Part shown: positions 1 through 35,139 of the stretch, one piece after another | How the letters are laid out: each line of letters opens with the position of its first letter | Position numbering within the stretch: the first letter of the stretch is position 1 | Source of the DNA: Opitutales bacterium | Lineage (GTDB): Bacteria > Verrucomicrobiota > Verrucomicrobiia > Opitutales > UBA953 | Direction of reading: 5' to 3' | Assembly: GCA_017440935.1 (NCBI GenBank) | Contig: JAFSAO010000012.1 | Location: 1-35,139, forward strand | DNA length: 35,139 bases | Program-made: the position numbers and the translations under genes | The notes under the pieces: generated by a model | Told to the model about the DNA's origin: nothing | The model's input: only the letters and a program-made list of their open reading frames with translations | The model's database searches: none

Positions 1-408
1 ATAATAGTGGACCGTAGCAGAAAGTCTGTCTTCTTTTCCCCAATCCGATTTTTGTTTCAACGAAATTCGACGCTTAAACGGATCTACTTTTCCTTTTTCA
101 TCCAAAACTTCAGACTCGTGCCAAACACCGTTGCTCTTCCACACCACAACCGGTGGTTCAACAAGAATAAATTCTTTACGAGGTATCGGCTTCTTTTCTA
201 CGACAACCGTAAAAATAGTCTCCTGCTCTCCGCCCGGCGAACGCGCATTAAACAGCACCGCACGCTCTGCACCCTCCATAGCGGGAAGTGTCGAAGAAAT
301 GGATATTTTCATTGCCGAATCCGTTCCCGTTGCCCAAAGCGACACAGGAACGCATGAAAAAACGATGCACGACAATACGGCTTTGCAGAGAAGTTCGGGG
401 TAAGTCAT
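1..408 (-). CDS. Secreted protein of unknown function, 5' part only (runs off the window)
   Basis: Reading the minus strand from the ATG at 408 gives 136 codons without a stop to the window edge, so the gene is truncated by the window and not necessarily broken. The start MTYPELLCKAVLSCIVFSCV with a following small-residue stretch looks like a signal peptide, cleaved near residue 25-32. The rest is soluble and fairly charged, with a Pro/Val-rich stretch (FILVEPPVVVW) near residue 85, and I recognise no family. No Shine-Dalgarno is visible. The two DnaA boxes at 447-480 and the infC terminator lie just upstream, so it probably has its own promoter in that spacer. Confidence 0.6.
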   Translation of the reverse strand, partial: MTYPELLCKAVLSCIVFSCVPVSLWATGTDSAMKISISSTLPAMEGAERAVLFNARSPGGEQETIFTVVVEKKPIPRKEFILVEPPVVVWKSNGVWHESEVLDEKGKVDPFKRRISLKQKSDWGKEDRLSATVHYY

Positions 409-446
409 GCCCGAAATACAGTTTCTTTAACCCCGAGCGTCAATAT

Positions 447-480
447 TTATCCACAAATTTGGTAGCTTTTCTGTGGATAA
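447..480. promoter_or_regulatory. Pair of inverted perfect DnaA boxes
   Basis: TTATCCACA at 447-455 and its exact reverse complement TGTGGATAA at 472-480 are separated by 16 bases in the spacer between infC and the secreted-protein gene. Both match the 9-mer DnaA box consensus exactly. Two boxes without dnaA, dnaN or an AT-rich unwinding region are more likely a regulatory or titration site than oriC. Confidence 0.45.
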
Positions 481-520
481 AAAGCCGTTCCCGCAGAAAA
501 GTTTTGCGGGAACGGCTTTT
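481..520 (-). terminator. infC terminator built from two inverted CGGGAACG motifs
   Basis: A hairpin of about 16 bp (AAAGCCGTTCCCGCA against TGCGGGAACGGCTTT) with a short loop ends in a T-run on the minus strand, 67 bases beyond the infC stop. The stem is nearly symmetrical and could work in both directions. Its core is one motif copy facing another. Confidence 0.8.
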
Positions 521-586
521 GGAAACAATTGGGAAACGGGAACGACGAAAATCTTTTCTAACTTCTCTATCCCTCCGGTCTTATTG

Positions 587-1264
587 TTATTCTTCGTCGC
601 CGACTTCTTCATCGTCGCCGAGATCGTCGTCTTCGAGCGGCGAGGAATTGTGGACAAGTTTTCGCTTTGCCTGAGCGACGGGCGAAAGCATCGCCGTAAT
701 AGCGCGCCCTTGCAACTTCGGCTTACTGTCGAGCACGCCAATGTGTGCAACGGCTTCGACGAGGCGTTGCACGGCTTCAAAACCGAATTCCGGATGCTCG
801 AGTTCTCGAATACGAAACATGAGCGTTACTTTCACTTTGTTCCCGTTGAAAAGGAACATTTCCGCCCGACGCACTTTGACCATGAGGTCATGCTCGTCAA
901 TGCGCGGACGCATTTTGACTTCCTTGAGCTTGGTTGCGGACTGCTTCTGCTGTTTCTGCTTTTTCGCTTCTTCGTAAAGGTATTTTCCGTAATCAACAAT
1001 ACGGCAAACGGGCGGCTGTGCGTTCGGTGCAATTTCGAGCAGGTCGAGGTCGTGAGCCTTCGCCAGGGAAAGCGCGGACGATGTCGCCATGATTCCGAGC
1101 TGTTCGCCGCGCGGACCGATGACGCGAATTTCGGGAACGCGAATGCGCTCATTTCGGCGCGGACCCATGTCCCGGCGGTTATTGTTTCGATTATTATACG
1201 ATCCGCGGTTCTGACCCGGACGGGCGGAATTATTGTTCCCGCCGAACTGCTTCGGTGCTGCCAT
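587..1264 (-). CDS. infC: Translation initiation factor IF-3
   Basis: IF-3 binds the 30S subunit, checks the start codon and initiator tRNA, and prevents premature 50S joining. Both domains are clear: the N-terminal [21 protein letters not shown] and [15 protein letters not shown], a Lys/Gln-rich linker (KKQKQQKQ), and the C-terminal [21 protein letters not shown]. At 225 aa it is longer than the usual ~170-180. It has an Asn/Arg/Gly-rich extension of about 35 residues in front and a strongly acidic tail ([15 protein letters not shown]) behind. The usual infC-rpmI-rplT order is absent; a terminator follows directly. No Shine-Dalgarno precedes the ATG at 1264. The neighbour upstream is the divergent symporter. 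Confidence 0.96.
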
Positions 1265-1412
1265 TCAGTAATTTATTTTATGAAGAAAATATAGCTTTGG
1301 TGCGCAGAACTTTGCCCCAAAAACGCTTTGTGTTCAATACAATACTTGCTTTCCCGGAAGCGGGAACGTGAAAAAACTTTCTTTTTTCGGGAAGAATTGA
1401 GAAGATTTTCAA

Positions 1413-2858
1413 ATGGATCAAAAAGTTCGCGTCACCTTTGGAACAAAACTCGGAATCATCGCCGCCACAGCCGGCTCGGCGGTCGGTCTGGGAAATATCT
1501 GGCGTTTCCCCAGCCAAACGGCGCAAGACGGCGGCGCGATTTTCGTGTTCGTGTATTTGGCGTGCGTCGCGTTTTTCGGTATGCCGATCGTATTGGCGGA
1601 ATTCATTCTCGGGCGTGCAGGCAAAGCCAATTCCGCGGGAACATACCGCAATCTCGCTCCGGGGAAAAAATTCCACTACTTCGGCTACTTTGCGATTATC
1701 GCCGCCTTCCTCATCATGGGCTTTTACATGGTAGTTTCGGGCTGGACGATGGAATATCTCGCCCTCTCGATTACGGGAGAACTCGGTCGCACACAGGATT
1801 TTGCCGCACTTTTTGACCAACTGCGCAACAGCCCGGGAACGCAAATCTTCTGGATGGTGGTGTTTATGATCAGCACGGCGGGCATTGTCGCTTTCGGAGT
1901 AAAAAAAGGCATTGAGCTCGCAAGCAAACTCATGATGCCCCTGCTCCTCCTCGTAATGATTATTCTCTGCATCCGCGCGGTAACACTTCCCGGTGCCGGA
2001 GAAGGTCTCACGTATCTTTTCGCTCCGAATCCGGAAAACGCACGCAGCGCGGGAGCGCGTATTTTAACGGACGCGCTCGGACAGAGCTTTTTCTCACTTT
2101 CCGTCGGCATGGGTTGCCTGATGACTTATGCATCCTATTTCGGAAAAGATGTCCGCTTGGCAAAAACGGCGGGAACGATGGCAACGCTGGACACGTCCGT
2201 CGCACTGCTTTCCGGAGTGATGATTTTCCCCGCTGCGTTCGCGCTTACGACGGATCCGGGCTCAATGGTCGAAACGTTGAAAACCGGCGGTCCGGGACTC
2301 GTCTTCATCGCAATCCCGCAACTTTTGCAGTCGCTTCCCGCCGCACAACTCTGGTCGATTTTCTTCTTCCTGCTTCTGGTTTTGGCATCGCTGACCTCGA
2401 CGATTTCACTTCTCGAAGTCATCACGGCATTTGTCCACGAGGAAGTTCGCGTAACGCTCCCGAAGCCGATTCGCCTGCGCAAATCCTCCACGGAAAACAC
2501 CGTGCTTCATCAGGAATACCGCATCGCGCGCCCGTTTGCCGTAACGGTGATTTCCGCCGGCGTTATTTTCCTCGGGGTGCTCTGCTCCTACTCGCTCGGC
2601 GCGGATACATCACTGGTGATTTTCGGACTTAATTTCTTCGATTTTCTTGATTACATCACGGCTAAACTGATGATGCCCATCGGCGGGATTTTCATTTCGC
2701 TTTTCGCAGGCTGGTATCTCGACAAAAAGATTCTGGCAGCGGAACTCTCCAACGCGGGAACAATTCCGTTGCGTTTCTTCAAAACATACCGCTTCATTCT
2801 CCGCTTTGTCGCTCCCGTGGGCATTGCCGTCGTTCTCGTCTGCGGCTTAATAGGCTAA
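1413..2858 (+). CDS. Sodium:neurotransmitter symporter (SNF/NSS) family amino-acid transporter
   Basis: This inner-membrane LeuT-fold protein (481 aa) is expected to bring in an amino acid with Na+. The diagnostic TM1 stretch GSAVGLGNIWRFP lies at residues 21-33, where LeuT/MhsT bind sodium and substrate, followed by the Gly-rich GGAIFVFVYL. About 11-12 hydrophobic segments are visible, as in bacterial members such as MhsT. The substrate cannot be told from sequence; Trp, Tyr, Leu or Ala are typical. The leader has a small TTCCCG-GAAG-CGGGAA hairpin at 1351-1366 and a second CGGGAA at 1388-1393 that could compete for the same arm. A purine-rich GAGAAGA precedes the ATG. It is transcribed alone, divergent from infC and ending at a bidirectional terminator. 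Confidence 0.93.
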   Translation: MDQKVRVTFGTKLGIIAATAGSAVGLGNIWRFPSQTAQDGGAIFVFVYLACVAFFGMPIVLAEFILGRAGKANSAGTYRNLAPGKKFHYFGYFAIIAAFLIMGFYMVVSGWTMEYLALSITGELGRTQDFAALFDQLRNSPGTQIFWMVVFMISTAGIVAFGVKKGIELASKLMMPLLLLVMIILCIRAVTLPGAGEGLTYLFAPNPENARSAGARILTDALGQSFFSLSVGMGCLMTYASYFGKDVRLAKTAGTMATLDTSVALLSGVMIFPAAFALTTDPGSMVETLKTGGPGLVFIAIPQLLQSLPAAQLWSIFFFLLLVLASLTSTISLLEVITAFVHEEVRVTLPKPIRLRKSSTENTVLHQEYRIARPFAVTVISAGVIFLGVLCSYSLGADTSLVIFGLNFFDFLDYITAKLMMPIGGIFISLFAGWYLDKKILAAELSNAGTIPLRFFKTYRFILRFVAPVGIAVVLVCGLIG

Positions 2859-2888
2859 GCAACAACAAAAGCCGGGCGCAAAAATACG

Positions 2889-2934
2889 CACAAAAAAAAG
2901 ACAGGCGATTCACTCGCCCGTCTTTTTTTTGTGC
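2889..2934. terminator. Bidirectional terminator between convergent genes
   Basis: GACAGGCGA-TTCAC-TCGCCCGTC with flanking A8 and T8 tracts extends to an outer GCAC/GTGC pairing. It lies between the symporter stop and the stop of the minus-strand SurA/PpiD-like gene and can serve both. Confidence 0.85.
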
Positions 2935-2956
2935 ATTCGCAATTTAGAGAAACCGC

Positions 2957-4552
2957 TTACTGCTCTTCTTCGCTGTTGAGACCGAGCCGGGCGGAAATTT
3001 CCGCGAGCCCGTCAAAGAGTTGCATTTGGAAAGTTTCCCACGACGTTTGCTGATTGAAGAGCGTCCAAACGCGCTTAAATTCTTCATCGTTTTTGTCGAT
3101 TTCGGGAACATTCTTAGAAACCGTGCGAGCAAAGAAAACAGTATCGCCGATCGGAATCATCGGAGATACTTCTCCGGCGGGAATAGCTTTGAGCACGCCA
3201 ATCAAATCCGCACCGCGATATTGCTCGGGAACACCGTGCATCGAAAACGCCGGCGGCGTTTGCACTTTCAGCCCGTCTTCCGTCGCCGCCTGCGTCAGCG
3301 TTTTCCCTTCCGCGACGCGAGCGCGCAGGGCATCGCCCTTTTTGACGGCAAGCTCAATGAATTGGCTGTCCTTGTCTTCCGCCACCCACGCATTGGTGAC
3401 TTCCGTCAGGACTTCTTTGAGTTCGGGAATACGCGACGGTTCCGTTCCGAGGAAAATAACGACATAAACAGCATCAGCGACCGGAATCGCGTCCGTGCGC
3501 CAAAGCGTTTCGTTCAAACCTCCGGAGGCAACGCTTTGGAGAATTTCTGCGGGAACGCCGGTGTCGGACGGAATTTCGTCGCGCGGGAACGCCGGAATTT
3601 CGGTAAACCCGAAGCCGGACTTGGAGAGCGCATCCGCAAAATCCGGTGCGCGCGGGTTAATCATGTCCGTCGGAAGTTTTTCGTAAAGGCTGTTGGAAAG
3701 CTCGGCTGCGGCGGTATCGAGCGCTTGGGATTTTTTCCATTCCGCGACGCGAAGTGCGCGGTTGGTTTTCAAATCCTCGGCGGCTTTCTCGGCATCGCCG
3801 TCAAATTTTCCGGCGACAAACGCAGAAAGCTCGAAGTCGGTCGGTTCGGGAATTTTCGCAACAATATCGGCGGCGGGAACGATTTTCGCGTAGGAAAGTT
3901 TTACGCGTTCCGCGATACGGAAATCTTCCTTATGCGCATCGTAAAAGTCGGAAAGCGTTTTTTCAAACGCCGCTTTATCCGCCGGAATGCGGCATGCGAT
4001 ATTGCACGCGCTACGAGGGAACTCCGCAATTTCCACCGTCCACTGCGTGTTCATTTCTTTCCACGCGAGCTCGACATCCGCTTCAAACACGGCGGGAACG
4101 TTCCCGAATGTCTGCAAAAATTGCTGGAGCTTCCAGTTGTGAATAATCATCGTGCGCAGGACATCTTCAGAAATATCGAAGTTTCGCTTAACGGTTTCAA
4201 GCACTTCCGAAGAAAAGCCCTGTTCGGAAAGATACGCGCTGAGTTGCGCCTGCGTCGGCTCCGGCACTTGGAACGCTTCCGCCGTTTTTACCATGTAAAT
4301 GCGTTGAATCAAATCCTGAGCCGTGTATTGGCGACCGCCGTTCGAGAGCAATACGCCCGCGCGGTAAGGCGCCGTTTCTTCAGCGTTGCTGACGTTCACG
4401 CCCATCACGGTCGCCGATCGGCGAATGCCGAGCAAGTCCGCCGCGCTGCCCGATCCCGTGTAAAACACGAACGAAACAACGATAAACACAAGAAGCACGC
4501 CGAAAATAAGCCGGTGGTGCTTCGCCATAGAATTTTGGAAGAAACCGATCAT
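2957..4552 (-). CDS. Membrane-anchored SurA/PpiD-like periplasmic folding factor
   Basis: This 531-aa protein has a short cytoplasmic start, one hydrophobic helix (about residues 14-34, LIFGVLLVFIVVSFVFY) and a long periplasmic part. The region after the anchor (QDLIQRIYMVKTAEAFQVPEPTQAQLSAYL, then a helical stretch to about residue 170) resembles the SurA N-terminal chaperone domain as arranged in PpiD. I cannot point to a well-conserved parvulin PPIase core, so the isomerase domain may be degenerate and the chaperone role may be the main one. It starts 51 bases after the hisC stop on the same strand and probably shares its transcript, ending at the 2889-2934 terminator. A perfect CGGGAACGTTCCCG palindrome (4093-4106) lies inside it and encodes Gly-Asn-Val-Pro. 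Confidence 0.75.
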   Translation of the reverse strand: MIGFFQNSMAKHHRLIFGVLLVFIVVSFVFYTGSGSAADLLGIRRSATVMGVNVSNAEETAPYRAGVLLSNGGRQYTAQDLIQRIYMVKTAEAFQVPEPTQAQLSAYLSEQGFSSEVLETVKRNFDISEDVLRTMIIHNWKLQQFLQTFGNVPAVFEADVELAWKEMNTQWTVEIAEFPRSACNIACRIPADKAAFEKTLSDFYDAHKEDFRIAERVKLSYAKIVPAADIVAKIPEPTDFELSAFVAGKFDGDAEKAAEDLKTNRALRVAEWKKSQALDTAAAELSNSLYEKLPTDMINPRAPDFADALSKSGFGFTEIPAFPRDEIPSDTGVPAEILQSVASGGLNETLWRTDAIPVADAVYVVIFLGTEPSRIPELKEVLTEVTNAWVAEDKDSQFIELAVKKGDALRARVAEGKTLTQAATEDGLKVQTPPAFSMHGVPEQYRGADLIGVLKAIPAGEVSPMIPIGDTVFFARTVSKNVPEIDKNDEEFKRVWTLFNQQTSWETFQMQLFDGLAEISARLGLNSEEEQ

Positions 4553-4603
4553 GGTTAAAAATTAAGGAATTGGGTTGGGAAATTAAGATTTTTAAGGAAA
4601 AAT

Positions 4604-5707
4604 TTACGACTTCAGAATTTCTTCAAGTGCCGCAAGCAGTTTCGCATTCTGCGCCGGCGTGCCGACCGTGATACGCAAACTTTCCGGCATTCCGTAACCT
4701 TTCATCGGACGCACAATCACGCCGCGCTTTTCAAGTTCGACAAAAACCGTTCCCGCATTCGGTCCCACATGGACGAGAACAAAATTCGTCTGCGTCGGCA
4801 CATAGCTCAAACCGAGTTTTTCAAATCCGGCATAGAGCGTTTTAAGCCCTTCGGCGTTCCCGCGCAGAGTTTTTTCGACAAACTCCGTGTCGTCGAGCGC
4901 CGCCATCGCCGCCGCCTGTGCCGGCAAATTCACGTTGAACGGCTGACGCACGCGATTCATCAATCCGATAACTTCCGCCGAGCCATACATATAGCCGATG
5001 CGGAAACCCGCCAAACCGTAGAGCTTGGAAAACGTGCGTGTGCAAACGACTTTTCGCCCTTCCGCGATGAGCGGACGCAAATCCGCCGCCTTCGAGGAAA
5101 ACTCCGCATAAGCCTCGTCCACCACAAGAATCACGTGTTCCGGCAGGCTTTTCGCAAACTCAATCAATGCCTCGGGTTCACTCGCCGTGCCCTGCGGATT
5201 ATTCGGCTCGGTGATGATTATCATGCGCGTCCGCTCGGTAACGGCGGCACGCATCGCGGCTAAATCCGTGCGGTAGTTCGGCATCGCCACGGGAACGGCT
5301 TTCGCTCCCGCCAACGTCGTCATAATTTTATAAACGACAAACGCCTGTTCGCCATAGATAACCTCACAATCCGGATTGAGAAAAGTTTGTCCGAGAATCA
5401 TCAGCGCCTCGTTCGAGCCGTTCCCGATGAAAAACTGTTCCGGCGCCAAGCCCCAGAATTTCGACAAACGATCGCGGAGCAAAATCGTTCCGCCGTCCGG
5501 ATACATATTGATTTCCGCAAGCGCCGCCTGCGCCGCCGCCACCGCTTTCGGGGAAGCGCCGAAGGGATTTTCGTTCGATGCCATTTTTTCAATGGAACTC
5601 GGGTCCAAGCCGAATTCGCGGGCGACATACTCGATCGGTTTCCCGGGTTCGTAGACCGGCATTTTTTGCACGACCGCGTTTGCAAGTTCTGTGTAAGAAA
5701 TTGACAT
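4604..5707 (-). CDS. hisC: Histidinol-phosphate aminotransferase
   Basis: PLP-dependent class I/II aminotransferase that converts imidazole acetol phosphate and glutamate to histidinol phosphate and 2-oxoglutarate. From the chosen start MSISYTELA it is 367 aa, the family's normal size. Visible are SNENPFGASP (44-53), the phosphate-binding GNGSNE (95-100), EPNNPQGT (167-174), DEAY (197-200), the PLP lysine in TRTFSKLYGLAGFRIGY (K228) and the substrate arginine R236. The reading frame stays open 38 codons upstream, but that stretch crosses the globin terminator and is not family-like, so the ATG at 5707 is preferred. No other his genes are near. Related specificities (aromatic or phenylalanine transamination) cannot be excluded. 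Confidence 0.9.
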   Translation of the reverse strand: MSISYTELANAVVQKMPVYEPGKPIEYVAREFGLDPSSIEKMASNENPFGASPKAVAAAQAALAEINMYPDGGTILLRDRLSKFWGLAPEQFFIGNGSNEALMILGQTFLNPDCEVIYGEQAFVVYKIMTTLAGAKAVPVAMPNYRTDLAAMRAAVTERTRMIIITEPNNPQGTASEPEALIEFAKSLPEHVILVVDEAYAEFSSKAADLRPLIAEGRKVVCTRTFSKLYGLAGFRIGYMYGSAEVIGLMNRVRQPFNVNLPAQAAAMAALDDTEFVEKTLRGNAEGLKTLYAGFEKLGLSYVPTQTNFVLVHVGPNAGTVFVELEKRGVIVRPMKGYGMPESLRITVGTPAQNAKLLAALEEILKS

Positions 5708-5771
5708 AAAAAAGGGGATTTTGCCCCGTCCCACACGGGAACGCAAAGATTTTCTCTGACAAAACACAGAC

Positions 5772-5807
5772 AAAAAAAGCTCCCCCGCCCGAAAAGAGCG
5801 AGAGAGC
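5772..5807 (-). terminator. Terminator of the haemoglobin gene
   Basis: Read on the minus strand, GCTCTCTCGCTC pairs with the G-rich GGGCGGGGGAGC through Watson-Crick and G-T pairs for about 12 bp and is followed by seven Ts. It lies directly after the globin stop at 5823 and before hisC. Confidence 0.75.
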
Positions 5808-5822
5808 CCGGGGTGAAGCAAC

Positions 5823-6269
5823 TTAAATTGCCACGCCGCGTTGTTTGTAAACTTCTTTTTCCGCGTCGATGAATACGCGAGCGATCACTTCGTATGCTTT
5901 GCGCCAAGCCTCAATTACTTCGTCCGTCGCCGCATCGCCCAAAACTTCCTTAATTGCAATGAGAAGATGCTTTCCGACGATCGGATAATGCTCTTCTTTG
6001 ACCAGGCAATCACAATGCACGTCGGCAATTTTCTTCACGGCGGGACCGAGCGCGCCGAGGTTGTCGATATTTTGCGCCGCCGCAAGCACCGCCATCGCAA
6101 GCGCTTTCGGCTGCGCGCCCGACGCCTGCTTTGCCATGTTAAACATCGGCTTCACTTCCGGATTCTGCTCAAACATGTTTTTGTAAAACGTTTGAGTAAT
6201 CGTCAAGCCGTGCTGTTTGAGCGCGGGAACAGTGCTTTTTACGATTTCGATTGTTTTTTGATCCAACAT
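5823..6269 (-). CDS. vgb: Single-domain bacterial haemoglobin (Vitreoscilla Vgb type)
   Basis: This 148-aa haem protein has the globin domain found in flavohaemoglobins but no reductase domain. It follows the Vitreoscilla protein closely: the MLDQ-TI start, TFYKN, QPKALAM, LAAAQNI, HYPIVG and [12 protein letters not shown] are all present. The proximal haem ligand is H85 (IADVHCDC) and the B10 tyrosine is Y29. In this family it binds O2 and supports oxygen delivery or NO dioxygenation when paired with a reductase. The AGGA before the start is a partial Shine-Dalgarno. It is divergent from an NsrR-like gene across a 183-bp AT-rich spacer, the usual arrangement of an NO-responsive globin with its regulator, so NO detoxification is the likely role. 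Confidence 0.93.
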
Positions 6270-6452
6270 TTTCTTTTCCTGTTTTTCGGTTTTTCTTTGT
6301 GTTTTCGGGTTAAAAATTGCGGCTTATTTTGGGAAAGAATATAAAATGTGCAAGCAAAATATACTTTTTATTTTTATTCGCAATTTTCGTGATTGATTAG
6401 GCGAAAAATACCGCACAAAGTTTCCCGAGAAAAATCCTCACGGGAACACGCC
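6270..6452. promoter_or_regulatory. Divergent AT-rich promoter region between globin and Rrf2 regulator
   Basis: This spacer is much more AT-rich than the surrounding genes. It holds an inverted repeat, AAAATTGCG at 6313-6321 and CGCAATTTT at 6379-6387, and a partly symmetrical stretch TATAAAATG...CAAAATATA near 6340-6365. Neither matches the enterobacterial NsrR consensus exactly, so they are only candidate operators. Confidence 0.4.
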
Positions 6453-6848
6453 ATGCAACTGTCAAAATTTACCGACTACTCCTTTCGCGCGCTAATCTAC
6501 CTCGCACGCAATCGGGACAAACGCTGCACGATCGAGGAGCTTGCCGCACGGCTTGAAACCTCGCACAATCACATGAAAAAAGTCATCTGCAAGCTCGCCG
6601 CCAACCATTACGTCAAATCCGCCAAAGGACGCACCGGAGGACTCTTTCTCGGGGACGAACCCGAAAATATCGTCTTAAGCGACGTGCTCCTGCTCGCCGA
6701 AGGAAATATGAATCTTCTCATGTGCTACAATTCCTGCTCCGCCTGCCCGCTTCAAACCCGGCAATGCGCCCTGAAAAAGATTTCCCGCACCGCCCTTCAG
6801 AAATTCATCGACGAATTTAAAAACCACACCTTGCGCGATATCCTCTGA
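6453..6848 (+). CDS. Rrf2-family Fe-S transcriptional regulator, NsrR-like
   Basis: The start MQLSKFTDYSFRALIYLA is the classic N-terminus of NsrR-type Rrf2 proteins, so the ATG at 6453 is chosen over an in-frame ATG 20 codons earlier. The winged helix-turn-helix runs over about residues 20-65 (TIEELAARLETSHNHMKKVICKLA, then the wing KSAKGRTGGLFLG). The Fe-S ligand region has C91, C95, C98 and C105, with C91 and the overall spacing close to NsrR. NsrR family members hold an NO-sensitive cluster and repress NO-defence genes. Its position divergent from the haemoglobin gene supports that role. At 131 aa the length is normal for the family. Confidence 0.88.
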   Translation: MQLSKFTDYSFRALIYLARNRDKRCTIEELAARLETSHNHMKKVICKLAANHYVKSAKGRTGGLFLGDEPENIVLSDVLLLAEGNMNLLMCYNSCSACPLQTRQCALKKISRTALQKFIDEFKNHTLRDIL

Positions 6849-6902
6849 GCCGCCGCTATTTTCAACTACCATTTACGGGAACGCGGTGATAGAATTTCCG
6901 GC

Positions 6903-8309
6903 ATGAGAGTAATACCCTACGGTGCCGCCGGCGGCGTGACCGGCTCCTGTTTTCTTGTTGATACCAAAAAATCGAAAATTCTCATCGATTGCGGGATTTT
7001 CCAAGGTTTCTCCACCGACGCATCGGCAAACCGAATCCCCGCCGGAATCCCGATCGAAAAACTCGACGCGGTGATTCTGACTCACGCGCACCTCGACCAC
7101 AGCGGCCGGCTCCCGCTCCTTGTCAAAGGCGGTTTTTCCAAAAAAATTTATGCCACACAGGCGACAATCGAAGTAGCAAAACTGATTTTGCTTGATTCTG
7201 CGCACTTGCAGGAATCCGACGCGGAACGCGAAAACCGCCGCCGTTCCCGCGCACTGAAAAAACTCGTGGAACCGCTTTACACAACCGAAGACGTAAAGCG
7301 CGTGTTCCCGCTGCTGACTCCGGTGCCGTATGAAGAAATATTTGACGCAGCACCGGGCATGAAAGCGAAACTTGTCGAAGCCGGGCACTTGCTCGGCTCG
7401 GCAAGTGTGGAACTGACGGTGAACGACGTCGGCGTGAAAAAATCGCTCCTGTTTTCCGGAGACCTCGGTCAACCCGACGCGCCGATTTTGCGCGACGCAA
7501 AAAAAATCGACGACGAGAACTTCGACGCGGTTTTCATTGAATCGACTTACGGCGACCGCGACCACCGCGATTTGCAATCAACGCTGAACGAATTTCACGA
7601 CTTGTTGCAAAACGCTATCGACAAGCGCGGGAAAGTGCTGATTCCGACTTTTGCTGTCGGTCGCGCACAACAGTTGCTATACCACTTAGGCGAATTTTTT
7701 AAGGAAAACAAACTTCCGAAAATTCCCATTTACCTCGACAGCCCGATGGCAATTGAGGCTTCCGCGCTATATTTCAAACACACGGAACTCTATGATGCCG
7801 AAGCGGCAGAATACGCGAAAACCCGCGCACTCGCGGTAGCGCTTTCAGGTCTCAAACTCTGCAAAACAGGCGAAGAATCCCGCGCGCTCAACGATATCGA
7901 AGGTCCCTGCATCATCATGGCGGGAGCGGGTATGTGCAACGGCGGACGCATTCTCCACCATTTGAAAAACAACCTTTGGAAACCGGAAACCACCCTGCTC
8001 ATCTGCGGATTCCAAGCGGAAGGTTCGCTCGGGCGGCTACTCGCCGAAGGCAGAAAACGCGTCCGTATTTACGGCGAAGAAATCGGTGTCCGCGCAAAGG
8101 TTTACACGCTCGGCGGATTTTCAGCACACGCGGGGCAAACGGATTTGTTGCGCTGGCTGGCACCGATTGCAGAGAAAAAGGCGAAGCGCCCGCGCGTCAT
8201 CATCGTTCACGGGGAACGCAGGCAACGCGAGGCTCTTTCGCAGAAAATTTTCGTTCGCTTCGGTATTCGTTCTGCAATTCCGAATCTCGGCGAAGCAGTT
8301 CTGCTTTGA
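6903..8309 (+). CDS. MBL-fold beta-CASP ribonuclease-like metallohydrolase
   Basis: This 468-aa enzyme has the metallo-beta-lactamase fold plus beta-CASP insert typical of RNA-processing nucleases related to CPSF-73/Ysh1. The zinc motif HAHLDHSG lies at residues 61-68 (H61, H63, D65, H66). Further landmarks are EAGHLLGSASVEL, the SGDLGQPDAP motif, FIESTYGDRDH, the beta-CASP stretch LIPTFAVGRAQQLLYHL, GAGMCNGGRILHHLKNN, and the C-terminal GGFSAHAGQTDLL histidine motif. All expected metal ligands appear present. Bacterial members are thought to act as exo- or endoribonucleases; the actual substrate is unknown. It lies 54 bases after the Rrf2 gene, probably with its own start, and ends at a strong terminator. 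Confidence 0.9.
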   Translation: MRVIPYGAAGGVTGSCFLVDTKKSKILIDCGIFQGFSTDASANRIPAGIPIEKLDAVILTHAHLDHSGRLPLLVKGGFSKKIYATQATIEVAKLILLDSAHLQESDAERENRRRSRALKKLVEPLYTTEDVKRVFPLLTPVPYEEIFDAAPGMKAKLVEAGHLLGSASVELTVNDVGVKKSLLFSGDLGQPDAPILRDAKKIDDENFDAVFIESTYGDRDHRDLQSTLNEFHDLLQNAIDKRGKVLIPTFAVGRAQQLLYHLGEFFKENKLPKIPIYLDSPMAIEASALYFKHTELYDAEAAEYAKTRALAVALSGLKLCKTGEESRALNDIEGPCIIMAGAGMCNGGRILHHLKNNLWKPETTLLICGFQAEGSLGRLLAEGRKRVRIYGEEIGVRAKVYTLGGFSAHAGQTDLLRWLAPIAEKKAKRPRVIIVHGERRQREALSQKIFVRFGIRSAIPNLGEAVLL

Positions 8310-8322
8310 CGAAAAATCGACA

Positions 8323-8369
8323 AAATCCGGCGCACGCGAAAAGACACGGGCGCCGGATTTGATTTTTTT
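8323..8369 (+). terminator. Terminator of the beta-CASP nuclease gene
   Basis: AAATCCGGCGC (8323-8333) pairs perfectly with GCGCCGGATTT (8350-8360), followed by a T-run. The T-run abuts the malic enzyme stop codon on the other strand, so the two convergent genes share the structure. Confidence 0.85.
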
Positions 8370-9675
8370 ACTTTCGGATGTTTGCGCGGATGCGGGCGCG
8401 AGTGGCATTGAGGCGTTCCCGCAACGCTGTGCGATACGCGTCCAAATCCGGAATTTGCACTTGGGCAACTCCCGTTTCCATTGCCGCTTTCGCGACGGCG
8501 GGAGCTTCCCACTCGAGAATACGCGGATCGAGCGGCTTCGGGATCAGATAATTTTCTCCGAAAACAAATTTTTCTCCGCCATACGCGGCGGCGACCTCCG
8601 CAGGGACAGGTTCGCGGGCGAGCGCGGCAAGCGAACGAGCGGCAGCAATTTTCATCTCCTCGTTAATCTGCGTGGCGCGCACGTCAAGCGCCGCGCGGAA
8701 AAGAAAGGGGAAACACGAAACATTGTTGATTTGATTCGGCCAATCCGAACGCCCGGAACCCATAATGCAGTCCGGACGGGCGGCTTTCGCATCTTCGTAT
8801 GTGATTTCCGGTTCGGGATTTGCACAGGCGAAAATAATCGGCGAAGGAGCCATGAGCTTGACCAAATCCTGCGTGAGCAAACCTTTTCGGGAAAGCCCGA
8901 GGAACAAATCCGCTCCCGTGAGCGCTTCCGCCATAGTTTGCGGGAGTTTTTGAGCAAAATAGGCTTTCGTCGGGTGCAAATCTTCTCGGGCTTCGTGAAT
9001 CAGCCCTTTCGAGTCGAACATGAAAATATTTTCGCGGCGGATGCCGAGCGAAACGTAAAAACGGGAACACGCAATCGCAGCCGCTCCCGCGCCGCTGACA
9101 ACGACTTTCATCGAAGAGAGTTCACGCCCCGTCAACGCGGCGGCATTAAGCAACGCCGCTCCCGTAATCACCGCCGTGCCGTGCTGATCGTCGTGAAACA
9201 CGGGGATGTTCATCTCTTTTTTCAAACGATCTTCAACCTCAAAGCAATCCGGGGCCTTGATGTCTTCCAAATTGACGGCGCCGAAAGTCGGCTCGAGCAT
9301 TTTCACGCAAGAAACGATTTCGTCCGGCGTTTTCGCCGCAAGTTCGAGGTCAAAAACATCGACATCCGCAAATGCTTTGAAAAGCAAACCCTTCCCTTCC
9401 ATAACGGGCTTGCCGGCGAGCGCTCCGATGTTGCCCAACCCGAGGACCGCGGTCCCGTTGGAAACAACGGCGACCAAATTCCCGCGTCCGGTGTAAAGCG
9501 CGGCTTTTGCCGGATCATCGCGAATTTCGAGGCAAGGCTCCGCCACTCCGGGCGTATAGGCGAGCGTCAAATCCGCCTGGTCGAAGCAGGCTTTCGTCGG
9601 AAGCACTTCGAGTTTTCCCGCACACGGGAACGCGTGGTAACGGGCAGCGGCATTCTTTAATTCTTCCTTGTTCAT
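8368..9675 (-). CDS. NAD(P)-dependent malic enzyme (oxaloacetate-decarboxylating), short form
   Basis: It oxidises malate to pyruvate and CO2 with NAD+ or NADP+. The 435-aa length is the short bacterial form, without the phosphotransacetylase domain of MaeB. Visible are [13 protein letters not shown] (active-site tyrosine region), [36 protein letters not shown] (metal ligands), [10 protein letters not shown], and the Rossmann motif [14 protein letters not shown]. Cofactor preference cannot be read safely. No Shine-Dalgarno is visible before the ATG at 9675. It is transcribed alone. Together with the mdh at 25672 it would handle malate in central carbon flow. Confidence 0.94.
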
Positions 9676-9876
9676 GATTTTATATTTCTGGTTTTGGAGT
9701 GATTACAAATTTAAATGCGCTTTTCCCAAAAAGTAAACTTTTGGATTTTCACAAAAGCAAAAAAGCGATGGAATTCCGGAGCAAACAGAGGAAAAATCCC
9801 CCTTTAAGTTTGACAGTCTCGTCAAAATCGAATTTCCTCTGGAACTCTTTTGAAGCGTTCGCGCTTCATAAAATTT

Positions 9877-9961
9877 GCCCAGGTGGTGAAATTGGTAGAC
9901 ACGCAGGTTTCAGGTACCTGTGCCGCGAGGCATAGGGGTTCAAGTCCCCTCTTGGGCACCA
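9877..9961 (+). tRNA. tRNA-Leu (anticodon CAG)
   Basis: The acceptor GCCCAGG pairs with CTTGGGC, and the 3' CCA is encoded. The anticodon arm CAGGT-TTCAGGT-ACCTG puts CAG at 9911-9913. A long variable arm (TGCCGCGAGGCA) confirms a class II tRNA, and the T arm has GGTTCAAGTCC. It reads the CUG leucine codon. A TTGACA at 9810-9815 may be its -35, but no good -10 follows. Confidence 0.97.
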
Positions 9962-9970
9962 TTTCAAAAC

Positions 9971-10010
9971 AGCCCGCAAGCCGCATAAATACAAGGCTCG
10001 CGGGCTTTTT
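9971..10010 (+). terminator. Terminator downstream of tRNA-Leu
   Basis: AGCCCGCAAGCC pairs with GGCTCGCGGGCT with one mismatch and is followed by TTTTT. Its sequence is closely related to the terminator after tRNA-Ala at 13241-13281, including the loop (GCCGCA-AAA-ACAA). Confidence 0.85.
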
Positions 10011-10337
10011 CGTGTCTTTTTGCAAAATCGTAAAAAGTTGCTGAATAACGCCAAATAATGCCAAAAAAAACACCCTTTCTTTGCAGAGATTTACGCATTG
10101 ATTCAAAGAATCCTCTTACCTAAGCGGGTTTCATGGCGTTTTTTTGGCGCAAGAGCGGTGTTTTCGCACGAAAAATCCCGCTCGCGGGAAGCAAACGGGC
10201 GGGAACGGGAAAAACGGGGCAGATTTCTGCTCGCGATGCAAATCGGAGCTTCCGTGGTTTTAGGATTCTTCTGCGCCCTTTCCCCTAAAAAATCTATGAT
10301 GAAAAGAAATTTGCGTTCCCGCGGGGGGAGTGATTCC
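10011..10337 (+). other. Long gene-free leader before ilvE
   Basis: The ilvE frame stays open upstream to 10098, but the implied 80 residues are basic, low in conservation-like features and unlike the enzyme family, so I treat them as untranslated. The stretch holds motif copies near 10201 and 10314 and the G-rich ribosome site at 10323-10330. No leader peptide with leucine or valine codon runs, T-box or attenuator hairpin was found. Confidence 0.4.
10323..10330 (+). promoter_or_regulatory. Ribosome binding site of ilvE
   Basis: GGGGGGAG lies 7 bases before the ATG at 10338. It is one of the few Shine-Dalgarno-like sequences in the window and decides the start. Confidence 0.55.
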
Positions 10338-11219
10338 ATGGAAGAACTTATGGAAGTTTACATCGACGGGAAATTTTACCAAAAAGAAGACGCGAAAGTT
10401 TCCGTCTTCGATCACGGACTGCTTTACGGAGACGGTCTCTTTGAAGGCATTCGCGTTTATGACAACTGCATCTTCAAGCTCGACGCCCACCTCGAACGCA
10501 TCGAATATTCGGCAAAAGCCATTGCGCTCGACCTGCCGTGGTCGCGCGAAGAAATTGCCCAAGCGCATATCGAAGCCTGCCGCCGCAACGGTGTGGCCAA
10601 CGGTTACATTCGCACCGTCATCACGCGCGGCGTCGGCGACCTCGGGCTCAGCCCGCGCAACTGCTCTAGCCCGTCAATGATCATCATTGCGGATTCGATC
10701 AAACTGTATCCGCCGGAAGTATACACAAACGGAATTAAGCTCATCACGGTTCCGACGCGCCGCATGAGTGTTGCTGCGCTCCCGCCGATGGTGAAATCGC
10801 TGAATTACCTGAACAACATTCTCGCGAAAATCGAAGCGCTCAACTGCGGTTACGACGAGTGCTTGCTTCTCAACGACCAGGGCAACGTTGCAGAATGCTC
10901 CGGCGACAACATTTTCATCATTCACAAGGGCAAACTCATCACGCCCGCTCCCGCCTCCGGACTGCTCATCGGCATCACGCGCTCGGCAGCAATGGAATGC
11001 GCACGCGAACTCGGTATTCCCGTGATTGAAACCGACATGACGCGCTACGACATCTGGAACGCCGACGAAGCCTTCATCACCGGCTCCGCCGCCGAAGTCG
11101 TTCCCGTCGTTGAACTCGACGGTCGCAAAATCGGTTCCGGCAAATGCGGACCTCTGACCGCGCAGCTGCTTGAACTTTTCCGCAAAAAAGTGCGTTGCGA
11201 CGGCGCAATGATTGCGTGA
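10338..11219 (+). CDS. ilvE: Branched-chain amino acid aminotransferase (PLP fold type IV)
   Basis: It transfers the amino group between glutamate and the keto acids of valine, leucine and isoleucine. The chosen start gives 293 aa. Motifs: VYIDGKFYQKEDAKVSVFDHGLLYGDGLFEG (7-36), the PLP lysine K153 in MVKSLNYLNNILAK, and ECSGDNIFII...ITPAPASGLLIGITR, the fold type IV cofactor region. The frame is open for another 80 codons upstream, but the family begins here and a G-rich ribosome site fits this ATG. A second ATG four codons later (MEVYIDGK) is an alternative. D-amino-acid aminotransferase and aminodeoxychorismate lyase share the fold; the motifs favour ilvE. It lies downstream of tRNA-Leu and is not linked to ilvN-ilvC. 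Confidence 0.9.
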   Translation: MEELMEVYIDGKFYQKEDAKVSVFDHGLLYGDGLFEGIRVYDNCIFKLDAHLERIEYSAKAIALDLPWSREEIAQAHIEACRRNGVANGYIRTVITRGVGDLGLSPRNCSSPSMIIIADSIKLYPPEVYTNGIKLITVPTRRMSVAALPPMVKSLNYLNNILAKIEALNCGYDECLLLNDQGNVAECSGDNIFIIHKGKLITPAPASGLLIGITRSAAMECARELGIPVIETDMTRYDIWNADEAFITGSAAEVVPVVELDGRKIGSGKCGPLTAQLLELFRKKVRCDGAMIA

Positions 11220-11225
11220 GAAAAA

Positions 11226-11335
11226 TTGATAATTGATGGCGGATAATTGATAGTTTTAGTGACCTGTGAACGATGACAAGAGGCAGGGGCTCACGAGAAA
11301 CGACCAACTATCCGCCATCGATCATTAATTATCAA
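11226..11335. repeat. Imperfect long inverted repeat with GATAATTGAT direct repeats
   Basis: The left arm (11226-11255) contains GATAATTGAT twice around GGCG, and the right arm (11306-11335) is largely its reverse complement (AACTATCCGCC...AATTATCAA). The loop is about 50 bases. It is AT-rich and unlike the genes around it. It may be a small dispersed element or the ilvE 3' structure; no T-run follows. Confidence 0.55.
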
Positions 11336-11450
11336 CCGCCCTCCCGTGGCTCGTAGTTCCCGCAGTCTTTGGACGCAAAAAATCCTCTCCGGCTCCGTTG
11401 AGAAAAACGACGGTTTGAGCTTGCAGGTATCGCGTTCCCGCGGGAGCGCG

Positions 11451-11972
11451 ATGGCATCGCTCCCGCCGATTATTCCGGGCGCACGCCTTCCCTATTCCGG
11501 GTTCGTACTGGGCATTGACCCGAGTTTGCGCGGGAGCGGTTTTGCCGTTGTGGAATTTGCGCCGGGCGCGGAACCGAAGCTGCATTTTTCAAAAACGCTG
11601 AAAATCGCACGCGATGTTTCGCTCGCGACTTGCCTCGGCGAAATCTACAAGCTCTGCGCCGATTGCTGCGAAGATTTTCCCGTGCGCCACGTTGCGCTCG
11701 AAGAGACGATTTACGTCAACAATTTTAAAGTCGCACAGGTCCTCGGTGCCGCGCGCGGCGCGGCGATTGCGGCGGCATCCGTTCTCGGGAGAAAAGTTTT
11801 TGAATATCCGCCGTTGCGCATCAAACAAGCCGTAGTCGGCTTCGGGCGCGCGCAAAAATCACAAGTCGCCGGCATGACGAAACAAATTTTAAAACTCGCC
11901 AAAGAGTTGCCCTTTGACGAGTCCGATGCCGCCGCTGCCGCGCTTTGCCACGGCTACACATACCGCGATTAG
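11451..11972 (+). CDS. ruvC: Holliday junction resolvase RuvC
   Basis: RuvC cuts four-way DNA junctions symmetrically with RuvAB. From the ATG at 11451 the protein is 173 aa, normal for RuvC; an in-frame upstream ATG (11346) would add 35 basic residues that do not fit. The catalytic acids are in place: D23 (LGIDPSLRGSG), E84 (VALEETIYVNNF), and D156/D159 in the DESDAAAAALCHGY motif (DxxD). The conserved PLRIKQAVVGFGRAQKSQVAGM is also present. ruvA and ruvB are not adjacent. It converges on the bile salt hydrolase gene with only 8 bases between the stops and no obvious terminator. Confidence 0.94.
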   Translation: MASLPPIIPGARLPYSGFVLGIDPSLRGSGFAVVEFAPGAEPKLHFSKTLKIARDVSLATCLGEIYKLCADCCEDFPVRHVALEETIYVNNFKVAQVLGAARGAAIAAASVLGRKVFEYPPLRIKQAVVGFGRAQKSQVAGMTKQILKLAKELPFDESDAAAAALCHGYTYRD

Positions 11973-11980
11973 CGGTAAAA

Positions 11981-12997
11981 TTACGCTTCGCAACAGAGCG
12001 GGACACATTCGTCCAATTCTCCGCCGTTTTGCAGGCGCACCCTTTGCTCCTTAATCAACGGATACGAAACAAGCTCGTTCCCGTTTAAATTTTCCCGGTG
12101 CATATCGACACAGGAAATTGCGCTGTTCCCGTAGGTTCTGTAGTAAAAAACGCCTGTTTCCGTATTGCAGCACGACGAATAAATCGTGATTTCATATTTG
12201 TCGCCGCCGAGATGAACGCAACCTTTTTGCTGATCCACAGAACCCAAAATGTGGAAAAACTGACTGACGCTTTCCGCCTCCGTGTTCCCGCACACCGAAT
12301 TTAATTTCGTAAATGCGGCTTTGACAAAACGGGAAGCCGACGACAAATCGCCCGGCAAACCGAACGCGCCCATTCCGCGGCTGTATGCATCCAGCTTCAA
12401 TTCCGGTGCCAGAGTATTCCGAATCGGTTCGCGCGAAGTCTGCATATAATTTGCAAGATTGAGTAGCTGAAACTCAAACGGCGGATTATTTGTCAACACC
12501 CCGACCGGATTTTCACTAAGTTTTAAACCGCCCGCCAAAAACTCGACCGTAAGCGATTTTTCCGCATCGGAGACCAACCAGTGCAACGGCGAAAGCGGAA
12601 GTTTTTCCGAAAAATTTTCGTTCAGCGCATTCACGCGCGAAAGGCGTTCCCGCGCCTCGTCAACACTCGCGCATTGACCGAGAATCCACGGAATCAGCTC
12701 AAACGGCGTAACATTGTCTTTCCCTGCGACAAACGGACTCCAAACCGCATTTCCGGCAAAATTCAGTCCCGCGATCCCGAGCCCTTTTTCATTCACGGCA
12801 TCATAGTAAAGCGGATAGTTTTCCGCCACATACGCCACGCCGATTATCGCGTAATGTGTCTCCAAGTTGCCGACATGGCGAAACTTAAACGGAAAATTCC
12901 TCGGCGTAATCGTCACGGTTTCGTCGTAGGAATATTCCAGATCCAAATTGCGCCCGAAATAATGATTCTTCGTTTTAAACGAAACGGCTGTGCACAT
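11981..12997 (-). CDS. bsh: Choloylglycine hydrolase family enzyme, probable bile salt hydrolase
   Basis: Ntn-hydrolase that cleaves the amide of conjugated bile salts, releasing glycine or taurine. Starting at MCTAVSF the protein is 338 aa, and removal of Met exposes the nucleophile Cys2. The other active-site residues of the clostridial enzyme align: R16 and D19 (GRNLDLEYS), N79 (LNFAGNA), N171 (LTNNPPF) and R223 (ASRF). An upstream ATG would bury the nucleophile and is rejected. Penicillin V acylase and N-acyl-homoserine-lactone acylase are relatives, but the motifs favour a bile salt hydrolase. It has a GGAG ribosome site, rare in this window. No signal peptide, so it is cytoplasmic. It stands alone, divergent from tRNA-Ala. 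Confidence 0.88.
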
Positions 12998-13007
12998 AAA
13001 TCTCCTT
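12998..13007 (-). promoter_or_regulatory. Shine-Dalgarno sequence of the bile salt hydrolase gene
   Basis: On the minus strand AAGGAGA sits immediately before TTT-ATG (GGAG 4 bases from the start), preceded by an A-run. Most neighbouring genes have no such site. Confidence 0.6.
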
Positions 13008-13148
13008 TTTTTTTGTTTTTCGTTGAGCGGGCGTTCCCGCCAAACACCCAAGCGTCGCCGGAAAAATTTTCCGTCTGCCAAGCTCCTTAAAAATTCTCTA
13101 TTGACGCTCCGAACGAAAAAATATTTCATTCTGCACATTCTCTTTTTT

Positions 13149-13224
13149 GGGGTCATAGCTCAGTTGGTAGAGCGCTTCAATGGCATTGAAGAGGTCGTCA
13201 GTTCGATCCTGATTGGCTCCACCA
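13149..13224 (+). tRNA. tRNA-Ala (anticodon GGC)
   Basis: The acceptor GGGGTCA pairs with TGGCTCC, with the discriminator A and encoded CCA following. The anticodon arm CTTCA-ATGGCAT-TGAAG places GGC at 13182-13184. The D arm AGCTCAGTTGGTAGAGC and T arm GTTCGATCC are canonical. A TTGACG at 13101-13106 is a possible -35. Confidence 0.97.
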
Positions 13225-13240
13225 TTTTCTTTCAAAAATC

Positions 13241-13281
13241 GCCCGCAAAGCCGCACAAACAAAGGTTTTGCGGGCTTTTTT
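13241..13281 (+). terminator. Terminator downstream of tRNA-Ala
   Basis: GCCCGCAAA (13241-13249) pairs with TTTGCGGGC (13267-13275), followed by six Ts. It is a close relative of the tRNA-Leu terminator at 9971-10010. Confidence 0.87.
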
Positions 13282-13352
13282 ATCGATTTTATCCGAAGGG
13301 AAAAACTTCGCCGTTGCGACGGGAACGGCTTTGCGGTTTCATTTGCGGCGTT

Positions 13353-14438
13353 ATGGGCAGTATTTTCGGAAAGCTTTTTCAGATTTCGACTTTCGGCGAA
13401 AGCCACGGCGCGGGAATCGGCGTCGTTATCGACGGTTGCCCGTCGCAACTTCCGATTTCGCCGGAGGAAATCCAACGGGAACTCGACCGCCGCCGCCCGG
13501 GACAAAGCGCTCTTTCCACGCCGCGCAATGAAGGCGACCGCGTCGAAATTCTCTCCGGAGTTTACCAAGGCATAACCACGGGAACGCCGATCGCCCTGCT
13601 CGTTCGCAATACGGATCACCGCCCGCAGGCTTACGACAAATTGCGCGAGCAATTCCGCCCGTCTCATGCGGATTTTACTTACATCGCCAAATACGGTTTC
13701 CGCAATCCGGAAGGCGGCGGGCGCGCTTCGGCACGCGAAACCATCGGACGCGTGGCGGCGGGAGCGATTGCGAAAAAAGTGCTCGCCACGCTTTGTCCGG
13801 AAATCGCTTTTTCCTGCTACGTTGAAAGCGTGGCGGAAATCGCAATGCCGCAAAGTGAAACCTTTTTTCCACAGAGCGAAATCGAAAGTGTTCCCGTGCG
13901 GTGCCCGATTTCCGAAATTGCGGAAAAAATGGAAGCACGCATCAAGGCGGCGCGAGCAAACGGCGATTCCGTCGGCGGAACGATTCGCTGCAAAATCCGC
14001 GGTGTGCCCGCAGGTTTGGGCGAACCGGTTTTTGATCGCCTCGAAGCGGATCTTGCCAAAGCGATGCTTTGCATTCCCGCGACAAAAGGTTTTGAAATCG
14101 GAAGCGGATTTGCGGGAACACTTTTGTGCGGCTCGCAACACAACGACGCGTTTGAAATGCGCGACGGGAAAATCCGCACCGCGACCAACCGCTCCGGCGG
14201 CGTCCAAGGCGGCATTTCCAACGGCGAAGAAATTTCGTTCCGTGTCGCCTTTAAACCGACACCGACGATTGCGAAAGCACAACAAAGCGTGAACGCATCG
14301 GGCGAAACCTGCGAAGTCATCGGACACGGTCGCCACGATCCGTGCGTGCTCCCGCGCGCCGTTCCGATTGTCGAATCCATGGCGGCACTCGTCCTCGTCG
14401 ATCACCTTTTGCGCCAACGCGCCCAACGCGTTTTTTAA
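13353..14438 (+). CDS. aroC: Chorismate synthase
   Basis: Last shikimate-pathway step: 5-enolpyruvylshikimate-3-phosphate to chorismate, using reduced FMN. The ATG at 13353 gives 361 aa, the family's usual size, starting [23 protein letters not shown]. Further signatures are [38 protein letters not shown], the GDSVGG motif, and the C-terminal [22 protein letters not shown]. The frame is open far upstream through tRNA-Ala, which cannot be coding. No Shine-Dalgarno is seen. No other aro genes are near. Confidence 0.96.
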
Positions 14439-14448
14439 CTTTTATTCA

Positions 14449-14535
14449 AACGCAAAGAGCTCAAAGATTTTCGCTCTGCTAAAATTCGTGTGAATTTGTG
14501 TTTATTCGTGGTTTCTTTAAACAAATCTTTGCGTT
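14449..14535. repeat. Intergenic element: 10-bp-phased ATTYGTG repeats inside an inverted repeat
   Basis: AACGCAAAGA (14449-14458) and TCTTTGCGTT (14526-14535) form the outer inverted repeat. Between them ATTCGTG, ATTTGTG and ATTCGTG end at 14490, 14500 and 14510, exactly one helical turn apart. The block precedes the CobW-like gene and may be its control region or a small dispersed repeat. Confidence 0.5.
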
Positions 14536-14550
14536 AAAAAATAATTTTCC

Positions 14551-15312
14551 ATGACAAATTTATATATTTTCCTCGGAACGCCGGATTGCGGGCGCAGAGC
14601 CGTTCTCGCGGATCTGATTCGCGACGGCCTTGACGGCGAAACAACCGTTTACATCGCCGAACCCGAGCGCAACGCTGAAGCGGAAAGGCCGCTCGCAGAC
14701 GTTCCCGCGACCGTGCTCCGATCGTGGAAATTTTCCGGAGACGGGAACGCCATCGATCTCGGCGAGCCGCACGATGCCGGAGACAACGCCGTTTTTCTGA
14801 CCGACGGAGAAGACGATCCCGTAGACCAAATCGAAGCACTCGCCGCCCTCGCCAAGCGGCTCGACTGGCACGTTGCGCGCGTCGTCACGATTGTCGATTG
14901 CAAATTCGCCTCCGCCGTTCCCGCGAGCGCGGACTGGTTTGCCGCATGCATCCACTTTTCGGATACGGTTTTGCTGACGAATCGCGAAGGTATTTCCAAC
15001 AAATGGATGAGCGACTTCAAAACGCCCTATATCAAAAACTGCTTCCCGTGCACCTTTGAACTTGTGAAAAAAAACCGGGTCGAAAATCCTGCGCGCGTGC
15101 TTGCGGACAACCCGCGCCGCATGACGATGATTTTCGACGAGCAGGACCCGATCGACGACATGGAGTTTGACGAAGAAAACCTGCCGGAAGAACCGTTCGA
15201 CTTAGTGTCCGCGCCGGATCCGTATTTTGAAACGACGGATTCCGGGGCACGAAAAATCGTCGTGCCTCTCATCGGGGATTTGCTCGATGCCTACGACAAC
15301 GCACAAAAATAA
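14551..15312 (+). CDS. Degenerate CobW/G3E-like P-loop protein, function unknown
   Basis: The 253-aa protein begins with a hydrophobic strand and a loop, LYIFLGTPDCGRRAVL, in the place of a Walker A motif but without the Lys-Ser/Thr. VVTIVDCKFASAV near residue 115 resembles the VITVVDA strand of G3E GTPases (CobW, UreG, HypB), and VLLTNREG resembles their NKxD base-recognition region. These are visual similarities and the family assignment is tentative. The C-terminal third is acidic (DPIDDMEFDEENLPEEPFD). The CXCC metal motif of CobW proteins is not present, though KNCFPC near residue 165 has two cysteines. It lies 11 bases before the ATP-grasp gene and is almost certainly co-transcribed, so the two products probably act together. 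Confidence 0.6.
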   Translation: MTNLYIFLGTPDCGRRAVLADLIRDGLDGETTVYIAEPERNAEAERPLADVPATVLRSWKFSGDGNAIDLGEPHDAGDNAVFLTDGEDDPVDQIEALAALAKRLDWHVARVVTIVDCKFASAVPASADWFAACIHFSDTVLLTNREGISNKWMSDFKTPYIKNCFPCTFELVKKNRVENPARVLADNPRRMTMIFDEQDPIDDMEFDEENLPEEPFDLVSAPDPYFETTDSGARKIVVPLIGDLLDAYDNAQK

Positions 15313-15323
15313 TCGCTCGAACA

Positions 15324-16469
15324 ATGTTTATTCTCGAAAAACCGTTTGTTTCAAACGAGCTGAAAGACTATCTCGAAGCTTCACAAGCCGCCGTTTTAAA
15401 AAACGACGTTGCTCTTGAGGCGGCGGGGACGCACAAGCTCCACCTCGTCGACGACGCCGAAGCGCGGGAACGCCTCACTTCCGGAGAACGCATTTACACC
15501 ACCTCCGAAAACGCGCTCAATTGGATTTACGCAAACGCCGCCGATCCCTCTCTCACGGCAACGATTGATGCGATGAAGAATAAAGCGACGATGCGCCGCC
15601 TGCTCAAATCGGTTTATCCCGATTTTTTCTTTGAGGAAATTGATGCGGAAAATCTGAAAAACGTAAAATTTGAGGACTTGCCCTGCCCGGTTGTTCTAAA
15701 ACCGTCGGTCGGTTTTTTCAGCGTCGGCGTTTACACGATTCACACGCGGGAAGACTGGACTCGCGCGCTTTCGGACATTGAAAGCACGTCCGAAAACTGG
15801 GAAAAACTCTATCCGGAATGCGTGCTCGGGAACGGAAAATTTGTCATCGAAAAATATATACACGGCGAAGAATACGCCGTAGATGTTTATTTTGACGAAA
15901 ACGGGAACGCCGTAATTCTAAATATTCTCAAACACGACTTTTCTTCGGAAAGCGACGTCAGCGACCGCCTTTACTACACGTCAAAAGAAATCATTTCGGA
16001 GAAACTGGCTCCGCTCACGGAATTTTTCAACCGCGTAAACGGTGTCCTCGGAGCGAAAAACTTTCCCGCGCACGTCGAATTGCGCATTGAGCGCAACGGG
16101 AATGTATGCCCGATCGAGTTTAACCCGATGCGTTTTGCCGGTTGCTGTTGCACGGATGTCGGACTTTTTGCCTACGGCGTTCGCACCTATGAATATTTTA
16201 TCGAAAACAAAAAACCGGATTGGGAAAAGCTGCTCAAAGGCAAAGACGGGAAAATTTACACGATGTGCGTGTTGAATAAGCCCGTGCCCTGCCCGCCGAT
16301 TCGCGATTTCGATTACGATGCGCTCTGCGCAAAATTTGAGCGCGTGTGTTGCCTGCGCAAATTCGACTACAACGCGAATACGATATTCGGGTTTCTTTAC
16401 ACCGAAACGACGAATCCGGAAGAATTGAAATTTATCGTCAATTCCGATCTCACGGAATTTATCCGCTGA
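15324..16469 (+). CDS. ATP-grasp domain protein, probable carboxylate-amine or -thiol ligase
   Basis: At 381 aa it has a pre-ATP-grasp domain (MFILEKPFVSNELKDYL...) followed by an ATP-grasp fold. The landmarks are CPVVLKPSVGFFSVGVY (phosphate-binding Lys and loop), FVIEKYIHGEEYAVDVYFDENG (adenine and Mg-side strand) and VCPIEFNPMRFAGCC, where Glu and Asn should bind Mg. Such enzymes activate a carboxylate as acyl-phosphate and join it to an amine or thiol; the substrate here is unknown. The C-terminal part (YTMCVLNKP, FGFLYTE) resembles a family I believe occurs in other anaerobes, from memory only. It follows the CobW-like gene by 11 bases and converges on rnpB, ending 15 bases before the RNA. 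Confidence 0.82.
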   Translation: MFILEKPFVSNELKDYLEASQAAVLKNDVALEAAGTHKLHLVDDAEARERLTSGERIYTTSENALNWIYANAADPSLTATIDAMKNKATMRRLLKSVYPDFFFEEIDAENLKNVKFEDLPCPVVLKPSVGFFSVGVYTIHTREDWTRALSDIESTSENWEKLYPECVLGNGKFVIEKYIHGEEYAVDVYFDENGNAVILNILKHDFSSESDVSDRLYYTSKEIISEKLAPLTEFFNRVNGVLGAKNFPAHVELRIERNGNVCPIEFNPMRFAGCCCTDVGLFAYGVRTYEYFIENKKPDWEKLLKGKDGKIYTMCVLNKPVPCPPIRDFDYDALCAKFERVCCLRKFDYNANTIFGFLYTETTNPEELKFIVNSDLTEFIR

Positions 16470-16484
16470 AAAAAAAAGAAAAGC

Positions 16485-16880
16485 CTTCGAGGTGCTGTAA
16501 GCCGGATTCCGTAGCGCGGGGCGCTTTCGCGTTCCCGCGTTCGCATTCATTCCTCTGAAGCGCGTTCCCGCGCCTCCCGCCTTGCGGCGGTGCGACATAC
16601 CCGCGAGCATCGGACGGGCAGCCCGCTCGCCTATTCTGTCTTGCACCGGATTGGGTTTGTCCTGCCTCCTTCGTTGCCGTCGGAGCGGTGAGCTCTTACC
16701 TCGCCGTTTCACCCTCACCCGCACGTTGCCGCACGGGCAGTCTGTTTTCTGTGACACTGTCCGTCGACGCGCCTTGCGACACGTCGCCCCCGTTTTCACG
16801 GGGAATCCTGCCCTGTGGTGTCCGGACTTTCCTCTCGCAAAAACTTGCGTTCCCGCGAGCGAATGCGCGCACCTCGAAGA
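16485..16880 (-). ncRNA. rnpB: RNase P RNA (bacterial class A)
   Basis: Read on the minus strand it has the universal core GAGGAAAGTCCGGACACC and CACAGGGCAGGAT (P4 5' side). It continues with GGGTGAAACGGCGAGGTAAGAGCTCACCG, the ACAGAATAGG stretch and the 3' core GGAATCCGGCTTACAGC. The ends pair as P1: CTTCGAGGTGC with GCACCTCGAAG. A T-run follows the 3' end and makes P1 part of the terminator. The molecule is about 395 nt. Three copies of the GGGAACG motif sit in peripheral helices, two as CGCG-GGAA-CGCG type hairpins with a GNRA-class loop. Confidence 0.96.
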
Positions 16881-16912
16881 CGTTCCCAATTAAACGTATT
16901 CCCGCCTTTTCG

Positions 16913-16965
16913 CGCAAATTGAAATTTAGCGAAGCGTTGGCTTCGCTAAATTTCAATCAATTGCG
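16913..16965. repeat. Intergenic stem-loop, copy A of the CAAATTGAAATTTAGC family
   Basis: ATTGAAATTTAGCGAAGC (16918-16935) pairs perfectly with its complement at 16940-16957 across a GTTG loop, with outer CGCAA/TTGCG. The outer arm sequence recurs at 27428-27463. It lies in the 306-bp gene-free stretch between rnpB and tRNA-Val, which otherwise must hold the two divergent promoters and shows no coding potential I trust. Confidence 0.75.
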
Positions 16966-17186
16966 AATCCCGAATGATTACCAAGGATGGAAAAAGGTAT
17001 GTATGGCTACGAGTGATTCTCGGGATTACGAGCAAAAGTTGAAGTTCTTTCCCGCCACGACGAAGACCGGGAGGACTTCGTTCCCAATTTTTGACGGCAC
17101 TTCATTCGCAATTCGGAATTTGAATTTCAATTTATCGCTTGCGCGGCAACGAGAATCTCGGCATAGTGCGAGAACCACGTTTTTTA

Positions 17187-17263
17187 GGACGCTTAGCTCA
17201 GTTGGTTAGAGCATCTCGTTTACACCGAGAGGGTCGGGGGTTCGAGTCCCTCAGCGTCCACCA
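17187..17263 (+). tRNA. tRNA-Val (anticodon TAC)
   Basis: The acceptor GGACGCT pairs with AGCGTCC, with encoded CCA. The anticodon arm TCTCG-TTTACAC-CGAGA places TAC at 17221-17223. The D and T arms (AGCTCAGTTGGTTAGAGC, GGTTCGAGTCC) are canonical. Nine Ts follow directly, then the ilvN start 14 bases after the tRNA. Confidence 0.97.
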
Positions 17264-17277
17264 TTTTTTTTTGCAGT

Positions 17278-17772
17278 ATGAACAAGCACACCCTTTCTGC
17301 TCTGGTTGAAAATAAATTCGGCGTTCTCGCCCGTGTTTCCGGTTTGCTCAGCGGACGCGGTTTCAATATCGAAACGCTCAACGTCGGTCCGACTAACGAT
17401 CCGCGCTATTCCCGTATTACTGCTACCGTGGTTGCCGACGATGCCGGATTTGACCGTTGCGTTCGCCAGCTTGAAAAACTCATCAATGTGGTGACGGTGC
17501 AGAATTTTGACGGTGTAGATTTTGTTTCCCGCGAACTCGTTATGGTGAAAGTAAAAGCCAACCGGGAAACGCGTTCCCAGATTCTCGAAATCGCGGGCAT
17601 TTTCCGCGCGCAGGTCATTGATGTTTCACTTGAAAGCCTGATTCTCGAAGTTACCGGGAACGCCAACAAAGTGAAAACACTGATGAAATTGCTCGAAAAC
17701 TACGAAATCATCGAAATGGCACGCACGGGAACGCTCTCACTCGAACGCGGTCTCAATGCTGTCCGCAGTTAA
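17278..17772 (+). CDS. ilvN: Acetolactate synthase small (regulatory) subunit
   Basis: Regulatory subunit of the enzyme that makes acetolactate and acetohydroxybutyrate, first common step to valine and isoleucine; it confers valine feedback inhibition. At 164 aa it has the N-terminal ACT domain (TLSALVENKFGVLARVSGLLSGRGFNIETLNVGPT) and the C-terminal ALS_SS_C domain (ELVMVKVKAN...YEIIEMARTGTLSLERG). The catalytic subunit gene ilvB is not next to it, which is unusual. It starts 14 bases after tRNA-Val, with no Shine-Dalgarno and only a T-run before it. ilvC follows after 49 bases and ends in a terminator, so tRNA-Val, ilvN and ilvC may be one transcript. Confidence 0.96.
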   Translation: MNKHTLSALVENKFGVLARVSGLLSGRGFNIETLNVGPTNDPRYSRITATVVADDAGFDRCVRQLEKLINVVTVQNFDGVDFVSRELVMVKVKANRETRSQILEIAGIFRAQVIDVSLESLILEVTGNANKVKTLMKLLENYEIIEMARTGTLSLERGLNAVRS

Positions 17773-17821
17773 TTCTTTTCTCCTTTTAAAGTTTTTTCAA
17801 AAAATTTAATTCAAAATTATT

Positions 17822-18952
17822 ATGGCTACGAAAAAAGCTCCCACGAAAAAAGCTCCGGCGGCGAAAGCTGCCGCTCCCGCAAAAAAGGCTTGCGGTAAAA
17901 AAGCCTGCGCCGCCAAGAAACCCGTTCCCGCAAAAAAAGCGACGAGCGGCAAGAAAGTTCCTGTCGGCAGCGTAAAAGTTTACCACGAAAAAGACGCTTC
18001 GCTCGACGTGCTGAAAGGCAAAACGATTGCCGTGCTCGGCTACGGAGCGCAGGGACGCGCCCAAGCACTTTGCATGCGCGACTCCGGCGTGAACGTCATC
18101 ATCGGCGTGCGTGCGGGCAAGTCGTTCAAGGCGGCGAAGGCTGACGGTTTTGAAGTCATGTCCGTCGATAAGGCAGCGAAAAAGGCGGACATTATCCACA
18201 TTCTTCTCCCCGACGAAAAGCACAACGAAGTTTACGAAAAACAGATCAAGAAGTTCGTTGCTCCGGGCAAGACGCTTTGCTGCTCGCACGGCTTCGCCTA
18301 TGTTTTCAAGGCGATTGTTCCGCCGGCGGATGTTGACGTGATCATGGTTGCGCCGAAAGGTCCGGGAACGGAAGTGCGCCGCGTGTTTGAAGAAGGATTC
18401 GGTTGCCCGGGTCTCGTCGCCGTGTTCCAGGACGCGACGGGAACGGCGCTTCAAACGGCGCTCGCCATCGCGAAGGCGGAAGGTCTCACGCGCGGCGGCG
18501 TGCTCGAATGCACGATGGAACAGGAAACCTACGAAGACCTCTTCGGTGAACAGAACGTGCTCTGCGGCGGTCTCGTTGACCTGATGAAATATGGCTTTGA
18601 AACGCTCACGGAAGCGGGCTATCCGCCGGAAATGGCGTATTTTGAATGCGTCCACGAAGCGAAGCTCATCGTCGACATCATTTACAACAAGGGAATCGCG
18701 GCGATGAACGGCGTTATCTCCAACACGGCGGAATTCGGCGAATACTACAACGGGCCGAAAATCATCACGCCGGACGTAAAGAAGCGCATGAAAGAATCGC
18801 TCGAACGCATTCAATCCGGCAAGTTTGCCAAGGATTGGCTCCGCGAAGCCAGCAAGGGCGCTCCGACGCTTGCCAAGAAGCGCGAACAGCTCGGAAAACA
18901 CACCGTCGAAGTCGTCGGTGCCGAAATCCGCAAGATGTTCGAACGCAAATAA
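17822..18952 (+). CDS. ilvC: Ketol-acid reductoisomerase with a histone-H1-like Lys/Ala/Pro tail
   Basis: The enzyme isomerises and reduces acetolactate to dihydroxyisovalerate with NAD(P)H and Mg2+. The 376-aa product has a normal class I core from about residue 50: VKVYHEKDASLDVLKGKTIAVLGYGAQGRAQ (Rossmann), GVRAGKSF (cofactor loop), HGF, PKGPG, DLFGEQNVLCGG and YFECVHE with Mg-binding acids. Before it lies a tail of about 48 residues with 15 lysines plus Ala, Pro and two Cys (C24, C29), made of AKKA/PAKK-type repeats as in histone H1-like or AlgP-like tails. It has an ATG in frame, contains a motif copy (GTTCCCG, Val-Pro-Ala) and no stop, so it appears to be translated. Confidence 0.94.
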   Translation: MATKKAPTKKAPAAKAAAPAKKACGKKACAAKKPVPAKKATSGKKVPVGSVKVYHEKDASLDVLKGKTIAVLGYGAQGRAQALCMRDSGVNVIIGVRAGKSFKAAKADGFEVMSVDKAAKKADIIHILLPDEKHNEVYEKQIKKFVAPGKTLCCSHGFAYVFKAIVPPADVDVIMVAPKGPGTEVRRVFEEGFGCPGLVAVFQDATGTALQTALAIAKAEGLTRGGVLECTMEQETYEDLFGEQNVLCGGLVDLMKYGFETLTEAGYPPEMAYFECVHEAKLIVDIIYNKGIAAMNGVISNTAEFGEYYNGPKIITPDVKKRMKESLERIQSGKFAKDWLREASKGAPTLAKKREQLGKHTVEVVGAEIRKMFERK

Positions 18953-18971
18953 GTCGAACGGCTTAGCGCTT

Positions 18972-19014
18972 AAAAAAAACGTTCCCGCAATTGCTCGCGG
19001 GAACGTTTTTTTTT
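18972..19014 (+). terminator. ilvC terminator from two inverted CGGGAACG motifs
   Basis: An A8 tract with CGTTCCCGC, a short loop, then GCGGGAACG with T9 forms a near-perfect long stem. It also suits the convergent porin gene on the minus strand. Confidence 0.93.
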
Positions 19015-19046
19015 ATTCGGGAACGCGAAAGCTCCCAATCGCGAAT

Positions 19047-20210
19047 TTAGAACGTTGCCTGAAGCTGAAGCCGGAACGCGTTGGCATCTTCCGCCCGATT
19101 TCCGCCGGCGAATTTTGTAAATTCGTAGCCGGCGGAAATCTTGATGTGCTTGTTCGCGTAAAAATTGGTTCCGACATAAACACCGAAGGCGTTGTCGTGA
19201 TCCGTTGTTCCCGCAGGTGTATTTTGCAACATATTCGGACCTAGGTCCGCGTTGTCGCCGACATCGACATAGGCGAAGCGAACGACGGGTTCAATGTCCG
19301 TTTCAAAACGATACGCAGCGGTTGCATTCATCCCCCAAACGGCATCTTTCACACCGGCATTTTCGTTCCCGTCTGCATAAATCACGTCGAGGATTCCCGT
19401 AAATCCGTCGATTTTGACTTTGACGTAGGGTTCGATTCCGTAAACGTTCCCGTGCGGAGCTTTCGTTGCGGTGAACGCGCCGGTTTCATCGCAGGAATCA
19501 TTACCCGGGTTGTAAACTCCGTTGACACCGAATTCAGTTTCTACGCCGTCGGAATTTTTGAAGACATAAGCAAGCGAACCGTAGAAGGCGACGCCTTCGT
19601 TGTTGTCGCTGTTAAAATCTTCTTTGTATTGATTGGTGACGGCGACGGTGTATTTCAAATCTCCGGTTTTCCCGTCCCACCAAACGCCGCCGTGCCGCCC
19701 GGCAAGTTGGCAAATTCCGCTTTTCGTTTTCGCAAAATAGCGGGAAGCGACGGATTGTTCGATACAAAGTTGCGTTTTGGAAGACGAATATTCTTCCATA
19801 AGAAACGCAGGTCTTTGGTAACCGGCGGTCAATTTTCCGTATTCATTTTTGTGGGAGATGATCGCCTTATCAACGAACGCCCCGTCGAGCTTGGAGCCGC
19901 TCCCGCTGTCAATTTCGAAACCGACTTCCGCTGACCAGCGTTCGTCGATTTCGCCTTTGACGGAAATCGCGGCGCGGCGAATTGCAAAGCCGGAATAGGC
20001 TTCTCCTGAGTTATTTTCGGAATCCGCAAAATAATACTGTGCCTGCGCATAACCGGAAACCTTGACCGTGGCTTTTTTCGAGAGCTCGAGCTTTATTCCG
20101 GAATCGGCTTCTTTTGCGGGAACGGAGTTTTTTGCCTGCTGTGCGTTGAGCGCGAGCGGAGCAATGAACGCCGCCGCTGAGATTAGTAATGTGATGTTAT
20201 GAACTTTCAT
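19047..20210 (-). CDS. Outer-membrane porin (OprO/OprP-like)
   Basis: This 387-aa beta-barrel has a signal peptide (MKVHNITLLISAAAFIAPLALNAQQA) and a C-terminal Phe (LQLQATF), the usual recognition end for the BAM machinery. The middle has alternating short amphipathic strands: VKVSGYAQAQYYF, FAIRRAAISVKGEI, WSAEVGFEID, YGKLTAGYQRPAF. These resemble phosphate-selective OprO/OprP-type porins; the actual solute is uncertain. The ATG at 20210 is chosen because the signal peptide begins there, nine codons after an upstream ATG. It converges on ilvC and shares the 18972-19014 terminator. Upstream it diverges from lptB across about 150 bases. Confidence 0.86.
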   Translation of the reverse strand: MKVHNITLLISAAAFIAPLALNAQQAKNSVPAKEADSGIKLELSKKATVKVSGYAQAQYYFADSENNSGEAYSGFAIRRAAISVKGEIDERWSAEVGFEIDSGSGSKLDGAFVDKAIISHKNEYGKLTAGYQRPAFLMEEYSSSKTQLCIEQSVASRYFAKTKSGICQLAGRHGGVWWDGKTGDLKYTVAVTNQYKEDFNSDNNEGVAFYGSLAYVFKNSDGVETEFGVNGVYNPGNDSCDETGAFTATKAPHGNVYGIEPYVKVKIDGFTGILDVIYADGNENAGVKDAVWGMNATAAYRFETDIEPVVRFAYVDVGDNADLGPNMLQNTPAGTTDHDNAFGVYVGTNFYANKHIKISAGYEFTKFAGGNRAEDANAFRLQLQATF

Positions 20211-20359
20211 AATCGTATTGTTAATTAAAGTTCGCACAGTTTAGGTCCCGCAGATTCAGAAAATATGCAGATAAAATTAGATTTTCACTTATTCACTTTC
20301 AATTTGTGTTCGCATAACGAGTAGAGTAGTTTCTTGTGCAACGTAAATTTCTTCGCGCC

Positions 20360-21145
20360 ATGAGTTCCGAAAATTCCCCGAAATCCTCAATCCCCGAAAA
20401 AACCTCTTCCGCAAGCACACCTGCCGGCATCATCACGACGCAAGGGCTCGCAAAAGTTTACGGCAAACGCGAAGTGGTTCACGACGTAAGCCTTGAGGTG
20501 CGCGCAGGCGAAGTGGTCGGGCTCCTCGGTCCGAACGGCGCAGGGAAAACGACAACGTTTTACATGGTCGTCGGGCTTGTTCCCGCAACACGCGGACGCG
20601 TTTTGCTCGACGGGAACGACATCACGAGCTTCCCGATGTGGAAACGCGCACGTTGCGGGCTCGGTTATCTGCCGCAAGACGCATCTATCTTTCGCAAGCT
20701 GACGGTTTGGGAAAACGTCATGTCCGTCGTCGAAACCATGCGTATGCCCGCTTCCGAGCGCAAAGCCTATTGCGAAGCACAACTGAACGACCTCGGCCTG
20801 ATGCGCCTCGCGACACAACCCGCATACACCCTTTCCGGCGGCGAGCGCCGTCGCCTCGAAATCGCCCGCGCGTTGGCGACAAAGCCGCGCTTCATGCTTC
20901 TCGACGAACCGTTCAGCGGCGTCGACCCGATTTCCGTCGCCGATGTTCAAAAAATTGTTATCGCGCTCAAACACAAAGGAATCGGGGTGCTGATTACCGA
21001 CCACAACGTGCGTGAAACACTCTCCATCGTCGACCGCGCCTACCTGATTCACCAGGGAACCGTTCTCGTTGAAGGGTCTTCCGATGTGATTTTGAACGAC
21101 GAAAAAGCCCGCAAGTTCTACCTCGGAACCGGCTTCCAAATGTAA
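20360..21145 (+). CDS. lptB: LPS export ABC transporter ATP-binding protein LptB
   Basis: The cytoplasmic ATPase of the LptB2FGC complex that pulls lipopolysaccharide from the inner membrane. It has Walker A GPNGAGKTT (about residues 57-65), the Q-loop YLPQDASIFRKLTVWEN, signature LSGGERRRLEIARAL, Walker B FMLLDEPFSGVDP and the LptB-typical switch ITDHNVRETL. The ATG at 20360 leaves a Ser/Pro-rich extension of about 22 residues before the domain. The product is 261 aa, against about 240 in E. coli. lptA, lptC, lptF and lptG are not adjacent. A terminator follows. Confidence 0.93.
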   Translation: MSSENSPKSSIPEKTSSASTPAGIITTQGLAKVYGKREVVHDVSLEVRAGEVVGLLGPNGAGKTTTFYMVVGLVPATRGRVLLDGNDITSFPMWKRARCGLGYLPQDASIFRKLTVWENVMSVVETMRMPASERKAYCEAQLNDLGLMRLATQPAYTLSGGERRRLEIARALATKPRFMLLDEPFSGVDPISVADVQKIVIALKHKGIGVLITDHNVRETLSIVDRAYLIHQGTVLVEGSSDVILNDEKARKFYLGTGFQM

Positions 21146-21158
21146 GTTCCGAAAAAAA

Positions 21159-21194
21159 ACGGAAAAACACGTTCCCGCGAATTTTTCCGTTTTC
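21159..21194 (+). terminator. lptB terminator with a motif copy in its loop
   Basis: CGGAAAAA (21160-21167) pairs with TTTTTCCG (21182-21189), followed by TTTT. The loop holds CGTTCCCGCG. It is fairly AT-rich and moderate in strength. Confidence 0.65.
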
Positions 21195-21213
21195 GGCTTG
21201 CGATTTTTCATCC

Positions 21214-21780
21214 GTGAAAAAACTGATTCTTGCATCCGCTTCTCCGCGACGACGGGAACTACTCGCCGATGCCGGGTTTTCCTTCGATATTCAAACTTCC
21301 GACGTTCCCGAAAACGAGGACCCACACGGGAATCCTCGGGAAATGGTTTTGGAAAATGCGTTGGCAAAAGCCCGCGCCGTTGCTGCGAAAAATCCCGACG
21401 CACTCGTTCTCGGAGCCGACACAACCGTCGCGCTCGGCGACCGTGTTTTAAACAAACCGGCAAGCCTTGCCGAAGCGCGGGAAATGCTTCTCGCTCTCGG
21501 CGGAAACACGCACACCGTTTTCACGGGCGTCGCTCTCGTCTGCGCGGGAACGGGTTTGTGCGAAACTCATCTCGTCGCCTGCGACGTAACCTTTAAACCG
21601 CTCGAGGACGAAACCATTTCCCGATACTTCGAAATTTGCAATCCGCTCGACAAAGCGGGCGCGTATGGCATTCAGAACGGCGGAGAACTCATTGTCGCCC
21701 GCTACGACGAACCTCTAAGCAACATCATCGGGCTTCCCGTCGAACGCATCTCCGCCCGACTCCGCGCCCTGCTCTCTTGA
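21214..21780 (+). CDS. maf: Maf family nucleotide pyrophosphatase
   Basis: Maf/YhdE-type house-cleaning enzyme that hydrolyses non-canonical or dTTP/UTP nucleotides to monophosphates. The 188-aa protein starts at a GTG (21214), giving MKKLILASASPRRRELLADAGFSF, the family hallmark. VLGADTTVALGDRVLNKP carries the catalytic Asp, with VFTGVALV and the DKAGAYGIQ motif following. The DKAGAYGIQ and ADTTV forms fit the dTTP/UTP-specific group. A weak GAGC-GCTC hairpin with six Ts (21790-21808) may terminate it. It converges on the DUF3298-like gene. Confidence 0.92.
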   Translation: MKKLILASASPRRRELLADAGFSFDIQTSDVPENEDPHGNPREMVLENALAKARAVAAKNPDALVLGADTTVALGDRVLNKPASLAEAREMLLALGGNTHTVFTGVALVCAGTGLCETHLVACDVTFKPLEDETISRYFEICNPLDKAGAYGIQNGGELIVARYDEPLSNIIGLPVERISARLRALLS

Positions 21781-21861
21781 TTTTCTTTTGAGCCTCCTGC
21801 TCTTTTTTGAAACAAAGACCTTTCGCAGATCGGAAGCTCGTCCCTCCGCCAAATTTCCGCG

Positions 21862-22647
21862 TTATTTCAAAAGCTCGCGAAGTTCGGCGACGGGAACGTG
21901 AATGAGAATCGTTCCCGCGGCGTAGCAATCGAGTTCGTAGGGTGAGTAAACGAACAGAATTTCATCGGGAAGCATCAGAAAATTTTCCGTTGCACGCGGC
22001 GGGAGCGGTATTTCGCCTTTTTCGACCGAGTAGAAAAATTCCGCATCTTCGCGGCGGGGATCGTGTTCCCGCAAAAGTTTTTCCAGCGCGGGAATACATT
22101 CTTCTTTAAAAACGTCTTTGAGGAAAATCCGTTTTTTTTCGGCGAGATCAAAATTCAAACAGGAAAAAACGCTGTTCCCGTGAGCGCCGCCCGTATCTTC
22201 ATAGCGGGAAACTAAAACCGAAACGCGATTTCCGATAACGGGAGCCGCCTTGGTCGAAACAAAAAACGAATACTCGCCTGCGGTTTCGGTGGGTTTGTCC
22301 AACTCGCGCACCGTTGCGGAAATAAATTTCTCGACGGCAACTTCCGGATCGCAGATTTTTTCGCCGCAGCCGAACGCCGCGTCAAAAATCGCCCGATTGA
22401 ACGCGGGAACGTCTTTGAAATAATCGACATCAAATTCAAAGAAAAAATGGTGGTCCCCGTGAAAAGCCCGTGCTTGGGAAATATTTCCGAGAATATCCGG
22501 CGAAAGTTCCGCTCCGGAAACAAAAATTTCCTCCGAAAACGGAGCAAGGTTATGCGCCTCGGAAATTTCTTCTTCGGCATTCAACAAAAAGGAGCCCGAA
22601 AGGAGCGCGAGCAAAGAAAATACAACTGTTCCTGTAGTTTTTTTCAT
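21862..22647 (-). CDS. Secreted DUF3298/DUF4163-like protein
   Basis: A 261-aa protein with a signal peptide (MKKTTGTVVFSLLALLSGSFLLNAEEE) placed so that ATG 22647 is preferred over one three codons earlier. The body resembles DUF4163 followed by DUF3298, as in RsiV-like extracellular domains. The features are VSRYEDTGGAHGNS, CLNFDLAEKKRIFLKDVF, and ENFLMLPDEILFVYSPYELDCYAAGTILIHVPVAEL near the end. In RsiV this domain binds lysozyme, but many stand-alone members have no known role. There is no transmembrane helix beyond the signal. It diverges from the transglutaminase-like gene. Confidence 0.75.
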   Translation of the reverse strand: MKKTTGTVVFSLLALLSGSFLLNAEEEISEAHNLAPFSEEIFVSGAELSPDILGNISQARAFHGDHHFFFEFDVDYFKDVPAFNRAIFDAAFGCGEKICDPEVAVEKFISATVRELDKPTETAGEYSFFVSTKAAPVIGNRVSVLVSRYEDTGGAHGNSVFSCLNFDLAEKKRIFLKDVFKEECIPALEKLLREHDPRREDAEFFYSVEKGEIPLPPRATENFLMLPDEILFVYSPYELDCYAAGTILIHVPVAELRELLK

Positions 22648-22733
22648 GTTGTGCAATCGTTTCCGTAAATTCCGACAACGTCAAATAGAAATTTTGCTTG
22701 CCCGCACCGATTCATTTAAAGGAAAATTCCAAC

Positions 22734-24602
22734 GTGAAATACGCCCCCAAATTTACGACTGCGCTGTGCGCACTTTTCTTGGCTCTCGCGCCCTGCCTCC
22801 CGCAAACATTTGCGGCAGACGATGCCCGCCCGAAAACCAAGCAAAGCGCTCCCAAGAAAACTTCGGATAAAAAAGGTGTTCCCGCGAAAAAATCCGACGG
22901 GAAATCGTCCGGAAAAAAATCTTCCGACAAGAAAACCGGAACCTCCAAAAAATCCGACGACAAAGACGAAAAGAAAGCTGTTCCCACCGGCGGAGAATGG
23001 GGCGATCCGCTCAAACTCCAGCGCCGCATCGCACAAAACGTTGCCAAAAATTTTAAAACTTGGTCGCCGGCGGAACTCGAAAAATTTTTCAAAGATGAAG
23101 ACAACCTGAAAGACCTCGCCAAATGGGAATTGCTCCGGGCGCTTCAGGAAGACGAAGAAGAATTCAAGGACTTTAAAATGTCCGTGAAAAAGTCGAACAC
23201 GCGACGTTTTCTCGGAGAATTTTCCGATGACTTGGAGTGGATTGAGGGCTACATTTACACCGCGCCGCCGAAAAACGCGAATTTCGCGATAAAGCTCCTG
23301 CGCGCATTTGTCGAAAAAGATGAAGAAGTCAAAACCGTTCCCGTCATCAAGAAAATCGCCACCGGTGTCGTCGGCGAATTTTCGCGCCGCGGCTGGTTTG
23401 AAGACGAATTTGAGACCGATCCGGAACTCAAAGTCAAAAACGGTCCGACACGCATTTACAAACGTTTCAAATTCTATGCCGAAAGCTGGCGAGAAAAACG
23501 ACTCAACCCGCTTTTCGACGAATTGGATTTTTGGGATACACGCATTATCGTCGGTGTTACCGGACGCACCAACAACATTTATTTCGGAAGCGAGGAATCG
23601 CTTCGCTGGGGTCAAGACAACGTCAAACTCCCCGAAGCCGGCTACGCCAGCCCGAGAGACATTTTCCAAATGCCCTATCGCCTTTGGAACAAAGTCGGAG
23701 ACAGCGTTCACAACTCAGACTATTACGCACCGTTTATGACGTGGTATGGGCGCAACCAACTCAAGCGCGCCCGGGAAGTCGGCTGCGTTTGCGGCGGCGT
23801 TTCCCACTACGGAGCATCTGCCGCCTGCGCGAACGGCATCCCCGCCGTCACAATGGGCGAACCCGGGCACTGCGCGTTTGCGACGCGGCAAAAAGGCAAG
23901 TGGCGCGACAACAACTCGGTGTCTTGGGACCGTAGCCTTCACTGGCGCCTCTGGGACGAAACCTCGTGGCAATTCCTTCACCTGACGCAGGAAATTTACG
24001 CGGACAACAAGCTCGCGATGAAGGCGTTTCGTGCGGGAACGCTTGCCCGCATCGTTGCAAGTGAAAAGAAAAAACCGACGCTGGATCGCGTTCTCGAAAT
24101 TTACGAATACGCGTTGAAGGAACAGCCCGTGAACTTCCCGATTTGGCGCGAATATTTGGAGTTTGCCCAAGCTCAGAAAAAAGACAAAACCTTTTGGAAA
24201 GAAGCGCACAAAAGGATTATCGACGCCTACGTTCCCGCATTTCCGGACGTCGCGGCAACGCTTCTCGGGAAAAACGTTTATCCGAATCTGCTTCCGCTAA
24301 TCGACAACGACGATGAAAAAATCGCGCTCTACACCGCATTTTGGGAAAAGGTAAACGATTTCGGTGCCGGGCGCTGGGATTGCGAAAGCCAATGGGAATA
24401 CGAAGTTCGCACGCTCGGAGACGGCTCCGGCGCAGAATCCTACAAAGCGTTTCGCAAAAACTATAACGCCAAGGAACCGGTCGCGCCGCCGAACGACGGT
24501 GCAAAAGCCCGCTACAAAGAAAAAGTGGGTGCCCTTGTCTCCGCAAAAAAAGATTACGGACAAAATTTTGAAAACTGGAAAAAAGGCACGCCGCGCAAAT
24601 AA
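22734..24602 (+). CDS. Secreted protein with a Lys-rich linker and a transglutaminase/papain-like Cys-His domain
   Basis: The GTG at 22734 starts a signal peptide (MKYAPKFTTALCALFLALAP, cleavage near AFAAD at residue 28), giving 622 aa. An upstream ATG would put 12 polar residues before it and is rejected. Residues about 33-82 are Lys/Ser-rich (KKTSDKK, SSGKKSSDKK). The centre has CVCGGVSHYGASAACANGIPA and GEPGHCAF, with C353 or C351 and H379. Its spacing recalls transglutaminase-like or papain-like Cys-His cores, but the third residue is not assigned. The C-terminal part is helical. Function unknown. The downstream thioredoxin-like gene follows by 53 bases and is probably in the same operon. 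Confidence 0.62.
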   Translation: MKYAPKFTTALCALFLALAPCLPQTFAADDARPKTKQSAPKKTSDKKGVPAKKSDGKSSGKKSSDKKTGTSKKSDDKDEKKAVPTGGEWGDPLKLQRRIAQNVAKNFKTWSPAELEKFFKDEDNLKDLAKWELLRALQEDEEEFKDFKMSVKKSNTRRFLGEFSDDLEWIEGYIYTAPPKNANFAIKLLRAFVEKDEEVKTVPVIKKIATGVVGEFSRRGWFEDEFETDPELKVKNGPTRIYKRFKFYAESWREKRLNPLFDELDFWDTRIIVGVTGRTNNIYFGSEESLRWGQDNVKLPEAGYASPRDIFQMPYRLWNKVGDSVHNSDYYAPFMTWYGRNQLKRAREVGCVCGGVSHYGASAACANGIPAVTMGEPGHCAFATRQKGKWRDNNSVSWDRSLHWRLWDETSWQFLHLTQEIYADNKLAMKAFRAGTLARIVASEKKKPTLDRVLEIYEYALKEQPVNFPIWREYLEFAQAQKKDKTFWKEAHKRIIDAYVPAFPDVAATLLGKNVYPNLLPLIDNDDEKIALYTAFWEKVNDFGAGRWDCESQWEYEVRTLGDGSGAESYKAFRKNYNAKEPVAPPNDGAKARYKEKVGALVSAKKDYGQNFENWKKGTPRK

Positions 24603-24655
24603 GCGCTTCGAGCCCTGCCCCTCGTTGTAAAAAAACTCTTCACGGGAACACCGTT

Positions 24656-25600
24656 ATGATTAAAAAATTTCTCATCGCCGGACTTTGCCTCACGCTCGCG
24701 GGAACGACCGCGTTCGCCGCATTTTCCGCGAAAACTTTTGCCGCCGCGAAAAAGCGCGACGCCAAAGACGGCATTTTAGTTTACTTCTACGGACCGGATT
24801 GGGACGTTCGCAGCACCAAAATGCTCAAAACTCTTTGGGATAATGCGGAAATCAAAAAAGCCTGCGGAGATTCCGCAATGCTCGCTATTCCCGTTTACCA
24901 AAACCCGAATGAAAAGCAGAAAAAAAATGCGAAAACCATTCGCGAAGGCATGAAAATTCCGCACATTTTCTCCTACCCGGCGATCGTAATGTGCAACAAT
25001 GACGGATACACTTACTATATTCTTCAGGGCGACGAAATTTTTGAAGAAACACCCAAAGTTGCCGAAACCATCAAGACCAAGCTCAAACTTTTCCGGGAAC
25101 AAAAAGCGCTTTTGAAAAAAGCCGAACGCGCCAAAGGTCTTGAAAAAGCCAAACTTTACGGCGAAGCGATGCTCGACGGAATCAACCCGCCGGAAGATGC
25201 GCTCAAAATCCTCAAAGCCAACGACCCGAAGGGCGAACTCCCTTACACAAAACGCCTGGAATTTGACGTTTTTAAACTCATCACGGAACAAACTTATAAA
25301 GACCCCGATAAACCCGACAAAGCACTGATTACGCCGGACGCCGCCGTCGCACTCGTCACAAAACTTGCGATCGAAGACCAGACGACCTACCTGCCCTGGC
25401 AACGCCAGGAACTTCTCGCCGCCGCTGCCGGATATTTGCGCCGCGTCGACAAAACAGACGCACGCATCAAAATGCTTCACAAAAAAATTCTTGAAATCGA
25501 TCCCGAATCCGGCTGGGCGGATTTCGTAAAAGATTCTGAGGATCTTTGGATCAGCCCCGAGAAAAAGGACAAAAAAGATAAGCGTCGCCGCAAAAAATAA
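24656..25600 (+). CDS. Secreted thioredoxin-fold protein lacking the CXXC cysteines
   Basis: This 314-aa protein has a signal peptide (MIKKFLIAGLCLTLAGTTAFA). ILVYFYGPDWDVRSTKMLKTLW (residues 40-61) has the shape of a thioredoxin active-site strand and helix, but WDVRS stands where WCxxC should be, so no disulfide chemistry is expected. The cis-Pro region may be HIFSYPAIVM. The C-terminal half is helical and ends in a strongly basic tail (KKDKKDKRRRKK). The role may be binding or scaffolding next to its neighbour. It starts 53 bases after the transglutaminase-like gene and ends in a strong terminator. Confidence 0.65.
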   Translation: MIKKFLIAGLCLTLAGTTAFAAFSAKTFAAAKKRDAKDGILVYFYGPDWDVRSTKMLKTLWDNAEIKKACGDSAMLAIPVYQNPNEKQKKNAKTIREGMKIPHIFSYPAIVMCNNDGYTYYILQGDEIFEETPKVAETIKTKLKLFREQKALLKKAERAKGLEKAKLYGEAMLDGINPPEDALKILKANDPKGELPYTKRLEFDVFKLITEQTYKDPDKPDKALITPDAAVALVTKLAIEDQTTYLPWQRQELLAAAAGYLRRVDKTDARIKMLHKKILEIDPESGWADFVKDSEDLWISPEKKDKKDKRRRKK

Positions 25601-25611
25601 AAACGACAGGC

Positions 25612-25659
25612 AAAAAAAAACGTTCCCGCGAGAAATTTTCGCGGGAACGTTTTTTTTTT
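25612..25659 (+). terminator. Terminator from two inverted CGGGAACG motifs
   Basis: An A9 tract and CGTTCCCGCGA (25621-25631) pair with TCGCGGGAACG (25639-25649) and a T10 tract. It ends the thioredoxin-like gene and also suits mdh on the minus strand. Confidence 0.93.
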
Positions 25660-25671
25660 CGCGGATTTTGC

Positions 25672-26670
25672 TTAGAGCGTGCAACCGAGAGCATCGGCAG
25701 CCGTGTCGCGTTCTTCGCAAAGTTCCTTGATTGAAGCATCGATTTTCGCGCGAGCGAAATCGTTGATCGGAAGGTTCGGGACGATTTCCCAAGTTCCGTC
25801 TTCCTTCGTGCGAATCGGGAAGCCCGTAATGATGCCCGGAACCGTGCCGTATTCGCCCTTGGAAACAACGCCGACGCTGAACCAATCGCCCGCCGGAGTC
25901 GGGTTGACGAGGTTGCGAACGGTTTCAATCGCCGCATTCGCCGCCGAAGCCGCCGAGGAAGCACCGCGAGCTTCGATAATTGCGGCACCGCGCTTCTGCA
26001 CGGTCGGGATAAACGTGTTTTCGAGCCACTCCTTGTCGGAGATGACTTCCGTCGCCGGCTTTCCGCCGATCGTCGCGTTGAAAAAGTCCGGGAACTGCGT
26101 CGACGAGTGGTTGCCCCAAATCGTCATATTCTTCACTTCGGAAACGTGAACTCCCGCTTTCTTGGCGAGCTGAGACTTCCCGCGATTTTCGTCGAGGCGC
26201 GTCATAGCGAAGAAATTTTCTTCGGGAACGCCACAGGCATGACGCATCGCGATCAGCGCGTTGGTGTTGCACGGATTGCCGACGACGAACACGCGAACGT
26301 CTTTCGCCGCATTTTCGGCAATCGCTTTGCCTTGTCCGACGAAAATTTTGCCGTTGATGCCAAGCAAATCCTTGCGTTCCATACCGGCCTTGCGCGGAAC
26401 GGAGCCGACGAGCAAGCACCAGTTTGCATCCTTAAACGCAACAGCGGGATCTGCCGTCGCGACGATGTCCGTCACGAGCGGGAACGCGCAATCTTCAAGT
26501 TCCATCACCACGCCCTGGCACTTCGGAAGCGCCGGTTCAATTTCGAGAAGGTTCAGCGCAACGGGCTGATCCGGACCAAAAACTTCGCCCGCTGCAATGC
26601 GGAAAATGAGCGAATACGCGATTTGTCCGGCGGCACCGGTAATCGCAACACGAATGGGAGCTTTTGCCAT
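25672..26670 (-). CDS. mdh: Malate dehydrogenase (type 2, cytosolic-like)
   Basis: It interconverts malate and oxaloacetate with NAD(H). The 332-aa protein starts [21 protein letters not shown] (Rossmann GxxGxx) and has the long-form features: [15 protein letters not shown] with substrate arginines, [24 protein letters not shown], and the catalytic histidine in [13 protein letters not shown]. Size and motifs match the cytosolic/Thermus type and not the lactate-dehydrogenase-like type. No Shine-Dalgarno is present. It is divergent from dps; the 194-bp spacer carries the dps operators on the far side. Confidence 0.95.
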
Positions 26671-26760
26671 AATTCTTGTGATATTTAGTGGGTTAAAAAT
26701 GTTTTTTAAGCATGGAACGGGAGTGAAAAAAAATCAACGCGAAGTTTTCCGAGAAATAAA

Positions 26761-26777
26761 TTTGTAATAATTACAAA
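26761..26777. promoter_or_regulatory. Fur/PerR-type palindrome 1 upstream of dps
   Basis: TTTGTAAT-A-ATTACAAA is a perfect 8-1-8 inverted repeat. Its core TTGTAATNATTACAA has the 7-1-7 layout of Fur/PerR operators. Confidence 0.6.
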
Positions 26778-26783
26778 ATTTGG

Positions 26784-26812
26784 TTGACAATTCGCCGCAA
26801 CTTATATTTTGT
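26784..26812 (+). promoter_or_regulatory. Probable dps promoter
   Basis: TTGACA at 26784-26789 is a perfect -35. A -10 is less certain: TATATT at 26803-26808 is well matched but only 13 bases away, and TATTTT at 26805-26810 gives 15. It lies between the two palindromes, the -10 overlapping the second. Confidence 0.45.
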
Positions 26813-26826
26813 AATCATTACAAAAT
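26806..26826. promoter_or_regulatory. Fur/PerR-type palindrome 2 upstream of dps
   Basis: ATTTTGTAAT-C-ATTACAAAAT is a perfect 10-1-10 inverted repeat sharing the TTGTAATNATTACAA core with palindrome 1, 29 bases further on. Binding here would overlap the -10 region and block RNA polymerase. Confidence 0.65.
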
Positions 26827-26864
26827 AAATCCACCAACCCCTAAAACAGAAAGAAATAAGAACA

Positions 26865-27353
26865 ATGAAAACCATCGATTATATCCACATCAACGAATCT
26901 GCTGCAGAAAAAGTTCGTGCCGCGCTTACCGGACTTTTGGCAAACTACCAAATCTTCTACACGAATCTGCGCGGATTTCACTGGAACATCAAAGGCCACG
27001 CCTTTTTCATGCTCCACAGCAAGTTTGAAGAGCTTTACGACGATGCATCCGAAAAGATCGACGAAATCGCCGAACGCATTCTGATGCTCGGCGGTGTTCC
27101 GGAAAATAAATTCAGCGAATATCTGAAAATTGCCGGAATCAAGGAAGTCGGAAATGTTTCCTGCGGACACGAAGCGCTCCAAAACGTGCTCGAAACGCTC
27201 GGTTATTTGATTGCGGAAGAACGCAAAATCATCGCCCTTGCGAACGAAAGCGGAGACGATTCCACCGCCGCTCTGCTCGGTGATTATCTGAAGGGACAGG
27301 AAAAGCTGGTTTGGATGCTTGTCGCATGGGCAAGCGGATCCTGCAAAAAATAA
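26865..27353 (+). CDS. dps: Dps family ferritin-like DNA-protecting protein
   Basis: Dps forms a 12-subunit shell that oxidises and stores iron with peroxide and protects DNA. The 162-aa protein has the four-helix bundle and the inter-subunit ferroxidase ligands with Listeria-type spacing: H39 (GFHWNIKG), H51 (MLHSKFEELY), D66 and E70 (KIDEIAERI). No Lys-rich DNA-binding tail is seen, only a short CKK end, so direct DNA binding is uncertain. Two perfect palindromes before the gene suggest PerR- or Fur-type control by peroxide or iron. Confidence 0.94.
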   Translation: MKTIDYIHINESAAEKVRAALTGLLANYQIFYTNLRGFHWNIKGHAFFMLHSKFEELYDDASEKIDEIAERILMLGGVPENKFSEYLKIAGIKEVGNVSCGHEALQNVLETLGYLIAEERKIIALANESGDDSTAALLGDYLKGQEKLVWMLVAWASGSCKK

Positions 27354-27427
27354 CGGTCACCGTTTCCGATACCGTAGAGGCGGTAGGCAAAATCTGTCAC
27401 TTACCACAGATTTTCCGCCGCAAAATC

Positions 27428-27463
27428 AAATTTAGCCGCCCGCATCCGCAGGCGGCTAAATTT
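27428..27463. repeat. Intergenic stem-loop, copy B of the CAAATTGAAATTTAGC family
   Basis: AAATTTAGCCGCC (27428-27440) pairs perfectly with GGCGGCTAAATTT (27451-27463). The outer arms CAAAATC and CAATTTG extend the resemblance to copy A. Inner stem and loop differ between copies while the arms are kept. It may also end dps, but has no T-run. Confidence 0.75.
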
Positions 27464-27519
27464 CAATTTGCGGGAACGCGGGAGCGCGGATACGATAGAA
27501 CGACTTTTTTTGTGCATCC

Positions 27520-30500
27520 ATGTATCTAAAAGAAATCGTCATCAACGGATTCAAGAGTTTTGCCGACCGAACCCGCATCGACCTTAAACCGGGCATCACC
27601 GCAATTGTCGGTCCGAACGGGTGCGGAAAATCGAACATCGTTGACGCGATTCGCTGGGTTTTAGGGGAGCAGAGCGCAAAAGCGCTGCGCGGCGGCTCGA
27701 TGCACGACGTTATTTTCTCGGGAACGGACAAACGCAAGCCGCTCCCCTACTGCGAAGTCGAACTCATTTTTGCGGACTGTGAAAAAGACCTCGGCACAGC
27801 GTTCAACGAAGTTTCAATCGTCCGTCGCGTTTCGCGGGAAGATTCTTCGGATTATTTTCTCAACGGAAAATCCTGCCGGCTGAAAGACATTCAGCGGTTG
27901 TTCATGGATACGGGGGTCGGACGCGTTTCCTACTCGTTCATGGTGCAGGGGCAAATTGACCAGATTCTTTCGGCAAATCCCGCAGAGCGCCGCACACTTT
28001 TTGAGGAAGCCGCAGGCATCACGCGCTACAAATCGCAGCGCAAGGAAGCTCTAAGCAAGCTCGGCATGGTCGACCAAAACCTTGCCCGCATTACCGATGT
28101 CATTGACGAGATTTCCCGACAAATCGGCTCGTTAAAGCGCCAAGCAGCGAAAGCACTTCGCTACAAGCGCACGCAACACCGCCTGCGCCACCTCGATTTG
28201 GCATCGCTTGCACACCAATTCTGTGTCCGCCGCGCAACGATTACGGATTTGGAAACCCGCGCGGGAACGCTACGCGAAACCGTTGCCGCCCAGCGCAACG
28301 CGCTACGGGAACGCGAAGAAAAACTCGCCGAAACCAAAGTTGCCCGCGCCGAACTCTTCCAGCGCATTGAGCAAGGCACACAGATGGCATTTGCTCTGCG
28401 CTCCGAAAAAGAAAACGCGGAAGCGCAGATCCAAATGGCGGAAGTCCGCCAAAATGACCTGCGGGAACGCATCGCGCAGGTCGAGCAGGAAGGCGTAGCG
28501 CTCGCCGCCCGACGTGCGGAGCTGGACGCGCGTTTGCAAGGCAACGCTTCCAATAAGGAACAGCACATCGGCAACGTCGAAGGCGCAGACGAAGTTTACC
28601 GCAAAAGCCAAAGCGAGCTCGAAAAACTGCTCGCAGACCTTTCCGCCGCCGATCGCGCGCTCGCGCAGGAACGCCAGGAGCTTTTGATGAGCGAAGGCGA
28701 AATCACGCGCCACCGTGCGACCGTAACCAACATCGAAGTCGAGCTTCGCACCTCGGAATCCCGCCACGCCGAAATCGCCAACACGCTCGCCCAAATGCGC
28801 GCGGAACGTTACGCACTCGAATCTCGTTTTGCCGAAATTCAGACAGTGGCTGAAACGCGCCGTGCGGAGCACGCCCGCGCGCGGCAGGAAGTTGCCGAGG
28901 CGCAGGAACGCGGAAAATCCCTCGTCGCGCAATTTCGCGAGCAACAGCAGAAGATTTCGCAACTCGACCGCGTTGTCGCCCGCACGTCAGCACAGTTGAA
29001 TGTTTTGGAACAACAGCAGGCGAAATTTGAAGGATTTTCCGCCGGAGCCAAAGCGATTCTCAAAGGAGAACTCGGCGAAAGCGTTCCCGCGGAAACCGCG
29101 TTCGCGCTCAACTCGCTGCTCGAAATTTCGGATTCGGAAAACGCCGTCGCGATTGAAGCGTTGCTTGGAGCCGCCTCCGAAGCGCTCGTTTTCGATAACG
29201 CGATTTCCGTTCCCGCCGTCGCCCGGATTCTCGCGGAAAGAGAAGTCGGAAGTGCTTTTCTCGCCGACGCGAAAATCGCGCTCCCGCGAGCAATCAACAA
29301 CGCGGAAGCGCCCGTTCCCGCATTCTTAAAACGGGCGGGAACGCTTTTTTCCGTAAAAAATGCAGCGCTCGAAAATTCCGTTCGCGCCCTTTTCGACCGT
29401 TGTTTCGTGTGTGATTATCTCTCGGATTTTCTCGCGTTTTTAAAAGAAAATCCCGGCTTTGATTTTCTGCTCGTCTCCTCGATTAACGGGGAAACCGTCG
29501 ATTGTCGCGGCTTCATTCACAGCGGTGCGAACACCGGAAAAAGCGGCAGCGTTTTCCAACGCCAAAACGAACTGCGCCAGCTCAAAGAGCGACTCACGGC
29601 AGAAAACGACGCGCTCACCGAAGCCAACCAACGGTCCATGGAAATTCAGGCGGAAATGGACGCGAACGAAACCGAAACCGAGCGCCGCCGCGTCTACGCC
29701 TCCGAAATCGCGCAGGAAATTTCCAACATCAACGCCGACGAACGCTCCGCGGAAAAAGCACTCAACGACAACGCCGCCGCCCTCGCCCGTCAGGAAAACC
29801 TTCTCGCGGAATTTGAAGATAACCACGAACGCGCACAAGCCCGCATGGAAAACGCGCAATCCGGTCTCACCGCCAAAGAAACCGAAATTTCTGCGCTCAA
29901 AACCCGCATCTCCGAAGGAGAAACCCGTATTATCGCGCTACGCAACGAAGTCGAAAACCGCCGCGACGCGCTCAACGAAGTCCGTTTCGATCTCGCGCAG
30001 AAGAAGCAACAGCTGGAACTTTTTGAGCGCGAACTCGCCGAAGTGCGTTCGCAAATCGAGGATATTTCTTCGCGCATCGCCACGCGGGAACGAGAAAAGG
30101 AAATGATGTTTTCCCAAATTGCCGCCTTCGGCGAACAGGCGGAAAATGCGCGTTCCCGCGCCGAACAGCTTGCGGGAACGATTGCCGAAGCCGCCACCGC
30201 GCTCGATGCACAACGCGCCGAACTCGGAAAACTCGAAGCCGATGCGGAAACGCTCGACCGTTCGCTCGTTTCCGAACGCGAAACTTTGCGCGAAAACGAG
30301 ACGCAACTCAACGCGCTCGAAGTCCGCCTCACCGAAGAAACGTCTCAATGCGCGTTTGTTTCGGAGAAAGTTTCCACGGAATACCAGCTCGACGTCACAT
30401 CGCTCGACTGGAAACAAAATCTCTGGCTCGCCGACGAAGAATTTGAAACCAAAGTCCGTTTCGACGAACTCGAAGACGACGGAGCCGAAACCGAAATCCG

Positions 30501-31275
30501 CCCCAAGGCACGGCGGGAACGCGGCGATCCGACCGAAGAAGACCTCGCCGCGATGGACAACACCGACTGGCCGCCGATTCTCCGCGAAATCGCTTCCCTG
30601 CGCGATCGCCTGAACTCCATGGGCGCCGTCAACCACACCGCAATCGAAGAATACGCCGAGTTGCGGGAACGCTACACGTTCCTCAAAACACAGTCCGACG
30701 ACCTGTGGAATTCCAAAAACGAACTCGTCAAAGCCATCGACGAAATCAACGCAACCTCACAAAAACTTTTCACGGAAACGTTTGAGCAAATTCGCAAAAA
30801 CTTCAAATTTACGTTTGAACGCCTCTTCCACGGCGGCGAAAGCGATTTGCAACTCGTGCAAAATGACGACGTGCTCGACAGCGGAATCGAAATCATCGCA
30901 CGCCCGCCGGGAACCAAGTTACGTAGCATTTCCCTGCTCTCCGGCGGACAACGCACAATGACCGCCGTCGCACTCCTTTTCGGAATTTACATGGTCAAAC
31001 CGTCGCCGTTCTGCGTGCTCGACGAGCTCGATGCTCCGCTCGACGATGCAAACGTCGGACGCTTTACCGATATCGTGCGCGAATTCACGCGTTACTCGCA
31101 ATTCCTCGTCGTCACGCACAACAAGCGGACGGTTTCCGCCGCGAACACAATTTACGGCGTTACCATGCAGGAACGCGGCGTCACACAAGTGCTTTCCATG
31201 CGCTACAACTCGGATTCCGGCGATACCGAAACAGTCACGCTCGAAGGGCGCGGCTCTTTCGATATGGCGCGTTAA
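27520..31275 (+). CDS. smc: Chromosome segregation protein SMC
   Basis: The long ATPase of the bacterial condensin that compacts and separates chromosomes with ScpAB. The 1251-aa protein is full length. It has Walker [10 protein letters not shown] (31-39) after [16 protein letters not shown], then the Q-loop region [22 protein letters not shown]. Two coiled coils flank a hinge at about residues 500-660 ([20 protein letters not shown]). The ABC signature [16 protein letters not shown] lies near 1140, followed by Walker [14 protein letters not shown]. Heptads are Glu/Arg/Ala-rich, and many motif copies are read as RER, AGT or VPA. Neither scpA nor ftsY is adjacent. No Shine-Dalgarno. Confidence 0.96.
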
Positions 31276-31290
31276 AAATTTCCGCAATTC

Positions 31291-31320
31291 AAAAAAAGAA
31301 GCGACCTTTCGGGTCGCTTC
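31291..31320 (-). terminator. Terminator of the prepilin peptidase operon
   Basis: On the minus strand GAAGCGACC-loop-GGTCGCTTC is followed by seven Ts. It lies after the prepilin peptidase stop; on the plus strand it has no T-run and would only weakly stop smc. Confidence 0.88.
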
Positions 31321-31343
31321 ACAATATCAGCGGCGACTTTCGC

Positions 31344-32222
31344 CTACGCGCCGAGAACGGAAAAGTAAAACGCGATGAGCTTTGCTCCCACGACAAAGTA
31401 AATGACAGCAGCGAGAATCAGCCACGGACCGAGCGGGAACGGAGAAGATGCGTTCCCGTCTGTTTCGTCGTCCGCGGAAGCCGTTTCCTTCATTTCGGGC
31501 TCCGTTTTTCTCAGAGAAAAAATGCGTGCGAGCAAAACAGCGAAAAGCCCGATAAACGACGAAAAGAAAAACGAAAACAATGCGCCTTCCCAGCCGAGAA
31601 ATGCGCCGATTCCGCCGAGCAAAATCACATCCCCCTCGCCCATCGCCTCGCGCCTGAACACAAGCGAGGCGAAGTAGCGGAACCAATACGCCGTCATCGA
31701 CCCGACGCCCAAGCCAATGATTCCGGAAAACAAACCTTCAACCGCATTTCCCGCGCCGAGCAACGGCGGGAACGCCGCAGAACACATCAACCCGACGAGC
31801 ACAAACGACGCGTTCACGCTATCCGGCAAATACATCGTATCCCAGTCAATAAACGCGAGCACAATGGCGAAGGCGGAGAAAATCATCGCGGGAACGGCAA
31901 TATCCCACGGCAAAAAATGCCACGACGCGGCAAAAACGACCGCCGTCAGCAATTCCACCGCCGGGTAACGCAGAGAAATTTTTCGCCCGCAACAAGCCGC
32001 CTTTCCGCGCAGAAAAAACCATGCAAGAACGGGAACGTTCAACCAAATCGGAATCGGTTTCCCGCACGCGCAATGCGAGCCCGGAGAAACCACACTTTCA
32101 CCGTTGGGAATGCGATAAATGCAGACGTTCAGAAAACTCCCGACCACGGAGCCGAGCACGAAAAATGCACCCGTAAAAAACCACGGGAACGCGATATTCA
32201 CTTCCTGAAAAAGCGATAACAT
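31344..32222 (-). CDS. pilD: Prepilin peptidase (type IV leader peptidase, A24)
   Basis: Inner-membrane aspartic protease that cuts and N-methylates type IV prepilins and pseudopilins. It has the N-terminal methylase region (GSVVGSFLNVCIYRIP, and cysteines in HCACGKPI and ACCGRKIS) and the two catalytic aspartates: FIDWDTMYLPD and MGEGDVILLGGIGAFLG. About eight hydrophobic segments are visible. I use ATG 32222 (292 aa); a TTG six codons earlier is the alternative. Type IV pili or related machines are needed for natural transformation, so its presence is compatible with an uptake role for the abundant motif. No pilus genes are adjacent. It follows the GH109-like gene by 107 bases. Confidence 0.93.
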   Translation of the reverse strand: MLSLFQEVNIAFPWFFTGAFFVLGSVVGSFLNVCIYRIPNGESVVSPGSHCACGKPIPIWLNVPVLAWFFLRGKAACCGRKISLRYPAVELLTAVVFAASWHFLPWDIAVPAMIFSAFAIVLAFIDWDTMYLPDSVNASFVLVGLMCSAAFPPLLGAGNAVEGLFSGIIGLGVGSMTAYWFRYFASLVFRREAMGEGDVILLGGIGAFLGWEGALFSFFFSSFIGLFAVLLARIFSLRKTEPEMKETASADDETDGNASSPFPLGPWLILAAVIYFVVGAKLIAFYFSVLGA

Positions 32223-32329
32223 GCTTTCTAAGGTAATCAATTTTCACGCGATGTCCGTAAAAAAGTTCCGTGAGCCGAATTCCTTCTCCGCGTTGAAGCA
32301 CAATCCCCGCGTTCCTTCCGATTTTAATT

Positions 32330-33838
32330 CTAACTCTTCGCGAGAGCGTCGGTGTTCCCGCGACGGCGGAAATCCGGAATTTTCACGGGAACGGAGCCGT
32401 TTGCAACGGAATGTGCGGAAAGTTCGACGATACTGCTCCACGTCGCCGCATCGTAAACCGTAATGTCCGGTGTAATGCCCTGACGGATACAATCCAAAAG
32501 CCGGAAACACATCATTGCGTCCATTCCGCCGTGCCCGAATCTACGCATACGCTCGCCGTGCACGCGCCACAGCGGATCGCGAAACATATTTCGCATTTTT
32601 GAAAAATCCCGCTCGCCGAGCCACGCGTTCGCGCCGCCGGGTAACGCGGAAACATCGTATTTTTCGGGAACATCGAGCGCAAGCCGCGGCGGATAGCCGG
32701 AAAACGTCGCTTCCGTTCCCGTAAGCATATTGACGCGGGAATACGGCTGCGGCGAAACCACGTCGTGGCGCAGTAAAATCGTCCGTCCGAGAGCGGTTTT
32801 TATCAGCGTCGTGTTCATGTCTCCGCAAACGTATTTTTCGTCGGAAAATTTCTCCGGAGTCCTCTTCCCGGCGGCGTTCCCGCGCGTGCGGAAATCGGAA
32901 AGTCCGGCTTCCCGCGAGCTCATTGAAACCAAAACGTCCAACGCGTCGGTGCGATTTACATCGAAATACCGGCAAACCGGACCGAGACCGTGCGTCGGAT
33001 AAAGATTTCCGTCCGTCGACTTGTGATACTCGCGCCGCCAATCGCCCTCCGTGCCTTCCCGAAAAAGCATGGCGCGCAAATCGTGAATATACGCACACTC
33101 GGCGTGCGTGAGTTTTCCGAAAACGCCGTGCCGCACCATGTTCAGAACAAACATTTCCTCATCGCCGTAACAGCAGTTTTCGAGAATCACGCAATGCCGC
33201 TTCGTCAGCTCCGAAGCGTCCGTCAGCGCCCAACATTCGTCCACGGAAACGGCGGCGGGAACTTCGATAAAAACGTGTTTTCCCGAATTCATCGCGTGCA
33301 ACGCCATCGGAACGTGCAAGTTCCACGGAGTCGCGACAACGACAACGTCAATATCGTCGCGCTCGCAAAGATTTTTCCATGCGTTTTCCGTTCCCGCGTA
33401 AATGCCCGGAGCGGGCAGGTTCGGACGAATCCGCGAACCAATCCGCACGGCTTCTTCCGCTCGGGAAAAATCTCGGTCGGCAACGGCGACCACTTGCGCG
33501 AACGGAACGTTCAAAATCTCGCCGAGCAGCCCCCAATATCCGCGCCGCTCTACGGGAACGCTTGCATTTTGAGGTGAAAAACCGAAACCGCGCTGCCCGA
33601 GACCGATGAGACCGACGCGCACCGTTTCAAGCGGCTCCGTCGTCAGTTCTCCGACAAATTTTGCGCCCGGCGGACGCGGGCGCGTTTCCGAAATCGTATT
33701 TTTTCCGGAGGCGTTTTTCGCGGAATCCGGAGCCTCCGTCAACGCGCCCAAAAAGGACGGCGCGGCAACAACGCCCGCGCCGGCAAATGCAAGTTGTTTT
33801 AAAAATTCTCTACGGGAATGATGCTTGCTCTCTTTCAT
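32330..33838 (-). CDS. Tat-exported Gfo/Idh/MocA-type protein, GH109-like (alpha-N-acetylgalactosaminidase)
   Basis: The 502-aa protein starts with a twin-arginine signal (HSRREFLKQLAFAGAGVVAAP) and is expected to be exported folded. It has a Rossmann domain (VRVGLIGLGQRG) and the GH109 hallmarks: VIFIEVPA-type EVPAAVSV, ENCCYGDEEMFVLNMVRHGVFG, THAECAYIHDLR, and YPTHGLGPVCRYF. GH109 enzymes use bound NAD+ to remove terminal GalNAc from glycans such as mucin or blood group A. Other Tat-exported oxidoreductases share the fold, so substrate is inferred. It follows the hldA-type gene by 24 bases in the same direction. Confidence 0.85.
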   Translation of the reverse strand: MKESKHHSRREFLKQLAFAGAGVVAAPSFLGALTEAPDSAKNASGKNTISETRPRPPGAKFVGELTTEPLETVRVGLIGLGQRGFGFSPQNASVPVERRGYWGLLGEILNVPFAQVVAVADRDFSRAEEAVRIGSRIRPNLPAPGIYAGTENAWKNLCERDDIDVVVVATPWNLHVPMALHAMNSGKHVFIEVPAAVSVDECWALTDASELTKRHCVILENCCYGDEEMFVLNMVRHGVFGKLTHAECAYIHDLRAMLFREGTEGDWRREYHKSTDGNLYPTHGLGPVCRYFDVNRTDALDVLVSMSSREAGLSDFRTRGNAAGKRTPEKFSDEKYVCGDMNTTLIKTALGRTILLRHDVVSPQPYSRVNMLTGTEATFSGYPPRLALDVPEKYDVSALPGGANAWLGERDFSKMRNMFRDPLWRVHGERMRRFGHGGMDAMMCFRLLDCIRQGITPDITVYDAATWSSIVELSAHSVANGSVPVKIPDFRRRGNTDALAKS

Positions 33839-33862
33839 AAATTCTTGCTACGGGAACGCCTA

Positions 33863-34834
33863 TTAAGCGTCGCCGAAAGCAAGAATTTCCTCCGGAGAAA
33901 CGGTCGCCGTTCCGAATTTTGCGACGACGATTCCCGCCGCCGTATTGGCAAAGTGCGCCGCCGTTTCCAAGTCCGCTCCGGCGGCAAGCGCCATCGTCAG
34001 CGAAGCAATCACGGTGTCGCCCGCGCCGGAAACGTCGAAGACTTCGCGCGCGTAAGTCGGAATGAGTTTTTCGACTTTGCCTTCGCGGGAAAGCAACATC
34101 CCGTCCGCACCGAGCGTGATAACCAAAAGTTTCGGGTGATGTTTTTCCCAAATACGGCGGCAAATTTCTTCCGCCGGAAAATCCGTTCCCGAAATTTCGT
34201 TGCCGATGTCGGCGAGCTCAATCGCTTCGTTGCGGTTCGGCGTGATAAGTCCGATGTTTTCAAACGGCAGGCGACGGCGCGGTTTCGGGTCGAGCGAAAC
34301 GAGAATGCCGCGTTTTTCTGCAATTCCGGTTACATCGGCGAGCAAATCCATGTCGATAGCGCCCTTGGCGTAGTCGGAAATAATAACGGCGTCCGCGCGG
34401 GAAACTTCATCGAGCAAGGCGGTGCGAACGTCCGGCGCGGTCAGCGCATAAGCCGACGGCGGCAGTTCGCGGTCGATGCGGCAAAGTTGCTGATTGCGCA
34501 CAACAACGCGTGATTTGATAATCGTTTGGATTTCCGCACGACAGAACGACGGCGGGAACGCAATCGCGTTTTTCGTCATGATTTTCTCCAAATCCGCTCC
34601 CGCGGAATCCTCGCCGAAAAGCCCGCAAAGCACCGCCGCCGCACCGAGCGAACGAATGTTCAGAGCGACATTGGCAGCGCCGCCGGCAACATGGCGATCG
34701 CGCATAACGTTTACCACGGGAACGGGCGCTTCGGGAGAAATGCGCGTGGCGTCGCCGTGAATGTAATGGTCGAGCATGACGTCGCCGACAACGAGAATGC
34801 GTTTTTCGCGAATTTTTTGCAGTAAGGCTTTCAT
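33863..34834 (-). CDS. hldA: D-glycero-beta-D-manno-heptose-7-phosphate kinase (RfaE1/HldA type)
   Basis: It phosphorylates heptose 7-phosphate at C1 for ADP-heptose, the LPS inner-core sugar donor. The 323-aa PfkB-fold kinase has ILVVGDVMLDHYIHGDATRISPEAPVPVV and the GGAANVALNI motif near the start, LDPKPRR, TPNRNEA, and the C-terminal DVSGAGDTV with the catalytic Asp. It corresponds to the first domain of E. coli HldE; the adenylyltransferase domain (RfaE2/HldC) is missing here and should be encoded elsewhere. It leads the minus-strand group with the GH109-like gene 24 bases behind. Confidence 0.94.
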   Translation of the reverse strand: MKALLQKIREKRILVVGDVMLDHYIHGDATRISPEAPVPVVNVMRDRHVAGGAANVALNIRSLGAAAVLCGLFGEDSAGADLEKIMTKNAIAFPPSFCRAEIQTIIKSRVVVRNQQLCRIDRELPPSAYALTAPDVRTALLDEVSRADAVIISDYAKGAIDMDLLADVTGIAEKRGILVSLDPKPRRRLPFENIGLITPNRNEAIELADIGNEISGTDFPAEEICRRIWEKHHPKLLVITLGADGMLLSREGKVEKLIPTYAREVFDVSGAGDTVIASLTMALAAGADLETAAHFANTAAGIVVAKFGTATVSPEEILAFGDA

Positions 34835-34990
34835 GGGCGGGGGAGAGGTTTTCTTTTCGCGGGAAATAATACCGCGTCCGCTCTCAAATTGAAAACCGAA
34901 ATTTAGCCCGAAGTTTTACCGAGCATTCCCGTGATGCCTCAATAAAAAAGTGCACCGAAGGAAGATGATTTTTGGGGGTGAATGCCTCAT

Positions 34991-35139
34991 TTAAAAGAGC
35001 ACTGAAAGTTGTGGCGCGGAAGGCATGGCGTTCCCGCATGCGGGAACGCCATGCGGCGCGAAAAGTGCCAGGCGGAGAGACTCGCGGATTTGGCGGTTGA
35101 GTTCGCAAAAGTGAATCTTGGCTTTTTCTCCTAAGAGTG
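34991..35139 (-). CDS. Possible 3' end of an unknown gene (doubtful)
   Basis: Reading minus from the window edge gives 48 codons to a TAA at 34991, with a plausible start region (EKAKIHFCELNRQIRESLRLALF). The C-terminal half covers the 32-bp palindrome, is Pro/Ala-rich, and other frames are also open here, so a non-coding reading is equally possible. No family is recognised. The rest of the stretch 34835-34990 holds no gene; it contains a degenerate arm of the CAAATTGAAATTTAGC family at 34885-34910. Confidence 0.28.
   Translation of the reverse strand, partial: LLGEKAKIHFCELNRQIRESLRLALFAPHGVPACGNAMPSAPQLSVLF
35023..35054. repeat. Perfect 32-bp palindrome built from two CGTTCCCG motifs
   Basis: Each half is 16 bases (GCATGGCGTTCCCGCA and its reverse complement) joined with no spacer. 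No T-run follows on either side, so it is not a classical terminator. Confidence 0.92.

Follow-up and report, generated by a model that had tools for sequence, protein, structure and literature searches.

The window analyzed here, a 35,139-nucleotide stretch of DNA from a member of the Opitutales, contains two closely spaced open reading frames, ORF 1 and ORF 2, that appear to have separate histories. ORF 1 belongs to a single-copy family found across the order Opitutales, usually located directly behind the chorismate synthase gene aroC, and it is very probably a pseudo-GTPase descended from the G3E family of GTPases. ORF 2 encodes an ATP-grasp enzyme of patchy distribution and, with near certainty, does not form a conserved cassette with ORF 1. 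The overall explanation that we favor, at roughly even confidence, is that ORF 1 works without nucleotide, as a pseudo-GTPase in the service of AroC or the shikimate branch, and that ORF 2 is separate from it.

Organization of the locus

Both ORFs are open on the forward strand, ORF 1 at positions 14551 to 15312 (253 aa) and ORF 2 at positions 15324 to 16469 (381 aa), and are separated by an 11-bp gap, in agreement with a preliminary description of this DNA. Within the genus of the window, pairwise dN/dS values range from 0.065 to 0.18 for ORF 1 and from 0.08 to 0.24 for ORF 2, these values being rough in distant pairs, for which dS is near or above 1. Both reading frames are therefore under purifying selection and are real, far beyond chance. 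Upstream on the same strand lies aroC (13353 to 14438; Pfam Chorismate_synt, 5.1e-135). The longest ORF at this position, 12990 to 14438, is over-extended: a tRNA gene (13149 to 13221, forward strand) is located inside it, which confirms that aroC does not extend over the whole of this ORF. The aroC start was set at MGSIFGK in line with the 361-aa ORFs at two loci from members of the same genus (L093 and L094). Downstream, a class A RNase P RNA (16482 to 16878, reverse strand; Rfam RF00010, 223 bits) is convergent with ORF 2 and forms the boundary of the unit. An RNase P RNA was not found beside ORF 2 at L093 and L094, where a very long ORF, exceeding 2000 aa, runs convergent to ORF 2 (7586 to 14131 and 8913 to 14990, respectively, both on the reverse strand).

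Two other genes of the window were also inspected. A choloylglycine hydrolase family protein, possibly a bile-salt hydrolase or acylase, is encoded on the reverse strand at 11981 to 13156 (CBAH, 1.3e-94); its ORF is over-extended as well, with a likely start at MCTAVSF that places a cysteine second. On the forward strand, a ketol-acid reductoisomerase (17822 to 18952; KARI_N and KARI_C) bears an N-terminal extension of about 50 residues that is rich in lysine and alanine, resembles histone H1, and is also present in a close relative (L092).

ORF 1 is widespread in Opitutales and usually adjoins aroC

A search with ORF 1 gave matches at E<=1e-3 in 85 of 95 relatives, and a profile search added fragments in two others (G019 and G052), for a total of 87 of 95. 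At the level of the phylum, 43 of 288 genomes matched, and all 43 were the window's own genome or members of the same genus, family or order; a same-order genome without a detected ORF 1 may be present among the 225 unlisted non-matching phylum genomes. Among the 83 genomes with both genes, aroC is located directly upstream of ORF 1 on the same strand in 74, and this arrangement is found in 17 of 19 families. One of the two exception families (f18, represented by G077) cannot be judged, because its aroC fragment sits at a contig start. A separate count, made over stretches containing ORF 1, placed aroC upstream in 36 of 40, one of these at a distance of 1.8 kb. As an internal control, the neighbor families within about 7 kb of ORF 1 were counted: with aroC and its antisense shadow set aside, the commonest reached at most 14 of the 41 stretches, and what lies downstream of ORF 1 changes freely between genomes.

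The presence and absence of the two genes across the 95 genomes follow a similar pattern: both were detected in 83, ORF 1 only in two, aroC only in three, and neither in seven (Fisher 3.7e-7, a value that ignores relatedness and in which joint absence comes mostly from small genomes). In two of the three genomes scored as having aroC only, the profile search revealed an ORF 1 fragment immediately after aroC, presumably cut by the contig end, and the remaining one (G065) is 80% complete. Of the two genomes with ORF 1 only, G075 is 64% complete and has aroB. G072 is 91% complete, and in it aroC was not detectable and aroB gave no match; toward its C terminus, the ORF 1 of G072 diverges from the other members. 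The case of G072 makes a strictly AroC-bound role for ORF 1 doubtful.

Together, these observations suggest a functional tie of ORF 1 to AroC or to its pathway, for which we consider the chances to be evenly balanced. Synteny alone does not show interaction. The strongest rival to such a tie is that ORF 1 is a co-transcribed passenger, carried in the aroC operon for housekeeping and having a role outside aromatic synthesis. The retention of ORF 1 in G072 and the separation of the two genes in 9 of the 83 genomes are both what a passenger would lead one to expect, but the adjacency persists in 17 of 19 families although other neighbors turn over, and both genes are jointly absent from 7 of the 95 genomes. 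We therefore regard the passenger explanation as possible, though on the unlikely side.

ORF 1 has a predicted G3E-like fold and has lost the G3E motifs

An AlphaFold2 model of ORF 1, built from an alignment of 49 members, was of high confidence (pLDDT 93.1, pTM 0.89). A Foldseek search of the PDB with this model placed the E. coli COG0523 protein YjiA first (E 1.2e-4, 14% identity). In VIA-align, the best structural matches were the nickel-insertion G3E GTPases HypB (Z 12.8, rmsd 3.1, 170 residues aligned; a second HypB structure, Z 12.7) and UreG (Z 11.7), with SRP GTPases and MeaB scoring nearly as high, so that structure alone assigns ORF 1 only to the SIMIBI class. Sequence comparison narrows this assignment to G3E: the Pfam cobW family matches 23 of the 49 members (best 2.6e-6), and hhalign of ORF 1 against ten canonical Opitutales G3E proteins gave a probability of 95.4 (E 1.7e-8) over 174 columns, where the P-loop, VVDA and ADVxLLNK segments line up. 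The window's ORF 1 sequence by itself gave no meaningful match in Pfam or NCBIfam. Likewise, an ORF 1 profile searched against PDB sequences returned nothing below 0.27, so the link to G3E rests on the fold searches, the profile comparison and the Pfam matches of family members. The suggestion in the preliminary description that ORF 1 is CobW-like and has a G3E fold is thus upheld.

That description had also proposed that the Walker lysine of ORF 1 is lost, and this proved correct. The P-loop reads LGTPDCGRRAVL, as compared with GFLGAGKTT in G3E proteins, and its degenerate core (residues 9 to 16, GTPDCGRR; 14575 to 14598, forward strand) has Arg15 at the position of the lysine. Motif counts over the 49-member alignment revealed that the loss is general. 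The canonical Walker A motif GxxxxGK[ST] is present in 0 of 49 members, and 48 of the 49 have arginine in place of the lysine. None of the 49 has the Walker-B glutamate at the aligned position 84, where threonine (26) and alanine (13) prevail. NKxD is gone at its aligned site, which mostly reads N, T or A, then R or N, then R, and [NT]KxD occurs anywhere in the sequence in only 3 of 49. The CxCC metal motif was likewise found in 0 of 49. Nevertheless, other positions of the family are strictly kept: F136, D138, P166, R190 and G232 are invariant, and R15, E95, R110, H135, D196, D223, Y225 and R234 are nearly so. These invariant residues, together with the low dN/dS values, indicate that ORF 1 is not decaying.

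The preliminary description had further noted an acidic tail. An acidic stretch does exist, at about residues 196 to 216 (15136 to 15198, forward strand), but it is an internal linker of low pLDDT rather than a tail. The lowest-confidence blocks of the model span residues 201 to 220, at a pLDDT of 70 to 72, and the C-terminal segment that follows the linker is confidently modeled and ends in a helix (241 to 252).

Several features distinguish ORF 1 from its nearest known counterparts. It resembles the COG0523 proteins YjiA and CobW in its fold, in its profile homology and in the cobW matches of its members, but it differs from them in lacking the Walker A lysine, the Walker-B glutamate, NKxD and CxCC, and in being a single-copy, order-wide protein encoded beside aroC; the Pfam matches of its members do not include the CobW C-terminal domain. 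HypB and UreG bind GTP and metal, whereas ORF 1 is without the nucleotide motifs. According to the available portion of Haas et al. 2009 (PMC2770081), the Walker-B glutamate and an intact NKXD set G3E apart from other SIMIBI GTPases; judged by its sequence, ORF 1 descends from G3E GTPases but, as it retains neither of these two features, does not itself count as one. The same portion of that account describes a precedent, the COG0523-like protein Rv0106, which is without the canonical CXCC and Walker A motifs and hence is presumed to have no GTPase activity. Proteins of the Rv0106 type share these two losses with ORF 1, a likeness drawn from their description only, and differ in that a link to aroC, as seen for ORF 1, is absent from what that portion says of them.

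An alternative is that ORF 1 is a divergent G3E metallochaperone that still binds nucleotide by means of an arginine-type P-loop. The P-loop glycines are mostly retained (G9 in 48 of 49, G14 in 42 of 49), the arginine could contact phosphate, and the overall fold appears from the model to be preserved. However, the position following that of the lysine holds another arginine in 30 of 49 members and only rarely serine or threonine, and such a protein would have to function with the Walker-B glutamate, the aligned NKxD and CxCC all missing, which leads us to consider this alternative improbable. We also evaluated a new metal site, in which ORF 1 would act as a metal carrier through C117, C133, H135 and C167 in place of CxCC. 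These candidate residues are well conserved (45, 42, 48 and 42 of 49 rows, respectively), but exactly one of the four is lost in 8 of the 13 deviating rows. A concerted cysteine and histidine site was rejected on account of this loss of residues singly, and a metal carrier of this kind is very unlikely.

ORF 2 is a separate ATP-grasp enzyme of patchy distribution

ORF 2 matches ATP-grasp_4 (PF13535) at 3.3e-66, with 222 bits as compared with a cut-off of 27. Residues K126, E176, E183, E265 and N267 are invariant in a 10-row alignment and, by what we take to be general for the family, have roles in binding ATP and Mg. K126, E265 and N267 thus bear out the earlier proposal of an ATP-grasp enzyme with its Lys, Glu and Asn intact. 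The solved structure nearest to the ORF 2 profile is the L-amino acid ligase BL00235 (4.5e-16), and BacD matched at 5.6e-6. Foldseek with the ORF 2 model, which is of moderate confidence (pLDDT 82), gave BL00235 at rank 1 and filled ranks 1 to 6 with BL00235, RizA and BacD/YwfE. These L-amino acid ligases have in common with ORF 2 the ATP-grasp_4 fold and the residues for ATP and Mg, but identity is only about 13 to 17% over the fold, ORF 2 is shorter, and, unlike for these ligases, no biosynthetic neighbors were seen at 12 ORF 2 loci. From its sequence, ORF 2 is probably an active amide-forming ligase. By analogy with the family, from which its chemistry is taken, it probably joins an amino acid or a similar carboxylate to an amine.

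The distribution of ORF 2 differs markedly from that of ORF 1. At a threshold of 1e-20 it was found in 6 of the 95 relatives, all within the genus of the window (eight sampled members); the L027 locus encodes a protein 89% identical to that of the window. Relatives of 37 to 44% identity occur sporadically, at five loci in genomes of Ignavibacteria, Chlorobiota and Gastranaerophilales and in Flavobacterium-labelled genomes. In the phylum of the window, 4 of 288 genomes contain ORF 2 relatives, two of the four being from the window's genus, and in the phylum of the Ignavibacteria genome G373 the count is 4 of 296. A search of 72,556 plasmid records gave no match. Across the 12 loci, no neighbor family was common beyond pairs: two families, which we take to be rubrerythrin-like and flavin-reductase-like, each recur in two loci, as expected at chance level. 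In G256, a genome of the same phylum from outside the order, an aroC-like gene precedes the ORF 2 relative at a distance of about 2.6 kb, three other genes lying in between (locus L090, 1169 to 3040 and 5609 to 6742). As the only such case among 12 loci apart from the window, it is probably due to chance. The GC content of ORF 2 (0.486) is below that of aroC (for which the count began 6 bases before the assigned start), ORF 1 and ilvC (0.56 to 0.58) but near that of ilvN (0.499), and composition is therefore not decisive as to a horizontal origin. The patchy distribution suggests that ORF 2 is a stand-alone gene, probably gained horizontally by one genus.

ORF 1 and ORF 2 adjoin each other in five genomes, all of one genus, with gaps of 11, 54, 29, 29 and 58 bp. 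In a further genome, G004, the two are on different contigs, and the gene downstream of ORF 1 is presumably decarboxylase-like. Two members of the window's genus, G001 and G006, have ORF 1 and are without ORF 2; in G001 the place of ORF 2 is taken by another gene, presumably prenyltransferase-like, that starts 2 bp downstream of ORF 1. Among the seven genomes from outside the order with ORF 2 relatives, none had ORF 1 at E<=1e-3. The preliminary description had proposed a two-gene system, had named co-occurrence as a check, and had stated that separation of the two genes in other genomes would refute the proposal. On this point it did not hold, as ORF 2 is found in 6 of 95 relatives and ORF 1 in 85 of 95, and outside one genus the two genes do not occur as a pair. 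A cassette, in which the ORF 2 ligase would act on a metal or cofactor substrate presented or sensed by ORF 1, could draw on the short gap in the window, the adjacency in five genomes and the G3E descent of ORF 1, but co-occurrence and synteny (the counts above, the separate contigs of G004, the absences from G001 and G006 and from outside the order, and the substituted gene of G001) are against it, and it was rejected as extremely improbable. The pair is instead a recent, genus-level juxtaposition and not a system.

Proposed role of ORF 1

The sequences show that the ORF 1 family, of G3E fold, has lost all of its nucleotide-binding motifs, and by this evidence ORF 1 would not use GTP. Co-expression with aroC would follow from the aroC-ORF 1 operon. 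As a nucleotide-independent pseudo-GTPase, ORF 1 would most likely support or regulate chorismate synthase, or the shikimate and aromatic branch, as a scaffold, an activator or a metabolite-sensing partner, in which case the former nucleotide pocket and the conserved C-terminal segment could provide a surface for binding a ligand or partner. In the model, and placed by secondary-structure order only, the conserved Arg15, Glu95, Cys117 and Arg145, in place of Walker residues, would line the former nucleotide edge. ORF 2, an independent ligase, would have been acquired by one genus and placed behind aroC and ORF 1. A more specific version, which we offer as a speculation and think unlikely, is that a G3E GTPase lost nucleotide binding in the ancestor of Opitutales and became a dedicated regulator or scaffold of chorismate synthase. 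In this version the former phosphate pocket of ORF 1, now lined by arginine, would sense an anionic metabolite of the aromatic pathway (e.g., EPSP, chorismate or prephenate), and ORF 1 would adjust the activity of AroC accordingly.

In the literature searched, no paper joined CobW with pseudo-GTPase, Opitutales with CobW, or SIMIBI with pseudoGTPase, and the available portion of PMC3444138 does not mention CobW or chorismate. An earlier description of an order-wide, aroC-linked pseudo-G3E protein was not found in that literature. Recognition of the ATP-grasp gene as a separate, patchy acquisition removes a false lead from the interpretation of this locus. If the proposed role of ORF 1 is true, an order-wide protein built like a metal-delivering GTPase, yet devoid of its nucleotide chemistry, would have been put to new use as the partner of an enzyme, here the one that completes the shikimate pathway, which would be unusual for a GTPase fold.

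Follow-up and report, generated by a model that had tools for sequence, protein, structure and literature searches.

A DNA-uptake-sequence-like word of one verrucomicrobial genus and its probable co-option for transcription termination

The nine-letter word CGTTCCCGC is probably a DNA-uptake-sequence-like self-recognition word of a single verrucomicrobial genus that has been co-opted for termination. It came to light in a stretch of 35,139 nucleotides, hereafter the window, from the genome of an Opitutales bacterium (contig JAFSAO010000012.1). The original prediction described three terminators in this window with the word in both stem arms and a fourth hairpin with a copy in its loop. Exact arms were found at all three sites and the loop copy was located; the last three features listed below had not been noticed before.

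1-35139, two strands together: 57 exact copies of CGTTCCCGC (1.2 expected; none of 100 shuffles reaches 57)
18973-19010, both strands: predicted bidirectional intrinsic terminator between ilvC (KARI, plus strand) and a porin gene (minus strand); the arms are the word, at 18980-18988 (plus) and 18997-19005 (minus)
481-519, minus strand: predicted intrinsic terminator 3' of infC (587-1264, minus strand); arms 486-494 and 506-514
25612-25659, both strands: predicted bidirectional intrinsic terminator between a gene of unknown product (24656-25600, plus strand) and malate dehydrogenase (25672-26670, minus strand); arms 25621-25629 and 25641-25649
21156-21193, plus strand: weaker terminator-like hairpin after an ABC transporter ATPase gene; single word in the loop, 21170-21178
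29313-29343, unstranded: inverted word pair within the smc coding sequence
30151-30180, unstranded: inverted word pair within the smc coding sequence
35029-35048, unstranded: inverted pair forming a perfect 20-base palindrome of two words and a 2-base spacer, without a T-run

Whichever strand is folded, the three paired hairpins reach energies between −24 and −30 kcal/mol, with z from −5.2 to −8.7, and none of 200 shuffles folds as well, whereas the hairpin with the loop copy is weaker (−14.3 kcal/mol, z −2.2). Because the hairpins starting at 18980 and 25621 lie between convergent genes and have A/T runs on both sides, they could work in both directions; for the hairpin at 486-514 it is the minus strand, 3' of infC, that has the better U-tract. 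In the related species G005, the counterpart of 18973-19010 has the same word stem with another loop, the terminator at 25612-25659 is conserved as well, and both the hairpin at 21156-21193 and its loop copy recur. At least five other terminator-like hairpins in the window, near 2885, 5776, 8318, 27430 and 31295, do without the word.

Genome-wide (1,835,357 bases, 98% complete), the word occurs 3,353 times, 1,663 times on the plus and 1,690 times on the minus strand, and the reversed word, used as a control, only 52 times (14 plus, 38 minus). Each of six species of the genus, including this one, carries 3,060-4,396 copies. Two congeners are motif-poor, G001 with 743 copies and G006 with 336, which is still above their reversed controls (62 and 37). 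Among 240 genomes of the phylum, representing about 131 genera, amplification is confined to this one genus; counts elsewhere are far lower, and in other genera of the same family they are near or below their controls. With tolerated variants the core reads [C/t]G[T/c]TCCCG[C/T], with G favoured before it and G/A after it, giving the extended form gCGTTCCCG[C/T][G/A]. Single-base variants are enriched at some positions only, as would be the case for a recognition site, and there is neither flank conservation beyond about 11 bases around the copies nor any visible AT-rich extended motif. Spacing between copies is approximately exponential.

Short words that are highly iterated include HIP1 of cyanobacteria, which is palindromic, and Chi sites, which are strand-biased. 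The main rival to the uptake reading is that the word serves as a signal for recombination, repair or chromosome organisation (Chi-, KOPS- or HIP1-like) or as a methylation site, and entered terminators secondarily. We consider this unlikely, even though such words, too, would be expected to have thousands of dispersed conserved copies. The word is strand-balanced and its strand does not correlate with GC skew (rho −0.20, p 0.38), unlike Chi or KOPS; it differs from its own reverse complement, unlike HIP1; and it is amplified in a single genus. A Chi-like role specifically was rejected, as strand bias along the replichore is absent. Word strand does vary regionally (p 0.004), largely owing to one stretch, L103. 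There, at L103:1-10920, two giant adhesin-like genes (at least 1197 and at least 2419 codons) carry the word almost exclusively in one orientation, producing a local strand skew.

The word might also be a by-product of codon usage, repeated peptides or mutation bias. Genes were called with a self-trained model in a 433 kb sample and synonymous codons were shuffled within genes. About 77% of the sampled copies are coding, and the 641 coding copies far exceed the shuffled versions, which average 63 and never exceed 75. Two frames, encoding AGT and xVPA peptides, are favoured, which is what such a by-product would predict; nevertheless, the ten-fold enrichment extends to all six reading frames, intergenic copies are more than 100-fold in excess (189 versus 1.3 expected), the reversed word is rare, and codons within the word are conserved above the same codons elsewhere. 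This origin thus has next to no probability, and synonymous shuffling rules out a codon effect. The original prediction, which had taken the word to be functional rather than a codon effect, is borne out by the shuffling together with the cross-species conservation.

We surveyed predicted terminators in 520 kb from six motif-rich species, in stretches picked irrespective of word pairs. These stretches contain 93 predicted terminators at gene ends. The core occupies both arms in 39 of them (42%), a single arm in 15 and neither arm in 39, so that 58% carry the word in at least one arm. Convergent core pairs 3-20 bases apart are 4.5-fold enriched between genes (39 versus 8.7 expected from independent placement), intergenic divergent pairs number only 12, and pairs within genes are not enriched (20 versus 25.9 expected). 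Intergenic pairs are preceded by 5.9 A per 10 bases and followed by 5.9 T per 10 bases, about twice the intergenic background of 27%. A GC-rich hairpin followed by a T-run just 3' of genes is what is expected of an intrinsic terminator, and the orientation-specific use of the word in such terminator-like hairpins emerges clearly from these predictions. The hairpins could instead be mRNA-stabilising or protein-binding 3' structures, given that their terminator role is read from sequence features; we regard this as improbable, since A/T tails, siting at gene ends and two-way symmetry between convergent genes are hallmarks of intrinsic terminators. Terminators lacking the word, which the original prediction had held to count against a functional motif, do exist, yet they do not refute it, because nearly half of Neisseria terminators are likewise without their own word.

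Some elements are compound: inside a word pair sits a second hairpin resembling G[G/A]CGAAAG[C/T]C, with T-rich sequence after it. They were seen at G000:C12:39187-39224, C7:70491-70528, C12:129987-130024, C12:178162-178199 and C19:78688-78724, with similar ones in G003, and their inner stem displays compensating changes. The type IV pilus secretin operon itself ends in a word-pair predicted terminator, at L094:4327-4365 (G000:C4:29327-29365).

Comparison across the genus separates maintenance of the word from maintenance of the hairpin. In aligned orthologous codons, 79% of the words of this genome are intact in G005, 68% in G003, 63% in G007 and 75% in G002; in-word codon conservation in these four relatives exceeds that of the same codons elsewhere (0.93 versus 0.75, 0.73 versus 0.55, 0.75 versus 0.51 and 0.82 versus 0.48). 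Even in the far more diverged G004, 27% of the words are whole and codon conservation is 0.39 in the word versus 0.27 elsewhere. In the motif-poor species only 11% (G001) and 7% (G006) of the words are whole, and the corresponding codon values (0.43 versus 0.36 and 0.29 versus 0.32) show little or no excess. As judged from the genome counts and these alignments, the word is genus-specific and selectively maintained. In the ComEC tree a clade of five motif-rich species stands opposite a clade of G004, which is rich, and the poor G001 and G006. This topology fits an ancestral word that G001 and G006 have lost, separate gains of an identical word being less likely.

The two motif-poor genomes retain the paired copies. 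Exact convergent pairs number 15 in G001 and 6 in G006, whereas copy density predicts about 1.7 and 0.4; in sampled stretches of the two genomes, eight pairs are intergenic versus 0.3 expected. In other terminators of these species the arms are near-words that have changed in step with each other, for example CGTTCCTG...CAGGAACG and CGTTCTCGC...GCGAGAGCG. In G001, 10 of 41 terminators are within three mismatches of the word over both arms (mean of 0.4 for shuffled words), compared with none of 19 in the outgroup G008. In these relic stems base pairing survives the decay of the word, which suggests that termination preserves the hairpin and that the letters depend on a different force, one that G001 and G006 have lost. 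The genus would be a natural experiment in which, once maintenance ceases, isolated copies are lost roughly at the neutral rate whereas hairpin copies persist, so that the two selective forces are separated.

These data also bear on the idea that the word is first and foremost a stem for terminators, which multiplied either in that role or as a small mobile element. The orientation bias and T-tails of intergenic pairs are what this would predict. Nonetheless, we give it very little credence: convergent pairs no more than 26 bases apart number just 48 among the 3,353 copies of the genome, most copies lie in coding sequence and in every frame, flanks are unconserved past about 11 bases, and in the poor species lone copies vanish while terminators persist.

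As for the letters themselves, we infer that they are maintained by preferential uptake of DNA coupled to recombination. Under the uptake reading, the competence type IV pilus would prefer DNA bearing the word, and homologous recombination of the imported DNA would keep and spread the word genome-wide. The sequences support the next step: with copies everywhere on both strands, convergent neighbours form ready-made GC-rich hairpins, and those adjoining a T-run at gene ends have probably been selected as intrinsic terminators, often two-way between convergent genes. G001 and G006 have stopped maintaining the word, and selection there appears to hold hairpins rather than letters.

The hallmarks of known uptake sequences that can be assessed in genomes are all present, the receptor apart. 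Neisseria genomes contain about 1,900-2,000 DUS copies on both strands, in genic and intergenic positions; DUS pairs within 10 nt in N. meningitidis are 226 convergent and 5 divergent, and DUS occur in about 55% of Neisseria terminators (PMC1852404). USS are found in 16-29% of Pasteurellaceae terminators, and the same orientation bias of pairs is seen in most of the Neisseria and Pasteurellaceae genomes compared; H. influenzae has 1,471 USS copies in 1.83 Mb, present in 23% of terminators, with 50 versus 25 close pairs (PMC1852404). The likeness to Neisseria drawn in the original prediction holds for each of the sequence features compared: copy number, strand balance, representation of every frame, an orientation bias among inverted pairs, A/T tails and share of terminators.

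Like the Neisseria DUS (GCCGTCTGAA), CGTTCCCGC has genic and intergenic copies on both strands and convergent A/T-tailed pairs as putative terminators. Unlike it, the word is unrelated, belongs to another phylum, is accompanied by no ComP-like basic pilin that we could find, and has a role in uptake that is predicted from sequence; the orientation bias is also weaker than for DUS (39 versus 12, intergenic, relaxed core). With the Pasteurellaceae USS (AAGTGCGGT) it shares many copies, occurrence in terminators and close pairs, and it differs in having more copies (3,353 in 1.84 Mb), a different word and no AT-rich extended motif. As a different word in a verrucomicrobial taxon, it falls outside the Neisseriaceae DUS and the Pasteurellaceae USS proper. 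Iteration of a short word is common to HIP1 and Chi too, although the palindromy of the former and the strand bias of the latter are absent here. Our literature search found neither the word as an uptake or terminator motif nor any paper tying uptake sequences to Verrucomicrobiota, and such sequences are given for two proteobacterial families only in PMC3630211, PMC13020248 and PMC12616744. On balance we favour, with some reserve, the view that a sequence-specific language of DNA uptake has arisen independently a third time, here in Verrucomicrobiota and with a receptor unlike ComP; it would be kept in six species and abandoned in two, where terminators would be its fossils. If true, a third case in another phylum would offer a comparative test of why uptake words evolve and of whether terminator use follows automatically. 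On the uptake reading, natural transformation with a preference for self DNA would also be expected of these gut-type bacteria.

The genome encodes PilB, PilT, PilC, seven pilin-like proteins, a PilQ-type secretin, ComEC and DprA. ComEC, PilT/PilB, pilins and DprA are present in all eight species of the genus and the secretin in seven. The secretin is nearest to the Amuc_1098 family of Akkermansia (E 1e-99, under the curated cut-off of that family), and its operon encodes an Amuc_1100-like protein. For KARI, the nearest named sequence comes from a MAG that bears the label Akkermansia; taken together, these matches suggest that the genome belongs to Verrucomicrobiota. Type IV pili and ComEC also occur in relatives without the word. 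Because the ComEC, PilT and DprA frames are intact in G001 and G006, the machinery does not explain the loss of the word there. Both species also possess an extra type II secretion cluster, and their pilin-like proteins number 10-11 rather than seven. Although a pilin that binds DNA should be basic, the proteins of the four-pilin operon are net acidic (pI 4.5-5.6), none being basic, and no candidate for a ComP-like receptor was found in the six pilins examined.

Sampling of four further genera in the family, and of four further families, revealed no strong word that could be a dialect. In G008 (genus g2; L158-L160, L168-L173), CGTACCCG and CACGGGTA resemble the word in their letters, show moderate over-representation and possibly constitute a weak dialect. 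G006 has clustered GGGTTGGTGGTG units, about 140 copies in 174 kb (L133-L137, L219-L227, L255, L256, L266); this repeat is different from the word and absent among the top words of other species. Twenty-five viral contigs carry the inverted pair, and none of the stretches sampled from them has more than five copies of the word. Finally, the malate dehydrogenase encoded at 25672-26670 of the window is 95% identical to that of G001 (L128), compared with 69% for SMC, which may reflect either interspecies exchange or strong conservation.
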